Below are positions 1 to 64,000 of a DNA stretch of 64,000 nt, piece by piece. The position numbers and the translations under genes are program-made. Numbering within the stretch: position 1 is the stretch's first letter; each line of letters starts with the position of its first letter. The notes under the pieces are model-generated. The model worked only from the letters and a program-made list of their open reading frames with translations. It was not told where the DNA came from and made no database searches. Where the stretch lies: the NCBI RefSeq assembly GCF_028748185.1, contig NZ_CP118164.1, forward strand, positions 806,001 through 870,000, given 5' to 3'. Source of the DNA: Bremerella sp. P1 (GTDB taxonomy: Bacteria > Planctomycetota > Planctomycetia > Pirellulales > Pirellulaceae).

Positions 1-108
1 GAAGCTTCCTGCCGAACAAAAGTCGGTTTCCGTTTTCACTTCCTCTTGAAGTTTCAGGAAACCTTCTCGGCTAGGTGCTTCGAGAAATGCCTGGTAGTAA
101 TCGATCAT
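1..108 (-). CDS. N-terminal fragment of an unrecognised protein, cut by the window edge
   Basis: Reading the minus strand from an ATG at 108, the frame stays open for 36 codons to the first base of the window, so this is the start of a gene that continues outside. The peptide begins MIDYYQAFLEAPSREGF and continues with a charged helix-like stretch (LKLQEEVKTE). An AAGG ribosome-binding sequence lies about 6 nt before the ATG. I recognise no family in so short a piece. The 370-bp intergenic region to its right, with a palindrome, would be its promoter region. Call rests only on the open frame and the RBS. Confidence 0.5.
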   Translation of the reverse strand, partial: MIDYYQAFLEAPSREGFLKLQEEVKTETDFCSAGSF

Positions 109-189
109 TCAAAGCCTTCAGAACGGGTTCGCTTGGAAGCAAACTTGCAAGTGACTTTTGTTTTGCAAGGTTTGCCGTAGCGACTTGAA

Positions 190-207
190 TGACATGCAAG
201 CATGTCA
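190..207. promoter_or_regulatory. 18-bp palindrome, candidate operator
   Basis: TGACATGC-AA-GCATGTCA: two perfect 8-bp arms around a 2-bp spacer, about 80 bp upstream of the minus-strand start at 108. The size and symmetry suit a dimeric regulator. I cannot name the regulator. Confidence 0.4.
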
Positions 208-412
208 CTCTTCTTTAGACTAACGACGACGTTTTAAAAACGCAATAACTTACGCGTTGTTTGTCGCATGATTTTGTGATGCTGTTTGTCATGTTTCATC
301 AAACAACAACCGCGCGCGGTATGCATTTCGAACCATAGCTCTTCAAAGCGCGAAGGCAACTGACTTGTTCACGCGAAGCAAACGCGCACAGCAAACTTTC
401 ATGTTGCCGACA

Positions 413-455
413 AGAAACAAAACACGCCGCGAACACTACGAAGTGCTGCGGCGTG
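413..455 (-). terminator. Rho-independent terminator of the YjfB-like gene
   Basis: On the minus strand a stem CACGCCGC/GCGGCGTG, extended by AGCACT/AGTGTT around a short loop, is followed by TTTTGTTT. It lies about 25 bp after the stop codon of the minus-strand gene ending at 481. Confidence 0.75.
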
Positions 456-480
456 ATGTGTTTCGCTAGTCGAAAAGAGC

Positions 481-681
481 TTAGCCGGTCGTGTTGATCA
501 AGTTACCGGTACCTGGCGACTTGCTAATTCGTGCGGCGGACTCAATCAGCTGTACGGCGGCATCGCCTTGCAGCTTTTGAGCATCCAAAGACTTCTTCGC
601 CACGGCGATATCGACCTGATTCTGTACCTGAGATTGTTGAATCGCACTCGCTTGTGCTGCGATCCCATCGACACTTGCCAT
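481..681 (-). CDS. YjfB-like putative motility protein
   Basis: A 66-residue protein resembling the YjfB family (putative motility proteins of flagellated bacteria): a short N-terminal helix (IAAQASAIQQSQVQNQVDIAVAK) with a polar/hydrophobic alternation, KKSLDAQKLQGDAAVQLIES, and a glycine/asparagine-rich tail. The frame is open 14 codons further upstream, but the ATG at 681 has GGAG 8-9 nt before it and gives the usual family length. It stands alone, with its own terminator and a possible sigma-28 promoter at 758-784, which would fit control with late flagellar genes. Family assignment is from sequence character, not a search. The biochemical role of the family is unknown. Confidence 0.7.
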   Translation of the reverse strand: MASVDGIAAQASAIQQSQVQNQVDIAVAKKSLDAQKLQGDAAVQLIESAARISKSPGTGNLINTTG

Positions 682-757
682 TTCCTGCTCCCAAGGGGTG
701 TTTCTGAGTCTGCGGCAGGCCACTTTTCTTCAAGAAAACGACCACACCGTGTCTCTT

Positions 758-784
758 TCATCGGCAAAAGGGGGCGAAAGACTT
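758..784 (-). promoter_or_regulatory. Candidate flagellar sigma-28 promoter
   Basis: On the minus strand AAGT is followed after exactly 15 nt by GCCGATGA, close to the FliA-type consensus TAAA-N15-GCCGATAA. It lies about 75 bp before the start of the YjfB-like gene. The -10 matches 7 of 8 bases and the -35 is weak. The window carries both fliA and flgM, so such a promoter is expected somewhere. Confidence 0.45.
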
Positions 785-830
785 GGTCAAATCGTGACCA
801 GAAGAAAGTTGTGCTTATTTTTCCGGTTAG

Positions 831-961
831 ATGAGGAAAACCGCAGAGCCAAGAGCAAAGAAAACCACCGCGGATTACGCAGATATTCGCGGATGCGGAG
901 AGGATCGCCTTTGGCGATCTTAGTTATCAGCGTCGATCCGCGTACTCTGCGGTTTTCCCTC
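831..961. repeat. Long imperfect inverted-repeat element
   Basis: The left end (GAGGAAAACCGCAGAG) and right end (CTCTGCGGTTTTCCCTC) are inverted copies. Internal parts also pair (GATCGCC/GGCGATC; CGCGGAT/ATCCGCG). The unit fills the space between two minus-strand genes. It would form a long hairpin and probably belongs to a dispersed non-coding repeat family. Confidence 0.6.
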
Positions 962-2671
962 TTACCCCAAGACTTCTCGCTTGCGTTGGATGTAATCCCA
1001 CACCACGTACCGGTCCAAATCGTTGCCGGCGGTGAAGAAGACGCGGCCTTTGGTCGATTCGGCCAGGCGGTAGGCAAAGCGGATGTCTTCTTCACTCTGC
1101 GACCAGCTGGGGACCAGGAACATGTTGATCGTGATGCCCTGCTGCTGACAGAGCTTGCCTTCCCGCATCGTGGCCGCTTCGGTCCGTTCGTCCGGCGGAT
1201 AGAGCAAAAAGAGCTCATGCCCTTCGAAGTGAGCCGTCGGCAGGCCGTCTGTTATCAAAATGATCTGCCGGTTGGGTGTATCCTGGCTGCTGAGGAAAAG
1301 TCTTGCCTGCTGCAGGGCATGCTGGATGTTGGTGAAGTGAGGTGGAATTCGATATTCGCTCACCTCAGGCTTGCTCATATCGGCCCTCAGCCGAACGACC
1401 GGATCATGAATGGTCACCGGTTTGGGCAACAAACCAATCACTTCGCCTGGGGCAACCGGCTTGGCGAAAGAGTACATCTCGATCATTTGCAGGAAGTCAC
1501 CGGGGAACTCACTGCGGATAAGCCCCTGCATGGCCAGGGCCATCCGCTTGACGTTGGCGTACTGGGCGTCGTACCGCATGCTCCCGCTCATATCCATGAT
1601 CACGCAGGTCGCACACTTCGGGTTGTTCTTCGTCTTGTGAATAACGATGTCTTCGCTCCGCATTTGCAGCGGCCGCTCGTCCCCCTGGCGCAGCATCGCG
1701 TTGATCAGCGTCTGGGGGATGTCCATATTGGTCAGCGAATCGCCGAACTCGTAATCCTTGGTCGATTGCAGTTCGACCGCCCCTTCCCCTTCGATCGGTC
1801 CTTGATGCCGCCCCGAGCGTGACGCTTGCAGGTTGCTGAAGATCCGCTCGAGCAGTTTTCCCTGGAAGATCTTGTACGCTTGCGGCGTCAGGTGCACGTG
1901 CCCCGACTGGTTGGTCAGGCCCTGCTGCTCGGCTTGCTCGCGCAGATATTGTTCGACCTGCCGCTGCAGCTGCATCAGCTGTTCCATCTCGCCGGGGTCG
2001 GCGTATTCGGAAAGCTGCTCCATGTCGATGATGCCAATCTGGGCGTTCTCGCGGGCCTGCTTGAGCTGTTCGAGCAGCTCGTCGATCTTCTCCAGCTCTT
2101 CCTTGACCTCAATTGCCTCGTCGACGGTCATCTGCTGGCGACCGGTGAAGGTATACTTGGCCACCAACTGATCGACTTCGTACTTCCGGCCGAGATGCTC
2201 GATCAGCATCACCAGGTCGCGGCCAAAGGGGGAACGCTCGTCGTCCAGGCTGTACCAGACGCGTTCCAAGTCGTAGAGCTGTTCCTGCTCGAAACCTAGC
2301 TGAAATCGTTCTCGCTGCCGTTTGGGCGGCTCCATCGACTCGCCCTGATCGCGGTAAGCCTTCTTGGCGGCTTTCTGCGCGGCGTCGGTCTCGTACGTCT
2401 CCAGGATCTTCCGCTTGCGTTCCTCCAGCATCTTGATCAGTGCGTCGATGCTCGGCCCGAGGCCTGCGATCTGACTTGGATCAATCTTCACGGCATTGGC
2501 CAGCTGCTCTGGCGTCAGCTCCATCCGGTCGCCGTACATCAACCAATGCTCCATCGCCGGGGAAACAAGATCCGGCGGCGGTGCTTTGGGGCTGGGAAAC
2601 TTCGTCGGGTCATACTTCTGATAGGTATGAATGATCCCGCCCGGTTTTTGTTTGCGTGGTGATTTTGACAT
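962..2671 (-). CDS. VWA-domain protein paired with a MoxR/ChlI-type ATPase
   Basis: 569 residues, cytoplasmic by appearance (no signal peptide or membrane segment). The N-terminal two thirds is helical and charged (coiled-coil-like EELEKIDELLEQLKQ). The C-terminal part is a von Willebrand A domain with a MIDAS motif DMSGS near residue 358 and, further on, an IILITDGLPTA strand. It lies downstream of, and in the same direction as, an AAA+ ATPase (2827-4266), the usual arrangement of MoxR/VWA pairs, which act as ATP-driven chaperones or metal-insertion machines like magnesium chelatase. The substrate cannot be told from sequence. A short palindromic repeat lies between the two genes, so read-through is likely but not proven. 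Confidence 0.85.
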   Translation of the reverse strand: MSKSPRKQKPGGIIHTYQKYDPTKFPSPKAPPPDLVSPAMEHWLMYGDRMELTPEQLANAVKIDPSQIAGLGPSIDALIKMLEERKRKILETYETDAAQKAAKKAYRDQGESMEPPKRQRERFQLGFEQEQLYDLERVWYSLDDERSPFGRDLVMLIEHLGRKYEVDQLVAKYTFTGRQQMTVDEAIEVKEELEKIDELLEQLKQARENAQIGIIDMEQLSEYADPGEMEQLMQLQRQVEQYLREQAEQQGLTNQSGHVHLTPQAYKIFQGKLLERIFSNLQASRSGRHQGPIEGEGAVELQSTKDYEFGDSLTNMDIPQTLINAMLRQGDERPLQMRSEDIVIHKTKNNPKCATCVIMDMSGSMRYDAQYANVKRMALAMQGLIRSEFPGDFLQMIEMYSFAKPVAPGEVIGLLPKPVTIHDPVVRLRADMSKPEVSEYRIPPHFTNIQHALQQARLFLSSQDTPNRQIILITDGLPTAHFEGHELFLLYPPDERTEAATMREGKLCQQQGITINMFLVPSWSQSEEDIRFAYRLAESTKGRVFFTAGNDLDRYVVWDYIQRKREVLG

Positions 2672-2682
2672 ACGCTCTTAAG

Positions 2683-2820
2683 CCCTGGTAAGGGCGGTCG
2701 AATGTAGCCAGGGGCGTCAGCCCCTGGTATGTGATTGCACCGAACGAACTAGCCCTGGAAGGGCGACCGAAGTCGTCGATAGCACTTTCGATCGCCCTTT
2801 CAGGGCTCCGAGAGTTCGCG
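2683..2820. repeat. Dispersed palindromic repeat (AGCCCTGG family)
   Basis: Contains AGCCAGGGGCGTCAGCCCCTGG and AGCCCTGGAAGGGCGACCGA...TCGCCCTTTCAGGGCT, which are inverted pairs. The same modules occur at 13976-14172. Sits between the VWA and ATPase genes. Confidence 0.75.
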
Positions 2821-2826
2821 TTTTAA

Positions 2827-4266
2827 CTATTCAAACTCGTACGTAATCTTGCCGTGATGTTGGGCTCGGCTGATTCGATCCAACGCATACAGACCGGCCA
2901 GTACAAACTCGACGCACGAGGCCCGCATGGCTGGGTTTTCGGAGGCGTTCACTTCAAACGCGCGGTCCCACACCGGCGGCACGCGTTTAAGCCGCTCGCT
3001 GTAATATTCCGAAGGAAGCAAGTCACCTACTTCGATCTTGATCCCCTTCTGGAAGATCTCGGCGATCTGCTCAAGCCCGTGCTCTTGGATGTATTCCTGG
3101 AAGACCGTCCCGACCGCTTCGGCGATCAGCGAGTCCAAGACCTGCCGCTCCGACATCTGATGACTGCCCATCATGTCGAGTTCCAGCTTGCCGAGACTTG
3201 ACGTATAGATGTGACCGAAGTCGCTCAGGCGGACGACCGCCGGCTTCTCGTTGAGCAGAATCCCACGATGCCGGGCCGAAGCGATTACGGTACTGTAGTT
3301 GGCGATACTGAACCGGGCACTGACGCCTGACTGTTGATCGACAAACTTGCTCCGCCGAGCCGCTTCGGTGACCTGCTCGAGCACTTCCTTCATGAAGTAC
3401 GGCATCACCACTGGGTAATCGCCATCCAAGCGGACTTCCGCTTCCTGCTCGATAATCTGAATCCCCAGATCACGCTGCCGCGGATAGTGCGTATGAATGA
3501 CCGAACCAATCCGGTCCTTCAGCTGCGGGATCACCTTACCACTACGATTGAACGTCGAAGGGTTGGCCGAGAAGAGCAGCACCAGGTCGATATCGAAGTT
3601 CACGGGATAGCCGCGAATCTGCACGTCGCGTTCTTCGAGCATGTTGAACAAACCGACTTGCACCAGCTCGTCGAGCTCGGGCAGTTCGTTCATCGCGAAG
3701 ATGCCCCGGTGCATCCGCGGGATGAGACCGAAGTGCAATGCTTCTTCCGTGCTCATGCTCACACCGCCAGCCAGCTTGGCCGGATCGATTTCGCCAATCA
3801 CGTCGGCAAACTTGGTCCCGGGTGCCAGGCGTTCGGCATAGCGTTCTTCTCGCGGCCACCAGGCAATCGGGATCTCTTCGTCCCCATGATTGGCCACGAA
3901 GTTCTTCGCCACGGAAGTAATTGGATGATAAGGGTCTTCGTGCACCGGGCAGCCGGGGATGTTCAGATACGGAACGGCCTCGTCCAGGAAGCGCACCATC
4001 ATCCGCATCATGCGGCTCTTCCCCTGCCCTTTTTCGCCCATGAACAGCATGTCGTGCCCGGCGATCAAGGCGAGGTGGATCTCAGGCAGGACGGTATCTT
4101 CGTAACCCACCATACCGGGGAACGTTTCTTCCTCGGCGGCGAGCATCCGCATGAAGTTTTCTTGAATCTCCTCTTTCACGGAGCGCGACTGCCAACCGCT
4201 CTCCTTCAATTCTTTCAGGTTCACTGGGCGCGAAGGGATGTCGTTCACGTCGTTCGAGCTTGTCAC
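2827..4266 (-). CDS. AAA+ ATPase of the MoxR / magnesium-chelatase I type
   Basis: 479 residues. Walker A is GEKGQGKS near residue 76; a Walker B-like segment reads [16 protein letters not shown] near residue 190; sensor 1 is [10 protein letters not shown]. The order and spacing, and the phrase 'NELPELDE', resemble ChlI/MoxR proteins. The C-terminal half is a helical lid region. The start is a GTG at 4266 with a weak GGA upstream. It is the upstream partner of the VWA protein at 962-2671 and probably forms an ATPase ring that remodels a client through that protein. The client is unknown, and no chelatase H-subunit lies nearby, so a chelatase role is not supported. Confidence 0.87.
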
Positions 4267-4481
4267 TATCCAATATTCCCCGTGGATTGCCGTTTTTCTG
4301 GAAACTCCCGGAATTATAGCGCAGTAAGCCTAAACGCCAAGCTTTCGCACTGCTGGGGAGTCGAATCCTCCGATAGGTCCTGAGCATAACCGCAAAAGCT
4401 GGCTCTTTTCATCTACCCTGGCCGCAAAAAGGGGCCAAGTGTCGACATAACCACCAAACCATTGATGGGGATAACGAAGTC

Positions 4482-5342
4482 ATGGGGAAATCTGTTCTCG
4501 TTTTGCTGCTAATGGCCTCGACTGCCTGGGCCGCCGATACCCAGGTCACGCGAAACGTTCCCTACGCCGGCACCGACAGCCCACGCCAGCAGCTGGATAT
4601 CTACGCCCCCCAAGATGCCAAGCAGTTGCCGGTCGTTGTATGGATCCATGGCGGCGGCTGGCGACGGGGCAACAAAGTTCTCGTGCAAAAGAAGCCGCAA
4701 GCATTCACCAGCCAAGGCTATGTCTTCGTCTCGATCAACTACCGCTTCGTCCCACAGCATGAAATGAACGACCTGGCCACCGACGTCGCGACCGCGATCA
4801 AGTGGGTGCACGCCAACATCGCCCAGCATGGCGGTTCGCCTGAGACGATCTTCGTCGGCGGCCACTCGGCCGGTGCCCATCTCTCAGCATTAGTATGCAG
4901 TGACGAGTCGTACCTAAAGTCACAAGGGCTGAGCCTCGACAACATCGCCGGCTGCTTCCCGGTCGATACGGCCACCTACGATGCCGCGAAGCTGGTCAAG
5001 TTCCTCGATCGCACCAAGAGCGATCGAGCCGAACTCTATACCAATGCATTTGGCGACACGGCCGAAAGCCAGAAGAAGTACTCCCCCATCACGCATATCA
5101 AGCAGGGAACCCACTATCCGCCGTTCCTGCTGTTGCATGTCGCCTCCCGTCCTGATGCCACGCTGATGAGCAATGCGTTTGCCAAAGCCGTGAACAACGC
5201 CGGAGGCGAGGCCGAAGCGTTTGCCGCCAAGGGAAAGGATCACGGGAGCATCAACAAGGACCTGGGTACCGCCGGAGACGAACCGACCAAGGCCGTGTTC
5301 GCGTTCTTGAAGAAGCACGCCACGAAATCGGCCGCAGAATAA
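4482..5342 (+). CDS. Secreted alpha/beta-hydrolase (esterase/lipase type)
   Basis: 286 residues with a clear Sec signal peptide (hydrophobic residues 4-16, cleavage likely after AWA-A at 17-18). The oxyanion-hole motif HGGGW is at 56-60, the nucleophile elbow GHSAG has Ser129, an Asp is in SRPDAT, and His is in GKDHGS near the C-terminus. This is the BD-FAE/hormone-sensitive-lipase-like set of carboxyl esterases, probably acting on esterified carbohydrates or small acyl esters in the periplasm. Stands alone on the plus strand. The substrate is not predictable. Confidence 0.85.
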   Translation: MGKSVLVLLLMASTAWAADTQVTRNVPYAGTDSPRQQLDIYAPQDAKQLPVVVWIHGGGWRRGNKVLVQKKPQAFTSQGYVFVSINYRFVPQHEMNDLATDVATAIKWVHANIAQHGGSPETIFVGGHSAGAHLSALVCSDESYLKSQGLSLDNIAGCFPVDTATYDAAKLVKFLDRTKSDRAELYTNAFGDTAESQKKYSPITHIKQGTHYPPFLLLHVASRPDATLMSNAFAKAVNNAGGEAEAFAAKGKDHGSINKDLGTAGDEPTKAVFAFLKKHATKSAAE

Positions 5343-5421
5343 TTTCGATTTGATAGCCTTCGGTCGCCGGTTCGGTTAGTCTTATCGCATCCCTTGATGC
5401 GATCTCTCCCTTTGGACTTTC

Positions 5422-6138
5422 ATGGCCACCGAACCGGAACTGGAAGACGTCGACGAGAAGCCTCGGCAGTTCGGCCTGATTCATTTGATGGGGCTGATGT
5501 CCGGTCTGGCGTTTCTATGTGCGCTGGCCGCTCCGCTGTACCGCATGATGGAGCCTGGCAAACAGCTTCAGTTCCTCATCGCGATGGTCATGCAATTGAT
5601 CATCGCCTCGGCGACCGCTCTCTTCTTTTCCTATCGCCGATCCGAAACGCTGAAACAAGCTGGCAAGCGAATTGGTATCGGATACCCAGGCAAGCTGCCC
5701 GGCAAATATGGGCCGATGATCATGGGCAGCTTGGGGCTGCTGTCCTTTGCCCTCGTTCAACTGGGAATTGCGTTATTCGTGACCTCGGCCCCAGATGCGA
5801 GTACGCAGCCATTGTTTCTGGTGCAGCAAGTTCAGCTTTCCTTCTTCGCAGGCACTGCGATGATGCAGCTTGTTTGGGGGCGTAGCATTGGCACGACCGA
5901 GTTTTTCGAGAACGGCGTGGTGATCGGCTCGTTCTCGCTGATCTCGTGGGAGAAGATCACACTACGCCCGAGCCAGTTCGACGAGAGCCGAATCGTGATG
6001 GTCCGGCGAGAAAAGATGCAATCCAATAATCAGGTCTTCAGCCATACCTCGACGCTTCTCGTCCTGGAACCGACGCGAAGCCATCTGCTTGCTCGCTACG
6101 GCGAAGCAGCGAAGGCCAACGAAAAAAGCCCCGGCTAA
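5422..6138 (+). CDS. Membrane protein of unknown function
   Basis: 238 residues. Four hydrophobic segments at roughly 17-39, 48-70, 100-122 and 133-152, followed by a soluble tail with TEFFENGVVIGSFSLISWEKI, a strand pattern seen in small PH-like membrane-associated domains in which a 'wee' motif precedes a hydrophobic strand. The N-terminal segment FGLIHLMGLMSGLAFLCAL resembles a recurring helix in planctomycete membrane proteins (see also 9806-10423). The stop codon lies inside a hairpin terminator. Function unknown. Confidence 0.75.
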   Translation: MATEPELEDVDEKPRQFGLIHLMGLMSGLAFLCALAAPLYRMMEPGKQLQFLIAMVMQLIIASATALFFSYRRSETLKQAGKRIGIGYPGKLPGKYGPMIMGSLGLLSFALVQLGIALFVTSAPDASTQPLFLVQQVQLSFFAGTAMMQLVWGRSIGTTEFFENGVVIGSFSLISWEKITLRPSQFDESRIVMVRREKMQSNNQVFSHTSTLLVLEPTRSHLLARYGEAAKANEKSPG

Positions 6139-6162
6139 GTGCCGAGGCTTCTTTCTGTTTTC
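6122..6162. terminator. Bidirectional terminator between convergent genes
   Basis: AAGCCCCGGC-taagt-GCCGAGGCTT followed on the plus strand by CTTTCTGTTTT and preceded by AAAAAA, so it can serve both the plus-strand gene ending at 6138 and the minus-strand gene ending at 6184. The plus-strand stop codon is in the loop. Confidence 0.75.
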
Positions 6163-6183
6163 CATCATGCTTGCCGCTGAGAA

Positions 6184-8109
6184 CTACTTCTTCAGCATCG
6201 CGCCACTGACGTACCAGCCGTCGCCTTCGGTGCGGGCATACGAACCGGTTGGGCCGAGGTAACCTTCGACCTGGTCGAACGGTGGCAACTTGCTGGCGTC
6301 GATCTGCTGCTCGCGGGTTGCCATATCGTCGTCTTGGCCCATGCTCCACAGTTCGTTGATGATCTTACCCAAGGCCGATTCCGATTCGGGCATCTTGCCT
6401 TGCTGCATCAGTTCGTACGTGACGCGGGCCGCTTGATCGGTGCGGGCAAAGTGACGGAAGCTATCCGCTCCGCTTCCCAGCACCTGCAGGGCCTTGTCCA
6501 TGCGTTGGTAATCGCCCGCTTGAAGCAGCAGCTTGGCATTGCCACCGGCCTGCTTGGTCAGGATGACCTTCTTGATCAGTTCCTTGTTGTTGGCGAAGAA
6601 CACCCAGTCACCCACGACCGAAACGGCTGCGTTGGGGATCTTAGGCTTGTTGTCGTCTTGGGTGAACTGATTGTTGGCAGCAAAGGCATCGGGGAAGCCG
6701 GGACCGCTGATCACCAGCGTCGGGATCTCTTCTTCCTCTTCGTGGATCTCCCAGATCTCTTCTTCACCGACCTCATGTTTTTCAGCGTTGGGGTCTTGCT
6801 GCATGATCTGCGTGATGGCCGCTTTGACCGGGGCGGCATCCAGCAGATGCACACCCACCACGCGTTGTTCCGACTGCGGCGTGATCGGCGTCTTCACGTC
6901 GACCAGCATGCAGACCTTGCTGTCCAGGTGGCGAACGATCTGGTTGACCACGTCGACCTTCGGGCCGGCTGGGTCTTTCTCCAGGCTTTCGATCAGTTCG
7001 TCGAAGATTTCGTCGTCGGCGTATTCGTTGACGATCGTTTCACTGAACTTGAACGCGTCTTGCACGTTCCAGCGGAAGTCGAGGAACGTGGCGATGTCTT
7101 CCGGCACAAAATCATACGGCTGGAAGTTAGGATCGTTGGGGAAGTCCAAGATGCGAGCACCCAGGCGGAAGCGTTCGCCGTTTTCGGCCTTAGGATCTTG
7201 CGGAGCGTAGACGAACGAGCTGTGGACCATTTCCAGCTGATCGGTGTCGTTGGCCACGACAAAGTTCACGTAACCGCCCAAGCCCTTCACGGCGTCGAAA
7301 CCTTGGTTTCGCAGCAGCTGCAGCATGTCGGTACCACGCTTCTTACGGCCACCCTGCTGCGAGCGGATCACTTCGGCATAGCCAAACGGCTCGACGAACC
7401 ACTCGAAGTCGTACGTATCGGGTCCACGTCCCTTGGCAGCCCGAGCGAGCACAGCGGTGAACGCTTCGAGCGATGCCAGGTTGTCTTGTTTGACGGCGGC
7501 GATCGATTCCAGGATATAGGTCAGCGTCGCCAGCGAGTCGGTAGCGATCAGCAGGTCTTGCTGCTGAGCGTAGTACGCTTCGTTCGGGCCAGGCTTTTCG
7601 GCATTAGGCGGAAGATCGAACTTGGTGGCCTGCACGCCGGCAATGGTCACCTTCGACTCTTTCGCGCCGTTGGCCTTTTGGTTGGCCGAGATCTTGGCCA
7701 GCAACACGTCGACCTGGGCTTGCTTGCCGGTCACATCGACCGTCAGGACCACGCCGTCGCTCTTGGCACCGTTGGGCTGATCGTTGGCGAAGCAGATTTC
7801 CCCGGCGTAGACGTCTTTCAGGTCATCCAGGTTGATGCCCAGCTTCACGCCGCCGGCGATCAGCTTTTGCTTGATTTGTTCCTTCAGATCGTCCGTAAAT
7901 GGCTTCATGACCGGGTCGGCCATCATTTTACCGATCTGCGTTTCGTCGAAGTTTGCGGAGCACTGATCGTAATCAGGGATCGAAACGTAGCTCTTGATGG
8001 TATGGGGAAGCACGGTCGCTGCCTGCGGAGCAGCTTCTACCTGGGCCTGAGCAAACGAGAAAATACCTACGCACAGTAGGGCGAGCCGCGCCCAGTGATA
8101 AGCCTGCAT
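6184..8109 (-). CDS. Large secreted planctomycete protein of unknown function
   Basis: 641 residues from the ATG at 8109, which is preceded by GGAGGAG. The frame is open 32 codons further upstream, but only the downstream start gives a proper signal peptide (WARLALLCVGIFSFAQAQVEA). The mature protein is soluble-looking, with alternating strands and helices, an acidic run (GEEEIWEIHEEEEEIP) in the second half and no catalytic motif that I recognise. Patterns such as LSADQQDLLIATDSLATLTYILE suggest repeated domains comparing a 'threshold' state, typical of planctomycete-only families. Exported or periplasmic. Function unknown. Confidence 0.75.
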   Translation of the reverse strand: MQAYHWARLALLCVGIFSFAQAQVEAAPQAATVLPHTIKSYVSIPDYDQCSANFDETQIGKMMADPVMKPFTDDLKEQIKQKLIAGGVKLGINLDDLKDVYAGEICFANDQPNGAKSDGVVLTVDVTGKQAQVDVLLAKISANQKANGAKESKVTIAGVQATKFDLPPNAEKPGPNEAYYAQQQDLLIATDSLATLTYILESIAAVKQDNLASLEAFTAVLARAAKGRGPDTYDFEWFVEPFGYAEVIRSQQGGRKKRGTDMLQLLRNQGFDAVKGLGGYVNFVVANDTDQLEMVHSSFVYAPQDPKAENGERFRLGARILDFPNDPNFQPYDFVPEDIATFLDFRWNVQDAFKFSETIVNEYADDEIFDELIESLEKDPAGPKVDVVNQIVRHLDSKVCMLVDVKTPITPQSEQRVVGVHLLDAAPVKAAITQIMQQDPNAEKHEVGEEEIWEIHEEEEEIPTLVISGPGFPDAFAANNQFTQDDNKPKIPNAAVSVVGDWVFFANNKELIKKVILTKQAGGNAKLLLQAGDYQRMDKALQVLGSGADSFRHFARTDQAARVTYELMQQGKMPESESALGKIINELWSMGQDDDMATREQQIDASKLPPFDQVEGYLGPTGSYARTEGDGWYVSGAMLKK

Positions 8110-8388
8110 CACAATCAAAACTCCTCCGCCTGAGTGAAACGAATTTCCCCAAAGGGCTGCCTGTCGTACATTCGGGAAAATCCGAGGTGCTATTTCTATC
8201 GGCAAATGCGTTTAAAATTCCGACTTGGAACTGCCCCGGTTCTACGCATCTGATGCTAAAACCATAACCGTCACATGTAAGATGTAACGATTAAACCAAT
8301 TAACGAATCTCCCTGATTCTGCGAAACTAGCGAATCTGGTGCAAGCTCTGCTAGCCGAGCCTGACCAATTAACCCCAAAGGAGTAAGG

Positions 8389-9792
8389 GTGAATCTCGAT
8401 AAATTTGCCGCCGAGTCCCTCTGCTACGATCCCATCCATGGATATGTTCCCTTCGTTTCCGAGGGAATTTCCCCCGGCGAAGTCACCGAACGGACCATCA
8501 TCGACCATCCCTGGCTACAGCGGATGCGGCAGATTCATCAGCTGCAAACGGCCTGGTGGGTCTATCCCACGGCCGAGCATACCCGCTTCCAGCACATCCT
8601 CGGCGTGATGCACCTGGCCAGCCGGCTGATCAATCAGCTGTATCCAAGCCTGAAAGAAGTCTGCCCCGATGCCCCTTCCCGCGGGCACGTCGAATCGCTC
8701 CTGCGGATGGCCGGCCTCTTGCACGACGTAGGGCATGGTCCGTTTGGACACTTCTTCGACAGCCACTTCCTACAGCACTTCGGTCTGACGCACGAATCCT
8801 TGGGGGCCCACATCATTCAGCACGAGTTGGGGGACCTGCTTTCGCAGCTGCGGCGGAACCCGTACTCGCAGATGGAAGACAGCGAACAGATTAACCCCGA
8901 GCACATTGCCTGGATGATCCAGCGGCCCAAGGCCGGGGACGAAGCCGATCGCCCGCAGTGGCTCAGCTTTCTGCGTAGTCTGCTCAGCGGCATCTACACG
9001 ATCGACAACATGGACTTCGTCCTCCGCGATGCCTACATGACCGGCTACAGCCAGCAGTCGTACGACCTGGAGCGACTGATCCGTTACAGTTTTTTCACGG
9101 AAAAAGGACTTACCATCCACGAACGCGGCATGGCGGCCCTCATCCGCTTCATGAACGTCCGGGCAGAGCTTTTCCAAACCGTTTACTTCCACCGCGAAGT
9201 GATGGCAATCGATAAGACGCTGGAAGACTTGTTCGCCGAAAGCCGCCCCTGGATGTTCCCCGGCAACCCGATCGAGAACCTCGCCGCCTACCAAGGCTTC
9301 ACCGAGTTCAGCCTGCTGGTCGATGCCGCCCGCTGGCATCAGTCGGACGACCCTCACCAGGCCGAGGTCGGTCGCAAGTGGCAAGACGTCCTGCAGCGCA
9401 ACATCCCCTGGAAGTTCATCTGCGAACGCTCCCTCCGCTTCGACGAAGGGGAAAGCCAGGAGATGACCATCTTCCGCAGCGAAAACTTTGCCTTGGCCGC
9501 GCTGCGCGAAGTGCTTCCGCCAGAGTTGAAGGACATCCCGCTGAAGATCGCCCTGAACCGAACCGTCTTCCGCCCCAACACCCGCGGACCCAGCGACCAC
9601 CAGAACTTCATGTACGACGGGGCTCAGAAGAAGATCAAAGAGCTAACCACCGACAAGATCTTCCGCTCGCTCCCAGTCAGCCGCGTCATCTGCCGGATCT
9701 ACGCCCAGGATGCTTCGATTGCACCCAAGCTGGCTTCGGCGCTGGACCGACTGGTGGGGAACCACGCGGTGGATGATTTGACGAATATGTAA
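8389..9792 (+). CDS. HD-domain phosphohydrolase (dGTPase/SAMHD1-like)
   Basis: 467 residues with a GTG start at 8389 behind AAGGAG. The metal-binding HD signature is present: TRFQH with His69, LLHDVGHG with His112-Asp113, and a later Asp in SGIYTIDNMDF. Arg/His residues in EHTRFQH and GHGPFGHFFD match the dGTP triphosphohydrolase-like group that includes YwfO and SAMHD1. It probably hydrolyses nucleoside triphosphates, removing tripolyphosphate, but the substrate could be another phosphorylated nucleotide. Monocistronic, between a divergent secreted protein and a convergent membrane gene. Confidence 0.87.
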   Translation: MNLDKFAAESLCYDPIHGYVPFVSEGISPGEVTERTIIDHPWLQRMRQIHQLQTAWWVYPTAEHTRFQHILGVMHLASRLINQLYPSLKEVCPDAPSRGHVESLLRMAGLLHDVGHGPFGHFFDSHFLQHFGLTHESLGAHIIQHELGDLLSQLRRNPYSQMEDSEQINPEHIAWMIQRPKAGDEADRPQWLSFLRSLLSGIYTIDNMDFVLRDAYMTGYSQQSYDLERLIRYSFFTEKGLTIHERGMAALIRFMNVRAELFQTVYFHREVMAIDKTLEDLFAESRPWMFPGNPIENLAAYQGFTEFSLLVDAARWHQSDDPHQAEVGRKWQDVLQRNIPWKFICERSLRFDEGESQEMTIFRSENFALAALREVLPPELKDIPLKIALNRTVFRPNTRGPSDHQNFMYDGAQKKIKELTTDKIFRSLPVSRVICRIYAQDASIAPKLASALDRLVGNHAVDDLTNM

Positions 9793-9805
9793 CGAGTGCG
9801 TGTCA

Positions 9806-10423
9806 TCACTCGTTCTTTTCATTTTCCTGCTGCTGGCCAGAAAGGTCTGGGGGAAGCGTAATTGATTTGCTCCCCCTGCGATTTCTACGACGTAGAAGTG
9901 ACGAGTCGCCGTCTGCTAATAAAAAGTGCACCACTCCACCGGCAATCACCGTCATACTGACCATGGCCAAAAAGAAGAACACGAGCCACATCGATCGGCG
10001 CGGGAGATCGTGTAGGAGTCGTACCACCCCAAACACAGCGCCCAGCAATAGCGTGGCTCCCATCAGCTGATAAATGGTGAACTGACGCTGCCAATCATTC
10101 CGATTGTCATTTGTCGTTTTCGGGCGGAGGACGACCAACAGGAGATACCAGACAACAAGCGCAATTCCCAGAATCGAGAATCCGAAGCAGATCGATCCCA
10201 AAACAAAGTGGACCGGACTCCTTAGGATCCTCGGATCAGCAGAAACGCAGATTGCCCCTCCACCAATCAGGATTAGCACCATCCCCAGGCTGATTCCAAT
10301 TTTCTTCCAAGCGTTCGATGCTTGCGAATCGCGACTTCCAAACCACCACGGCAACACCAACAGCACCATGAGTGTGGTCGTGGCAACACTTGCCCAAACG
10401 GAACTAGAAACGTCCTCGATCAT
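9806..10423 (-). CDS. Membrane protein of unknown function
   Basis: 205 residues with about five hydrophobic segments (near 12-27, 40-58, 68-97, 118-137, 145-168) and a basic, polar C-terminal tail. One helix, FTIYQLMGATLLLGAVFGVVR, resembles the N-terminal helix of the protein at 5422-6138. The ATG at 10423 begins the frame. It is followed on the same strand, further upstream, by two more small membrane proteins (10494-11098). No family recognised. Confidence 0.7.
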   Translation of the reverse strand: MIEDVSSSVWASVATTTLMVLLVLPWWFGSRDSQASNAWKKIGISLGMVLILIGGGAICVSADPRILRSPVHFVLGSICFGFSILGIALVVWYLLLVVLRPKTTNDNRNDWQRQFTIYQLMGATLLLGAVFGVVRLLHDLPRRSMWLVFFFLAMVSMTVIAGGVVHFLLADGDSSLLRRRNRRGSKSITLPPDLSGQQQENEKNE

Positions 10424-10493
10424 GCGCCTTCACGTAGCATCAAGAGATTTTCAAACAGCCGCGGAATATTCTAGTCACTCGAGTCTTCGAACG

Positions 10494-10724
10494 CTAAAAG
10501 TCTTCGTCCTCGCGTCGCTTCTCAATCTCGCGTAACCGATTCGCTCTTCTGCCGGAACCGCGTCCGAAGAAGAGGGTGTCGGTACCCAAATAGGCGACGA
10601 CGGTAATCAGCGAGATGATCACCGTGAAGAACAGCGTCGTGAGGATCTGTTCACCGATTGGTGCTTTGGGGTAGTACGACCTGACGGCGCCGGCCGACAC
10701 GCCCAGGATCGTCAAAAAGGCCAT
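10494..10724 (-). CDS. Small membrane protein, translationally coupled to its neighbour
   Basis: 76 residues from the ATG at 10724, which overlaps the stop of the preceding gene as TGATG. A GTG three codons earlier (10733) is possible but less likely. Two hydrophobic segments (FLTILGVSAGAV; LTTLFFTVIISLITVVAYLG) and a basic/acidic tail (RANRLREIEKRREDEDF). Almost certainly translated together with 10724-11098. Function unknown. Confidence 0.65.
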   Translation of the reverse strand: MAFLTILGVSAGAVRSYYPKAPIGEQILTTLFFTVIISLITVVAYLGTDTLFFGRGSGRRANRLREIEKRREDEDF

Positions 10725-11098
10725 CAAGTGCACAGTCCGAAGCCCAACGACCGCACGAAATGCTTTGCCTTGCGCCCGAGGTTACCTTCGCGAAACAGGC
10801 CTGAGAGAAACCACAAGATGCTCAGCCCCAAGAGCGAAAACAGCACGATGTGCACGATCAGCGGTACGACCGCGTAACGAAAGCTTCCGCCGTAAACAAT
10901 CGCATAGCCGATCGCGGCCACCACCGCGACGCTGCCAATCAGCGTCACCCACGGAAGACGGTTACGGCGACGTTTTTCCTCCGGCAGCCCGGCCTGAAGC
11001 TTCCGATCGCGCACGCTCATATCCCGATCGAGCACAAACGCGCACAACGCGATCACGACAAATAAGAAACCCCAGCCATAGACGGCCCAGTGTTGCAT
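10724..11098 (-). CDS. Small membrane protein
   Basis: 124 residues. A first hydrophobic segment at 5-22, a basic loop (DRDMSVRDRKLQAGLPEEKRRRNR), then two segments around 50-68 and 76-99 and a basic end. It forms a two-gene unit with 10494-10724 through a stop/start overlap. I recognise no family; a small two-component membrane complex is possible. Confidence 0.65.
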   Translation of the reverse strand: MQHWAVYGWGFLFVVIALCAFVLDRDMSVRDRKLQAGLPEEKRRRNRLPWVTLIGSVAVVAAIGYAIVYGGSFRYAVVPLIVHIVLFSLLGLSILWFLSGLFREGNLGRKAKHFVRSLGFGLCT

Positions 11099-11180
11099 CG
11101 TGACCCCCGGTTCACAGGCACCTAGTAAAGCGAAAAGATATTCGCCGCCGGGCGGGGTTTATTGTAGCAGAAAGAGAAGA

Positions 11181-11275
11181 CCAACCACGGATAACACGGA
11201 TAAGAAGTAGGGCCCGCGTGTCGCGGGTCGCAAAGCGGGTACCAGGGAGACGACCCGCGACACGCGAGCCCTACA
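11181..11275. repeat. Inverted-repeat element with CGCGGGTCG arms
   Basis: Left arm (TAGGGCCCGCGTGTCGCGGGTCG, 11208-11230) and right arm (11251-11273) are inverted copies with one or two mismatches, around a 20-bp loop, after the phrase ACCACGGATAACACGGAT. A typical dispersed non-coding hairpin repeat. Confidence 0.7.
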
Positions 11276-11402
11276 GAAATCTTCCAGGCGCACTATCTTA
11301 CTGATGCGCTAGTCGTCTAAATTACACGTACATCCAACGAAGCACGCTCGCTTCTGCGGGTGCTATGCCCAATTCTTCTTGGGCGTGCCAGTCCCAACCT
11401 CG

Positions 11403-11496
11403 GTGTGCCACTGGCCTCTGGCCAGTGCTCTTGCGGCCAATTAGGGATGGCTCACCATTTTCTCACTTCGCACTGCCGAGGGCGGCAGTGGCACAC
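11403..11496. repeat. 94-bp MITE-like element with terminal inverted repeats
   Basis: Begins GTGTGCCACTG and ends with its exact reverse complement CAGTGGCACAC. Internally it has CTGGCCTCTGGCCAGTG and CACTGCCGAGGGCGGCAGTG hairpins. The last 27 bases (11471-11497) recur exactly at 40741-40767. No coding capacity, so any movement would rely on an enzyme encoded elsewhere. Confidence 0.65.
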
Positions 11497-11533
11497 GATT
11501 CATCAACACAACTTCACCACACAAGCGAACATC

Positions 11534-12253
11534 ATGTCCCATCACCACGCATCCCAACCGGAAACACACGGAGCTGGCTCAAAAGGCCACGCTCCGCAGG
11601 TTGCCGTGCGCGATGGCAACCGACTGCTGTGCCCCTGCTGCGGGGAAGTGTTGATGGTCCTGCCGGAGACGCCTCCTTCCTATGGAGCCAATCGCCAGGT
11701 CGTTGACATCGATCCAGAGACCGCCGCGCACGAGTTCCCCGAAGATCCGCCTCCGCAGATTCCTACTCGGCGGCCAACCACGCTTCGGCCTGCGTCACTC
11801 GATCAGCGCGAACCACGCGAGCGCGACGAAGCCACGCGTGCTCGTGAGCGCGAACTCTACCGGCTCAAGCGACCCCTGCGAGAACCACTCACTTACGAAG
11901 CTGCCCGACTGTTCGCCTACACGTACTACCGCCTGCAGGCCCTCGACCGGCAACTGCATCGAGAGATTTGCCAGAAGCAGGAAGAGATCGACGCGTTGCA
12001 GCGGGAACTGGATGGCCTGAAGGAAACGTCTTCGTGCGAAGAACGTCCACAACGCGCGAAGCAGGTAAAGGTTCGTCTTTATGGCGAGCCCAAGAAGATC
12101 ATCACACCGGCGCGACGGCAACGCGTTCGCGGCGCCATTCAAAAACACGCCCAAGCGGACTTGGGCGTGGCCCCCGCACGACTTCGCGACTCGAAGGTCG
12201 TCGACGCAGGAACGAACGAAACGAATGAAGCCAGCGAACGCGGACCGCCTTAA
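11534..12253 (+). CDS. Hypothetical protein with a zinc-ribbon-like motif and coiled coil
   Basis: 239 residues from the ATG at 11534. The frame is open upstream into a repeat element, so the upstream part is not counted. An N-terminal LLCPCCGEVLMVLP looks like half of a zinc ribbon. The middle is proline/arginine-rich, and a helical segment (LDRQLHREICQKQEEIDALQRELDGLKE) could be a coiled coil. The basic tail is lysine/arginine-rich. Composition and the CxxC suggest nucleic-acid binding, but I recognise no family. Confidence 0.55.
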   Translation: MSHHHASQPETHGAGSKGHAPQVAVRDGNRLLCPCCGEVLMVLPETPPSYGANRQVVDIDPETAAHEFPEDPPPQIPTRRPTTLRPASLDQREPRERDEATRARERELYRLKRPLREPLTYEAARLFAYTYYRLQALDRQLHREICQKQEEIDALQRELDGLKETSSCEERPQRAKQVKVRLYGEPKKIITPARRQRVRGAIQKHAQADLGVAPARLRDSKVVDAGTNETNEASERGPP

Positions 12254-12261
12254 AGAATCTT

Positions 12262-12440
12262 GTCCCCTCTCCCTCGCAGGGAGAGGGCTAGGGTGAGGGT
12301 TTTCTGACCGATCTTCACCTCACAACGCCAGACGTAGCTTCCGTACCCTTCGGAACCTCGCTTGCGCATGCGCTGCCAATAGGCGAACTGCCCCTCACCC
12401 TAACCCTCTCCCCTTAGGGGCGAGGGGACCGGAGGGTGCT
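12262..12440. repeat. Dispersed repeat of the CTCTCCC...GAGAGGG family
   Basis: Two inverted modules: CCCTCTCCCTCGCAGGGAGAGGGCTAGGGTGAGGG at the left and CCCCTCACCCTAACCCTCTCCCCTTAGGGGCGAGGGG at the right. Related units lie at 19556-19680, 21672-21712 and 54182-54293. Confidence 0.8.
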
Positions 12441-12543
12441 GCGCCGTCCGATATCTGCCGGGCATACCCTGCCGAAACGGTCCCGACTTCGCTAAAATCA
12501 ATCGGTTCAGACGCCAACTAGCATCCAGACAGGGGACCTCCAC

Positions 12544-13971
12544 GTGTCGCACGAACAATACGAAAACCCGTTGATCTCTCGGTATGCCTCGCGGGACATG
12601 AGCTTTTTGTGGAGTCCGCAGAAGAAGCATTCCACTTGGCGGCGACTGTGGCTGGCCCTGGCCGAGTCGGAACAAGAGCTGGGCCTTTCGATTACCGACG
12701 AGCAGCTCGAAGCGATGCGGGCCAACCTGGACAACATCGATTTCGACCTGGCCGCCAAGCATGAGAAGCGTCGCCGGCACGACGTGATGGCCCACGTCGA
12801 AACGTTCGCCGAAGCGGCCCCGGTGGCCAAGCCGATCATTCACCTCGGTGCGACCAGCTGCTTCGTGACTGATAACACGGACCTGATTCTGCTGCGGGAA
12901 TCGTTGGAGCTGGTTCGCGATCGCCTGGTTCGTTGCATCTACATGCTGGCCGACTTCGCCAAGCAGTACCGCGACCTCCCCTGCCTTGGCTTTACTCACC
13001 TGCAATCGGCTCAGCCCACCACGATTGGCAAGCGGGCCACGCTGTGGTGCTACGACCTGGTCTTGGACCTGGAAGAAGTCGAACATCGCCTGGACCAGCT
13101 GCGTTTCCGTAGCACCAAGGGCACGACCGGTACCCAGGCCAGCTTCCTGGAACTGTTCCAGGGAAATCATGACCTGGTGAAGAAGCTCGAAAAGCGCGTC
13201 GCCGAGAAGATGGGCTTCGACCAGCTGTATGCCGTCACCGGTCAGACCTATTCGCGTAAGGTCGATACCCAGGTGCTCGACTGCCTGAGCGGGATTGCCC
13301 AGTCGGCTCATAAGATTGCCACCGATATCCGAATCCTGTCCCACCGCCGCGAACTGGAAGAACCGATCGAGAAGGATCAAATCGGCTCGTCGGCGATGCC
13401 GTACAAGCGGAACCCCATGCGTAGCGAACGCATTTGCGGGCTCGCTCGTTACGTGATCAGCAATCAGGCCAACGGGGCCAACACGCTGGCCACGCAGTGG
13501 ATGGAACGCACCCTGGACGACAGTGCCAATCGTCGTTTGAGCCTGCCGCTTTCGTTCCTGGGCATCGATGCCATCCTGATCATCCTGGCCAACGTTTGTA
13601 ACGGGATGGTTGTGTACCCGGCGCTCATCAAGCGGCACCTGGCCGAAGAGCTGCCGTTCATGGCGACCGAAAACATCATGATGGCCGCCGTCAAAGCGGG
13701 TGGCGATCGCCAGGACCTGCACGAAAAGATTCGTGTTTTCTCGCGTGAAGCAGGTGCACGCATCAAGCAGGAAGGTCTCGACAACGATATGCTCGACCGG
13801 ATCAAAGCCGACCCGGCATTCCCCGAGTTCGACGCGGAAGAAATCCTCGAGCCACTCAAGTACGTCGGCCGCGCCCCAGAACAGGTCGATGACTTCCTGG
13901 CCGATATCATCCAACCGATCCGCGATCGCTACGCAGACGTTTCGCTCGAGAATGAAGAGTTGAAGGTTTAA
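12544..13971 (+). CDS. purB: Adenylosuccinate lyase
   Basis: 475 residues, GTG start at 12544. Cleaves SAICAR and adenylosuccinate, releasing fumarate, in purine synthesis. The fumarase/aspartase-superfamily signature [11 protein letters not shown] is present near residue 281, together with [12 protein letters not shown] and [15 protein letters not shown]. The N-terminal [17 protein letters not shown] and the length match the eukaryotic/ADSL-like branch rather than the shorter Bacillus type. Monocistronic, followed by a repeat region. Confidence 0.95.
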
Positions 13972-13975
13972 AGCC

Positions 13976-14172
13976 TCTTAGCCCCGCGAGGGGCGACCGA
14001 TTGTAGCCAGGGGCGTGAGCCCCTGGTACCGATCGAATAGAAGCGAAAGCCCTGGAAGGGCGTCCGAAACGAGCACAATGTTTTCGGTCGCCCTTCCAGG
14101 GCTTAAGACGGAACTGTCTTCCGAATCCAGGGGGTCACGCCCCTGGCTACATTCGACCGGCCTTTCAGGCCT
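13976..14172. repeat. Dispersed palindromic repeat (AGCCCTGG family), long copy
   Basis: Carries GTAGCCAGGGGCGTGAGCCCCTGG, AGCCCTGGAAGGGCG...CGCCCTTCCAGGGCT and CCAGGGGGTCACGCCCCTGGCTAC, related to the unit at 2683-2820. Lies between the ends of purB and fur, where it could also act as a transcription block. Confidence 0.8.
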
Positions 14173-14185
14173 TAAGACAGACGAC

Positions 14186-14692
14186 CTAGATCAGATCGAC
14201 CCGGCGTTTTTTGCGGCGGGACTTTTTCTGGCACTCGTCGCAGACGCCATTGATGATGAAGCGGTGGCCGGTGGCGCGGAATTGGTGCAGGCGGGCCACT
14301 TCGTCGCGGAGCTCTTTCAGCTCGGCACTTTGAAACTCGATCAGCTGCTGACACTGGGTGCAGTACAGGTGATCGTGATCGGGGTAGCCGTAATCGTGTT
14401 CGTAGACGGCTCGGCCGCCGATTTCCATCTTTCGCAGCAGCCCGGCTTCGACCAGTTCGTTCAGCGTGCGGTAAACGGTCGGGCGGCTGACACGGTCCGA
14501 GCCTTTACTGTGGTGCGAGAGTTCGTCGATCAATTGATCGGCGTCGAAATGCTCGTGGTGGCTAAAAACGTGCTCGATGAGGATGCGGCGAGGCTGCGTG
14601 ATTCGCTTTCCCTTACTTTTAAGGTACTCCTCGAACCGCTCCATCGGGGTAAGAGCTACGTCGACGGCTTCCAAAGCAAACGGATCAGACAT
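14186..14692 (-). CDS. fur: Fur-family metalloregulator
   Basis: 168 residues. Winged-helix region KRITQPRRILIEHVFSHHEHFDADQLIDELS...RPTVYRTLNELVEAGLL, then the dimer/metal region with GYPDHDHLYCTQCQQLIEF and a second CDECQ pair, giving the two CxxC motifs of the structural zinc site. Ligand residues such as HDHLYC are present. It is a ferric uptake-type repressor; a zinc (Zur) or manganese role cannot be excluded. The upstream 110 bp hold two TGAGACT half-sites that could be its own boxes. The C-terminal tail KKSRRKKRR is unusually basic. Confidence 0.85.
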   Translation of the reverse strand: MSDPFALEAVDVALTPMERFEEYLKSKGKRITQPRRILIEHVFSHHEHFDADQLIDELSHHSKGSDRVSRPTVYRTLNELVEAGLLRKMEIGGRAVYEHDYGYPDHDHLYCTQCQQLIEFQSAELKELRDEVARLHQFRATGHRFIINGVCDECQKKSRRKKRRVDLI

Positions 14693-14728
14693 GGGAATCT
14701 CAATAAGGTCAACAAGGTCTTCGTCTTT

Positions 14729-14803
14729 ATTGAGACTGAGTTGCTTTATCTATCTAATTGCAGTTTAAGAAGATACGCGACTTACGGGGCTGTCAGTCTC
14801 AAT
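14729..14803. promoter_or_regulatory. Two inverted TTGAGACTGA half-sites upstream of fur
   Basis: ATTGAGACTGA at 14729-14739 and its reverse complement TCAGTCTCAAT at 14793-14803 flank the fur upstream region. Fur boxes are built from inverted TGAGACT-like hexamers in several groups; here each site has one good half and a degenerate second half. Autoregulation is an inference. Confidence 0.4.
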
Positions 14804-14883
14804 ACGGAATTCTAGGCCAAAGTCGCCCAGCTACAAGCCCAGGTGAGCCCGATTTCGGCAAGCAAAGCGTTTGAGACAGGCCA

Positions 14884-14922
14884 TAAAAAAACGGGCAGCA
14901 CCCTGCGTGAGAGTGCTGCCCG
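14884..14922 (-). terminator. Terminator of flgM
   Basis: On the minus strand CGGGCAGCAC / GTGCTGCCCG pairs over an 11-nt loop and is followed by TTTTTTTAT. It lies about 40 bp past the flgM stop. Confidence 0.85.
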
Positions 14923-14959
14923 AATTGTTCGGTTTTCTAAGTTGTTTGATGCTGGCTAG

Positions 14960-15238
14960 TTAGCCAATTTCATCCAACAGGCGTTCCAGGGCGAGGTCGA
15001 GCTTGTCGTCGGTCAGATAAGTGCCGTCGGCAATTTGGGCCTTAATCTGAGCGACACGATCGGCACGAATGTCCGGAATGTCCTTCACCTGGCTGGCGAA
15101 GTCGGCTTCGTGCGAAATATCAAGTTCGTCCACGGTATCGAATTGGGTGCGGCTGTCTACGGCCGGGGCCTGCGGTGCGTGGTGCGGACCTCGGATGGAC
15201 TGAGCCGGGTGAACTGCGGTTGGGCCATTAACATGCAT
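14960..15238 (-). CDS. flgM: Anti-sigma-28 factor FlgM
   Basis: 92 residues. The C-terminal half (IRADRVAQIKAQIADGTYL...KLDLALERLLDEI) is the FlgM sigma-binding helix pattern: R..RV..I...I..G.Y, then a helix ending LL.E. The N-terminal half is flexible and rich in Pro/Ala/His. FlgM holds FliA inactive until the hook is complete and is then exported. Here it stands alone, more than 30 kb from fliA (48396). The ATG at 15238 has AGGA nearby and is followed by its own terminator. Confidence 0.82.
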   Translation of the reverse strand: MHVNGPTAVHPAQSIRGPHHAPQAPAVDSRTQFDTVDELDISHEADFASQVKDIPDIRADRVAQIKAQIADGTYLTDDKLDLALERLLDEIG

Positions 15239-16188
15239 GGTAAATCCTAACTCCCTTTGACGTCTTTGTGCTCGAGTTGTGGGTTGATTGGGCCACTCAA
15301 GCGAGACGTCCCTAAAATCATGACCGGAATCGGAGGTCTGGGTTTTCCCTAATTGGTATGCCCGGCTTCTTCAGGCAACCTGAGGGAGGCAGTTTCCCTA
15401 CCTCGCAAATATAGTTCATTGGCGTCTTCCATGGTGCCGTATTCCGTGTCAGTGATAGCCATCCGTGTGAAGCAAGTGACTAACGGCGAAGAGTTTGTCA
15501 GGAAGTACTCTTCTTATCGACTTGCTAGCACTTGAGATTCAGCCATCCTTGACTCGGTCTCGTTATGCAGTCCCTGGCAACGTCGCCGACCAGGCTGCCT
15601 CTTTCGGACCGGCGAATTAAGCCGATTAAACGGCTTTTTCCGGCCCCTGGCAGAACCATCGGCGGCGAATACCTGCCTTGCGTATCGCACAATCGTTACG
15701 ACTGGTCCACGCAAATGGTTTGCCAAAAATTACGGCTTTGTCCCCCTGGAGGCATTTTTTTCGATGCCCTCAGGCAAACGAGTGCGAGAGTACGGCAATT
15801 GGCGAATCGACTCAATCGCAATTGCGACCGTCCTGGCCTGAATCTTGAGAAATTCCGGCCCCCCGGCGCAGAATTCCCAAGATTATTTCGACAGAAGTAG
15901 AAACCAACCATACGATTCACACGTTAATCTTACTGAGGGGAAAGCGGTCCTTTCTTATGTCAGGCATACGTTATTCGATTCAGATCCCAGTGTTTTGAGC
16001 GAATAATGCCCTAGATAGGACACCGATTTACTTTCAAAGCAGATTTTGGCAGGTTAAAGCGTCCTCCCCATATTGGGCAGATCGCACCCTTCCAGAAGGC
16101 CTGATTGTGAGTTTGAACCCCGTTAACATCACCAGAATGTTATGGGATCCCACATTAGTCCTATTGCAACGGTGAACCTTTTTTACTA

Positions 16189-16236
16189 AATCTAAGAATC
16201 ACGTGAACACGCGGAGTCGATTTCACGTCTAAGATT
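16189..16236. promoter_or_regulatory. Imperfect inverted repeat upstream of the small gene at 16322
   Basis: AATCTAAGAATCACGTGAA and TTCACGTCTAAGATT are inverted copies with a short insertion in one arm. They sit about 90-130 bp before the start codon, a usual operator position. Confidence 0.4.
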
Positions 16237-16256
16237 TGAGTAGAGTACGCGTCAAT

Positions 16257-16320
16257 GCAGCGCAGGATTCGCTGCGGTCAGCTACAGGGAACGTAGCGAA
16301 CTTTCCCCAGGGAGTTCGCT
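16257..16320 (+). promoter_or_regulatory. Leader with mutually exclusive hairpins over the ribosome binding site
   Basis: Three stems in a row: GCAGCG/CGCTGC (16257-16275), GCTAC/GTAGC (16281-16297) and AGCGAAC/GTTCGCT (16295-16320). The second and third share the bases AGC (16295-16297) and cannot form together. The third stem ends one base before the ATG at 16322 and encloses the AGGGAG ribosome binding sequence. The arrangement is what one expects of a translational switch or thermosensor; no known riboswitch motif is recognised. Confidence 0.45.
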
Positions 16321-16321
16321 A

Positions 16322-16534
16322 ATGAACGACTCACTTTTCGATACCATGCAAATCAAGCTGGAAGACGCCCGAGATCGGGAAGAAGCCCCGATCATGGTAG
16401 GCCTAGCGCCTTATATGGAACTGTCCGAGTGGATGGACCAACAGCTAATCAAACTGCGCCTCGAGTTTCACGACTTCGAGACCTCTAAGTCCCAACGTCT
16501 CAGCGATTGGGCCAAAGTGGCTCCTCATTCGTAA
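16322..16534 (+). CDS. Small hypothetical protein
   Basis: 70 residues starting MNDSLFDTMQIKLEDARD. Acidic N-terminal half, then an amphipathic stretch (MDQQLIKLRLEFHDFETSK), no membrane segment, no signal peptide. AGGGAG stands 7 nt before the ATG, inside a hairpin. It is followed by a good terminator, supporting a real monocistronic gene. Family unknown. Confidence 0.6.
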   Translation: MNDSLFDTMQIKLEDARDREEAPIMVGLAPYMELSEWMDQQLIKLRLEFHDFETSKSQRLSDWAKVAPHS

Positions 16535-16607
16535 ACTACCGATTAGCGCCGCTATCCATTCATCCTTCATTCCGGCGTCCCCAAAGCTTTCAAAATGACC
16601 TAAACTA

Positions 16608-16640
16608 AGAGTGTCCTGATTATTCAGGACGCTCTTTTTG
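16608..16640 (+). terminator. Terminator after the small gene
   Basis: AGAGTGTCCTG-attatt-CAGGACGCTCT with one mismatch, followed by TTTTTGTTTC. Confidence 0.85.
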
Positions 16641-16662
16641 TTTCTTGATTGAAAAGGTCGCC

Positions 16663-16911
16663 ATGTCAGAAGAACAACCTTCGCTGGACATCATCAAGCA
16701 GCAGCTTCGCCAAGGGCAGAAGATCCAAGCCATCAAAATGCTTCGCGAAGAATCCGGCATTGGCCTGAAAGAAGCCAAAGAACAAGTCGACGCAATCCAG
16801 GCCAAGATGATCGCCGACGGCGAAGTCTTGCCCAAGGCCAGCGGATGTGCCGGTGCCCTGATCCTGTTCGCCGCAGGCCTGGGTAGCTTCAGTGCCTGGA
16901 TGCTGACCTAA
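16663..16911 (+). CDS. L7/L12 C-terminal-like domain with a membrane tail
   Basis: 82 residues from the ATG at 16663. Residues about 8-45 (IIKQQLRQGQKIQAIKMLREESG then IGLKEAKEQVDAI) match the ribosomal protein L7/L12 C-terminal helix pattern 'K..AIK..R..TGLGLKEAK..V'. The last 20 residues (GALILFAAGLGSFSAWML) form a hydrophobic membrane segment, which ribosomal L7/L12 lacks. So this is a membrane-anchored L7/L12-fold protein, a known group of uncharacterised bacterial proteins, not the ribosomal subunit itself. Confidence 0.7.
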   Translation: MSEEQPSLDIIKQQLRQGQKIQAIKMLREESGIGLKEAKEQVDAIQAKMIADGEVLPKASGCAGALILFAAGLGSFSAWMLT

Positions 16912-17038
16912 ACCAATTCTCTTCGCGTGCGCAAATTGTCAATCCAGCGTTCGCAAAAGTGCCTTGTCCCTCGGTTCCATCCAGGCTTTATTGACTACTA
17001 GCCCTTTAATAACCGCTAGTAAAACCTTGGGAATCGTA

Positions 17039-18649
17039 ATGCGTTCAAGTTGCCCTCTCTCGTGGCTCGCTCTCCTTCTTTGTCTGGCTGTCGCCCCAGT
17101 CCAAGCCTTTGCAGACGATCTCCCCTCGCTACGCGTGATGACGTGGAACATCTGGCACGGTGGTAAAGAAGATGGCGCCGAGGTCGGCGTGCAGCGCGTG
17201 ATCGACGTTATCCGGCAAAGCCAAGCCGATGTGATCGCGATGCAGGAAACGTACGGCTCAGGCGAAAAGATTGCCGAGGCGCTCGGCTATCACTTTCATC
17301 CCCGCGGCACGAACGTTTCGCTGATCAGTCGTTACCCGGTTGTTGAAGACATCTCGGTCTTCGAGCCCTTCAAGTGCGTCGGTGCGATTGTTGAGTTGCC
17401 TACCAAGCAGCGTGTGGCCTGCTATTCGATCTGGCTCCCCTTCGCCGGCGAGATCTGGAAGCCAGGTACTCGCGACACCAGCGACACGCCAAAGATGCTG
17501 GCCGTCTGTCAGCCGTCGTACGATGACCTGCAGGCCATGTGGAAGCAGATCGAAGAGCGACTCTCCGATGCGAAGTACGACGACCTGCCGATCATCATCG
17601 CCGGCGACTTCAACAGCATGTCTAATCGCGATTACATTGCCTCCGCGAAAGACGACTACCAGGTGGTCGTCAACTGGCCAACCAGTCATGTGCTGCCCAA
17701 GGCTGGCTTCCGCGACGCGTGGCGTGAGATTCGGCCCGAAGTCGATCGCCAGCTCGACAGTACCTGGACGCCTCGGTTCCCAGAGCAGGAGCAAGATCGG
17801 ATCGACTTCATCTACTATCGCGGCGAAGGCCTGCAGGCCACCGACGTCCAGCGGATCAATACCCACGCTCAAAAGTTCCCTTCGGATCATGCCGCCGTGG
17901 TGGCACGCTTTGCCGTGATGAACCCCAACGCGTCGGCCCAGCGCCTGCGTACGGTCAGCTACAACATTCGTCACGGGGCAGGCAACAATGGGAAGGTAGA
18001 TCTCGAGAAAACGGCCGACTTGCTTCACAATCTCGCCCCGGACATCGTCGGGCTACAAGAGGTCGACAACGGCGTGAAGCGCAGTGGCAGCGTGAACCAG
18101 GCCGAAGCACTCGGCAAACAACTGGGCATGCATGCGGCGTTCGGCAAGTTCATGAACCTGCAAGGCGGCTCGTACGGCATGGGGCTGCTTTCGCGACATC
18201 CCATCGAGACGGTCACCGAAGTCAAACTACCTAAGGGACACGAACCGCGCGTGGCCTTGGCAGCCCGCATCGCCCTCCCCTCGGGTCAAACGATTGTGGC
18301 GGTCAACGTTCACTTCGACTGGGTCGATGACGACACCTATCGCTACGCTCAAGCCGAAGCACTCTCGAAGTACCTCAAGGGCCTCGACGTCCCTTACATC
18401 CTGCTGGGCGACTTCAACGACGTACGCGACTCGCGAACGCTGAAGCTGTTGAGCGAGAACACCATCGAAGCGAAGAAGCCAGAAGAGCGCCGCCTGACGT
18501 GGCCATCGGACAAACCGGAGATGGAGATCGACTTCATCTTCGCATCGCCAGCAGCGCGTTGGTCAGCACCTGTCTGCCGCGTGCTGGAAGCACCAGAAAC
18601 ATCAGACCATTGCCCGGTGTTTAGTATCTTGGAGTTGGGCTCGCCTTAG
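17039..18649 (+). CDS. Secreted protein with two tandem endonuclease/exonuclease/phosphatase domains
   Basis: 536 residues from the ATG at 17039; a signal peptide (WLALLLCLAVAPVQAFA) follows. Domain 1 runs roughly residues 30-290 with VMTWNIWHGG, MQETYG, IIAGDFNS and SDHAAVVA; domain 2 runs roughly 305-535 with VSYNIRHGAG, LQEVDNG, LLGDFNDVRD and TSDHCPVFS. Both keep the metal Glu, the Asn of GDFN and the SDH histidine, so both could be active. The EEP fold includes DNase I, sphingomyelinases and inositol phosphatases. Export points to extracellular nucleic acid, lipid or phosphoester substrates. Confidence 0.85.
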   Translation: MRSSCPLSWLALLLCLAVAPVQAFADDLPSLRVMTWNIWHGGKEDGAEVGVQRVIDVIRQSQADVIAMQETYGSGEKIAEALGYHFHPRGTNVSLISRYPVVEDISVFEPFKCVGAIVELPTKQRVACYSIWLPFAGEIWKPGTRDTSDTPKMLAVCQPSYDDLQAMWKQIEERLSDAKYDDLPIIIAGDFNSMSNRDYIASAKDDYQVVVNWPTSHVLPKAGFRDAWREIRPEVDRQLDSTWTPRFPEQEQDRIDFIYYRGEGLQATDVQRINTHAQKFPSDHAAVVARFAVMNPNASAQRLRTVSYNIRHGAGNNGKVDLEKTADLLHNLAPDIVGLQEVDNGVKRSGSVNQAEALGKQLGMHAAFGKFMNLQGGSYGMGLLSRHPIETVTEVKLPKGHEPRVALAARIALPSGQTIVAVNVHFDWVDDDTYRYAQAEALSKYLKGLDVPYILLGDFNDVRDSRTLKLLSENTIEAKKPEERRLTWPSDKPEMEIDFIFASPAARWSAPVCRVLEAPETSDHCPVFSILELGSP

Positions 18650-18682
18650 TAACACTCGCTCGGCACAATAGAGCCTGTCGTG

Positions 18683-19468
18683 TTACTTCCACTCAGGCTC
18701 GCGCTTTTCAACAAACGCGGCCAGGCCTTCCTTAGCGGCTTCGGTTGTGCGGCTGGTGGCACTGGCCGCAGCGCCCAGCGAGATGAGCATTTCCAACTGC
18801 TCGCCGACCGTTTCGTTGAGATGCTTCTTGGTGAGTTGAATGGCCTGCGGTGCTGACTGAGCGATCTGCTTGGTCAGTTCGGCTGCATAGGCCCATAGGT
18901 TCTTGGTCGGGACGATCTCGTCGTAGGCTCCGATTTCAACGGCTCGCTGGGCGGTGATCGTTTCACCCATCAGTAGCAAGCGGGCCGCGTGTCGTCCGCC
19001 GCAGCGGAAGTGCAACAGCGGCGTACAAAGACCGCTCACGATGCCGCGTTTGGGCTCGGGAAAGCCAAGGGTGGCTTCAGGTCCGGCGACGACGATATCG
19101 GAGGCCAGCACAAGTCCTGCCCCGAAACCCATTGCCGGTCCATTGACGGCCGAGATGATCGGCTTGGGGAACTGCAGCATCAATTGCAGCAGTTCGGCCA
19201 GGCTGCTGGTGTCTTGATGCCAGCGATCGAAGTTATCGTCTTCCTTGACGATCTCGTGCATCTCTTCCAGGCACAAGCCAGAGCAGAACGCCGACCCGCT
19301 GCCGGTCAGCACCACGGCTCGCACTTTCCGTTCGCCATGCAAGTCGCGAAAGGCCTGGATCAAATCAAAGACCATGGCCCGGGTTAGCGCGTTGCGTTTC
19401 TCGTCTCGATTGATCGAGATCGTGCCGAGGCTTTGATGGACTTTGACCGTAATTGGGGGCTGAGACAT
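18683..19468 (-). CDS. Enoyl-CoA hydratase/isomerase family protein
   Basis: 261 residues from the ATG at 19468. The crotonase oxyanion-hole pattern GSGSAFCSGLCLEEM and the second site NGPAMGFGAGLVLASDIVVAGPEATLGFPEPKRGI are present; the second Glu of the catalytic pair would be the E of FPEPK. It acts on acyl-CoA thioesters, in beta-oxidation or a related catabolic step. No partner gene lies nearby, so the pathway is open. It converges with the EEP gene. Confidence 0.85.
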   Translation of the reverse strand: MSQPPITVKVHQSLGTISINRDEKRNALTRAMVFDLIQAFRDLHGERKVRAVVLTGSGSAFCSGLCLEEMHEIVKEDDNFDRWHQDTSSLAELLQLMLQFPKPIISAVNGPAMGFGAGLVLASDIVVAGPEATLGFPEPKRGIVSGLCTPLLHFRCGGRHAARLLLMGETITAQRAVEIGAYDEIVPTKNLWAYAAELTKQIAQSAPQAIQLTKKHLNETVGEQLEMLISLGAAASATSRTTEAAKEGLAAFVEKREPEWK

Positions 19469-20047
19469 CTTAATCACGAGACCGCACGGGAAAGGAGTCG
19501 ACAAGTGGACGAGTCTTTTATCGTAACAAGTCTGCCCGAACTCGGGGACACGCACCTCCTCTGGTCGCCTCTCCCTTCCCAAGGCAAAGGGCCAGGGTGA
19601 GGGTTGATGAAGCAGGTACCGGGCTCACCCCTTCACCGTAACCCGCTCCCCCGCAGGGGAGAGGGGACAGGAGCGTTTCGGACGTTGCCAAAAGGCAACA
19701 AATCCCCGGAAAAAGGGTGCTCGAAACGAGCATTCGGGGCTTCCGATGGAACGATCTACGGGTTTTACCCGTCTAACACCGTTGCCAGAGTCTTGGTTGG
19801 AGGCAGCGAACCAAGGTGAGTTGATGGGTTTTGACCACAGATTTTGAGACCCATTTGTTGCAAATCGACAACATTGGCCTACTCACCCGCGAAAACCAAG
19901 AACAACATAACCCACAACCACATATACACTTAGGGCAATACCTTGGCGCGGGATTCTGCTTTCGGCATAGGTGCTGCGATTAACGGTGGCGTCGCCCGAT
20001 CGTGCTTGTCACGGTCGATCAAAAACCCACCGATGGAGAACGCACCC
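19469..20047. other. Upstream region of the sigma factor gene
   Basis: No gene seen. Contains a dispersed repeat at 19556-19680 and small hairpins such as GCTCGAAACGAGC and ACGGGTTTTACCCGT in the stretch before rpoD. The leader of rpoD and the upstream region of the divergent hydratase gene lie here. Confidence 0.5.
19556..19680. repeat. Dispersed repeat of the CTCTCCC...GAGAGGG family
   Basis: Left module CTCTCCCTTCCCAAGGCAAAGGGCCAGGGTGAGGGTTG and right module CTCACCCCTTCACCGTAACCCGCTCCCCCGCAGGGGAGAGGGGACAGG. Same design as 12262-12440 and 54182-54293. Confidence 0.8.
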
Positions 20048-21577
20048 ATGGCTCGCTCGCAAGATGCTTTTCAAGATGACGATTTCGATTCGGTCTCGAT
20101 CAACAACCTCAACGTGATCAACGACAGCTCAGACGACGACGATTCGCCTGAAGAAGTCAGCCAGGTCGATGACCCCGTTCGCATGTACCTGATGCAGATG
20201 GGCGAGATTCCGATGCTGACGCGTCCCGAAGAAATCGACGCCGCCACCCAGATCGACAAGTGGCGTGGACGCTTCCGTCATGCGGTCATCGCCAACGACC
20301 TGATCTTACGTCATTCGTTCGACCTTCTCTCCAAAGTTCGCGATGGTCAACTTCGCTTGGATCGCACCGTGGAAGTCTCGGTGACCAACGCCAAGGAAAA
20401 GAAGCTGATCATGAAGCGGATCGTGCCGAACCTGATCACGCTCGAAGGCATGCTCGAAGCCAACAGTGCTGACTTCCGCGTTGCCATCTCGAAGAAGACC
20501 AAGATGTCCGATCGCCTGGCTGCCTGGAAGCGACTTTCCCGTCGCCGTGCCAAGGCCGTTCAGTTGGTCGAAGAACTGAACCTGCGAACCAACAAAGTCA
20601 CCCCGCAGCTGTCGAAGCTTCGCGAAATCTCGCAGCGAATGGATACCCTGCTGGAAAACATCGAACTGGCTCGCGAGTACGGCGGTCACCTCAACGGTCA
20701 AACGCTGGAAGACATGCAGCGTGAACTGCACGGCCTGATGCGAGTGACCCTGGAAAGCCCAGCGACGCTGCGTCGTCGCGTTCAGAAGATCGCCGAGTTC
20801 CAGGAAGAATACGATGCCGCCAAGCGTCGTCTGTCCGCTGGTAACCTGCGTCTGGTCGTTTCGATCGCCAAGAAGTATCGTAACCGTGGTCTGAGCTTTT
20901 TGGACCTGATCCAAGAAGGCAACACTGGCCTGATGCGTGCCGTCGACAAGTTCGAGCACGAACGTGGTTACAAGTTCAGCACCTACGCCACCTGGTGGAT
21001 TCGTCAGGCCATCACCCGTGCGATCGCCGATCAAAGCCGTACCATCCGCGTTCCGGTTCACATGATCGATACCATGGGCAAGGTTCGTGCTGTCACCCGA
21101 GAACTGGTTCAGGAACTGGGCCGCGAACCTTCGCCGGAAGAAGTCGCCGAGCGAATGGACATCTCGATCGACGATGCCAAGGTCATCTGCAAGATGAACC
21201 GTAACCCGCTCTCGCTCGATCAACCGGTTGGCGATCACGACGACAGCTTCTTCGGTGAGTTTCTGGAAGATCACCGTGACGATGACCCGCTGTACGAAAC
21301 GCACCAGCAAGCGTTGAAGGAGCGTCTGGGCGAAGTGATGCAGCACCTCAACCACCGCGAACGTGAGATCATTCGCCTGCGTTACGGCCTGACCGATGGT
21401 TATGCCTACACGCTGGAAGAAGTCGGCAAGATCTTCAGCGTGACTCGCGAACGCGTTCGTCAGATCGAATCGAAGGCCGTCCGTAAGTTGCAACAGCCTT
21501 ACCGCTCGCGTGGGCTGGCCAGCTTCCTGGAAGGGGCCGAAGACCTACTCGCAGCCGATGCGGCCGAAACCGCATAG
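20048..21577 (+). CDS. rpoD: Primary-type RNA polymerase sigma factor (sigma-70 family)
   Basis: 509 residues from the ATG at 20048 (GGAG about 10 nt upstream). A TTG at 19943 and an ATG at 20033 would extend the frame, with less support. Region 1.2 ([17 protein letters not shown]), region 2 ([42 protein letters not shown]), region 3 ([12 protein letters not shown]) and region 4 ([15 protein letters not shown]) are complete. A long spacer separates regions 1.2 and 2, as in group 1 factors, but region 1.1 is short. Directs housekeeping transcription, or is a close group 2 relative. Confidence 0.9.
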
Positions 21578-21609
21578 GCATGCAGCCCGCTCTCCAAATT
21601 GGGTGTGTG

Positions 21610-21660
21610 AAAGGACGGACGGCTTGGCGACACTTAGCCTCCGTCCTTTCGCCTTTTCTT
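21610..21660 (+). terminator. Probable terminator of rpoD
   Basis: AAAGGACGGA / TCCGTCCTTT, a perfect 10-bp stem around a 20-nt loop, followed by CGCCTTTTCTT, shortly after the rpoD stop. Confidence 0.7.
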
Positions 21661-21671
21661 GGCGGCAATTT

Positions 21672-21712
21672 TTCTTGTTCCCTCGCCCCTGCGGGGAGAG
21701 GGGACAATTGAA
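21672..21712. repeat. Short copy of the CTCTCCC repeat family
   Basis: TTCCCTCGCCCCTGCGGGGAGAGGGGACAA, a half unit of the modules at 19556-19680. Confidence 0.65.
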
Positions 21713-21714
21713 AG

Positions 21715-22005
21715 TTACTCTGCGATCTCGATCTTCAGGTTTGGGTTCTCTGCGGCCGCGTCCATCAGCACGCCTAGCAGTTTCATGGCGTTTAAGTACA
21801 GATAAGGATTTCCACACGTCCAGGTTCGTGGCCAGACCAGGCAGACCGGATGGCAGATATCGCTGGTCGCGCAGTCGTACAGGGCATCGAGATTGAAGCC
21901 GAAGTAGCCCGGAAACGAAAGTCGCTCGCCGAGAAACGCATAGATATCTTCGATCGACTCTAAACTATCAGGCACGACTACGCGAAGCGGCTCAGACTCA
22001 TTCAT
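21715..22005 (-). CDS. Barstar-family ribonuclease inhibitor
   Basis: 96 residues. The barstar recognition helix is visible: FPGYFGFNLDALYDCATSD matches the barstar 'YYGENLDALWDCLTG' stretch, including the Asp residues that contact barnase (W to Y at one position). It overlaps the upstream barnase gene by 4 bp (ATGA), so the two are translated together. It should protect the cytoplasm by plugging the barnase active site. Confidence 0.85.
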   Translation of the reverse strand: MNESEPLRVVVPDSLESIEDIYAFLGERLSFPGYFGFNLDALYDCATSDICHPVCLVWPRTWTCGNPYLYLNAMKLLGVLMDAAAENPNLKIEIAE

Positions 22006-22559
22006 GGTAGGAGACGAACCTCTTTAAAAGTGCGGTAGTGATCGCGGGTGACAAAGATCAACCCATCGTCGGAGTAGACTAACCGCTCGGCTCCGCGAGA
22101 GCCTCCCTGGTAATTCAAATCGGCTTCAAAGTACTTTCGACCAGGGGCGTCGGGCAGTTCCTTTTCTCGGTTCATGAAACGATCGCCGCCGATACTCTTG
22201 CCGGGGGCGACCTCGCGAAGATTCCCTTCCGACGCCACCCAGCCCAGTTCGCGGGCCTCGTTCTTCGTGATGAACGAATCAGGTAACGTGCCGTTGGCAA
22301 TGAGATACCCAACAATTTCAACTTCCTCGCGGCCCTTCAGGACGCCGCGATTGACCTCCGCGAGATCGTAATACTTGTCTGACAACGTCGCCGAGGGAGC
22401 TGCGTTGGGCGTGATGTCGACGACTTCCCCATTCGGATCGGCAGGGGTGGCATCGACCTGTTTATCACCATCGCCACGAAACTGCTTGAGCAGCGAGTTG
22501 ACGCCGACCACCAGCAAGGCGATGCCGAAAATGATCAGACGAAGTTTCATACGGGACAT
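22002..22559 (-). CDS. Barnase-type ribonuclease with an N-terminal membrane anchor or signal
   Basis: 185 residues from the ATG at 22559, which has AAAGGAG 7 nt upstream. A hydrophobic segment (LRLIIFGIALLVVGV) near residues 5-22 is followed by a Pro/Asn-rich linker and a full barnase domain from about residue 90: LPDSFITKNEARELGWVAS, NLREVAPGKSIGGDRFMNRE, FEADLNY and RDHYRTFKEVR. The barnase catalytic residues Lys27, Glu73, Arg83, Arg87 and His102 all have counterparts (Lys99, Glu145, Arg155, Arg159, His174). It should be exported or anchored outside, and cleave RNA. Barstar follows with a 4-bp overlap. Confidence 0.9.
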   Translation of the reverse strand: MSRMKLRLIIFGIALLVVGVNSLLKQFRGDGDKQVDATPADPNGEVVDITPNAAPSATLSDKYYDLAEVNRGVLKGREEVEIVGYLIANGTLPDSFITKNEARELGWVASEGNLREVAPGKSIGGDRFMNREKELPDAPGRKYFEADLNYQGGSRGAERLVYSDDGLIFVTRDHYRTFKEVRLLP

Positions 22560-22654
22560 CCCAGACTCCTTTGTGGGTTGGGGCAATCATCGAGCAGTGG
22601 GGTTTCAGCCCACATCAAACCATTCTGAGCCGCGCAGCTCAAGGGCACCGACGA

Positions 22655-22966
22655 TCAATCACTGCCTTCGGGATGATCTGTCACGTCGACTTTGCCTTCG
22701 ACCACGTCGTCCGACTCGCGCTCCTTGCGGCTCTCGCGAATCGACCTCCCCTTCCCTTCCATGAACGGCAAGCTGATGCCCAGCTGCGCCAGCGAGGCGA
22801 AGAAGATCCCCGAGAAAAAGACTTCGTCCAGGTTCCCGATGCCGGGAATGTTGTCGGGGATCTCAATGAAACCGCCGGAAAGATTCGCCAGGTAGGCCGT
22901 CGAGACCAGCAGGCCAAAGACAGCCAGGCAACCACGTTTTTTCGAGGGGGAGTTTTCGTCACTCAT
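22655..22966 (-). CDS. Small membrane protein of unknown function
   Basis: 103 residues from the ATG at 22966. The frame runs 84 codons further up, into the malic enzyme leader, and is not credible there. Two hydrophobic stretches (CLAVFGLLVSTAYLANLSGG; VFFSGIFFASLAQLGISLPF) and a polar, acidic C-terminal tail. Lies just upstream of the barnase gene on the same strand, so a shared transcript is possible. No family recognised. Confidence 0.6.
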   Translation of the reverse strand: MSDENSPSKKRGCLAVFGLLVSTAYLANLSGGFIEIPDNIPGIGNLDEVFFSGIFFASLAQLGISLPFMEGKGRSIRESRKERESDDVVEGKVDVTDHPEGSD

Positions 22967-23167
22967 ACTGCGTTTACCTGAGAGAAGGTGTGCGCCAATT
23001 GTTGGCTCTATTCTATGCAACAGAGAAGCCCAAGGCGAAAGCCACTTGCACACTGCAATCAGCATAACCCGAAGAACTCGTACCGCGGCGGTTTGAAACT
23101 TGTCACCCCCGAACTCTGTCCTAATCTTGTGCATTGGAAAATCGGGACATTTAACCAGGGGAAGATC

Positions 23168-24787
23168 ATGCAGAGCGCCAGCCATTTTGGGGTCTTGAGC
23201 GATCCTTTTTGCAATCAAGGGACCGCCTTCACCGAACAGCAGCGTTACTCGCTGGGCCTGGAAGGGCTGCTTCCCTCAGGCATCGATACGTTGGATCGCC
23301 AGATCGAACGCGTGCTGGGTCACCTCGACGCGAAGCCTTCGGACATCGAACGCTACGTCTACCTGCAAGACCTGGCCGAGCGCAATCAAACCCTGTTCTT
23401 CGCCACGCTGATGAGCGATCCAGCCCGGTTCGTGCCTATCGTGTACGATCCGACGATCGCTGACGCGTGTCTTTCCTATGGACAGATCTTTCGTCGCCCA
23501 CAGGGAATGTACCTGAACAAGACCATGAAGGGTCGCTTCGCCGAAGTGCTGAAGCACTGGCCCAATAAGGACGTCCGTTTCATCTGCGTGACCAGTGGCG
23601 GTCGTATCCTGGGGCTGGGTGATATCGGCGTCAACGGCGCACCGATTCCGATCGGCAAGCTGCAACTGTACACCGCCTGTGCTGGCGTTCCACCGGAAGT
23701 CCTTCTGCCGATTCACCTGGACATTGGCACCACCAACGCCGCCCTGCGAGCCGATCCGCTTTACCTGGGTCTGCGAGAAACGCCTCCGGAGCCTGACGAA
23801 GTCGATGCCATCGTCGATTCCTTCATGGAAGCAGCCAACGAAGTCTTCCCTGGCGTGTGTGTGCACTTCGAAGACTGGAAAGGCACTGACGCGATTCGTT
23901 TGCTCGATCGCTACCAAGACAAGTACCTCGTCTACAACGACGACATCCAAGGCACGGCCAGCGTGACCATTGCCGGCCTGATCACTGCTCTGCAAATCAA
24001 GAAGCAGTCGCTGGCCGATCAGCGGGTGCTGTTCGCCGGAGCTGGTTCGGCAGGCATTGGCATCGCCAACATGATCGTCGAAGCGATGATGCAGCAAGGC
24101 GTCAGCGAGACAGACGCACGAGCCAAGATTCACATGTTCGACGTGGACGGACTGCTCACCCAACAGCGCAACGACCTGAGCCCTTCGCAGCAGGTTTACG
24201 CGAAGGATCTTCAGGATACGAAGTGCCTGGAAGAAGCGGTCACCCAGGTTAAGCCAACCATCTTGATTGGCGTGAGCACGGTGGGCGGGCTGTTTACCGA
24301 AGGGGCCGTGAAAGCGATGGCCGCGCATTGCGAACGTCCGATCATCTTCCCGTTGAGCAATCCCACCAATCATGCCGAAGCCTCAGCCGAACAACTGTAC
24401 CGCTGGACCGATGGCAAAGCGCTCGTTGCCGCAGGCGTGCAGTTCCCCGACGTGACGCTCGATGGCCAGACGTTCCATCCTGGACAGGCCAACAACTTCT
24501 ACATCTTCCCAGCCGTCGGCCTGGCCGTTTACGCGACCCAGCCGAAGCGGATCAACGATGCCATGTTTATCGCCGCCGCGCAGGGAAGTGCCGATCAAGT
24601 GAGCCAGGCCGATCGCGATCACGGCATGCTCTTCCCGCGGCAGAATGCGATTTTGGAAACCGAGATCACCACGGCGGCTCGCGTGGCGGAATTCATCTTC
24701 GATCAAGGCGAAGCCACCGTCGAGCGTCCGCGTGACATTCGTGCGTGGATCGAATCGATGGTCTACACGCCAAAGTACGGTCAATAA
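23168..24787 (+). CDS. NAD-dependent malic enzyme
   Basis: 539 residues from the ATG at 23168 behind GGGGAAG. Oxidative decarboxylation of malate to pyruvate. Family signatures: TSGGRILGLGDIG, HFEDWKGTDAIRLLDRY (metal/substrate region), YNDDIQGTASVTIAGLI, the Rossmann turn GAGSAGIG, and PLSNPTNHAEASAEQLYRW. Glu, Asp and Lys of the active site are present. The size is that of the long bacterial/eukaryotic type (about 540-560). Monocistronic; a minus-strand gene diverges from it. Confidence 0.93.
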   Translation: MQSASHFGVLSDPFCNQGTAFTEQQRYSLGLEGLLPSGIDTLDRQIERVLGHLDAKPSDIERYVYLQDLAERNQTLFFATLMSDPARFVPIVYDPTIADACLSYGQIFRRPQGMYLNKTMKGRFAEVLKHWPNKDVRFICVTSGGRILGLGDIGVNGAPIPIGKLQLYTACAGVPPEVLLPIHLDIGTTNAALRADPLYLGLRETPPEPDEVDAIVDSFMEAANEVFPGVCVHFEDWKGTDAIRLLDRYQDKYLVYNDDIQGTASVTIAGLITALQIKKQSLADQRVLFAGAGSAGIGIANMIVEAMMQQGVSETDARAKIHMFDVDGLLTQQRNDLSPSQQVYAKDLQDTKCLEEAVTQVKPTILIGVSTVGGLFTEGAVKAMAAHCERPIIFPLSNPTNHAEASAEQLYRWTDGKALVAAGVQFPDVTLDGQTFHPGQANNFYIFPAVGLAVYATQPKRINDAMFIAAAQGSADQVSQADRDHGMLFPRQNAILETEITTAARVAEFIFDQGEATVERPRDIRAWIESMVYTPKYGQ

Positions 24788-25129
24788 CGTCCTACGCATG
24801 TTGCACAAGACGGCGCCGATCCTCGATCAGCGTCGTCGAGCTATCTCTATGTGCATGCCAATGCACTTCCGTGCGCACCCCTCAAACAAACTGCTTGCAG
24901 CCCCCGAGCGCTTGATGCGTCACGAATTTCGGACTTTCTTCCTCCGCGACCGGTACTTCTTTTCTTAACGCGGGTTTAACAGTAGATAGCCAGGAAACGA
25001 TTCCCAGCGAAGCTGCGGGCAGCCGTATTTCAAGTCGCACCTTTCGCACCGCATCGTGATCACCAATCGACCTGAAAGATAATCATTCGGCCGATGGAAA
25101 CCGAATGAGCACGAGAGATAGATACGCTT
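24788..25129. other. Intergenic leader before the DUF4956 gene
   Basis: No gene seen. Two hairpins: GTGCATGCCAATGCAC at 24851-24866 and CATTCGG/CCGAATG about 40 bp before the start at 25130. A regulatory role of the second is possible. Confidence 0.45.
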
Positions 25130-25846
25130 ATGGAATTCCTGGAAGTCCCTCTTTTTGATACGGACCTGTTCAAGTTATTGGTCCGCTTCGGGATCAACTT
25201 GTTCTTTCTCACACTCGTGGTTGTGTTTGGGATTTATCCCAGCCAGCGACAGCGCGAGTTTGCGTTTACGGCGGTGATGCTCAACATCGTCGTCTTCTTT
25301 ATCTGCTTCACGATGAAGAAGCTCGAACTCGACTTGGGACTCGCACTCGGACTGTTCGCCGTGTTCGGTGTGCTCCGCTATCGCACCGATTCGATCCGCC
25401 CCAAGGAGATGACGTACCTGTTTATCGTCATCGGCATCGCCGTCATCAATTCATTGGCAAACAAGAAGACCAGCTATGCCGAAGTGATGCTGGTCAACTC
25501 GGTCATCTTCGCCAGCACAATGCTCAAAGAACGCGTCGTCGGATCGAATGGCAAGGGCAGCAAGTCCGATAGCAGCAAAGCCCTGGAAGACACCGGCGGC
25601 AATGGAAATGGCAACGGTAACGGCAAGCCTGCCAAGAAGGAAAAGCTGCCCAAGTACACGATTGAATACGACCGGTTGGAGTGGCTCGGTGACGCGCATC
25701 GAGAATCCTTGCTGGCCGATCTTCGTACTCGAACCGGCTTGGATGTCACGCAGTTCGAGATCAAAACGATCGATCTTCCCAACAACAAAGCCACGCTGAC
25801 CATTTGGGTTCAACCGGCGGACACATCCCAAGACAACGAAACCTAA
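25130..25846 (+). CDS. DUF4956-family membrane protein
   Basis: 238 residues with four hydrophobic segments (roughly 14-38, 48-65, 72-87 and 98-130), including FGVLRYRTDSIRPKEMTYLFIVIGIAVINS, typical of DUF4956. The tail has a Gly/Asn-rich linker (GGNGNGNGNGKPAKK) and then a cytoplasmic domain of about 80 residues (YTIEYDRLEWLGDAHRESLLADL). DUF4956 proteins are often encoded with CotH kinases and VTC polyphosphate polymerase domains. Here CotH follows 48 bp downstream, and no VTC gene lies in the neighbourhood. Confidence 0.85.
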   Translation: MEFLEVPLFDTDLFKLLVRFGINLFFLTLVVVFGIYPSQRQREFAFTAVMLNIVVFFICFTMKKLELDLGLALGLFAVFGVLRYRTDSIRPKEMTYLFIVIGIAVINSLANKKTSYAEVMLVNSVIFASTMLKERVVGSNGKGSKSDSSKALEDTGGNGNGNGNGKPAKKEKLPKYTIEYDRLEWLGDAHRESLLADLRTRTGLDVTQFEIKTIDLPNNKATLTIWVQPADTSQDNET

Positions 25847-25894
25847 TCGAAGCCGGAACACGGCTCTTGTAACCACGACAGGAAAGCTTCTGAC

Positions 25895-27733
25895 ATGGCA
25901 CATCTCATCCGTCCCTGGGTAATCGTTCCCACGATCGCTCTGCTTGCGATGACTGCGTACGCACAATCTCCGGAAGGCTTTCGTGGACCTCCCGAAGGTT
26001 TCCGCGGCCCTCCTGGCGGTTTCGGTCCTGGTGGCCCTGGCGGCTTTGGTCCTGGCGGCTTTGGTCCTGGCGGCCCCGGTGGAAATCGCGAAGACCGCAA
26101 GCTGGTCAAAGAGTTCGATCATGACGAGAACGGTTGGCTCGATCAAAAGGAACGCGCCCAGGCACGTGTCGCCGCGACATCCGAGTCCGGCGAGCGCCGC
26201 GGGTTTGGCCCCCCTGGCGGTCGTCGTGGACGTGGTAATCGTCCTGCCCCAGAGCCGGGTCCACAGGTCAAGCCTGATCAAGTTCAAACGTATGCTAATG
26301 CCGACATATACGATCCCAAAGTGCTCCGCACCTTCTTCCTCGAGTTCGAGAACGAAGACTGGGAAAAGGAACTGGAAGACTTTCATGGCACCGACGTCGA
26401 AGTCCCCGCCACGTTGACCGTCGATGGCAAGACCTACCCGAACGTCGGCATCCGCTTCCGCGGGATGTCTTCCTATGGCATGGTCCCCACCGGCTACAAG
26501 CGATCGTTCAATGTTTCGCTCGACCTGGCCGACGAAGACCAAGAGATTGGTGGCTACAAGACCTTTAATCTTCTGAACTGTGCCGGCGATGCTTCTTTCA
26601 TGAGCACGGTGCTCTACTCGCATATCGCCAGCGACTACATCCCGGTTCCCAAGGCCAATCACGTTCGCGTGGTCATCAATGGCGAGAGCTGGGGCATCTA
26701 TGCCAACGTTCAGCAGTACGACAAGACCTTCATCTCCGAGCACTTCGATCCTTCCAAAGGCACACGTTGGAAGGTGAGTGGGAGTCCCGGTGGTGATGGT
26801 GGCCTGCGCTACCTGGGCGAAGATGTCGAAGAATACAAGCGACGCTACGACATGAAGTCGAACGACGGCAAAAAGGCTTGGGCCGCCTTGATCAAGCTGT
26901 GCCGCACGCTCAATGAGACGCCGCTCGATCAACTCGAGAGCGAATTGGAGCCGATGCTCGACGTCGACGAGGCCCTGCGTTTTCTGGCTTTGGACGTGGC
27001 CCTGGTTAACAGCGATGGCTACTGGACGCGGGCCAGCGACTACTACCTGTTTCTCGACAGTGAGAAGCGGTTCCACTTGATCCCGCATGACATGAACGAA
27101 GCTTTCGAAGGCGGTCGCAGTCTGGGTCGCGGGCCTGGTGGTCCACCTCCTGGCATGGGCCCTGGCGGTCCTGGTCCCGGCGGCTTTGGTCCTCCTGGCC
27201 AAGACGATCGCAATCGACGCCCGATGCGTGAAGAGAACCCCAACGAGCGTGCCGAAGCCGAACGACGACCGCAAGGTGGTTTCTTACCAGGCGGGTTCCC
27301 CTTCCCTGGCTTCGGTCCCCCAGGCGGTCCTGAAGGAGAACAGGGACCACCACGTGGTCGACGCGGACCCGGTGGACCTGGTGGCCCGGGCCATGGCGGC
27401 CCCGATCTCGATCCGCTGGTCAACGTCGAGAATCCCCGCATGCCGCTCCGCATGCGATTGCTGGCGGTGCCAGAGCTTCGCGAAAAGTACCTGGGCTATG
27501 TTCGCGAGATCGCCGAGAAATCGATGGCCCCCGAAGCGATCGACCCGATCCTTCAGCAACATGCCCAGTTGATTGAAGAAGTCGTGGCCAGCGATACCCA
27601 CAAACTCGATTCGCTGGAAGCCTTTCAGCAGACCACCTCGCTGAAACCAGAAAAGGACCAGCCTTCGCTGAAGAAGTTTCTGCACGAGCGTCGTGAGTAT
27701 CTGCTGAACTACAAAGCTCCGCCGATGAAGTAA
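25895..27733 (+). CDS. Secreted CotH-like protein kinase with EF-hand and Gly-Pro-rich segments
   Basis: 612 residues with a signal peptide (VIVPTIALLAMTAYAQS). Gly/Pro-rich repeats flank the domains at about residues 28-68 and 415-520. A DxDxNGxL EF-hand (HDENGWLDQKE) lies near residue 76. The CotH kinase core includes GMSSYG...KRSFNV, YKTFNLLNC, INGESWGIYANVQQYDKTFISEHF and LIPHDMNEAFEGG, with Asp and Asn at the metal/catalytic positions. CotH kinases phosphorylate secreted or spore-coat proteins. The operon with DUF4956 suggests an envelope or polyphosphate-related function. Confidence 0.87.
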   Translation: MAHLIRPWVIVPTIALLAMTAYAQSPEGFRGPPEGFRGPPGGFGPGGPGGFGPGGFGPGGPGGNREDRKLVKEFDHDENGWLDQKERAQARVAATSESGERRGFGPPGGRRGRGNRPAPEPGPQVKPDQVQTYANADIYDPKVLRTFFLEFENEDWEKELEDFHGTDVEVPATLTVDGKTYPNVGIRFRGMSSYGMVPTGYKRSFNVSLDLADEDQEIGGYKTFNLLNCAGDASFMSTVLYSHIASDYIPVPKANHVRVVINGESWGIYANVQQYDKTFISEHFDPSKGTRWKVSGSPGGDGGLRYLGEDVEEYKRRYDMKSNDGKKAWAALIKLCRTLNETPLDQLESELEPMLDVDEALRFLALDVALVNSDGYWTRASDYYLFLDSEKRFHLIPHDMNEAFEGGRSLGRGPGGPPPGMGPGGPGPGGFGPPGQDDRNRRPMREENPNERAEAERRPQGGFLPGGFPFPGFGPPGGPEGEQGPPRGRRGPGGPGGPGHGGPDLDPLVNVENPRMPLRMRLLAVPELREKYLGYVREIAEKSMAPEAIDPILQQHAQLIEEVVASDTHKLDSLEAFQQTTSLKPEKDQPSLKKFLHERREYLLNYKAPPMK

Positions 27734-27766
27734 GGCTGGCGGTCGGCACAAAGATAAACGCTAAAG

Positions 27767-27800
27767 TCCCGAGTGGTTGTTAGATCACTCGGGATTTTTG
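27767..27800 (+). terminator. Terminator of the DUF4956-cotH operon
   Basis: TCCCGAGTG / CACTCGGGA over a 10-nt loop, then TTTTTGTTTG, 35 bp after the stop. Confidence 0.85.
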
Positions 27801-27830
27801 TTTGCCCAGCGGCAATGGAGCAAGCGTTGG

Positions 27831-28256
27831 TCAGCTAATCTCGATCCCGTTTTTCCGCAGCCATGTCACGGCTTCGAGATGACTATCGACAATCTTCGTC
27901 AGCAGGGCCGGATCTTCGGTGCTGTTATCCTGGGCCCAGACTTCCCAGACGATACTGTTAGCCCGCCCGTGCGTCGGGGCGATCACAGCAATCTTTTGCT
28001 TGCCGTGCGTTTGCGAGTACTCGCGGTCTTTTTCACCCAGGTAACGCATCGTCTTGTGCGAAGCCCGGAAGTCACGGACATCGGTCAAGTCGACCAATTG
28101 AAACTGCAGACCATCGGGATAGACGTGCCCGTACAAATCGTCATCCGATTCCAATAGATCCTCGTCGGTCACGACGCCCGTAAATATGAGGAAGACGCCG
28201 TTGTTGTGAAACTCCAACGCAAATGGCATTTTGACTGAGCTTTCCTGGCCGACCAT
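27831..28256 (-). CDS. SpoIIAA/STAS-like protein of unknown role
   Basis: 141 residues; ATG at 28256 with GGAGGTG 6 nt upstream. Pattern: FHNNGVFLIFTGVVTDEDLLESDDDL, QLVDLTDVRDFRAS, KIAVIAPTHGRANSIVWEVWAQDN, LEAVTWLRK. The alternation of strands and helices resembles SpoIIAA-like (STAS/SEC14) domains of environmental bacteria. No phosphorylatable serine of the classic anti-anti-sigma site is evident. It converges with the cotH operon and diverges from the small RNase-like gene. Confidence 0.55.
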   Translation of the reverse strand: MVGQESSVKMPFALEFHNNGVFLIFTGVVTDEDLLESDDDLYGHVYPDGLQFQLVDLTDVRDFRASHKTMRYLGEKDREYSQTHGKQKIAVIAPTHGRANSIVWEVWAQDNSTEDPALLTKIVDSHLEAVTWLRKNGIEIS

Positions 28257-28488
28257 TCGCCACCTCCGCGACGGGTCAGGCTTCTTATCGTTTTAGTTAC
28301 CGCGTCCGCCATTAAACAGGATGGCTCACCGCAACTCAATGCAACGCGATGAAGGCCTATCTAAAACTTAGCACATGTCGCGCGCGTAGTCCTATTTGCT
28401 AGACGTTGATGCCCCCCAAAGGTATATTCCGGGTCGCGGCTTCCCACGAGCTAAGGGAGCGAACTTTTCAACCGAAGGAGATTCAGCG

Positions 28489-28824
28489 ATGAGCGGAATG
28501 ATTGCGAAGTCTCAAGTTCCGGTAGCCAATCGCAGCCAGTTGCCAGCCGACATTCAGGCAGGCATCGTGGCCCTTAAGAATCTGATCCGCAGCGGCCGCG
28601 GCGAGACATTCGATAACCGCAAGGATGTCCGCCGCCAAACGGGCCAGCCACTCCCCAAACTGGATCGAGGCTGCATCTACATCGAAGGCGACGTCGGCCG
28701 AGGCCGAGTCGACCGAGGCAAACGCCGCCTGGTCGCCGAGATCGTCGAATCGACCCGACAGATCCGCGAGATTTACTTCTCGGACGAGCATTACCTGAAG
28801 GGCAGCTTTGTGCGGGTTGTTTAA
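28489..28824 (+). CDS. Small RNase N1/Sa-like protein without export signal
   Basis: 111 residues from the ATG at 28489, with GAAGGAG 8 nt upstream. The C-terminal 75 residues carry a pattern very like RNase Sa/N1: TFDNRK for FQNRE, YIEGDVG for YHEYTV, VDRGKRRLV for RTRGTRRI and FSDEHYLKG for YTGDHYATF. That places Glu66, Arg79/80 and His101 where the general base, the phosphate-binding arginine and the general acid would be. No signal peptide and no adjacent barstar. The next two genes are a lipoprotein and a SUFU-domain gene; SUFU proteins are common immunity proteins of toxin systems. The ribonuclease call is from pattern, not a search. Confidence 0.6.
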   Translation: MSGMIAKSQVPVANRSQLPADIQAGIVALKNLIRSGRGETFDNRKDVRRQTGQPLPKLDRGCIYIEGDVGRGRVDRGKRRLVAEIVESTRQIREIYFSDEHYLKGSFVRVV

Positions 28825-28862
28825 TGACTCCATCGCCGATCATCTTTGAAAGGACGCTCCTG

Positions 28863-29432
28863 TTGACCAAAACGTTTTCTTTTCATGTCACAATGCGGAT
28901 ACTTCTGCTCGTTTTCGTCGCACTGCTGGTCGGCTGCGATCATGTGACGCACGTTGTTGAGCCAGACACGCGGCCCGCGTTCGTTCTCGATCCGACCAAG
29001 CCGTTTGTGATCGAGCTAGGACGGGGCAGCGGACTGAACGGGCTTGATATCGTGAAGGTCGACGAAACCGGCACCGTCCTGTTCACTCGCTTTGAAGGTC
29101 GACCGAAACCGGAAACGGCATCGCTTCAATTATCCAACGCGGAACTTGCCAGCCTGGTTGGCCTGGTAAACACCAACCAACTCACGAGTATGGGCCGAAC
29201 GTACACCGATCCGGCGATCGCCGATGGTACGCAATGGGTCTTATGGATCGAACAACCTCCATCGCAGAAGTCGATCTATTTCAACAACGCGTTTCCCAGC
29301 CCGATCGTCGAATTCTCGGAAGGCCTCAACACCCTACTACACGATGCCGGTGCCCCTGATGTGACGTGGCAAGTCTTACCTGAGGACGAAGCCCTGAAAC
29401 AGCAACACGAGTTGTGGGCGCGGATTGAATAA
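28863..29432 (+). CDS. Putative lipoprotein
   Basis: 189 residues from a TTG at 28863 with AAAGGA 9 nt upstream; an ATG at 28893 is the other possibility. A frame from 28824 overlaps the previous stop but gives too long a leader. A lipobox LLVGC directs processing to a lipidated cysteine. The mature part has a strand-rich domain of unknown family (VTHVVEPDTRPAFVLDPTKPF, IEFSEGLNTLLHDAG). It starts 38 bp after the RNase-like gene on the same strand and is probably in its operon. Confidence 0.6.
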   Translation: MTKTFSFHVTMRILLLVFVALLVGCDHVTHVVEPDTRPAFVLDPTKPFVIELGRGSGLNGLDIVKVDETGTVLFTRFEGRPKPETASLQLSNAELASLVGLVNTNQLTSMGRTYTDPAIADGTQWVLWIEQPPSQKSIYFNNAFPSPIVEFSEGLNTLLHDAGAPDVTWQVLPEDEALKQQHELWARIE

Positions 29433-29511
29433 CGCAACCAGCCCATCGTAGTCCAATTTGATGCACCTTAGGCCTGAACCCGCAATTCCGAATCCAACCA
29501 AAGGACATCCC

Positions 29512-30093
29512 ATGAATTCCGAAACAGACGACTCCGACGAGTGGACGCTTTGGTGGGATGCTCGCCTGGCGGCGATGGAATCGCTTTTGGGTAAGTCGCA
29601 CGATACCGTCGGGCATGGCACGATTCCTTTTCAGCTGGGTGCCGAATTGGGTGGGACGGCCGATATTGTCTATTTCCATCATCATGTGAAAGGGGTCGTT
29701 TCGGTCACGGCCGAGTTGATCGGCAATGATGACCAGCTTCCCAACTCGATGGGCAATTACGAGCTGGCGATTTGTTCGCGGGACGATCACGAGTGGGGAG
29801 ACTACGTCATCGGTCAACTGGCACACTACACGCTGGAAGCAGTGATTGAGCCTGGGCAGACGATGGACATTGGTCCGGCAACCCCGGAAGACTCGACCAT
29901 CTCGGCTTTTCTGTTTTGTGACTACGGCCAGTTCAAAGTGCGCGACCAGGACGCCGGTATCGTCCTGTGCCTGGGCATCACGGCTGACGAACTGCATATG
30001 TGCCGCAATGGTGCGCGGCCTCGCCTGGAAAGCCTGCTACAATCAAAAGGAGTTTTTCCGTTTACTGACTTGTATCGGAAAAGCGTCGTTTGA
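29512..30093 (+). CDS. Suppressor-of-fused (SUFU) domain protein
   Basis: 193 residues from the ATG at 29512 (AAAGGA upstream). SUFU-like features: YELAICSRDDHEWGDYVIGQLAHYTLE, a strand-rich middle (GPATPEDSTISAFLFCDYGQF), and VLCLGITADELHMCRNG with the repeated 'F/V-LP.T' type ending LQSKGVFPFTDLYRKS. Bacterial SUFU domains are often immunity proteins against nuclease toxins or housekeeping chaperone-like proteins. It follows the lipoprotein by 79 bp. Confidence 0.75.
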   Translation: MNSETDDSDEWTLWWDARLAAMESLLGKSHDTVGHGTIPFQLGAELGGTADIVYFHHHVKGVVSVTAELIGNDDQLPNSMGNYELAICSRDDHEWGDYVIGQLAHYTLEAVIEPGQTMDIGPATPEDSTISAFLFCDYGQFKVRDQDAGIVLCLGITADELHMCRNGARPRLESLLQSKGVFPFTDLYRKSVV

Positions 30094-30127
30094 TCGCGAA
30101 TGTGGTTCACTCAATCGGAGGCGTACG

Positions 30128-30538
30128 ATGGAAGCCGAACCCGTACAAAAGTCGCTACTTCTTTGGATGATGGAAGCGTTGGGGTTTCCGTACCTGGTCC
30201 TGCTGCCGCTGGCCGGCGCGTTGTGTTTTGTGCTTGCGTTGGTGGTGGTGATTCGCGGACGAGGCCCCATGGCCGCGGCTTCGCTCATACTGATCGTGCA
30301 CGTGCCGCTATTGATCGGCGTGTTTGCGGCGATCCAAGGTGGGATTGCTTCGTACTCGGCGATTGCGATGAGCTCGGGCAACCCCCAAGCGTCCGAGGTC
30401 GCCTCAGGCATCTCGACGTCGCTCTTTGCTCCGTTGGTCGGCATGCTGTTGATGACACCCAGCTACGCAGTCGCCGCGATCGGTGGATTCATTCGCTGTT
30501 TGGTGGAAAGACCAGACAGCAGCGAACTGCGAAGCTGA
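30128..30538 (+). CDS. Short ExbB/MotA-like membrane protein
   Basis: 136 residues from the ATG at 30128, with GGAGG upstream. Three hydrophobic stretches; the last reads ASGISTSLFAPLVGMLLMTPSYAVAAIGGF, which resembles the ExbB/TolQ/MotA segment '..GISEALyTTa.GL..AIPA'. A full ExbB has more residues. It may be a proton-channel subunit that works with a partner elsewhere, or a related membrane protein. Same strand as the SUFU gene, 34 bp later. Confidence 0.55.
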   Translation: MEAEPVQKSLLLWMMEALGFPYLVLLPLAGALCFVLALVVVIRGRGPMAAASLILIVHVPLLIGVFAAIQGGIASYSAIAMSSGNPQASEVASGISTSLFAPLVGMLLMTPSYAVAAIGGFIRCLVERPDSSELRS

Positions 30539-30589
30539 TCAACCGATGCCAACCTTTGCGGGCCTAACTCGACGGTGGGAATGTCGAGA

Positions 30590-31561
30590 CTATCGTCGCA
30601 GGTCGGTTGAGAACGACGGGCTGCCGGCAACCGGCAAGAGGGCCGTCGATTGACGACGTTGCCATCGCCAGGCACCACCGCCGGGATAGAAGGCAATCCC
30701 CAGGAACGCATCGACCGTACCGGTATCGGCAGGCGTGACGAAGTTGGCTTCACCGTAGAGGGCCACGTAATCATTCAGCGGTGTCTGGAAGTCGGCTCCG
30801 AAGACGATGACTTCGCCTGTTTCATCGCTATCGCCCAGGGCGACGTTGGCTTGGCCATGCGAATCGGCCATCCCCATCCAGGCAGTCGTATGGGCACCGG
30901 TTTGCCACCAGTGTCGCCAGAAGAAGCGACCCTGGGCCAGGGGACGCAAGTAAACCGCGTTGCCGCCCCAGTCGGCGTCGGCTCCGCTTAATGGTGCCAT
31001 CCCGACGAAACCGATTTCGTTGCATTCGTTCAATTCGTAGCTAAGCGTTCCGCGAATCTGCGAAAGACTCAGCAGGTCGTAGTCGTCTTCGTACAGGTAG
31101 TCATAGACCACGCCCCAATTCCAGCCTGAGCAGCTTCGCTGAAAGACGCCTGCGGTGATGAAACTTTGGGTACGTCCCGACGAGCCTTCGAGCGTGTTGG
31201 TAACTGCCACGGCGTGATCGGTTTGAGAGAGGGCCGTACCGATCTGAATCCCGATGCCGGAATCATGGAAAACGGGAATGCCCCAGTTCGCGTGCAGGCG
31301 ACCACCGAAGTGGGCGTTGACGCCAAAGTCTTGCGGCTGCTTGGACCCATCCAGACCGGCGAACAGTTCCAGGCCATCGAACCAGGTGCCACACGACGGC
31401 GAGTGACAGTCATCGCACATGGAAGTGCACGGATCGCAGACAGGCGCGGCGTAGTAGGTACTTGGCCCCATTTCCTCGTAGATCTGTCCGAAGCCAATGG
31501 CTGGCGTAAGAATCGCGAACGAGCCGATCAATAACAGCTGACTTAGCTTAGCTGGGAACAT
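30590..31561 (-). CDS. Secreted outer-membrane-like protein of planctomycete type
   Basis: 323 residues with a signal peptide (LSQLLLIGSFAILTPAIGFGQ). The N-terminal mature part is Cys-rich (CDPCTSMCDDCHSPSC). The rest alternates aromatic and polar strands in pairs (GRLHANWGIPVFHDSGIGIQIG, GWNWGVVYDYLYEDDYD, GRFFWRHWWQTG), the pattern of a small beta-barrel. It ends with a short basic tail. Families of this kind are common in planctomycetes and have no assigned function. Confidence 0.7.
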   Translation of the reverse strand: MFPAKLSQLLLIGSFAILTPAIGFGQIYEEMGPSTYYAAPVCDPCTSMCDDCHSPSCGTWFDGLELFAGLDGSKQPQDFGVNAHFGGRLHANWGIPVFHDSGIGIQIGTALSQTDHAVAVTNTLEGSSGRTQSFITAGVFQRSCSGWNWGVVYDYLYEDDYDLLSLSQIRGTLSYELNECNEIGFVGMAPLSGADADWGGNAVYLRPLAQGRFFWRHWWQTGAHTTAWMGMADSHGQANVALGDSDETGEVIVFGADFQTPLNDYVALYGEANFVTPADTGTVDAFLGIAFYPGGGAWRWQRRQSTALLPVAGSPSFSTDLRR

Positions 31562-32018
31562 CCTTGGTCCTGTCTTGGCTTATGGCCAGTTAGCGATTCG
31601 CATTCCTCATGAAGCGAACGCTCTTAGGCGGGCTAGAACGCTTACATATCCCGTAGGCGTTCAGTTGCTGAGACTATCGGTGGATTGTGCACATTGACCT
31701 GAAAGCCGACCGTAGCTCCGCTGCATTGCGTCTAACCGGCAGGCGCCTGACAATCGATCCAGCATGCCCCCTCACATGACAGGGCGCGGGGGCATTTCTT
31801 GTTCACAATTCCAATTCAATATGTGTGAAAAGCAGGTGCGACCGCCCATCTGGAGCTTTGTGCACCCTCCACAATCTAGCGGGAAATCAGAATGCCAATC
31901 GTTACAAGCCGACCAGGCAGGCCGATCGCCCCCCACCAAGCATCGTTACCCTAGCTGTGACCTATAGTTCAGACGATCTGTTATAGACTTCCACGAATAA
32001 CCTTGGCTGGCGCATGCG
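31562..32018. other. Intergenic region with an orphan terminator
   Basis: No gene seen. On the plus strand TGCCCCC / GGGGGCA (31765-31794) is followed by TTTCTTG, a good terminator shape with no reading frame before it. It may end a small RNA or attenuate the leader of the kinase gene at 32019. Confidence 0.45.
31765..31800 (+). terminator. Orphan terminator-like hairpin
   Basis: Stem TGCCCCC / GGGGGCA, 16-nt loop, followed by TTTCTTG. No coding gene precedes it on this strand. Confidence 0.5.
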
Positions 32019-34916
32019 ATGACAAGCGACCCTCTCGATAAGACCGGTGTCCTTCCAGCGAGCGAGTTCTCTCCGAACGCGCCTGGGTCTCATCGTCTAC
32101 CGCCGGTTTTCCCGGTACAAGACAGTGCCGAGCAAGCCGAGACTACGCGAGAGCAGCCGCAATCCTCGGATCGGATACCGTACCTGGGTCCACGCTACGA
32201 AGTGCTCCGCAAGTTGGGCCAAGGCGGCATGGGTGCCGTCTATCTTGCGTTGGATCATGAGTCAAACACCCGCGTTGCCATCAAGACGCTTCCGACCGAC
32301 ATCGTCTCCGATGAATACTCGATGCAGCGGTTCCAAAAGGAAATTCGCCTGCTGTCGGAAGTGAATCATACGAATGTCGCCAACCTGATCGACGTGGGGC
32401 GGCACGATCGCAATTGCTTCCTGGTCATGGAACTGGTCGAAGGAACCGACCTGAAGCATGTCGTCGAAAGCTACGGGGCGTTGCCGGAACGTGTCGCGCT
32501 GCAAATCATTCGCGAAGTATGTGCCGGGCTGGAAGTCGCCCATAGAAAAGGAATCGTTCACCGAGATCTGAAGCCAGCCAACATTCTTCTCTCGGCGATC
32601 GGTGTCGAAGGGGAATCGCCCGAGGACGCCGTTTTCGCGGCGGTTCAATCTCAGATCGCACCGGCAATCAAGCTGACCGACTTTGGCCTGGCCCGACATA
32701 TCGATCAAGGGGCTTCGCTTCAGCTGACGCAGACGTCGGCCATGCTGGGGACGCCGTACTACATCGCCCCGGAACAATGCACCGACAGCGGCAAGCTCAC
32801 GCCAGGCACCGACATCTATTCGTTGGGCATCACGCTGTTTGAACTGCTGACCGGCAGCACACCGTTTGTCGCGGACGACCCGGTCAAGCTAATCACGATG
32901 CACTGCTTCGACGATCCTCCGCAATTGGCCAAGATCAATTCCGAGATCAGCGAGCGGACTGCCCAACTGGTTCATAAGGCAATCCAAAAAAGCCCTGACG
33001 ATCGCTTCGTCGATGCAACGCATCTGAAGGAAGAGATCGACCAGATTCTCTCTGGCGGTGCCAGTTCCAGCAATGTCCATCCGATTCTGCCCAAGACCAA
33101 AGGCAGCCTGTTTGAAGCCGAGTGGCAATGGGAACTCGATGGCAGCCACGAAGACCTTTGGCCGTTGGTCTCGAACACCGAACGCGTGAACGCTTCGGTC
33201 GGACTGCCGCCGGTCGAATACGAAACACGACGCGACGAGCAAGGCCAGAAGCATCGCTTCGGTTCGTTTAAACTCGGTTGGACGCGTCTGTCCTGGGAAG
33301 AACATCCTTTCGAGTGGGTGGAAGGTCGCCGGCTGAGCATCCTCCGCGAATTCGAGAACGGTCCGTTCCGCTGGTTTGTCAGCCAGGTCGAACTTACCCC
33401 CAAACCGCAAGGCGGCTGCCGACTATCGCATCGCGTCAAGATCGCACCGCGCGGCCTACTGGGGTGGGTGTTGGCCTATGTCGAAGTCACCGTCAAAGGC
33501 CGCAAGCCGCTCGACAAGGTCTACCGCCGCATCAACGAAATGGTCATGGGTCGGCTCCAAGGCGGTGCCGCGACCGATGCGTACAGCCCGCCTGGGAAGA
33601 TCTCGACGACCTCGCAAAAACGTTTGAATGCAATTCGCGAAAAGCTGATCGAAGACAAGGTCGATACCGACTGCCTCCAGGCACTGCTCGACTACATCAT
33701 TCAAGCACCTCCGCAAAAGCTGGCGCGAATTCGACCTCGCAAACTTGCCCAGCGATTGGACGTCCCCGAAAGCACCTTCGCCGCAACATGCCTGGCCGCA
33801 TGCAGTGCCGGTTTGCTGGAATTGCACTGGGACATCTTGTGTCCGACGTGCCGTGTGGCGGCCTCGGTCAAAGACACGCTGAAAGAAATCGATCGCCACG
33901 AACACTGCGAGTCGTGCGAACACGACTTCGATGTCGACCTGGCCAAGAGCGTTGAACTGATCTTCCGCGTTCATCCTGAAATTCGACAAGCCGACCTGAA
34001 AACGTACTGCATCGGCGGACCGGAACACGCACCACACGTGGTTGCCCAGGTGCGGATGGAAGCTAACGAGAGCCTGGAACTCGATTGTCACTTGTCACCG
34101 GGCGCCTACGTGATTCGGGGTGCCCAGTTGCCGTACACGATCAATCTGGTTGCTGATCCGGCAACGGGCACGCATCGAACGATGCTGATGCTCGATCCTT
34201 CGCAACATACGCAGCGGCCGATTCGCGTCTTGGCAGGACGCCAGGTTCTGCTGCTGACTAACCAACACGAAGAGAACCTCGTCGTCCGGCTGGAACGTTC
34301 CGCATCGCAGCGCGATGCCATCACCGCGGCCGACGCGCAGAACTTGCCACGTTTCCAAGAGCTGTTCCCTGGCGAGACCATCAGCCGTGATCGCCTGTCG
34401 AACGTTTCGACGTGCACGCTACTCGCGTTTGCCGTGACCAACATCCTGGACCTGTTCGAGACCTTGGGCGATTTGCAGACGTGCGAACGGATGCGACAGA
34501 CGTTTGAGCGTTTCCAGAGTGTCGTCCAGGCCCACGAGGGAGAAGTCATCAAGGAATCAGACGATCGCATGGTCGCCAAGTTCCCCACCGCCCAGTCGGC
34601 CATGCATGCCGCCGGCGAGCTTTACGAGAGCTTCCAAAGCGAAGACTACTCGCACAACCCATTGACGCAGATTGCCGTGCACCGCGGCATCGCCATGTCG
34701 ACCAGCTTCAATGGAAAAGTCAGTTACGTCGGCAAGTCGGTCACCCAGTTGAGCCGACTGCTGGAGTCGGCACCAGATCGACCGTGGATTGTCTCGGGCG
34801 ATATTGCCCAGGACGAAAGCTGCCAGGACGTTTTAGAGACTTCCGGACGCATCCTCAGAAAAACGGACGCTGCTGACGGCAGCCTGATATACGAAATCGA
34901 AACGGGTAATCCATAA
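32019..34916 (+). CDS. Ser/Thr kinase with SRPBCC-like, zinc-ribbon and degenerate cyclase domains
   Basis: 965 residues. Kinase domain: GQGGMG near 67, VAIK lysine, HRDLKPAN near 181, DFGLA near 220, GTPYYIAPEQ. Then a region like a START/SRPBCC ligand-binding domain (about 366-515), then a segment with a CPTC...CESC zinc ribbon near 608-632 and YVIRGAQLPYTI, and finally a class III nucleotide cyclase-like domain (about 795-950). In the latter the first metal-binding Asp position reads TLLAFAVTN and is lost; a later Asp (ESDDRMVAKF) remains. It may act as a pseudo-enzyme ligand or dimerisation domain. Followed by the FHA-EAL gene after 36 bp. Confidence 0.85.
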   Translation: MTSDPLDKTGVLPASEFSPNAPGSHRLPPVFPVQDSAEQAETTREQPQSSDRIPYLGPRYEVLRKLGQGGMGAVYLALDHESNTRVAIKTLPTDIVSDEYSMQRFQKEIRLLSEVNHTNVANLIDVGRHDRNCFLVMELVEGTDLKHVVESYGALPERVALQIIREVCAGLEVAHRKGIVHRDLKPANILLSAIGVEGESPEDAVFAAVQSQIAPAIKLTDFGLARHIDQGASLQLTQTSAMLGTPYYIAPEQCTDSGKLTPGTDIYSLGITLFELLTGSTPFVADDPVKLITMHCFDDPPQLAKINSEISERTAQLVHKAIQKSPDDRFVDATHLKEEIDQILSGGASSSNVHPILPKTKGSLFEAEWQWELDGSHEDLWPLVSNTERVNASVGLPPVEYETRRDEQGQKHRFGSFKLGWTRLSWEEHPFEWVEGRRLSILREFENGPFRWFVSQVELTPKPQGGCRLSHRVKIAPRGLLGWVLAYVEVTVKGRKPLDKVYRRINEMVMGRLQGGAATDAYSPPGKISTTSQKRLNAIREKLIEDKVDTDCLQALLDYIIQAPPQKLARIRPRKLAQRLDVPESTFAATCLAACSAGLLELHWDILCPTCRVAASVKDTLKEIDRHEHCESCEHDFDVDLAKSVELIFRVHPEIRQADLKTYCIGGPEHAPHVVAQVRMEANESLELDCHLSPGAYVIRGAQLPYTINLVADPATGTHRTMLMLDPSQHTQRPIRVLAGRQVLLLTNQHEENLVVRLERSASQRDAITAADAQNLPRFQELFPGETISRDRLSNVSTCTLLAFAVTNILDLFETLGDLQTCERMRQTFERFQSVVQAHEGEVIKESDDRMVAKFPTAQSAMHAAGELYESFQSEDYSHNPLTQIAVHRGIAMSTSFNGKVSYVGKSVTQLSRLLESAPDRPWIVSGDIAQDESCQDVLETSGRILRKTDAADGSLIYEIETGNP

Positions 34917-34952
34917 AGCCTATTGTCTGCCCCCTATGCAGAAACTTCAACA

Positions 34953-36134
34953 ATGAACGAATCGTCCATGGACCTAACCGATACTAGTCACGTCATCAAC
35001 CTCGACACGCATGCCAATGCCCAGGCATCGCCAGATAACGATTCGGCAGCTTTTGCGGCCCAAGACTGGGCCATGGAAGGATGCTTACCGGGGCACGGGA
35101 CGCTTTCGAAGATCTCGCTGCGTAGCGTGACGGTCACCGTCGGACGCGATCCACAAGGCGACGTCTGCCTGGCTTCCCCGAACGTTTCGAAGCGACACGC
35201 CCAATTTGTCATCTCGGCGCGTCAGATCCAGCTGCAAGACCTGGGCAGCACCAATGGTACGTTCGTTAACGGTAAACGCCTTGAGTCGGTCACGGTCCTG
35301 AACGAAGGGGACCTGGTCCAGTTTGCCGACGTCGAACTTCGACTTGTCAAACTGCAAGCACCGACGGTCGATCAAACCGCCGTGGAAACCAACCCAGAGC
35401 ATCGCTGGGCCTTGTCGAGCATGCACCAGGTGTTGACACAGAACAAGATGCTGACCTTCTTTCAGCCGATCGTCAGCGCTGACAAGCACGAACTGGTCGG
35501 GTACGAAGCCCTTGTACGGGCAACGGTCGAAGGCCTGGAGTCCCCGCTGGTTCTCTTCGACCAAGCTGCTCGATTGGGCGTGGAGAAGCGCCTGAGCGTC
35601 TCGTGCCGTGTGAACGCATTGAAGGCCATCGACCAGGCGAACGTGCCAGGTACGCTGTTTCTCAACACGCACCCCAACGAATGCCTCGAAGATGAGCTGT
35701 TGAAAACGATTCGAGATCTGCGCGAACGTTCACCGAAACGCGACATCGTGATCGAAGTGCACGAAGAAGCGGTCGCTAACTTGAACCAGCTCCGCGAATT
35801 CACGGCCGCCATTCACGACCTGGACGTCAAACTGGCCTTCGATGACTTCGGAGCCGGTCAGTCGCGTCTGGTCGAGTTGTGCCAGGTGTCGCCTGACATC
35901 CTGAAGTTCGATCGCTCGCTCATTCAGAGTATGGTCCAAAGCGAGAACAACTACCGTCTGATCGCCAACCTGCACGATTCGGCCCGTCAACTCGGCATCC
36001 AGACGCTGGCCGAAGGGGTCGAAACAGAGGAAGAGATCGCCGCGAGTAAAGCTATTGGCTTCGACCTCTTCCAAGGCTATGCGTTTGGCAAGCCGCAAGC
36101 GATTGACCAGTTGTTGGCCGGTTCGCCGAAATGA
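34953..36134 (+). CDS. FHA-EAL protein, predicted c-di-GMP phosphodiesterase
   Basis: 394 residues from the ATG at 34953; a TTG at 34923 would extend it by ten. An FHA domain (residues about 57-110: GRDPQGDVC, SKRHAQF, DLGSTNGTFVNG) recognises phosphothreonine. The EAL domain (about 168-386) has YEALVR, a metal Asn in FLNTHPNE, EVHEEA, FDDFGAGQS, ILKFDRSLI and AEGVETEEE, so the catalytic set is present. It is probably co-transcribed with the upstream Ser/Thr kinase, suggesting phosphorylation-controlled c-di-GMP breakdown. Confidence 0.88.
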   Translation: MNESSMDLTDTSHVINLDTHANAQASPDNDSAAFAAQDWAMEGCLPGHGTLSKISLRSVTVTVGRDPQGDVCLASPNVSKRHAQFVISARQIQLQDLGSTNGTFVNGKRLESVTVLNEGDLVQFADVELRLVKLQAPTVDQTAVETNPEHRWALSSMHQVLTQNKMLTFFQPIVSADKHELVGYEALVRATVEGLESPLVLFDQAARLGVEKRLSVSCRVNALKAIDQANVPGTLFLNTHPNECLEDELLKTIRDLRERSPKRDIVIEVHEEAVANLNQLREFTAAIHDLDVKLAFDDFGAGQSRLVELCQVSPDILKFDRSLIQSMVQSENNYRLIANLHDSARQLGIQTLAEGVETEEEIAASKAIGFDLFQGYAFGKPQAIDQLLAGSPK

Positions 36135-36158
36135 TTGCGCGCGAGTAGGCCGAAGAAT

Positions 36159-36770
36159 TCACGGAGAGACGACCCGACACCGCTGCAATTCCATGGTGAA
36201 TCCACCGTCTTTCTCCTTGGGGATGCCCTTTTTGTCGTATTCGACGACCGGCCCACTGATGGTCCACTTTCGTCCCCTGACAACCACCTCCTGACCGACG
36301 GCTAGGCCCTTAACCATATCCGCCGTCTTGAACCAACAGATGACTTCCTGGTTGTCCTGGTCACCGTGAAACACGAGCTGCGCTTCGCCTGCGTTTTTAT
36401 ATCGCTCGGCGAACATCGGCTTCATCTCGTCGATTCTTTTCCGATAATCCTCCGATGTACTCGGTGTTCGCAGTGCACTTCCACGATTGATCTCAAGGAT
36501 CTTGCCACGCAAGTCCACGTTGTCGCGCGTCTCGTCGTGGAACACGAAAGGCTGGTCAGGTGCATTATGCCGAAACCAGTCCAGAAGCTCCCGAGGCTCA
36601 AGCGGCTCTGGCGTGACCGGGGCCTCTTGCCGAGCCTGCAGGGTGTAGTACAAGGTCAACGGGGCTCCGCAACACACCACGAGCGTCGTGGCCAGGATTA
36701 TGCCGATGACGATAAGTACCCATCGGCCAGTGTTCCGACTTGAGGAAGATGTCTCGTTAGAATCAGACAT
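36159..36770 (-). CDS. Membrane protein with a tRNA_anti/OB-like domain
   Basis: 203 residues. Residues about 16-40 form a membrane segment (GRWVLIVIGIILATTLVVCCGAPLTLYYT). The outer part has strands DNVDLRGKILEI, NQEVICWFK, GQEVVVRGRKWT, GPVVEY, arranged like OB-fold tRNA_anti domains used by envelope proteins. The assignment is tentative. Convergent with the FHA-EAL gene. Confidence 0.55.
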   Translation of the reverse strand: MSDSNETSSSSRNTGRWVLIVIGIILATTLVVCCGAPLTLYYTLQARQEAPVTPEPLEPRELLDWFRHNAPDQPFVFHDETRDNVDLRGKILEINRGSALRTPSTSEDYRKRIDEMKPMFAERYKNAGEAQLVFHGDQDNQEVICWFKTADMVKGLAVGQEVVVRGRKWTISGPVVEYDKKGIPKEKDGGFTMELQRCRVVSP

Positions 36771-36937
36771 AGCAAACTTTCGTTTCGGCCCTAGCTTGGC
36801 TTCCCGTTATTCGATGGAGCGAGCAATGCTTTGGACGCTGTTTTCTATTCTATCGCCCACTTCTCCCGTCGCGGTATGATTATCCATGTTTTCGTCCAGT
36901 CAGCGATAACCCTCTCCCAATCGATCGCAGAACAACC

Positions 36938-37297
36938 ATGACCCCTGAAGAGCGAGAAGCATTCCAGCGCCGCTTCCAACAGCGGCAACAGATCTTTCTG
37001 TCGGCCGTCGAAGGCTTAGCGACAGACCAGTCAACGTGGCAGATCTATCTGGACGACCAACGGATTGTCGATGGACAGCTCATCGTCCAAGCTACCCAAA
37101 ACGGCCCTCCGTCGCCTGACTTAGACAAGCTCAAACAATACTGCCAACACATCACTGGCCAAGGGTTTCAGTTGGAGATCGTCGTCGATACGGAAAACAA
37201 CTTCCACGTGATGTCGTGGGAAGTCCACGAGCCGGACTGGCCGGAGGAGCTTGAGCCCGTGTTGTTCCTGCGTTGGAATACAGTGGGTGGGGAGTGA
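36938..37297 (+). CDS. Hypothetical protein; tail duplicated near 40.6 kb
   Basis: 119 residues, no signal peptide or membrane segment. N-terminal helix MTPEEREAFQRRFQQRQQ, then a mixed segment (DQSTWQIYLDDQRIVDGQLIVQA), ending HEPDWPEELEPVLFLRWNTVGGE. The last 22 residues are repeated in degenerate form at 40655-40720. Family unknown. Confidence 0.6.
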   Translation: MTPEEREAFQRRFQQRQQIFLSAVEGLATDQSTWQIYLDDQRIVDGQLIVQATQNGPPSPDLDKLKQYCQHITGQGFQLEIVVDTENNFHVMSWEVHEPDWPEELEPVLFLRWNTVGGE

Positions 37298-37310
37298 ATC
37301 ATTCGGCCGA

Positions 37311-38807
37311 TTAGAACTCGGCTTGGAACTGAGTGCGGAACAGCACGCCGTCATCCCCAACCAGGATATCGCTGGAACGGTTTTGAAGTGGGCTTCCATC
37401 GAGCGAAGTCACATCGAACGAAATCTTTACCTTGGGAGAATCGGCAGGATACCAATTCAACCCGGCCGCATACTCCGAGGCGTCGCCGTACTCGCCACCG
37501 ACATGCGAGTAGCGAAGATTGAAGTCGAGCTTTTTCGCCAGCAGGAATCGCCCCCCTTCGACGTAGTAGCCGTGTTGAAACAACGACGTGACCGGCAGCG
37601 GACCGTTTCCTTCGATCTGATTGATCCAACGCAAAAACACTTCGGCGTCGATGCTCCAGCCGTGCGACTTCCAAGCGAAATCGAGACCATACAAAACGAC
37701 GTCAAAACTCGAAACGGTCACACCAGCAGCCAGCGCCCCTGGCTCGGTCAGACGCGTTCCGTCCGAGAGTCGCAAGAAATCTGCTTCGCCCAAGGGAATT
37801 CCCAACGCGTCGCCGGCATTGGGTGAATAGACAAACGAATGGCCCAGTCGCACCAAGGGGCATTCAGTCCATTCATAGTCAACAATCTGGCTGCCAAAGC
37901 TACCCCATGGATCAAAGTAGTTGGTGGCGGCGAAGGTAAACTGCTGATCCGCGTCGGCATTGGGAACATTGGACGAACTGTACCCGTTGCCAAGCATCAC
38001 TTCGTAGTGGCTCCACTCACCAAAATCCCCGACGCCGAAGACACCGATCGTTCGATCCGTGCGAAAAAAATCGTTCGCCATGGGACGATCCGAGAAGCGG
38101 GTCCGGCGAGCCGCCAACAGCCACTGACGCGAACCGGGCACCTTTCGCTTGCCGACTTGAACCTTGAGTAGGTCGCTGAACTTCCAGCCCCACCAGTAGT
38201 CAAAAAAATCGACCACGTGTGCTCCGTCGGTGTCGCCGTCCAACTGCAGAAAATACGTCAGCCGCTTGTCGACAGCGAATCCGGACAGAACGATGCGGCC
38301 ACGCTCGATATCGAAGGCATTGCGGTTACGAATCGGACGTGTCACGCCAGCGTTATCGGTCCAGCTGGTGGCATCTCGGGAGAACGCGTGGTGCCGAAAC
38401 TGAATCCAGCCGTTCACCTTCAGTTCAAACGGATGGGTTTCGGAGTCGAAAGGGCGGAGAACAATTCCGCGATCGTAGTCAACGTAGTAATTAAGCGTAA
38501 ATGACTTCGGGGGCTCACTGTCATCGCATTCAGGCTCCCACGGCACGTCGGCGTCTAGCGGCAATCGCAGACGCTGCTTGCTATCATCGCAGCAAGCTTC
38601 GGCCGACAGATAATCGGCCCCGCAAGCAATGGAAGAAGGAACCGGCCACGCAGGCTCTGTTGGTAGCGGCTGGTTGTCGTAGGCGGAGACGCCTGGTTCC
38701 GGCAGAAGCTGCGGGTAGGGAACCGGGATCGACTGCCCAAGTACCCAATGCACCATCATCAGCGCGAGGCAAAGTGGAACGGCAGCGAACCTCAAGATCG
38801 AGTTCAT
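37311..38807 (-). CDS. Outer-membrane porin, phosphate-selective (OprO/P) type
   Basis: 498 residues with a signal peptide (LRFAAVPLCLALMMVHWVLGQS). The barrel region includes FELKVNGWIQFRHHAFS, DIERGRIVLSGFAVDKRLTYFLQLDGD, VQVGKRKVPGSRQW, RTDRTIGVFGVGDFGEWSHYEVMLGNGYS and LLAKKLDFNLRYSHVGG, alternating strands of the phosphate-selective porin O/P family. Forms a trimeric outer-membrane channel for anionic solutes. No phosphate-transport genes are adjacent. Confidence 0.85.
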   Translation of the reverse strand: MNSILRFAAVPLCLALMMVHWVLGQSIPVPYPQLLPEPGVSAYDNQPLPTEPAWPVPSSIACGADYLSAEACCDDSKQRLRLPLDADVPWEPECDDSEPPKSFTLNYYVDYDRGIVLRPFDSETHPFELKVNGWIQFRHHAFSRDATSWTDNAGVTRPIRNRNAFDIERGRIVLSGFAVDKRLTYFLQLDGDTDGAHVVDFFDYWWGWKFSDLLKVQVGKRKVPGSRQWLLAARRTRFSDRPMANDFFRTDRTIGVFGVGDFGEWSHYEVMLGNGYSSSNVPNADADQQFTFAATNYFDPWGSFGSQIVDYEWTECPLVRLGHSFVYSPNAGDALGIPLGEADFLRLSDGTRLTEPGALAAGVTVSSFDVVLYGLDFAWKSHGWSIDAEVFLRWINQIEGNGPLPVTSLFQHGYYVEGGRFLLAKKLDFNLRYSHVGGEYGDASEYAAGLNWYPADSPKVKISFDVTSLDGSPLQNRSSDILVGDDGVLFRTQFQAEF

Positions 38808-39087
38808 CGAACCTGCTCGACTCCCGCTAGAACCACATGCTTGATCACAACCGACGCCTCCAAGTAGGTATCGTATCGATCGTAACGATTACTCCAGTCA
38901 AACCGGGGGGACTCGGCTAGAGTTATGACTTTTGCCCAAGCCAGGCAAAGCGGATAATTCACATCGCCAAACTGCTGTTTAATATTTGGCGTTGGACGTC
39001 GTGGGTGAGGTAACCCTTGGCAAACGGTCATTGACCAGGAAAACACATCCACGACCGTGGCACGGCCGGGCACTCATCTAATGCTGA

Positions 39088-40491
39088 CTAACCAACAAGG
39101 TTCTCTTGTCGGTGGGACGTCGCTTTCCAGAAGTGCGAATGCGTCCAGGCGATCAATGCTGCCAAGCCGATCGCTCCGACCATCAACAGGACGGCGGTCG
39201 CCAATGAATGCAGCAGTTCCGGAGCCAGCAAGATGACCACGCCCAGAAGAAGCATCATCACGCCTGACAAGAGCTTCAGGAAGCGACCTTCGTGCTCCTG
39301 TAGTTTGCGAGCGCCAAGCGTATAGGTGAACCCGACAACGATGATGCTCAAGGGAATGATATAAATCAGGTTGTACAACACGAGATAGCCGTAGTAGCTG
39401 GCCGTCGGCAGTTCTCTTAGCGTCAGAACTCGTGTGTAAACCATTGGGAAGCCAGCGGTACAAAGCAGCTCGTAGGAGTTGGCGGCGGCCGCAAGTGCCA
39501 TCGTCCCCAGCAGCATCGGCCACACCTCCGTTGCTCCGAGCAGATTTCGCATGCGGTCGAAGAGGCCCGGCTTGGCACTGTCAGGAATCGACAGGGTGAT
39601 GCCTTTCTTCCAGGCGAAGTAGTCTTTGATGTTGATCAACGCCACGAGAATCGCCACGAGACCGGCTCCCGTGGTGATCCAGGCCAAGTGCCCCGCCAGA
39701 ACAAAGACATTCAGCCAGGCGGCCATGAAGAGAAAGTAGAACAGCCCCGAGAACAAAACAAACACCCCGCCCACCCAAAACATGCGAGCGCGGCTGCGGG
39801 CATGGATCAACAAGCTAAGCAGCGACAACAAAATGAAAAACGCGCACGGATTAAATGCATCGCAGCCAGCGAGAATGATGGTGAATAGCGGCAACGAGAG
39901 GGTATCGACATCCACCTCGCTGCTCCAGGGCAAGTCGACGACTTCCGATTCGGTTGACTCCAGGTCCGGCAGTTCCAGAACCAACTCTTCCGCGGCATCC
40001 AGTTCTTGCGGCTCCGGAGAAAACGAGGCCAATTGAACCTTCCAGGTTGGCGACGAAGATGCCGCGGTCGGTACCTGCTTCTGCAATGACTCTTGGCACT
40101 TGATGAGGGCCGTCTCAATTCTCTGTCCCGTGGTGGCCTCTCCACCAAATCCCAAAGTCATCTGCCCACAGTAGAAGAACGCAGGCACCGATCCGGCTTG
40201 CTTTTTCAAGCTCGCAGCCATCTGGCAATAGAGTTCCAGATTGCCCGCATGACGAGACGTATCGTACTTTCGCACCTGGAGCCATGCGTGCCGTTTGGCC
40301 AGTTGATCCGCGAAGGCAACGCCTTTCTCACAATGCGCGCACCCTTCGCGGAAGAACACGTAGAGATTGACCTTCACCTGGCGATCCTGGTCGATCTCGT
40401 ACCACTTCCATTTGAACTGGTCCTCCCCAACTGCCGAAACGGCTGCCAAGATCAGGCCCAAAATCACGCAAGTATAGATGAAGAATTTCAT
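39088..40491 (-). CDS. Membrane protein with an N-terminal thioredoxin-like domain and a DsbD-like core
   Basis: 467 residues from the ATG at 40491; the frame is open 55 codons further up, without support. A signal-like segment, then a thioredoxin-fold domain with CAHC (VFFREGCAHCEKG) and a later cis-Pro (SVPAFFYCG), and then a six- to eight-helix membrane domain with DAFNPCAFFILLSLLSLL, a DsbD/CcdA-like 'NPC' helix, and a second cysteine in ELLCTAGFP. It could pass electrons across the membrane to periplasmic thiols. The cysteines in the membrane part are candidates for the transfer pair. Confidence 0.75.
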   Translation of the reverse strand: MKFFIYTCVILGLILAAVSAVGEDQFKWKWYEIDQDRQVKVNLYVFFREGCAHCEKGVAFADQLAKRHAWLQVRKYDTSRHAGNLELYCQMAASLKKQAGSVPAFFYCGQMTLGFGGEATTGQRIETALIKCQESLQKQVPTAASSSPTWKVQLASFSPEPQELDAAEELVLELPDLESTESEVVDLPWSSEVDVDTLSLPLFTIILAGCDAFNPCAFFILLSLLSLLIHARSRARMFWVGGVFVLFSGLFYFLFMAAWLNVFVLAGHLAWITTGAGLVAILVALINIKDYFAWKKGITLSIPDSAKPGLFDRMRNLLGATEVWPMLLGTMALAAAANSYELLCTAGFPMVYTRVLTLRELPTASYYGYLVLYNLIYIIPLSIIVVGFTYTLGARKLQEHEGRFLKLLSGVMMLLLGVVILLAPELLHSLATAVLLMVGAIGLAALIAWTHSHFWKATSHRQENLVG

Positions 40492-40609
40492 GGCTCTCTC
40501 GCATTCGATACGCTCCACGAAACTACTTACTTTGCCGATATCTAGTGTCCCACAGATGCGCCGACTGAGTGATCGTGGCGAACTTGATTCGAGGATGGTG
40601 GAATCACCG

Positions 40610-40732
40610 ATGCCCGACGCTTTTGGGCAGAATGAATACTCAAGCGTCATGCCCAAGCCAGACTGGCCAGATGAGTTTGGGCCTGTGTTGTTTCTGAGGG
40701 GGAATACGATGGGTGGGAAGTTAGCTGGATAG
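40610..40732 (+). pseudogene. Fragment related to the gene at 36938-37297
   Basis: The stretch 40655-40720 encodes PKPDWPDEFGPVLFLRGNTMGGK, matching the tail EPDWPEELEPVLFLRWNTVGG of the 119-residue protein at about 80 percent of bases. The preceding bases match only loosely, and no start or full-length frame is present. A decayed paralogue, or a copy of a mobile gene end. Confidence 0.6.
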
Positions 40733-40740
40733 CCGCCTTA

Positions 40741-40767
40741 CACTGCCGAGGGCGGCAGTGGCACACG
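40741..40767. repeat. Isolated right end of the MITE-like element
   Basis: 27 bases identical to 11471-11497 (CACTGCCGAGGGCGGCAGTG plus GCACACG). The left half of the element is missing here. Confidence 0.8.
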
Positions 40768-40805
40768 GGAAGAGGTTGAAGAACGTAGGTAGATTGGCAG
40801 TGCCA

Positions 40806-40937
40806 CCCAGCCGAATTTTACCTCAGCAGCTTATGGAACTCATGCGACACGAGTCAATTGAAACAACGTTGAAGTTCTACGTCGGAGCCAATGCAACCAG
40901 GACAGCCGAGGTATTATGGAAGGCAGAATACGCTTGA
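40806..40937 (+). pseudogene. Remnant of a tyrosine-recombinase integrase
   Basis: One frame reads ...LPQQLMELMRHESIETTLKFYVG...TAEVLWKAEYA and a TGA. This is the C-terminal signature of phage-type integrases (LxRHxSIETTxKFY, with His and the nucleophilic Tyr). Nothing upstream continues the domain, so only the last 40 residues survive. It lies 0.8 kb from a tRNA-Leu gene, a typical integration target. The flanks hold other degenerate pieces. Confidence 0.75.
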
Positions 40938-41049
40938 ATAAACCCCTGAGCGTGTGGTAACAAGTGGATTCCGCGAATTGATCCTGTGTAAGCAGGGCTT
41001 ATACAGATAAAGTCTGTCTAATAACAAGTTATCCATCTAAATCAAAGCC

Positions 41050-41523
41050 ATGCCACTGCTCATAAATGAAGATGGTTCGTCTTGGAGAACCGACTTCAGT
41101 ACCGACGAATTGCTGGCCGCGATCCGGCAACACGAATTACCTCAATGCCTAGAAGATACGGTCGTTGGCAATGTGCCTGGTCCGCTGCAATACTGGTGCG
41201 AACGTGTCACCAACAACGGCGTCTGGCCGCTTCAAGACGATTTCATTCCCGTTTGGACCACCAATGGAACGTCATGCCTTGCGTATGAGCCGTCGATCAA
41301 TAAGTTCACATATCAGCACATCGAAGACGTTCCCGAAGGGGCGCATAATACTTTCGATTCCTTCGCGCATGTTTCGGTGTGGGTTTTGCTCGATCTAATC
41401 GGTAGCAAAGGCGAAGACGAGATTCGATTGGCTGCTAAGTTCTTAGGTTTTGACAAGGTCGATGAATTGCTGGCATGTTCGAGTGTTGAAGAGTTTCATG
41501 CCAAGGTTCAACTTGATCCCTGA
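41050..41523 (+). CDS. Hypothetical protein in the decayed patch
   Basis: 157 residues, no signal peptide or membrane segment. Features: TDFSTDELLAAIRQHELPQCLEDT, NGVWPLQDDFIPVWTTNGTSCLAYEP, FDSFAHVSVWVLLDLIGSKGEDEIRLAAKFLGF. The composition is less GC-rich than its neighbours, as expected of a transferred gene. The strand pattern is reminiscent of small immunity-type proteins, but I recognise no family with confidence. Confidence 0.6.
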   Translation: MPLLINEDGSSWRTDFSTDELLAAIRQHELPQCLEDTVVGNVPGPLQYWCERVTNNGVWPLQDDFIPVWTTNGTSCLAYEPSINKFTYQHIEDVPEGAHNTFDSFAHVSVWVLLDLIGSKGEDEIRLAAKFLGFDKVDELLACSSVEEFHAKVQLDP

Positions 41524-41742
41524 ATTACGATGGAAAACGAATCGCTCAACCGGAGCGGCGGTTGGGCGCGAAACCGAGATCAACATCGCTGACCGCCGCC
41601 CGGTCATCTTCACCGTTGTCGTGGGTAATGCTTGGCTGGCCACACCCTGATTCTTGACACAGGTGACACTACGCCTGCGAGAGCACGCCTACCATGGGGT
41701 GGCACAAGCGTAAGCCTAGCAAAGCAAACGGTTTAGAAAAAG

Positions 41743-41826
<84 letters not shown>

Positions 41827-42140
41827 ACAATGAAGATGTCCTTGGCAGTGAAGCCAATCCGGTGGATTGGTCGGACATCCGGCGGCATATTAAGGTTTGC
41901 CGCTGCTGTGGAAAGGTCGGATTTTAGCCGGAATTGCCCGGGGCGGCAATGACCGGGCAGGCGATTCCGGGGTAGATCTCGACCTTCCCCCTCTCCTACG
42001 ACACGCATCTTCCGCGCAAGTTCTCTTCTTTCTTAGTGAGAATCGCCCGGAAATGGCGGTCTACCTGACACTGCGTTGACGCGATTTGGGTAATCGCCTA
42101 TACGTTCCCTTCACTTTTTGACGGATCGAAACGGTCAGGG
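41827..42140. other. Intergenic region upstream of tRNA-Leu and of the outer-membrane gene
   Basis: No gene seen. A strong inverted repeat occupies 41928-41970 (CCGGAATTGCCCGG ... CCGGGCAGGCGATTCCGG). Confidence 0.5.
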
Positions 42141-43280
42141 ATGATGCGACCTACTTGGGTGCTGCTACTGCTAACGCTCGTGCTCAGCGGACGATCGCTG
42201 GGACAGGCTCCGTATGCACCCTCTCAGTACACAACGCCGGCCGAGGCCTCGTACGCCCCTGCTCAGACGGTGCCGGCCGCCTGGCCCCCTGCTCCACCGT
42301 GGGATGACGCTCAGGCCGGGCAGCCGATGCCCGAGTTGGTCCTACCGGAAGAGCCACCGCCGGAAGAGCAACCCTCACGCAGGCGCGGCTCGGGAAGTCC
42401 GTTTGGAGGTTCTGCCGGGCCTGGCTATGGGGTCGAGTGGTTTCCTGCTCAACCGGTCCAGGGGCAAGACGTCGACTTTCAACTCTTCGAGCAAGACGCG
42501 TCGACAGGCATGCCGATCTACCGCGGAGACTACGGCACGGCCGTGCTGACCGCCAGCGTGCAGAACACCCACTACTTCACCGACGCGGTGCTGCCGGATA
42601 CCGGCCGGGCATTTCCGGACGACCTGTGGAACGTGAAGTTCGGCCTGACGTACATTCGCAAGTTCGACAGCGGTTCGTCGCTGGGCATTATCAGCAGTAT
42701 CGGCTCGGCAAGTGACAAGCCGTTTCAAAGTGGTGATGAGATCAACCTGAACCTGATTTCGTTTCTGCGAAAGCCGGCCTGGAACGAGCGCGATGCGTGG
42801 ATGTTCGGCGTGATGTATTCGCCGACGGGCTCGCTCAACTTTCCGGTCCCGATCATCGCGTACGAGTGGAACAAGTCCGAGGCGTTTCAGATGAACCTGG
42901 GTATCCCGTTCTCGATGACGTGGCGACCGCGGGAAGACTGGACGCTGGTCGCGACCTACGTTCCGCTGACCAACGGAAGCGTGATGCTCACGCACGACCT
43001 GTCGGAGCGGTGGCACGTTTACGGCGGCTATCGATCGGTCGCGCGGTCGTACTTCCTAAGTGATCGCGTCGAGAAAGACGATCGCTTCTTCGCGCTGCAG
43101 CAGCGGCTGGTCACGGGTATTCGCTGGGACGTGGGCAAGTACGGAGCTCTCGACTTCAGTACTGGCTACGCGTTCGACCGGCGCTACGGTGAAGGAGAGA
43201 ACCAAGGTTCCGACCTTCACGATGAAGTGAAGGTCGAACCAGGTGCGTTTATCGGGCTCGACTTTCGCCTGAGGTTTTAG
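42141..43280 (+). CDS. Secreted barrel-like protein of planctomycete type
   Basis: 379 residues. Signal peptide (WVLLLLTLVLSGRSLGQ), then a Pro/Ala-rich linker, then strands such as GTAVLTASVQNTHYFTD, NVKFGLTYIRKFDSGSSLGIISSIG, AWMFGVMYSPTGS, QMNLGIPFSMTWRP, DWTLVATYVPLTN and FIGLDFRLRF. The terminal aromatic residue and the alternating strands fit a beta-barrel outer-membrane protein. It converges with metF, and the two coding ends share the bases TTAG (43277-43280). Confidence 0.75.
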   Translation: MMRPTWVLLLLTLVLSGRSLGQAPYAPSQYTTPAEASYAPAQTVPAAWPPAPPWDDAQAGQPMPELVLPEEPPPEEQPSRRRGSGSPFGGSAGPGYGVEWFPAQPVQGQDVDFQLFEQDASTGMPIYRGDYGTAVLTASVQNTHYFTDAVLPDTGRAFPDDLWNVKFGLTYIRKFDSGSSLGIISSIGSASDKPFQSGDEINLNLISFLRKPAWNERDAWMFGVMYSPTGSLNFPVPIIAYEWNKSEAFQMNLGIPFSMTWRPREDWTLVATYVPLTNGSVMLTHDLSERWHVYGGYRSVARSYFLSDRVEKDDRFFALQQRLVTGIRWDVGKYGALDFSTGYAFDRRYGEGENQGSDLHDEVKVEPGAFIGLDFRLRF

Positions 43281-44173
43281 GCAGGCGAGCCAGACTTCTT
43301 GTTGGCCATGTGCTCTTTCAGAGCCGTCAGGATGTTGCCGGTCGCTTCGGCCTGGTTCAGCACGTAGAAGTGGAAGCCTGGGACGCCATTGTCGAACAGG
43401 TCGTTCACTTGCTGCGAGGCGTACGCCGTGCCGACCCGCTTGTGCCACTCGGCATCTTCGGGCTTCTGACTCAGTTTTTCATACAGCTTCTTCGGGATAC
43501 CGGCGCCGCACATCTTGGCGATCTTCGAGATCTGCGCCAGGCTGTTGATTGGGAAGATGCCAGGGACGATCGGCACGGTAATGCCGGCCTTCTCGCAGCG
43601 TTCGCGCCAGCTGTAGAAGTCGCTGTTACGGAAGAACAATTGCGAAACGATCACCTGGGCACCGGCGTCGACCTTTCGCTTGAGGTTCTCGAGGTCGGCT
43701 TCGGCACTGGGGGCTTCCTGGTGCACTTCCGGATATCCGGCGACCAGCACGCCCAGCTCGTTGAACTCGTCGTTGATCAATTCGACCAGTTCGTTGGCGT
43801 AACGCAGACCCTTCGGATTGGGCTTGAAGGTGGTTTCGCCTTGGGGTGGGTCACCACGCAGGGCCACAATGTAATCGACACCACGACGTTCGGCTTCGGC
43901 CAGGAAGCTACGCAGGTCGGCCACGCTGGAACCGACCACCGTCAGGTGCGCGGCAACCGGCACCTGGAACATGGTTTTAACCTTCTCGACGATCTCGAGC
44001 GTTCGCCCGCGTGTCGAACCACCAGCGCCATAGGTGCAGGTGATGTAGGCAGGCTTGTGTTGCATCAGCCGCTCAACTTGCAGCATGAGCGACCGCACTC
44101 CCTTGTCGGTCTTAGGGGGATACAGCTCAAACGAGATCGGCAGTTCGCCGGGCTTGTAGAATTCGGAAAGCAT
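43277..44173 (-). CDS. metF: Methylenetetrahydrofolate reductase
   Basis: 298 residues from the ATG at 44173. Reduces 5,10-methylene-THF to 5-methyl-THF for methionine synthesis. Family features: FELYPPKTDKG (Glu28 region), ITCTYGAGGSTRGRT, HLTVVGSS, DYIVALRGDPPQG, VSQLFFRNSDFY. The FAD-binding barrel is complete. Its start lies 8 bp after the stop of the GlmU-like gene, so the two are one operon. Confidence 0.93.
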   Translation of the reverse strand: MLSEFYKPGELPISFELYPPKTDKGVRSLMLQVERLMQHKPAYITCTYGAGGSTRGRTLEIVEKVKTMFQVPVAAHLTVVGSSVADLRSFLAEAERRGVDYIVALRGDPPQGETTFKPNPKGLRYANELVELINDEFNELGVLVAGYPEVHQEAPSAEADLENLKRKVDAGAQVIVSQLFFRNSDFYSWRERCEKAGITVPIVPGIFPINSLAQISKIAKMCGAGIPKKLYEKLSQKPEDAEWHKRVGTAYASQQVNDLFDNGVPGFHFYVLNQAEATGNILTALKEHMANKKSGSPA

Positions 44174-44183
44174 GGGGCTAGTT

Positions 44184-45434
44184 CTAAAAAACGAGGGGCT
44201 CACCGGTCAGTTGACGTTCTTCCTGGGTGAGCAGGTACATATCGTGTATCAGTTGGATGTCACAAGGCGTCTGGGTTACGTTACGCCGCTGGAACATTCT
44301 TTGTTGGGTCGAAATCATGACCTCCGGCGGCAGTTCGGTAACCTGACCGAACAGGCGGGCATAGTTCACGAAGCTCGGCACGTTGGTCGTGACGAATCCG
44401 TATAACATGCTGCAGACGCCAATTGTCTTACCGGTAAATATACCCGTATTGATGGCCGTCTTTGAGTAGTCCCCAAAAATCGATCCCACGAATTGCATTT
44501 TCGTGGCGACGCGGCCAAACGGATAGTCCATGTTGACTGTTCCGTAGGTATTCTTCAGGTCGCTGTTCGATGTCCCAGCGCCGAGGTTTATCCAGCTTCC
44601 CAAATAACTGTGTCCAAGGAAACCGTGGTGCTGCTTGTTGGAAAACGGTTCTATCACCGTTGCTTCTACTTCTCCGCCAATTTTGGTCGTATGTCCGAGC
44701 GAAACGGCATCTTTAATGGCCGAATGCTCGATCACTTTGACGTTCCGGCCCAAGTAGGCGGGCCCGCGTAAAAAGCAGAAGGGGCCAATACTTACGCCTT
44801 CTTCTACCACGATTGGGCCACTTGAGGCATCCACCGAAACGTTCTCGGCCAGGCTGATCTCGCCAGCAGCGTATAACCCATCTTGGACTTCGTGGTAATC
44901 GCCAGACCGTAGCCGGTATTCTAAGTTTTCGTGAATGATTTCTTCGTTAAACCGGACGACATCGTGGGCGTACTCGAACAGCTCGAACGTTTCGTCGCGG
45001 AGCGAAAGATCGGAACGGGAAGTCAGGGTATCGACGAAGGCCAGGAACTCGTCGTAAGTGCTGCTGGTGTTCGGGATACGCTGACCTGGCGGCAACAAGG
45101 CAGCGATGACTCGGCCGTCGTGAAGCACGATCCCTGGCTGCTTCGACTGAACCCAGCGAGTCAGCTTTTCCAGGATCTGTACGCGAGGCACAACACTGGC
45201 GCTCAGCAGCAGAGTCGGTTCACCTTCGGTCAGGGGTGTCTCGTGCAGCGGCGGGTAATACTGTGCCTGGAAAGCGGCGATATGATACCGCACCACGCCA
45301 CGGCAGGCATCGAACTTCTCGGCCAGCAGTTCAGCCAGGCGAAAACCACCGCACGTGATCCCATAGGCCGGTCGCGCAAGCACGATCGGATAGAGCTTGG
45401 AAACCAAACGGTCTTCAAAGAGGATGCAGTTCAT
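44184..45434 (-). CDS. GlmU-like sugar nucleotidyltransferase with left-handed helix
   Basis: 416 residues. The N-terminal part (MNCILFEDRLVSKLYPIVLARPAYGITCGG) is the pattern of the 'alternative GlmU' proteins found in Bacteroidetes and others. A left-handed beta-helix (about 195-330: IVVEEGVSIGPFCFLRGPAYLGRNVKVIEHSAIKD) follows. It probably makes a nucleotide sugar. Next in the operon is metF, with a gap of 10 bp. Confidence 0.8.
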   Translation of the reverse strand: MNCILFEDRLVSKLYPIVLARPAYGITCGGFRLAELLAEKFDACRGVVRYHIAAFQAQYYPPLHETPLTEGEPTLLLSASVVPRVQILEKLTRWVQSKQPGIVLHDGRVIAALLPPGQRIPNTSSTYDEFLAFVDTLTSRSDLSLRDETFELFEYAHDVVRFNEEIIHENLEYRLRSGDYHEVQDGLYAAGEISLAENVSVDASSGPIVVEEGVSIGPFCFLRGPAYLGRNVKVIEHSAIKDAVSLGHTTKIGGEVEATVIEPFSNKQHHGFLGHSYLGSWINLGAGTSNSDLKNTYGTVNMDYPFGRVATKMQFVGSIFGDYSKTAINTGIFTGKTIGVCSMLYGFVTTNVPSFVNYARLFGQVTELPPEVMISTQQRMFQRRNVTQTPCDIQLIHDMYLLTQEERQLTGEPLVF

Positions 45435-45799
45435 GCCTAGGCGGTGTCTTTCTCGGCTTCCTGCCGAACGACTGAAAATGTTACCGGTAATAACGAATTT
45501 AACACCACAATGTGGTTTAATCGTCTTTCAGGCAACACGTCTGCTGCCCTAAGGGTGCCCTGAAACGGTTTCGCACCCGATATTTTTGTAATCTTTGCTT
45601 ACAATTGTCTCCAAGACCGTTGTACCCGAACTTTTAATACTGCGATTCCCCCAGAAACACTGTTGCCCCGTCTCATTAAGCAACCTGTAACCTAAGATTT
45701 CCCAGCGGTTTTGGCATCCACATGATGGGACTTGCGCCAGGCAAACCTTTTTTTTGAGGTTTTGGACGCGTCCCCTGCAACTCCTTGTTTGACCGAACT
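45435..45799. other. Intergenic region before the diguanylate cyclase
   Basis: No gene seen. It includes a TTACCGGTAA palindrome at 45481-45490 and shared upstream DNA for the divergent GlmU-like operon. Confidence 0.5.
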
Positions 45800-46900
45800 A
45801 TGGCTGAGCTTTTGACTTTTGTTCTGGGTGACGTATTTGGCGTGGTGACCCTCGCCGTGGGAATCGCAATTGGTTTCTGGCTGGGAAGATTATGGTCCAA
45901 GTACATCCAACCTCAGCCCGAAGCCAAGCCCGAGGAGAAGTCGGCCGTCTATCGCGAACAGTTGGCCGGCATGATTCAGTTCACCAGTCATTTCACCGGC
46001 GATCTGAGTAAACATATCGAGCTTTTGGAGAATCTAGAGCAGAAGTTGGCCGAGCCCGGCAGTGAAGATCCGGAACTGGTCGACGACGGACCTTCGGCCA
46101 AGGCCGTGGAATTGATCGCCCAGATAACGGCAGCCAATCAAAAGCTAAAGCAACGTCTGGAATCGGCAGAAGCGACGCTCAAGACGCAATCCAAGGAATT
46201 GGTCGATACCCTGTCGGAAGCACGGACCGATGCCCTGACGCAATTGCTCAACCGCCGTGCATTCGACGAAGAACGCGAACGACGCTGGGCGCTGTGGCAG
46301 CGCAAGAAGCAACCGTTCAGCCTGTTGATTCTCGACATCGATCATTTCAAGAAGGTCAACGACACCTACGGGCACGATGCCGGCGACCTGGTCCTGCGTG
46401 AAGTTGCCGCTCGACTCAGTAGCGTCATGCGAAAGACCGACTACCTGGCGCGAATCGGCGGAGAAGAACTAGCCATCCTGATTCCCGAGTCAGACTGGCA
46501 CGCTGTTTCGACCGTCGCCAAGAAGATTCTCAACGTTATCCGCTCGTTGCCGGTTCAGTACGGCGAGAAGGCGATCGACGTCACAATCAGTTGCGGCGTG
46601 ATGCCGGTCATTCATGCCGACGGAATCGAACCGTTGACCAAAGGGGCCGACGAAGCACTCTACGCTGCCAAGGCAGCCGGTCGGAACTGTGGCTTTCTGA
46701 ACGATGGCGAATCTCTGATTCCGCTTGAAAACCACACCGTGGCACCCGCCAAGCAGGACGAAACGCCGGCGAACAATCAAACTGCCGGACCAGAAGACAA
46801 GTCGGAACCGACCGCACGAACTCAGGTCAGTGAACTTGATTCCGCAGCGAATGAACTTAAGAATCGACTGTTTCAGATTTCGCAAAGCATTTTGCCGTAA
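45800..46900 (+). CDS. Membrane-anchored diguanylate cyclase (GGDEF)
   Basis: 366 residues from the ATG at 45800. One N-terminal membrane helix (LLTFVLGDVFGVVTLAVGIAIGFWLG), a coiled segment, then a GGDEF domain (about 140-300) with DALTQLLNRRAF, LDIDHFKKVNDTYGHDAGD and the active-site GGEEL near residue 219. The RxxD inhibitory site (RKTD) lies 5 residues before it, so feedback by c-di-GMP is expected. Makes c-di-GMP; the EAL protein at 34953 would break it down. The C-terminal tail is polar. Confidence 0.92.
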   Translation: MAELLTFVLGDVFGVVTLAVGIAIGFWLGRLWSKYIQPQPEAKPEEKSAVYREQLAGMIQFTSHFTGDLSKHIELLENLEQKLAEPGSEDPELVDDGPSAKAVELIAQITAANQKLKQRLESAEATLKTQSKELVDTLSEARTDALTQLLNRRAFDEERERRWALWQRKKQPFSLLILDIDHFKKVNDTYGHDAGDLVLREVAARLSSVMRKTDYLARIGGEELAILIPESDWHAVSTVAKKILNVIRSLPVQYGEKAIDVTISCGVMPVIHADGIEPLTKGADEALYAAKAAGRNCGFLNDGESLIPLENHTVAPAKQDETPANNQTAGPEDKSEPTARTQVSELDSAANELKNRLFQISQSILP

Positions 46901-46924
46901 CGTAAGAGAAGGATCTTACGACGT

Positions 46925-47914
46925 ATGGACGCGCGACACCCTAAAGAACCCGCTCATCAGCCGAGTCGCTCGTTTGTTATCGGGGGACAGTACGTAGGGC
47001 CAGGCAATCGGCTCCGTCTGGAAATCCCCGTCGCCAGGCTTCCTACCGGCACCTACATCACGCTGCCGATCGAAGTCTTGCATGGCCCCGTGGAAGGACC
47101 GACCGCCTGGGTTTCCGCCGCTGTGCATGGTGACGAACTGAACGGCGTCGAAATCGCTCGCCTGCTTCTGGAACGGCTGAAACCGAGCAAGTTGATCGGA
47201 ACCTTGATCGTGGTGCCGATGGTCAATGGCTTCGGCGTGATCAATCAAAGCCGCTACTTGCCAGACCGTCGTGACTTGAACCGTTCGTTCCCCGGCTCTA
47301 AGAGTGGCTCGCTGGCGTCGCGTCTCGCTAAGTTGATGATGACCGAGGTGGTGCAGCGATGTCAGTACGGTATCGATCTGCATACCGGTTCCAACCTGCG
47401 TACGAATCTTCCACAGATCCGCGGCGACATGGACGACGAAGAAACGTACGAGTGTGCTCTAGCGTTCGGACCGCCAGCGATTGTGCACTCGGACCTTCGC
47501 GACGGTTCGCTGCGAGCTGCCGCCAATGCCAAGGGGATTAAGGTTCTGCTTTACGAAGCAGGCGAACCGAACCGATTCAATCACGACTCGATTCGCGTCG
47601 GCGTGAACGGCGTAATGCGCGTTCTTTCCTTTCTGAAGATGCTCAAATCGCCGGTCAAGCTTCCCAAGCGATCACCCAAGATGATCCGCGAGTCGACCTG
47701 GGTACGGGCCAAACGCAGCGGGATCGTGCGTCTATTGGTTGAACTGGGTGACGAGGTCGAAGCCGGTCAGCAGATCGGCATCATCGCCGACGTATTCGGC
47801 ACCGAACCCAAGTATCTGAAGGCCCCCTACGGCGGCCTGATCATTGGCCTCTCGAACAACCCGATCGCGCATCAGGGAGACGGTTTAGTTCATGTTGGGC
47901 GGTTGGGGTCCTAG
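46925..47914 (+). CDS. AstE/AspA-type zinc hydrolase (M14-like)
   Basis: 329 residues, ATG at 46925 with AGAAGGA upstream. Zinc-binding motif AAVHGDELNGVE, then LIVVPMVNGFGVINQSRYLPDRRDLNRSFPG and DLHTGSNLRTNLPQIRGD, the aspartoacylase/succinylglutamate desuccinylase set. It removes an acyl or amino-acid moiety from a small substrate. The last third (residues 235-329) is a lipoyl/biotinyl-like strand domain (SGIVRLLVELGDEVEAGQQIGIIADVFG), a feature of this subgroup. Confidence 0.85.
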   Translation: MDARHPKEPAHQPSRSFVIGGQYVGPGNRLRLEIPVARLPTGTYITLPIEVLHGPVEGPTAWVSAAVHGDELNGVEIARLLLERLKPSKLIGTLIVVPMVNGFGVINQSRYLPDRRDLNRSFPGSKSGSLASRLAKLMMTEVVQRCQYGIDLHTGSNLRTNLPQIRGDMDDEETYECALAFGPPAIVHSDLRDGSLRAAANAKGIKVLLYEAGEPNRFNHDSIRVGVNGVMRVLSFLKMLKSPVKLPKRSPKMIRESTWVRAKRSGIVRLLVELGDEVEAGQQIGIIADVFGTEPKYLKAPYGGLIIGLSNNPIAHQGDGLVHVGRLGS

Positions 47915-47916
47915 TT

Positions 47917-48320
47917 GGAAGTTTTCAGTGTTCAGTTTTCAGTAAGAGCCGGCGATGACATATCGTTCGTTTGAGGATTTAGAGGTCTGGAAACGCTCCT
48001 GTAAGCTTGCAGTTCTTGTCTACGAGTCCCTTCGAGATAGCCGCGACTTTGCATTAAAAGATCAGATGCAGCGTTCCGCTGTTTCAATCGCCTCGAATAT
48101 TGCCGAAGGCTCCGAGCGAGGAGGGAAGGATTTCAAACGGTTCCTTCGCGTTGCTCGCGGATCGAGCGCCGAGCTCCGAACCCAATGTTACATCGCTGGA
48201 AAGATCGGAACGATCACTCCTGAGCAAATGCAGAACTTGGTAGACGAACTTAAGCAGATTGCCAAAATGCTAACCGGCTTGGACCAATCTCTTACTGAAA
48301 ACTGAACACTGAAAACTTCC
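47917..48320. mobile_element. 404-bp element: four-helix-bundle gene between 32-bp inverted repeats
   Basis: Left end 47917-47948 and right end 48289-48320 are perfect 32-bp inverted repeats. Each contains three TTCAGT units (TTCAGTGTTCAGTTTTCAGT). The gene stop codon (48303-48305) lies inside the right repeat. It sits 3 bp after the AstE-like gene. No target-site duplication is visible. The element carries no transposase. Confidence 0.7.
47955..48305 (+). CDS. Four-helix-bundle protein (23S rRNA intervening-sequence/Avd-like family)
   Basis: 116 residues, ATG at 47955, entirely within the inverted-repeat element. FEDLEVWKRSCKLAVLVYE, DFALKDQMQRSAVSIASNIAEGSERGG, RFLRVARGSSAELRTQCYIAGKI and LVDELKQIAKMLTGL are the four helices of the family. 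Proteins of this fold are found in 23S rRNA insertions (S23) and as accessory proteins of diversity-generating retroelements (Avd). Here no reverse transcriptase or rRNA is nearby. The basic surface and the flanking repeats suggest DNA or RNA handling linked to the element's own ends. Confidence 0.85.
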   Translation: MTYRSFEDLEVWKRSCKLAVLVYESLRDSRDFALKDQMQRSAVSIASNIAEGSERGGKDFKRFLRVARGSSAELRTQCYIAGKIGTITPEQMQNLVDELKQIAKMLTGLDQSLTEN

Positions 48321-48331
48321 ATCTGGCAAAA

Positions 48332-48364
48332 CAAAAAAAACGACCCATCCGAAAATGGGTCGTT
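48332..48364 (-). terminator. Terminator of fliA
   Basis: On the minus strand ACGACCCAT / ATGGGTCGT around a 6-nt loop, followed by TTTTTTTTG, 32 bp after the fliA stop. Confidence 0.88.
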
Positions 48365-48395
48365 TGTCGCTTGACGGTTCTATCTCGCGGGAACG

Positions 48396-49184
48396 CTAAA
48401 CGGTTCCGAACTCTGGCTTCCGCCGTCCGAGTTGGCTTTGCAGTCGCGAGACGATGCTGCTGTGCATCTGGCTGACGCGGCTTTCGCTCAGGTCGAGCGT
48501 GGCGCCGATTTCTTTCATGGTCAGCTCTTCGTAGTAGTAGAGAATGATGATCAGACGCTCGTTGCGATTGAGCCCCTTGGTCACCAGACGCATCAGGTCA
48601 TTCTTTTGAATGCGACGCGTAGGGTCTTCACCCTTTTTGTCTTCCAGAATATCGATCTCGCGGACGTCTTTATAGCTGTCCGTTTCGTACCACTTCTTGT
48701 TGAGGCTGATGAGCCCGACGGCGTTGGCGTCGGAGACCATCTTTTCGAGATCTTTGAGCGGCATCTGCATATGGTCTGCCAGCTCTTGGTGGGTGGGTGC
48801 TCGTCCGAACTTGGCTTCCAATTGCTTGGTAGCTTCATTCAACTTGCTCGCTTTCGAGCGAACCAGACGCGGTACCCAGTCCATGGTTCGCAGTTCGTCG
48901 AGCATTGCACCGCGAATACGCGGGACGCAATACGTTTCGAACTTCACGCCTCGGCTCATGTCGAACGCGTCAATTGCGTCCATCAAGCCAAAGACGCCTG
49001 CCGAGATCAGGTCGTCGAGTTCGACCCCTTCTGGCAGTCGAGCCCAGATCCGTTCGCCGTTGTATTTCACCAGCGGCAAATAGCGTTCAACAAGTTGGTT
49101 TCGTAGTTCTTTCCGCGACGGGTCTTCTTTGTAGGCTTCCCACAAATGAGACACGTCTTCCCTGGTCGCGGTCGTCGTTGCCAT
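48396..49184 (-). CDS. fliA: Flagellar sigma factor FliA (sigma-28)
   Basis: 262 residues from the ATG at 49184 (GGAGGAACGC upstream). Region 2 shows LVKYNGERIWARLPEGVELDDLISAGVFGLMDAIDAFDMSRGVKFETYCVPRIRGAMLDELR; region 4 shows ERLIIILYYYEELTMKEIGATLDLSESRVSQMHS. Directs late flagellar promoters. It is the last gene of the flhA-flhF-flhG cluster and has its own terminator. Its likely anti-sigma FlgM is at 14960. Confidence 0.93.
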   Translation of the reverse strand: MATTTATREDVSHLWEAYKEDPSRKELRNQLVERYLPLVKYNGERIWARLPEGVELDDLISAGVFGLMDAIDAFDMSRGVKFETYCVPRIRGAMLDELRTMDWVPRLVRSKASKLNEATKQLEAKFGRAPTHQELADHMQMPLKDLEKMVSDANAVGLISLNKKWYETDSYKDVREIDILEDKKGEDPTRRIQKNDLMRLVTKGLNRNERLIIILYYYEELTMKEIGATLDLSESRVSQMHSSIVSRLQSQLGRRKPEFGTV

Positions 49185-49379
49185 GCGTTCCTCCGTGAAT
49201 CGCCCATCTTGAGCTAACACGCATTTTCTTATGAAATCGACGGGCCTGAATCCTTCAGGCCACTTCCCCGTTGTTGGCAAAATGCCACTTCGGAAAGGGA
49301 ATCGATCAGGTGATCCAATCTCGCGTTAGGGACTCGGAGATTCCCGGGGAGGAATATCTTTGTCTGCCTATGTCGCGGG

Positions 49380-49643
49380 TTACGCGGTTTTGGGAGCCTT
49401 GGAGTCGGCGAGCTTGTCGCCTTGTTCCAGTGCTTCCAACTCCGCATTGATTCGCTGCCGCACCGATTCGTCCACAATGCGGGCTGCAGCATTTCCTATC
49501 AGCCATCCGATCGCCGCGAACAGAAACATTGCTCCGATCGCTGCGATAAGAATCGATTCGATCCCGCCCGACATGACCAATCCCCGTGCAGTCACGGTGA
49601 CCAGTGCCGTCGTAGCCAAGATTCCCGCGTAGTCGCGTCCCAT
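49380..49643 (-). CDS. Small membrane protein between flhG and fliA
   Basis: 87 residues from the ATG at 49643 (weak GGGA before it); a frame start at 49685 is also possible. Two hydrophobic segments (ILATTALVTVTARGLVMSGG; SILIAAIGAMFLFAAIGWLIG) and a helical, charged tail (ESVRQRINAELEALEQGDK). The location in the flagellar cluster suggests a motility or regulatory function. No family recognised. Confidence 0.6.
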   Translation of the reverse strand: MGRDYAGILATTALVTVTARGLVMSGGIESILIAAIGAMFLFAAIGWLIGNAAARIVDESVRQRINAELEALEQGDKLADSKAPKTA

Positions 49644-49823
49644 CGATTCCCGATTGGTTGAATTGTATCGATCCGCAAACCTCATTCGTCACATGCGCAT
49701 GTGACGCTTTCTCGTTCAATCGACGCTCCAAAAACGAGAATTGAAGTAATTTTGCGGATATCATTTGTTTTGCTTGAAAAACTTGTCGCCAGTTCTGAAG
49801 TGATTGCATCGATAGCATCATCG

Positions 49824-50693
49824 TTAAGCGGCCCTCTTCGAAGATGGCGATTGGGAAAGGCTTAACGACATGCGCACCAGGCGATCAGCAATCCTCTGAA
49901 GCGACTTGCTGGCTGTATGATCGGCGTACCGCTGGATGAACGGTTCGGCTGCGCGTGAGGCAGCGCCGATCTCGGAGGCCATCTCGATGTGGCCAACCGA
50001 TTCAATTGCCAGGTTCAAAAACTTACCGGCGGTTGCATCCATACCGGCGATTAGATCGAGATGTCCCGAATCGCTCGAGGCGCGATTCATGACGACATGA
50101 GTGACTTTTCTCGGCGAGTAGCTATGCAGCGATCGTACTCGCTCGTAGCCGGCCGTGATGGCATCTGCCTTGGGATTCAGTATGACCAGGAACAGCTGGG
50201 CCATTCGCCACAGTTCGCCGGCCAGGGGACTCAATTCATTGCCGGCATCGATCAGCACGATGTCCGCATGACGTCCCAGTCCCATGAGTTGTTCGATTAA
50301 GCGGTCGACAGCTGCCACCGGCCACTGCCCTGCCCCGCTGCTTTGATCTGTTGGAAGCAATAGCGACGCGGCCAAACCAGGCACCAGGTATTCGTGCAGG
50401 TCGAGCCGTCCAGTCAGCAGTTCATCGATGCCGACTTTGGGTGTGCGACCGGTTAACTGGGCGAGCCCTGCGTTGCTCGGATTCAAATCGATCGTGGCAA
50501 CGCGATGCCCGGCCAATCCCATCGCACAGGCCAGGTTATGGCAAACGGTCGTTGTCCCTACTCCGCTACTACCACCGAACAGCACGAAGGTTTTCGCTTT
50601 CGCGAACGCCGGTGTGCCGCCGATCATGGCGCGTTTAGCAAGCATTCGCAGAAGCGTAGCTTGATCACGGGGAAAAGAAGGTTCAAACGACAT
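49824..50693 (-). CDS. flhG: FlhG-like MinD-family ATPase with a changed P-loop
   Basis: 289 residues. ParA/MinD fold: TFVLFGGSSGVGTTTVCHNLACAMGLAGHRVATIDLN, LTGRTPKVGIDEL, IVLIDAGNELSPLAG and VTHVVMNRASSD. FlhG normally sets flagellar number and works with FlhF. The P-loop reads GGSSGVGTTT with no lysine at either the signature or Walker position, so nucleotide binding may differ, as in some CpaE/TadZ-like proteins. Downstream of flhF by 39 bp. Confidence 0.85.
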   Translation of the reverse strand: MSFEPSFPRDQATLLRMLAKRAMIGGTPAFAKAKTFVLFGGSSGVGTTTVCHNLACAMGLAGHRVATIDLNPSNAGLAQLTGRTPKVGIDELLTGRLDLHEYLVPGLAASLLLPTDQSSGAGQWPVAAVDRLIEQLMGLGRHADIVLIDAGNELSPLAGELWRMAQLFLVILNPKADAITAGYERVRSLHSYSPRKVTHVVMNRASSDSGHLDLIAGMDATAGKFLNLAIESVGHIEMASEIGAASRAAEPFIQRYADHTASKSLQRIADRLVRMSLSLSQSPSSKRAA

Positions 50694-50732
50694 GATAGAT
50701 CAGAAATAGTCTCTACTAAGGTTGGTTGGTTT

Positions 50733-51860
50733 CTACAGGATGCGAGCGACCAAGTCTTCCGCTTCAGCAGCGGCAATGGCCTGGGGAACGTCCTGACCGT
50801 TGGTCACGTATGCCAGCGGAAGCTGGGGATCTTGCAGAAAACTCAATGTGTTACCCAACGAACCAACCTCATCAATCTTGGTTAATACCCAGCTGGAAGG
50901 ACCCACCGTGGTGAACTTTGCCACCGCCTCGGCCAGGCTCTTCGAACTGCTGGGGGCGGAAAGTACCAAATAGGTCTCATCAGGGGAAGCTGCTTTTATC
51001 AAAGATCTGAGTTGCTGTACTTGCACCTCATCGCGAGGGCTTCGACCAGCCGTATCAATGAAGATCTGCTCGCAGTCCGATAGCTCGTTGATAGCACTGC
51101 GTACTTCCATCGGAGTCGAAACGATCTTCATCGGAAGATCCATGATCTCGGCATAGGTTTGCAACTGGTCGACCGCGGCAATTCGGTAGGTATCGACCGT
51201 CACCAGGCCAACACGACGCTTGTGATCAAACTTGGCCCGTGCCGCCAGCTTGGCAATCGTGGTTGTTTTTCCGACGCCGGTTGGCCCAATCGCAGCCACA
51301 ACCCGGGGATATACACGCGGGTCATCAATGTCGCGGCCCACGTGAATCGACGCCGCCAGCTCGGTACGGATTGCTTGCAGCAGCAGTGCTTCTTCTTGCT
51401 GCGACGCTTCGGTATGCGTCGTCAGGACTTTCTCGCAGATCGAATCAGCCAGGAAGCCAGGCACTTCGGCTTCGACAAGTCGCTCGCGAATCCGCAATAG
51501 CGAAGGAGGCCAACCAGGACCGCTGCTGAAGAACGTTTGACTGAACGACATCGCTTCCAAGTCGATGCCGGCATCTTCTTGCTGTGTTATTTCTTCCGGA
51601 GAAGCAGCAACTTGCTCGGTTGGTTCCGGGGAAACGGCTTCCGCTTCGGGTTCTTCTTCCGGCTCTTGGATCTCAAAGCGACTTTTCAGGTTCGAGTCGG
51701 TCGAGGCCGCTAGTTCGATTTCCTTACCGCCGAGCAGTCCCTTCAGTCCACGCTGCGGAACTTCACGCGTATGGAGCAAAGCGGCATCAGGACCTAGCTC
51801 TTTGCGAACTAACTCTAACGCTTCGTGCATCGATTTGGCGCGGAATGAGCGAATGTTCAT
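50733..51860 (-). CDS. flhF: Flagellar biosynthesis GTPase FlhF
   Basis: 375 residues. SRP-type GTPase with GPTGVGKTTTIAKLAA near residue 190, VTVDTYRIAAVDQLQTYAEIM, FIDTAGRSPRD and TKIDEVGSLGNTLSF. The N-terminal part has MNIRSFRAKSMHEALELVRKELGPDAALLHTRE and an acidic linker. It places the flagellum at the cell pole. Starts 12 bp after flhA ends. Confidence 0.92.
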   Translation of the reverse strand: MNIRSFRAKSMHEALELVRKELGPDAALLHTREVPQRGLKGLLGGKEIELAASTDSNLKSRFEIQEPEEEPEAEAVSPEPTEQVAASPEEITQQEDAGIDLEAMSFSQTFFSSGPGWPPSLLRIRERLVEAEVPGFLADSICEKVLTTHTEASQQEEALLLQAIRTELAASIHVGRDIDDPRVYPRVVAAIGPTGVGKTTTIAKLAARAKFDHKRRVGLVTVDTYRIAAVDQLQTYAEIMDLPMKIVSTPMEVRSAINELSDCEQIFIDTAGRSPRDEVQVQQLRSLIKAASPDETYLVLSAPSSSKSLAEAVAKFTTVGPSSWVLTKIDEVGSLGNTLSFLQDPQLPLAYVTNGQDVPQAIAAAEAEDLVARIL

Positions 51861-51872
51861 GGTGGTTACTTG

Positions 51873-53999
51873 TTACTTCTGCGGCGGTTGCTGCGGGCCC
51901 TGTCCTGGCGGCGGAGGAGCCTTGCCTGGCATCGTGTCACTGATGATACCCATCGATTCGATCATCGTGTCGTTGGTGATCTCGTTGTGGCTCAGCACGA
52001 TCAGGTCAGGAATGAAGTTACCGGTTAGTTGTTTGACGGCGGGGCGAATCTGCGGATTGACCAGCACGATCGGCGGCTTGCCAATTTCTCGCAGCTTCTC
52101 GATACCGACGGCAATCGACTTGCACGTCATCTCAATCGCCTGAGGACTCATGCGGGCAAACGCACCGCGTTCCATGTCAATGCCTGAGGCAATCCGGTCC
52201 TGCATCGCGGGATCGAGCGGCACCACGTAGATGCGGCCTTCCTTGTCGCGATACTTGGTACAGATCGTCCGTGCCAGCTTGTGCCGGACGAACTCGGTCA
52301 GCCAGACAGGGTCTTTCGTCCGACCGATATGGTCGCCCAAGGTTTCCAGGATGCGTGCCAACTGACGGATCGAGACTTCTTCGCGAAGCAACAATTGAAG
52401 CACGGCTTGAACATCGCCGATCTTCATCGCTCCAGGAATCAACTCGTCAACCACTGCCGGCGATGTTTCTTTGAGTTCGTCCAGAAGGTGCTTCGTTGCG
52501 TCGCGGGTAAGCAGCTCGTCGGCATGCTTCTTCGAAACACGCTGCAGATGCGTTGCCAGAACCGAAGTTGGTTCCACGATCGTGTAGCCCATCATTTCGG
52601 CTTGAGGCCGCATACCGGGTTCGATCCATACTGCAGGTTGATTGAACGCAGGATCGCGTGTCTTTTCGCCTGGCAGGTCTCCCTTGGCACCACCCATGGC
52701 AATGGCCAGCAGACCATCCGGGTAGATCGTATTCTCGGCAACCACGTTGTTGCTGATCTTGATCCGGTATTGGTTCTCGTGCAGACGCATGTTGTCGCGG
52801 ATGCGGACCTTCGGCAGGATCACGCCAATCTCGCTGGCAACGTTTTGACGAACACCTGTAATGCGTGGCAGCAAGTCGCCACCTCGGGCAGGTGCCGCGA
52901 GACGCACCAAGCCAACGCCCAGTTCCATTTCCATAGGATCGACCGTGAGATAGTCCTCGATCCGGTCGTCCTTCTTAGCGGCTTCCTGTTCTTCTTTCTG
53001 TTTCTTTTCGGTCTCTGCGGCCTCGACTTCTGTCTTCTTGGTTTGTCCCTTCTTGGTCATCACCGCGATGCCCACACAACCGGCACCAATGACCAGCAGC
53101 GGAAGCGTCGGTAGGCCTGAGAAGATGAGCAGCCCTAGGAAGCAGCCAGCCACACCTAGTGCTTCCGGGCGCGAGAACAACTGCTTGATGAATTCCACCG
53201 GCAGGTTCGATTCTTCGGTGCTTCGCGTGACGAGCAAACCGGCGGCAAGCGAGATCAGGAACGCTGGCACCTGGCTCACCAGGCCGTCACCGATGGTCAG
53301 CTTGGTATAGATCTGAGCCGCTTCGAGCACATCCAGTCCGGACGAAACGCCGATGATCAGACCGCCGACGATATTGATCAGAGTAATGACGATACCGGCG
53401 ATCGCGTCACCACGGACGAACTTACTCGCACCGTCCATCGCCCCGAAAAAGTCGGCCTGCTGGGTGATCTCGGCACGTCGCTGCTGGGCTTCGACTTCGT
53501 CGATGATGCCCGCATTCAGGTCGGCATCGATTGCCATCTGACGCCCCGGCATACCATCTAACGCAAAACGAGCCGCCACTTCACTGATACGCGTGGCACC
53601 CTTGGTGATCACCAGAAACTGGATAAGCACGATGATAATAAAGATGATGATCCCGACTTCGACGCGGTCGCCTGCGACGAATTCGCCAAAGCTTTGAATC
53701 ACACCGCCGGCCGCGTCCATCCCTTCGGTAGCCGCCCCGGTCAGAATCAAACGCGTGGTAGCAACGTTGAGAACGAGCCGAGCCAGCGTGGTCGCGAGCA
53801 GCAACGACGGAAAAATATTGAACTCAAGCGGCGTCTTCACGTAGATGGTCGTCAGCAGAATGATGACCCCCGCCGTGATGTTTGCTGTGAGCAGCAAATT
53901 CATCAGCGGCGCCGGCAACGGCATCAAAATCACCAGCACGCTGGTGATGATACCGATCGGCAGGATCAAGTCCTTGAGTCTGCTGAGGCTGAAATCCAC
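51873..53999 (-). CDS. flhA: Flagellar export gate protein FlhA
   Basis: 708 residues, GTG start at 53999. Eight membrane helices in the first 330 residues, the FHIPEP-type motif VAARFALDGMPGRQMAIDADLNAG, then a long cytoplasmic domain with RITGVRQNVASEIGVILPKVRIRDN and PIVLVNPQIRPAVKQL. Forms the export gate ring for flagellar substrates. First gene of the downstream flagellar cluster. Confidence 0.95.
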   Translation of the reverse strand: MDFSLSRLKDLILPIGIITSVLVILMPLPAPLMNLLLTANITAGVIILLTTIYVKTPLEFNIFPSLLLATTLARLVLNVATTRLILTGAATEGMDAAGGVIQSFGEFVAGDRVEVGIIIFIIIVLIQFLVITKGATRISEVAARFALDGMPGRQMAIDADLNAGIIDEVEAQQRRAEITQQADFFGAMDGASKFVRGDAIAGIVITLINIVGGLIIGVSSGLDVLEAAQIYTKLTIGDGLVSQVPAFLISLAAGLLVTRSTEESNLPVEFIKQLFSRPEALGVAGCFLGLLIFSGLPTLPLLVIGAGCVGIAVMTKKGQTKKTEVEAAETEKKQKEEQEAAKKDDRIEDYLTVDPMEMELGVGLVRLAAPARGGDLLPRITGVRQNVASEIGVILPKVRIRDNMRLHENQYRIKISNNVVAENTIYPDGLLAIAMGGAKGDLPGEKTRDPAFNQPAVWIEPGMRPQAEMMGYTIVEPTSVLATHLQRVSKKHADELLTRDATKHLLDELKETSPAVVDELIPGAMKIGDVQAVLQLLLREEVSIRQLARILETLGDHIGRTKDPVWLTEFVRHKLARTICTKYRDKEGRIYVVPLDPAMQDRIASGIDMERGAFARMSPQAIEMTCKSIAVGIEKLREIGKPPIVLVNPQIRPAVKQLTGNFIPDLIVLSHNEITNDTMIESMGIISDTMPGKAPPPPGQGPQQPPQK

Positions 54000-54385
54000 G
54001 AGTTTCTGCGAACTTTTTTCAAGTTTGTCTAAAGGTTTTCTGTGCCCGATCCGACAACGGGCGGGTGGAAGATTACTGAAACCCGTTTGGGGTGTCCAGA
54101 GCGATCAATTGAGTGGAAGTTGTTGTCTGCAGACGAGTTAACTGAGGTTCGCAGTGCTAGCTAGAACAGGCGTCCCTTCCGTGTCTTGTTCCCTCTCCCT
54201 TCCCAAGGGAGAGAGCTAGGGTGAGGGTTGGTGAAGCGGATAGCAGCTTCTCCCCTCACCCTAGGCCCATCCCCCAAGGGGAGCGGGAACTGGAGAGATA
54301 CCTTCGCTAGTCGATTTCACGTTTTTGACGTAAACTTCGGTACCAAACACCTCGCAATCGCAGACGTTTTAGGAATCTGAGCGAC
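54000..54385. other. Region between flhA and the sulfotransferase
   Basis: No gene seen. Contains a dispersed repeat unit (54182-54293). The flhA promoter and the sulfotransferase leader lie here. Confidence 0.55.
54182..54293. repeat. Dispersed repeat of the CTCTCCC...GAGAGGG family
   Basis: CCCTCTCCCTTCCCAAGGGAGAGAGCTAGGGTGAGGGTTGG then CTCCCCTCACCCTAGGCCCATCCCCCAAGGGGAGCGGGAAC. Same two-module design as the unit at 12262-12440. Confidence 0.8.
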
Positions 54386-55561
54386 TTGAATGCCTCATCC
54401 CCCGCCACCGATTCGCAATCGAAACCGGCGGAAGCCTCAAAACCGAAGAAGCCCAAAGCCAACAGTTACCCCTGGTACACGCCACGCGTCTGGCATGGGA
54501 TGCGGGTAGGCACGTGGGCCAGTCTGCTAGCAAAGAACGGTTTCAAGGTCCATCCTCTGAAGCTTGGCCTGGCCACGACCGTTTCCTGCTTTGCGATCAA
54601 CAACAGCATCTGTCACCAACTGCAGAACCTGTTCTTCGGCAAGAAGATCCAAGAAGCCAAAATCGAGAACCCGATCTTCATTCTCGGTCACTGGCGTAGC
54701 GGCACGACCCTTTTGCATGAGTTGATGGCCGCGGACGATCGGTACGCCACGCCGAACACCATCCAGTGCTTCGCGCCGAATATCTTCCTGATCTATGGCC
54801 GGTTGATTGAGAATTACTTCAACTTTTTCATGCCCAAGAGCCGCCCGATGGACAACATGGGCATGGGGTGGTCGAAGCCTCAGGAAGACGAGTTCGGCGT
54901 GTTGAGCCTGGGGGAAATGTCCCCCTACGTTCGCATGGCGTTTCCCAACAACCCCAAGCCAGACCCCGATTACCTCGATCTGGCTGCCGTTCCGCCAGAG
55001 CGCAAGGAAGAGTGGCTCGACACGCTCGATCTTTTCATGCGGATGGTTACGGTCCAGGAACAGAAGCCGCTGATCCTCAAATCGCCTACCCACACCGGCC
55101 GAATTGGCGAACTGGCCGAGCGTTACCCAGACGCCAAGTTCATCCACATTGCCCGAGATCCGTACGACGTCTACGCGTCGACGGTCCGACTGTGGAACAC
55201 GATGGACGAAGTGCAAGCATTCCAGGTCTCGAAGGACGACTACCGCGAGTACGTCTTTGACTGCTTCGAGCGGATGTATGCCGCCTACGATCGTGGGCTG
55301 GCATCGGTTCCGAAAGATAAGGTTTGCCAGACTCGCTACGAAGACCTGATTGCCGATCCGGTTGGGGAAGTTCGCCGCATTTACGAGGCAATCGATCTGG
55401 ACGGGTACGACCGCATCGAACAAGGCGTGCGCGACTATGCTGAGCGCACCAAGGACTATCGCCGCAACAGCCACTCCATGGACGAGACCACCCGTCAGGA
55501 AATCCAACGCCGCTGGCGAGGATATTTCGAGGCCAACGGTTATCCGCTGGACGACGCCTAG
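54386..55561 (+). CDS. Sulfotransferase-family protein
   Basis: 391 residues, TTG start at 54386. The PAPS 5'-phosphosulfate loop is FILGHWRSGTTLLHELM near residue 100, the 3'-phosphate site is FIHIARDPYDVYASTVRLW, and a later TRYEDLIADPVGEVRRIYEAIDL matches the family. It transfers sulfate from PAPS to an unknown acceptor, probably a lipid, glycan or protein. It interrupts the flagellar cluster on the opposite strand. Confidence 0.87.
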   Translation: MNASSPATDSQSKPAEASKPKKPKANSYPWYTPRVWHGMRVGTWASLLAKNGFKVHPLKLGLATTVSCFAINNSICHQLQNLFFGKKIQEAKIENPIFILGHWRSGTTLLHELMAADDRYATPNTIQCFAPNIFLIYGRLIENYFNFFMPKSRPMDNMGMGWSKPQEDEFGVLSLGEMSPYVRMAFPNNPKPDPDYLDLAAVPPERKEEWLDTLDLFMRMVTVQEQKPLILKSPTHTGRIGELAERYPDAKFIHIARDPYDVYASTVRLWNTMDEVQAFQVSKDDYREYVFDCFERMYAAYDRGLASVPKDKVCQTRYEDLIADPVGEVRRIYEAIDLDGYDRIEQGVRDYAERTKDYRRNSHSMDETTRQEIQRRWRGYFEANGYPLDDA

Positions 55562-55678
55562 ACGGCAAATCCGACTTGGGGAAAACGGTCGTTTTTCGCT
55601 AGAATTCTGATTGCGAGACGACTTGGAACCAATCTTCCCCGCACACGGAACTGACTCGACTCGGGAAAGGAAGCCCGG

Positions 55679-57553
55679 ATGCATTTGCTGTTCGATATTC
55701 TGTACGCCGCTCATGCCAACGGCACACACCATAAGCTGGCGATGGATGCGCTGAACCATCTGCCAGCCGAGAACAGCGAACGTCGCCGCAACATCTTCCT
55801 GAAGCACTACGAGCCCTACCTGCGTGGCTCGAAGGACCCCGACAAGAAGTTCAAGGACTTCCGCAATCATGTCCTGCACCCTTCCCAAAACTACTGGGGC
55901 GGAGCCGAGAAAGCGGCCAGAAAGTGGTACGACGAACTGGTCGAGGCGATCCGCTCGGAAAAGTGGAAAGAGGTCGCATACAACGCTGGCGTGCTGAGCC
56001 ACTACTATAGCGACCCGATCATGCCTTTTCACACAGGCAGTTCCCAGGCCGAGAACAACATCCACCGAGCATGTGAATGGAGCATCAGTTGTTCCTACGA
56101 TCGCTTGCGATCCACGGCCGAACTTCGTGGACTGCCGCCGGTACGAATGCCCAGTGGCCAGAATTGGCTGGAACAAATGGTTCGCGATGGAGCGACTAAG
56201 TCGCACGCGCACTACCAGACATTGATCGACCACTACAACTTCAAGCTCGGCCGTCGTAATCCACCACGTGGGCTCGACGTTGCCTGCCGCGATGTGGCTT
56301 CCGAGATGATCGGCTACGCGATCCATGGTTTCGCCAAGATCTTGAATCGCGCCTTCGAGGAAGCGGCCCACGAACCGCCTTACGTGCTGCTGGTCGTCGA
56401 GACCGTTTTCGCCACGCTCGAGATGCCTGTGCAGTGGGTCACCAAGCGAATGGAAAACACCGAGCAGGCCGAACTCGTGCGGCAGATGTTCCGCGAGTAC
56501 CAGAAGACAGGCAAAGTCGAACGCAACCTGCCGGAAGACGTGCGCGTTGTTCGTGACGAGTTGGAAGCCGACATGAATCCGGACGAACCCAAGGAAGGGG
56601 AACGTCCACTTTACGAGGTGCCGGAACTACCGGAGGTAAGCCTCGCTAGTCTCAAGCTGACAGGCACCCGCAAGTCGACAACATTCAAGCCAGAACCGCC
56701 GAAGCCGAGCATTCCGGTCGAACAGGAGAAGCCGAAGCCCCGCGTTTCAATTCCGATCCCTTCCTTTGACGAAGATGACCAGCCAGCACCGAAGCCGGTC
56801 GCCGAGAAGCCACAGCCAACCGAACAATATCAACCGCTCAAACACGTAACGATTCGCCCCAAGGCTCCCGAACCGGAGCCGGAGGTCGAAGATGATGAAA
56901 TACCTGTCAAACGCGTTCAACTAACGCAGCCCCCGATCAAGGAAGAACCACCCAAGGCTGAACCGACTAAGGTCGATCCGCCTGAAGAAGAGTTCCCACC
57001 TTCAGTTTCCATCGCGTCCAAAGAAGAGCCTAAGCCGGAAATCAAACCGCCGGCCGCCGAAGAGCCATCGCGTGAACGTGCAATCGAAGAAAAGAAGCCG
57101 ATCCAAGACAAGCCGCTGAAGTTCTTTTTGAACTGGGATGATCCGGTTGTCGATGCACCTTCGATCGGCAATAAGACGGCAAAGCGTCTGGGTGCTGTAG
57201 GCATCAAGACAGTCGCTCAATTGATTTCAGCCGATGCCAAGTCGGTCGCCCCCAGACTCAAGGCCAAGCACATCACGCCCAAACTATTTGCCGAGTGGCA
57301 GGCTCAGGCCGTGTTAGCCTATCGCATTCCCATGCTCCGTGGCCACGACGCTCAGTTGTTGACCGCATGTGGTTTGGAAACACCAGAGGACGTGGCACAA
57401 GCTTCGGCGAAAGAACTCCTCGAAGAAGTTTCTGAATTTGCTGAGACGACCAATGGCCAGCGAATCATCCGTAGCAGTGATCCACCTGACTTGGCCGAAG
57501 TGACCAATTGGATCGCCTGGGCTCGCCAAGCGCGACGCTCCCAAGCGGCTTAG
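55679..57553 (+). CDS. Zn-phospholipase C-like domain fused to a DUF4332 helix-hairpin-helix domain
   Basis: 624 residues behind AAAGGAAG. Residues 1-230 resemble the zinc-dependent phospholipase C/S1-P1 nuclease fold, with THHKLAMDAL, FRNHVLHPSQNYWGG and AGVLSHYYSDPIMPFHTG, in which the His and Asp zinc ligands are visible. A proline- and Lys/Glu-rich linker covers about 290-470. The end (about 480-610: PSIGNKTAKRLGAVGIKTVAQLISADAKSVAPRL) is DUF4332-like with helix-hairpin-helix motifs. No signal peptide, so the enzyme would act inside the cell or use another export path. Architecture unusual. Confidence 0.75.
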   Translation: MHLLFDILYAAHANGTHHKLAMDALNHLPAENSERRRNIFLKHYEPYLRGSKDPDKKFKDFRNHVLHPSQNYWGGAEKAARKWYDELVEAIRSEKWKEVAYNAGVLSHYYSDPIMPFHTGSSQAENNIHRACEWSISCSYDRLRSTAELRGLPPVRMPSGQNWLEQMVRDGATKSHAHYQTLIDHYNFKLGRRNPPRGLDVACRDVASEMIGYAIHGFAKILNRAFEEAAHEPPYVLLVVETVFATLEMPVQWVTKRMENTEQAELVRQMFREYQKTGKVERNLPEDVRVVRDELEADMNPDEPKEGERPLYEVPELPEVSLASLKLTGTRKSTTFKPEPPKPSIPVEQEKPKPRVSIPIPSFDEDDQPAPKPVAEKPQPTEQYQPLKHVTIRPKAPEPEPEVEDDEIPVKRVQLTQPPIKEEPPKAEPTKVDPPEEEFPPSVSIASKEEPKPEIKPPAAEEPSRERAIEEKKPIQDKPLKFFLNWDDPVVDAPSIGNKTAKRLGAVGIKTVAQLISADAKSVAPRLKAKHITPKLFAEWQAQAVLAYRIPMLRGHDAQLLTACGLETPEDVAQASAKELLEEVSEFAETTNGQRIIRSSDPPDLAEVTNWIAWARQARRSQAA

Positions 57554-57571
57554 CACGCAAGAGGCTACACG

Positions 57572-58681
57572 CTACGCTGCCCTGCCCCGCTCTCGATCGG
57601 CTCGTTCCAGATCTTCCATCGTCGGCATCTGCTTGCCTTGCAGTTCGTAGACGTAACGCAGCACTTCGGCGACCGCTGCGTAACGATCGGCGGGAACCGG
57701 GTAACCGATCTCGGCTTCTTTGTAGAGGGCACGAGCCAGCTCTTTGCGCTCGACGACGGGGATATGATTTTCCAGGGCCAGCCGTCGAATGCGCTGAGCA
57801 ACGTTGCCTGCCCCCTTCGCCACGACCACTGGGGCCGACATCTCGTAGGGATCGTATTTGAGGGCAATTGCCAGTTCGGTTGGGTTGGTGACGACAACAT
57901 CCGCCGTAGGGACATCGTTCGCCATGCGGCTCATCGCCAATTGTCGAGCTACCTGGCGACGCTTGGCGACGATCTGCGGATCGCCTTGCATGGTTTTGAT
58001 TTCCTCGCGGACCTCTTCTTTGGTCATCATCATATCTTGCTCGGCCTTCCAGACCTGGTAGGCATAGTCGAGGATGGCCAAAATCACCAACGCGGCGGCG
58101 ATCTTCATTGAGGTCCACAGCGACGTATCAAGCAGGTACCGAGCCACCTCCATCGTGCTCAACGCTGAGAGCCCGAGGATGGTATCCATTTCAAACCAAA
58201 GTGTCACACCGGCAACAATCGAGATGATCAGGACTTTGCCAATCCCGAAGATCAACTTCATCAAGTTTGTCAGGGACAACATCCGCTGAATGCCAGAAGC
58301 CGGGTTCACGCGGTTCCAATCGAAGCCCAGCTTATCGGGCAGGAACATCACCCCGGACTGCATCATATTGATCCCGACCGCCGCCAAGAACAGCACCGCC
58401 AGAATCGGCAGCATGACCATGGCCAGTCGCCAAAACACGGTAGCCGTATGATTGGTGGCCCACAGGTCGGAAGGGTTCAACGGTGGCACGGAGCCGAGTT
58501 CATCGCGGGTCAGTTGCCCCAGAAAGTCGACCAGGTCGCGACCGAAAAACATGAGCGAACCCAGTGCGACGGCCAGCATCACAGCGGATACCAGGTCCTG
58601 GCTCTTGGGCACCTGACCCTTCTCGCGCGCTTGCTCGCGGCGATGCTGGGTTGCTTCTTCTGTTTTTTCTTGATCTGCCAT
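57572..58681 (-). CDS. flhB: Flagellar export switch protein FlhB
   Basis: 369 residues. Four membrane helices, KTEEATQHRREQAREKGQVPKSQDL at the start, and the cytoplasmic switch domain DVVVTNPTELAIALKYDP. The self-cleavage motif is NPTE in place of NPTH. The C-terminal part (ALENHIPVVERKELARALYKEAEIG) is normal. Downstream of fliR with a 3-bp gap. Confidence 0.93.
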   Translation of the reverse strand: MADQEKTEEATQHRREQAREKGQVPKSQDLVSAVMLAVALGSLMFFGRDLVDFLGQLTRDELGSVPPLNPSDLWATNHTATVFWRLAMVMLPILAVLFLAAVGINMMQSGVMFLPDKLGFDWNRVNPASGIQRMLSLTNLMKLIFGIGKVLIISIVAGVTLWFEMDTILGLSALSTMEVARYLLDTSLWTSMKIAAALVILAILDYAYQVWKAEQDMMMTKEEVREEIKTMQGDPQIVAKRRQVARQLAMSRMANDVPTADVVVTNPTELAIALKYDPYEMSAPVVVAKGAGNVAQRIRRLALENHIPVVERKELARALYKEAEIGYPVPADRYAAVAEVLRYVYELQGKQMPTMEDLERADRERGRAA

Positions 58682-58684
58682 CGC

Positions 58685-59488
58685 CTAATTCTGGGCCGTT
58701 TCGATTGAGCGATGAAACATGGATCGAATGTTATCGACGGTCGGTTCAACCGAACCTTGGAAGATCCACACGACACTGCCGATGGTCAGCATGACAAAGG
58801 CCATCAATAGCATCGTGTTCATACTGAAACCAATGGCCATCAAGTTCAATTGCGGGAGCGTACGGCTGATCACACCCATCACCAACACGCCAACCAACAG
58901 CGCCACCGTACCTGGGGCAGCTGCCTGAACGCCCAAGATCAGCGAATTGGCCAGGGTTTCACGAATGACATGCACCAATTGCACATCGATAGCGGCAACG
59001 CCTGGTGGTATCTCGGCGAACGTGTGCAGCAGGGCTGACATCAGAAAACGATGGCCACCAATGACCAGGAACACGGCCAGCACAACCAGGTCGAAGATGA
59101 CCGCCAGCATAGGGACATTATCGTCGAAGGCCGGATTGAAGACGTCGGCAATCGAGAGACCACCGATCTGCCCCAATAGTTGCCCCGTCATCTGCACGCC
59201 GGCAAATAAGATTTTGATCCCCAGCCCAAGCGATAGGCCAATGATCAATTCGGATCCCATCACGATGATCAGGTTCGCCGCGTTGCCAGGCTCGGGGAAG
59301 TCGTAGTCCCAAAAGACAGGCGTCAGCATCAGCGAAATGGCGACCGCTAGAAACGATTTAACCTGAACCGGGGCGTAGTTCGCTCCTAGCACCGGAGCCG
59401 TAGCCACGAGTCCGCCGATTCGCGTCACGATCGCCGCGAAGATCAGCAGTTGCTCGAGGTTCGGTTCCAAGTACCGAAGCAGTTCCAT
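58685..59488 (-). CDS. fliR: Flagellar export protein FliR
   Basis: 267 residues, about six membrane segments. ELLRYLEPNLEQLLIFAAIVTRIGGLVATAPVLGANYAPVQVKSFLAVAISLMLTPVF is the FliR beginning; LLGQIGGLSIADVFNPAFDDNVPML follows. Part of the export gate, between FliQ and FlhB. Confidence 0.93.
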   Translation of the reverse strand: MELLRYLEPNLEQLLIFAAIVTRIGGLVATAPVLGANYAPVQVKSFLAVAISLMLTPVFWDYDFPEPGNAANLIIVMGSELIIGLSLGLGIKILFAGVQMTGQLLGQIGGLSIADVFNPAFDDNVPMLAVIFDLVVLAVFLVIGGHRFLMSALLHTFAEIPPGVAAIDVQLVHVIRETLANSLILGVQAAAPGTVALLVGVLVMGVISRTLPQLNLMAIGFSMNTMLLMAFVMLTIGSVVWIFQGSVEPTVDNIRSMFHRSIETAQN

Positions 59489-59511
59489 GAAGTGTGCCCC
59501 CTAGCTAGTGA

Positions 59512-59787
59512 TCAACCACCAGCGATCCGGTCGGGTATATTGCTGAACAACTCGACCGTGTAGCCGGCGAGTTTCTGAAAGAGCCATGGAAGCGTAAACG
59601 CCAACGCGACGGCCATCGCCAGAATCTTGGGAACGAACGAGACCGTTTGATCCTGAACCTGCGTCAACGCTTGCAGGAAACCAATCAACAGACCGACGAC
59701 CATGCCCACCACCAGTACCGGGGCACCAATCATCAGGCACATCATCATGGCCTGTCGCGTAAGATCAATTGTCGTTTGCGCATTCAT
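59512..59787 (-). CDS. fliQ: Flagellar export protein FliQ
   Basis: 91 residues, two membrane helices with ALTQVQDQTVSFVPKILAMAVAL between them, the FliQ pattern, and NAQTTIDLTRQAMMMCLMIGAPVLVVGMVVGLLIG at the start. Next to fliP and fliR. Confidence 0.93.
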   Translation of the reverse strand: MNAQTTIDLTRQAMMMCLMIGAPVLVVGMVVGLLIGFLQALTQVQDQTVSFVPKILAMAVALAFTLPWLFQKLAGYTVELFSNIPDRIAGG

Positions 59788-59802
59788 GCGTGGTGCCTAA
59801 GG

Positions 59803-60729
59803 CTAGAGACTGGGAGCGAAACTCTGCATCAACATGCCGATGATTAACGTCCAACCATCGACCAGCACGAAGAGCAAAATCTTAAACGGCAGCGAGATCA
59901 TCACCGGCGGCAACATCATCATGCCCATCGAGATCGTCACGCTGGCAATCACGATGTCGAGAATCAGAAACGGAAGATAAATCTGGAAGCCGATCAGGAA
60001 TGCTGTTTTCAATTCACTGAGCATGAATGCCGGAACCAACGCCTGTAGTGGCACGTCGTCGTACGATTGAGGCTCCCCAATCTCTTCCCGTGTTTTCTTA
60101 GGTAGGAACTCGTAGAACATCCACACATCGTCGCTGTTGCCAGCGATATCGATCTGCTTAGCCATAAACTGCCGGATCGGTTTGACACCTCGTTCCCAGG
60201 CTTCGTCTGGACCGGTAACGCCCGTAACGGGATCTTCCTCGGCAAACAGCTTAAACGGTTGCCCTGTTTCAGGATTCACTTCCTGACGCGTGTAAGGCCC
60301 GATGCTTTCCTGGTAAACCTCTTGCCAGTAAGGATGCATCACCATGAACGTCATGAACATGGCAAGCGCGGTGATCACCTGGCTCGGGGGAAGCTGCTGT
60401 GTGCCGATCGCTTGTCGCAACAGACCGAGCACGATCGTAATGCGAATAAAACTGGTCGTCATGATCAAAAGCGCTGGAGCCAGGCTGATGACCGTCAACA
60501 GCACCATGATCTGGATCGTGCTGGACAGCCCCTGGGGACTGGTCCAATGCTCGGGACCCGCCTTGACGAAATCGCTCAGGTCTTCCACTTCATTCTGGAT
60601 CGGCCGATCGAGTGACGACTCGATAAGCGTCTCTGGGATGGAAGTGGCTTGCTGCGCGATCGCCAGTTGCGGCTGGATGGCAACCGCCAGCGCAATCAAG
60701 GCCCAAGCAAGGTTTCGCAAATAGTGCAT
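59803..60729 (-). CDS. fliP: Flagellar export protein FliP
   Basis: 308 residues from the ATG at 60729. Signal-like N-terminal segment, then IQIMVLLTVISLAPALLIMTTSFIRITIVLGLLRQAIGTQQLPPSQVITALAMFMT, PLQALVPAFMLSELKTAFLIGFQIYLPFLILDIVIASVTISMGMMMLPPVMISLPFKILLFVLVDGW, the FliP signature. The periplasmic loop is long. Core of the gate. Confidence 0.95.
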   Translation of the reverse strand: MHYLRNLAWALIALAVAIQPQLAIAQQATSIPETLIESSLDRPIQNEVEDLSDFVKAGPEHWTSPQGLSSTIQIMVLLTVISLAPALLIMTTSFIRITIVLGLLRQAIGTQQLPPSQVITALAMFMTFMVMHPYWQEVYQESIGPYTRQEVNPETGQPFKLFAEEDPVTGVTGPDEAWERGVKPIRQFMAKQIDIAGNSDDVWMFYEFLPKKTREEIGEPQSYDDVPLQALVPAFMLSELKTAFLIGFQIYLPFLILDIVIASVTISMGMMMLPPVMISLPFKILLFVLVDGWTLIIGMLMQSFAPSL

Positions 60730-60732
60730 CAA

Positions 60733-61413
60733 CTAGGCCTCCAGGAATCCACGTGCTGGCTTGTGTCCCATTTGGCTCAGCACATCTTGGAACGTGGCCG
60801 TCATGCTGCCGGGTGAATCTTGACGAACAATCGTCAGCAGGCGTTCGACTTCGCTAGGATCGGTGATCTCGGTCAGTGTTTCGACGCTGTTGGGCGTAAC
60901 GCACAAGAGCAGGAGCTTCTGACCGACGCGAACCAATTCCAACTGCTGCTTACCACTGAGTTGGCTCTTACCCAGAACCTGGATAATCTCTTTGGAAAGC
61001 CGGCCGCCGCCTGGTTTCATATTCTTCTTACCGACCCAGGCAAACATCAGAAACAAGCCGACCACTACGAACAGGCTCGCAGCGATGCTGGCCGTTTGAT
61101 TGCCTTGGAAGTTGAAGACCGGCATTGAGACGCCTTCGTCCTTAGCCTTGCTCGGGGGCGGAAGCTTCAGCGGCTCGACTGCTGCCGCAGGCTGAGCGAC
61201 GGCAGGATTAGCCATGTTGCCGCCTACTTCCGGCACCGCTTCAACATGCAGTGCTTGAGCCAGCGGAGGCATGGCGGGTGGAGCTTCGTTTTGGATCTGC
61301 AGCGGCTGATTGGGTGGCACTTGCGAGCCCGAGTAGTCGTTGGCCATCGCATCGTGTGCAACCACGATCCAAGTCATTGCCAACACGCTCGCAGCAAGGA
61401 TTCCGTTCCGCAT
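60733..61413 (-). CDS. fliO: FliO-like flagellar membrane protein
   Basis: 226 residues from the ATG at 61413, with AGGAAG upstream; a GTG at 61434 is the other possibility. N-terminal signal-like segment, Pro-rich periplasmic part, one membrane helix (ASIAASLFVVVGLFLMFAWVG), then a cytoplasmic FliO segment (IIQVLGKSQLSGKQQLELVRVGQKLLLLCVTPNSVETLTEI). It helps FliP assembly. 3 bp before fliP. Confidence 0.85.
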   Translation of the reverse strand: MRNGILAASVLAMTWIVVAHDAMANDYSGSQVPPNQPLQIQNEAPPAMPPLAQALHVEAVPEVGGNMANPAVAQPAAAVEPLKLPPPSKAKDEGVSMPVFNFQGNQTASIAASLFVVVGLFLMFAWVGKKNMKPGGGRLSKEIIQVLGKSQLSGKQQLELVRVGQKLLLLCVTPNSVETLTEITDPSEVERLLTIVRQDSPGSMTATFQDVLSQMGHKPARGFLEA

Positions 61414-61604
61414 GAAAGTCTTCCTGATTTTCACTCAAGTCGCGAAGGCGACTAGGCCGAAAAAGATAGTGGGGAATTAGCTTCCTGCCGCATCCCATCT
61501 CCCACACAATAATTGCGGGTGAGGCATCTTAGAAACTGGGCCGTCTCGGCTCAAGACGAATCAGGCGAAACACTGGGCAATTGCGTGCTAGCAGACGCCT
61601 GTTA

Positions 61605-62240
61605 TTAGACGACCGAATCACCCACGATCAGCTCGGTGATACGCACGCAGAAGTTGTCGTTGAGAATCAGCACTTCCCCGCGGGCAATGAGCCGTCCGTT
61701 GACGAAGATATCGACCGGATCGCCGGCCAGCTTATCCAGCGGCACAACCGAGCCTTTCTGCATCTGCAGGACTTCTTCCAGGTGCATGTCCGCGTGTCCC
61801 AGCTCGATCTTCACCTCGAGTTCGACATCACGAACCAGGTCGATCGTTGTCTTATCAGAGCTCGCCGGGGAGCCGCCAAAGTCGCGGAGGGTGAACGGAG
61901 CGATGCCAGCGGGCATGTTTTCGTTCGGTGAATTCAGCGAAGCGATCGCGGCTTCGGCTTGATTGAGCAGGTACTCCATGTCGGAGGCACCTTCGCCGGT
62001 AGCTGCCTGAGACGCTTGCGGCGTCGGCTGCGTAGCGGTGGCAGCGGCAGGCTGTTGCTGCTTTGGCTGAGAACTTGCCGGAGGTCCAGGATTTTGAAAC
62101 AAGGCTTCAATATCGTTCTGGTCGAGGGCCTCGAGATCTTCCTGTTGTTTAGGGGCAGGACCGCTAGCACCCACCTCACCCGATTGGGCTTTACGGAGCA
62201 GCTCTTCAATCTCGTCCTGTCCCATTTGATCGTCAGTCAT
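61605..62240 (-). CDS. fliN: Flagellar C-ring protein FliN
   Basis: 211 residues. The N-terminal 110 residues are acidic and Gln/Pro-rich, longer than in enteric FliN. The SpoA domain at the end (VRDVELEVKIELGHADMHLEEVLQMQKGSVVPLDKLAGDPVDIFVNGRLIARGEVLILNDNFCVRITEL) is typical. It forms the bottom of the C-ring and binds export cargo. Only 33 bp separate it from fliL, leaving no room for fliM. Confidence 0.92.
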   Translation of the reverse strand: MTDDQMGQDEIEELLRKAQSGEVGASGPAPKQQEDLEALDQNDIEALFQNPGPPASSQPKQQQPAAATATQPTPQASQAATGEGASDMEYLLNQAEAAIASLNSPNENMPAGIAPFTLRDFGGSPASSDKTTIDLVRDVELEVKIELGHADMHLEEVLQMQKGSVVPLDKLAGDPVDIFVNGRLIARGEVLILNDNFCVRITELIVGDSVV

Positions 62241-62273
62241 CGGATTCCATTCCAGATGAGAGGTCGTCGTCGA

Positions 62274-62834
62274 TTATTGCTCGACGAAGGAAAACTCGCT
62301 AAACACGATGGAATGCACCATCGGTTTGCCCAAGATGTTGTTGGTTTTCTCTAAAATCTTCCGCTTGAGCAACCCCAAACTGGGATCGGTTAGCTCTCCT
62401 TCGTCGCTACTGCGGACCGTCACAATCACTTGTTCGCGAAAGCGGTTCTCGTTCTTTTCCATCGAAGCGGTGAAGTCGGCCTCGTCGCTGGCCCGAATCG
62501 TTGCGTAGAGATGGAAGTCAATTCGCATCGTCGATTCGCTCAGTGGGCGGTAGGCGGTGATGCCAAATGGCTTGCCCAGATCAACCTCGACAGTCTCTTC
62601 GTCAGCGGACAACGGCTGAAGCTCCTGCTTCATCATGGTGCCGTCCGTCTGTCCTGACTGAGCTTGCATTTCCGCGGCCCGAATCACGTCCTGCGGACTA
62701 GGAATGATGAGGTATGCCACCACGCATTCCACAAGAACCAAGACGAGAATCCCTCCCATAATCTGCAATTTTGCTTTCATGGGAGGTCCTTTTGCTACGT
62801 CAGGCGACGCGGTGCTAGATGCTGAATCAGCCAT
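62274..62834 (-). CDS. fliL: Flagellar basal-body protein FliL
   Basis: 186 residues. Cytoplasmic N-terminus, membrane helix (LQIMGGILVLVLVECVVAYLIIP), then the FliL periplasmic domain (EVDLGKPFGITAYRPLSESTMRIDFHLYATI, FREQVIVTVRSS, LKRKILEKTNNIL). It lies between fliN and motB and supports the stator. Confidence 0.9.
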   Translation of the reverse strand: MADSASSTASPDVAKGPPMKAKLQIMGGILVLVLVECVVAYLIIPSPQDVIRAAEMQAQSGQTDGTMMKQELQPLSADEETVEVDLGKPFGITAYRPLSESTMRIDFHLYATIRASDEADFTASMEKNENRFREQVIVTVRSSDEGELTDPSLGLLKRKILEKTNNILGKPMVHSIVFSEFSFVEQ

Positions 62835-62907
62835 GGAAATCTGCTTCTCGCGAGACTATCTCGAACATACTACTGCACAAACGTAGCATGTACTGGCGCG
62901 CACGCAG

Positions 62908-63675
62908 CTAGTTTCCTGGTGCCTCTATCGGAGGGGCCCGCCGATTGGCTTGCTCCTGGGCCGTACCGACCAGATCGTCGATCACTTCATCCAGCAGAAA
63001 CACTTCGACACGCGGGTTTTGCTTCAACAGCAGCGGGTCGGTCCCAATATGAAACGGCTCGTTTTTCCCGGCTACCGAGACACGAATGCGTCGTTCGTCG
63101 ATACCCAGCGACACAAGATACTCCCTAACGGCCATACAACGGGCATAGGCCAGGTCCCAGTGCGTTTTGTAGGGACTATTCGGAGGAAGCGGCCGGAGCG
63201 AAGTATGGCCGCGAATCTCGATCTTTTGTGGTTTCCCACCGAATTCCAAGCTTTGGGCCTGAAGCGCTTCGATGGCTGTCTGGTCAAGCTTCGCGCTGTC
63301 TTCGGGGAAGTAGACAACCGTTCCAACTGCGGTTTTCGATCCAGGCCGGATAATCCGAACTTGCGGGCTATCGCCAACCGGAGCTTTGACTTTGTCACCG
63401 CCAGCATGGGTCGAGAAACGCTTGGCACGCCCCATCGTCGCCAGCTTGGCCAGGTTAGAATTGCGCGGCTTCGCGTTTCCAGCGATCACGCTTTCCATGG
63501 AGCTGTCGTGACCGAACTGCCGGCGAAACGACTCGACGAGTGCCTGATACTGCTCTTCCTTCTTAATCTCGCTCATCGAAACGAGCATGATGAAGAAGGT
63601 CAGCAACAGGGACATCATATCGCCGAAGGTTACGACCCATTCAGGGATACCGCCAGCATCGTCTTCATCGTCCAT
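62908..63675 (-). CDS. motB: Flagellar stator protein MotB
   Basis: 255 residues. IPEWVVTFGDMMSLLLTFFIMLVSMS with the proton-binding Asp, a plug region, and an OmpA-like domain (VVYFPEDSAKLDQTAIEAL, IEIRGHTS, YARCMAVREYLVSLGIDERRIRVSVAG) that binds peptidoglycan. Forms the stator with MotA, whose gene overlaps the window edge. 12 bp after motA. Confidence 0.94.
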   Translation of the reverse strand: MDDEDDAGGIPEWVVTFGDMMSLLLTFFIMLVSMSEIKKEEQYQALVESFRRQFGHDSSMESVIAGNAKPRNSNLAKLATMGRAKRFSTHAGGDKVKAPVGDSPQVRIIRPGSKTAVGTVVYFPEDSAKLDQTAIEALQAQSLEFGGKPQKIEIRGHTSLRPLPPNSPYKTHWDLAYARCMAVREYLVSLGIDERRIRVSVAGKNEPFHIGTDPLLLKQNPRVEVFLLDEVIDDLVGTAQEQANRRAPPIEAPGN

Positions 63676-63687
63676 GGCATGCCTTCC

Positions 63688-64000
63688 TTATTTCTCGGCG
63701 TCGAGCTTAGCGCGAACCGACGGCGGCAGAAACGTGCGTAGCTTTTGTTCGATGACTCGTGGATTCTCGCCGGATTGAATCGCCATGATGCCGCGAATGA
63801 CAATTTCCATCCCGAGCAGTTCCTGCTTGTTCAGGAAGCCTAACTTCTCGGAAAACGGCAGAAAAAAGACATTCGAGACAATGGCACCGTAAAGCGTCGT
63901 TAACAACGCGACAGCCATACCAGAACCAATCGAGCTGGGATCGCTCATATTGCCGAGCATGATGATCAGCCCGAGCAGCGTTCCGATCATTCCGTAAGCC
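63688..64000 (-). CDS. motA: Flagellar stator protein MotA, C-terminal part
   Basis: The frame is open to the window edge, so this is the C-terminal part (104 codons seen). AYGMIGTLLGLIIMLGNMSDPSSIGSGMAVALLTTLYGAIVSNVFFLPFSEKL is the MotA proline-helix pair; a cytoplasmic tail (EIVIRGIMAIQSGENPRVIEQKLRTFLPP) follows. Works with MotB in proton-driven torque. Confidence 0.94.
   Translation of the reverse strand, partial: AYGMIGTLLGLIIMLGNMSDPSSIGSGMAVALLTTLYGAIVSNVFFLPFSEKLGFLNKQELLGMEIVIRGIMAIQSGENPRVIEQKLRTFLPPSVRAKLDAEK

Follow-up and report, generated by a model that had tools for sequence, protein, structure and literature searches.

A four-helix-bundle gene between inverted arrays of 7-bp units in Bremerella sp. 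P1, a probable member of a class of very small, widespread mobile elements

The unit and its copies in the genome and the genus

The window analyzed here is a stretch of 64,000 nucleotides, bases 806001 to 870000 of the 6.96-Mb single-contig genome of Bremerella sp. P1. Within it, a perfect 32-bp inverted repeat (47917 to 47948 and 48289 to 48320) bounds a four-helix-bundle gene, as the original prediction, made from the letters of the DNA, had described. This gene matches PF05635 (23S_rRNA_IVP; E 2.4e-32) and TIGR02436 (four helix bundle protein) and is called the IVP gene below. The inverted repeat reaches 36 nt at 97% identity (47913 to 47948 and 48289 to 48324), and the locus is laid out as follows.

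46925 to 47914, forward strand: AstE/AspA-like gene upstream; left edge of the insertion interval in the empty-site comparison
47913 to 47948, forward strand: left arm, AGTTGGA-AGTTTTC-AGTGTTC-AGTTTTC-AGTAAGA-G, divided into 7-bp units; located where the upstream gene has its stop codon
47955 to 48305, forward strand: IVP gene, PF05635/TIGR02436, 116 amino acids
48289 to 48324, reverse strand: right arm, inverted copy of the left arm; codes for the C-terminal LTEN and the stop codon
48340 to 48365, reverse strand: hairpin resembling a terminator; outside the unit, separating it from the convergent sigma-factor gene
48396 to 49172, reverse strand: gene for a sigma-70 family factor; bounds the insertion interval on the right

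The right arm contains the stop codon of the IVP gene (48303 to 48305) together with the codons for its last residues, again as predicted. The arms had been read as TTCAGT repeats, three of which are indeed visible per arm; the true unit, however, is not this hexamer but a 7-bp tandem (AGTTTTC or AGTGTTC). The inverted-arm score of the unit was 33.5, a value reached by 0 of 633 boxes of the same size along the window (8 of 633 reached a score of 13). The predicted lack of a transposase held, with PF05635 the sole match of the gene above cut-off, no Y1/HUH tyrosine transposase found in the unit, and a 51-aa antisense ORF as its sole further ORF of at least 50 aa. Neither a reverse transcriptase (RT) nor a template or variable repeat was found in the unit, and neither flanking gene is an RT. 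A PADLOC search gave no match up to E 1. Rfam models gave none up to E 1 on 47600 to 48700, and the unit thus has no rRNA match nearby; it sits between the AstE-like and sigma genes, outside any rRNA gene helix. The inverted repeats around the ORF form a stem, as in intervening sequences (IVS) of the S23p type, and the transcript folded with a z of -7.39 (0 of 100 shuffles equally good), the folded stretch including the neighboring terminator hairpin.

A search of the window's own genome for further copies gave one PF05635 match and 52 matches to the heptamer-array pattern (reversed control, 0), which were grouped by hand into 29 loci, the unit included. At 7 of the 28 other loci, the pattern was present on both strands close together, forming gene-less palindromes of 70 to 173 bp; the remaining loci carried a single array at the pattern stringency used, with the partner decayed in some. 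Palindromes inspected under a stricter motif rule (7 inspected loci gave no match and 2 overlapping loci were left out) had a left arm of the TTTTCAG type and a right arm that is its complement. The window gene is therefore flanked by inverted copies of a dispersed repeat, the arrangement that marks REP/RAYT systems. No TTTTCAG arrays were found in the 1.5-kb flanks of the three Y1 transposase genes of this genome, all located outside the unit.

PF05635 was matched in five of nine genomes of the genus (G000, the window's own, to G008). Matches to the array pattern on both strands numbered 52 in G000, 32 in G001, 27 in G002, 42 in G007, and 48 in G008, all with a PF05635 match, and 4 in G003, 38 in G004, 0 in G005 (a 68% complete genome), and 0 in G006, all without one. 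The AstE-like/sigma interval contained the unit in three genomes, with G000 and G002 alike in orientation and G001 reversed. It was empty in G005 and G006, held a short remnant-like sequence in G003 and G004, and held another short sequence in G007 and G008. The original prediction had proposed to look for empty sites in relatives and had named a constant place there as the outcome that would speak against mobility; empty sites exist, and the unit is at a different locus in G008 and inverted in G001.

The window IVP is the only intact one among the four TTTTCAG-type copies in the nine genomes: at the Trp12 codon, G001 has TAG and G002 has TGA, and the G008 gene has a frameshift close to the C-terminus. 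This Trp codon is nearly invariant, and the frame is otherwise open in both G001 and G002 (L049 and L050); the two different stops at this codon may be coincidence or something regulated. The remaining codons are under purifying selection, with dN/dS values of 0.064 (G000-G001) and 0.097 (G000-G002) at a dS above 1.3. Because of these values, the unit at the window locus is old, constrained, and kept, and not a fresh insertion. Thus, the predicted minimal mobile unit stands as regards its dispersed repeat, gene-less copies, empty and filled sites, and recurrence across phyla (below), but not as a recent arrival at this locus.

Ten palindrome places of the window's genome, chosen and bounded by hand (three, L013, L004, and L032, with one weak arm), were traced in five relatives, giving 49 orthologous places. 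The palindrome was kept in 23 of these under a strict rule, which G000 itself fails at 2 of the 10. Arms were conserved and loops diverged between orthologous palindromes; some places were cleanly empty in relatives, e.g., the 2868090 place in G002. Many palindromes are common to several species, so that activity in the genus at present is no more than a possibility. Two further observations count against the explanation favored below, namely, the 38 pattern matches of G004, which has no IVP match, and the 42 of G007, whose IVP is of another type (arm score 9, no downstream arm).

Other repeats were seen in passing. The divergent G007 IVP (L051) adjoins an apparent tRNA gene, and a palindrome of GTAGAGA heptamers lies wholly upstream of it. 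At the 971984 place of G007/G004 (L267/L268), at the 2414655 place (L301/L302), and in the AstE-sigma gap of G007 (L110), another heptamer-like palindrome or array, reading GGGAGAG-GGTTAGG-GTGAGGG and of the CCCTAACCC type, sits where G000 has a TTTTCAG array or the unit; one match of the CCCTAACCC type is also present elsewhere in the window, at 12398. The same intergenic sites are used repeatedly by unrelated repeat families. The 616518 place of G002 (L266) has about 10 TTTGAAG units followed by about 8 TTTTCAG units, an expansion indicating that arrays can grow like simple repeats. As a whole, the system in the genus now resembles REP/RAYT, with a single old gene among many dispersed palindromes.

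Heptamer arms and occupied sites across bacteria

A scan with an IVP alignment confirmed at least 526 relatives, of which the best 80 were kept and 74 had flanks long enough; these loci are therefore the best-scoring relatives and not a random draw. The 74 loci come from many phyla, and 58 of them had inverted arms with a score of at least 13, compared with 7 of 395 control boxes shifted inside these loci; arms scoring at least 20 were found at 27 of 74 loci and in 3 of 395 boxes. A null built on mismatched pairs was set aside (overlapping loci, maximum 380), and we relied on the shifted boxes and the window boxes. We combined the 74 loci with 28 of the 30 best loci of the window's phylum, the window unit, the G008 unit, and 8 plasmid loci into a set of 112. 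Left out were two loci with an incomplete match (L139 and L150), six with short flanks (L171, L185, L205, L209, L236, and L246), L049 and L050 at the window's site (arm scores 19.5 and 23), and L051 (score 9, a miss). Arms scoring at least 13 were present at 92 of the 112 loci, the window's included; absence of the repeats from other copies had been the second outcome named as contrary to mobility. The 20 loci without such an arm count against the favored explanation.

Over lags of 4 to 12, the best lag for the 87 arms of at least 17 nt was 7 in 74, 8 in 11, 9 in 1, and 5 in 1; for shuffled arms, best lags were evenly spread. AG with both columns at 0.8 or above occurred in 48 of the 74 period-7 arms, the next dinucleotide being GT (33 of 74). 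The unit sequence itself varied widely among IVP loci, although a Neisseriaceae relative with 67% identity to the window IVP had the TTTTCAG unit of the window. Unit similarity tracked protein similarity only above about 60% identity (mean 0.476 over 27 pairs, versus 0.21 to 0.24 below). Coevolution of a specific unit sequence with the protein was weak overall (Mantel r 0.067; 20 of 1000 permutations as high), which weakens the case for specific recognition. Unit length showed slight clustering on the IVP tree, with 9 changes versus a shuffled mean of 11.6 (as low in 2 of 200), a difference to which near-copies contribute. An IVP match was found in 199 of 392 sampled genomes of the window's phylum and in none of the rest. 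A tblastn search for phage IVPs with the window protein gave no match at E 1e-3, a threshold at which distant IVPs may be missed.

Pairs of filled and empty sites were compared on cyanobacterial plasmids. At the first site, Trichormus and Scytonema are filled, whereas the site is empty in Microchaete and N. carneum (two out of six records of this kind), with flanks 96 to 98.5% identical and GTAAT on both sides of the unit. A second site is filled in Nostoc C052_D, N6, and ATCC 53789_a and empty in four plasmids, with TTCTA on both sides in N6 and ATCC_a and TTCTG on the right side in C052_D. Between the next two genes, ATCC 53789_c is filled and six others are empty; here there is extra right-hand sequence and no clear repeat. 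N. edaphicum (L249) has a unit between nrdA and nrdB, where Calothrix is empty at about 85% identity, possibly with TTAG as the repeat (junctions read by eye). Picosynechococcus PCC 7003 (L317) has one between cas10 and cmr3, where PCC 7002 is empty, and Aulosira has one just before a gene end, where three relatives are empty, both with no clear repeat. Gene-less heptamer copies behaved similarly: one is inserted within the N6 IVP gene, one lies at the upstream junction in C052_A and N6, and in C052_B and ATCC_a a second gene-less copy is nested in the upstream-junction copy. In ATCC_a, this nested copy has (A)TTTAA at either end, and part of the left flank is missing. Short direct target repeats were thus clear in three of nine comparisons (GTAAT, TTCTA, and (A)TTTAA), possible in one (TTAG), and clear in none of the other five. 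These filled and empty sites establish that units and gene-less copies insert. Several insertion sites are at stop codons, which may reflect survivorship. At the Trichormus site, Nostoc C052 plasmid E (L308) has a truncated unit with its 3' part deleted, a decay intermediate. The 23S rRNA IVP has been named among CRISPR-linked domains (PMC10910872); the apparent association of IVP and CRISPR may be one of insertion rather than function.

One unit was found in an rRNA gene: in Azospirillum lipoferum AZO_p2, a 23S rRNA gene encloses an IVP gene together with its arms (GGATGAC-AGAGGAC-GGAGGAC). For the Coxiella IVS, PMC4990558 reports GACAGAT heptamers in tandem ahead of the S23p start codon (three or two by strain), a 28-bp terminal inverted-repeat stem, and RNase III processing; it describes S23/IVP proteins as having no known function, a Xanthomonas relative as a homopentamer, and a role of the ORF in IVS mobility as proposed earlier (Ralph and McClelland 1993, cited there). 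The solved IVP relatives 2GSC and 2RLD have five chains each. The window IVP also showed weak, nearly full-length similarity to Avd of diversity-generating retroelements (DGRs) (phrog_3206, E 0.0029; Pfam bAvd, E 0.012, below cut-off), so that both kinds of relatives named in the original prediction, those in 23S rRNA insertions and those in DGRs, were recovered.

Weighing a mobile unit against the alternatives

The window unit probably belongs to a class of very small, widespread mobile elements, which we call IVP units, in which the IVP acts on the heptamer arrays. An IVP unit would comprise one S23/IVP four-helix-bundle gene and inverted arrays, mostly of 7-bp units and often with an AG anchor, and the gene-less palindromes would be its non-autonomous copies. 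We propose that the IVP ring may recognize the arrays as single strands, either DNA or hairpin RNA, through the spacing of the units more than their sequence. TRAP, a ring protein that wraps repeated single strands, is comparable in kind. Bound by a 7-nt step, the IVP might then protect, copy, or present the ends, and such recognition would let the element and its gene-less copies move or persist, with the IVP itself, a host enzyme, or a resident enzyme perhaps doing the cutting. No catalytic motif was recognized in the IVP, which we count against it as the mover of DNA. The classical 23S rRNA intervening sequence would be an IVP unit that landed in rRNA; the extension of this account to every rRNA IVS is extrapolated from the Azospirillum and Coxiella cases. 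A bolder proposal, possible but doubtful, is that IVP units are a mobile class of their own, with the four-helix ring as a mobility protein that reads arrays in constant steps of 7 nucleotides (in some lineages, 8 or 9) and not by sequence. Such units would have seeded genomes with heptamer repeats, possibly including the STRRs and the TAACTGA repeats of Beggiatoa, and the 23S rRNA IVS would be a special case.

Since gene-less copies insert too, the IVP gene could instead be a passenger, cargo or regulator, of palindromes recognized by a transposase or RT elsewhere in the cell, an account that we consider rather improbable but take seriously. To its credit, in 392 phylum genomes taken as one common set across the three scans, Y1 matches were found in 158 of 199 IVP genomes versus 87 of 193 others (odds ratio 4.7) and RT matches in 131 of 199 versus 76 of 193 (odds ratio 3.0). 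This enrichment would fit genomes rich in mobile elements or else a helper, without identifying one, and a helper in trans is therefore possible. However, 21 of the 199 IVP genomes had neither match, and of the 29 genomes with at least 10 IVP matches, 6 had no RT and 4 no Y1, though none lacked both and many are drafts. A single gene family within the arms across phyla would be unexpected for random cargo. The arms of Y1/RAYT genes also differ: at 43 control loci (40 from the listed matches and three from the window's genome; flank windows of 400 to 480 nt versus 250 nt for IVP loci), inverted arms scoring 13 were present at 32, a lag of 7 was best in 1 of these 32, and many were GTAG-type hairpins by eye. 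The arms thus gave no support to RAYT/Y1 as the owner of the heptamer arrays. A version in which the IVP, like Avd, pairs with an RT and hairpin RNA is copied back into DNA appears very unlikely. The Avd similarity is consistent with it, as are the RT matches, of which the window's own genome has two; yet no RT match was found in 68 of 199 IVP genomes, including the 6 IVP-rich ones, and no RT was found in the unit or in its two flanking genes.

Alternatively, the palindromes could be 3'-end hairpins serving mRNA stability or termination, with the IVP as a conserved RNA-binding regulator and any spread slow and incidental. Arms kept between species as loops diverge, strong purifying selection on the IVP, several sites at stop codons, and the fold z of -7.39 (terminator hairpin included) all suit such a host function. 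We nevertheless judge it unlikely, given a gene that is matched in 199 of 392 phylum genomes and in none of the rest, that has been lost or broken within the genus, and whose units or gene-less copies have inserted into rRNA, the cas10-cmr3 and nrdA-nrdB intervals, and the IVP gene itself. Moreover, the arms are symmetric on both strands, which one-strand RNA signals are not. An ordinary gene with coincidental repeats has a negligible chance of accounting for the data, considering the window boxes (0 of 633) and the shifted boxes (58 of 74 versus 7 of 395).

If the favored reading of IVP units as mobile elements is right, the presence of IVP genes next to CRISPR operons and other unrelated systems may be due simply to insertion at these places. 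The data tie IVP proteins and dispersed heptamer repeats together across phyla by one rule, inverted arrays of 7-bp units, and point to the rRNA intervening sequences as further members of this class. They also provide objects for tests, namely, an intact unit, gene-less copies, and, on plasmids from cultured cyanobacteria, matched empty sites.

Relation to known systems

Intervening sequences of 23S rRNA with an S23p/IVP ORF (Coxiella and Leptospira; PMC4990558) resemble the window unit in protein family, in a size of about 0.4 kb, and in a terminal inverted-repeat stem, and the Coxiella IVS also has heptameric repeats beside its ORF. The known IVS lie in rRNA genes, whereas IVP units are found elsewhere too, frequently at stop codons and inside operons, and are accompanied by dispersed copies that lack the gene. 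Among the openly licensed matches listed, no title or opening of an abstract ties IVP genes in general to heptamer arrays or presents a 7-bp array as a general IVP hallmark; subscription papers mostly fell outside this scope.

RAYTs are single-copy, vertically inherited genes. Like the unit, the REP/RAYT systems (REPtrons and TIRtrons; PMC3733652) have a gene between inverted repeats, further copies of which are spread over the genome without it. Unlike them, the unit has no HUH or tyrosine transposase, and its ends are heptamer arrays, not GTAG hairpins. REP-type hairpins were seen flanking RAYT-like genes in the window's phylum (L047 and many of L339 to L363). MITEs and insertion sequences resemble IVP units in terminal inverted repeats, gene-less copies, and, in some cases, short target repeats, but IVP units have no recognized transposase, and their ends are tandem arrays variable in length and sequence. 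Avd, a distant sequence relative of the window IVP, partners an RT and an RNA in DGRs (PMC12875486). Unlike a DGR, the unit has no RT, template repeat, or variable repeat.

Dispersed tandem 7-bp repeats are also familiar from cyanobacteria as STRRs, and these heptamer repeats have long been known and remained unexplained. The TAACTGA repeats of Beggiatoaceae, Cyanobacteria, and Bacteroidetes (PMC4679880) are likewise dispersed, tandem 7-bp repeats near or at gene ends; according to the available text, such repeats have long lacked an explanation, the candidates for binding them are S1, Csp, and Csr, and a mobile protein that binds the repeats is conceivable. In contrast to the IVP arrays, they are given no link there to S23 or four-helix proteins, and the words "four helix," "S23," and "intervening" do not occur in that text. 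We conclude that the association between IVP genes and inverted heptamer arrays is real, general, and open to testing, and we classify it as a variant of the S23-type IVS that stands a fair chance of being a mobility class of its own.
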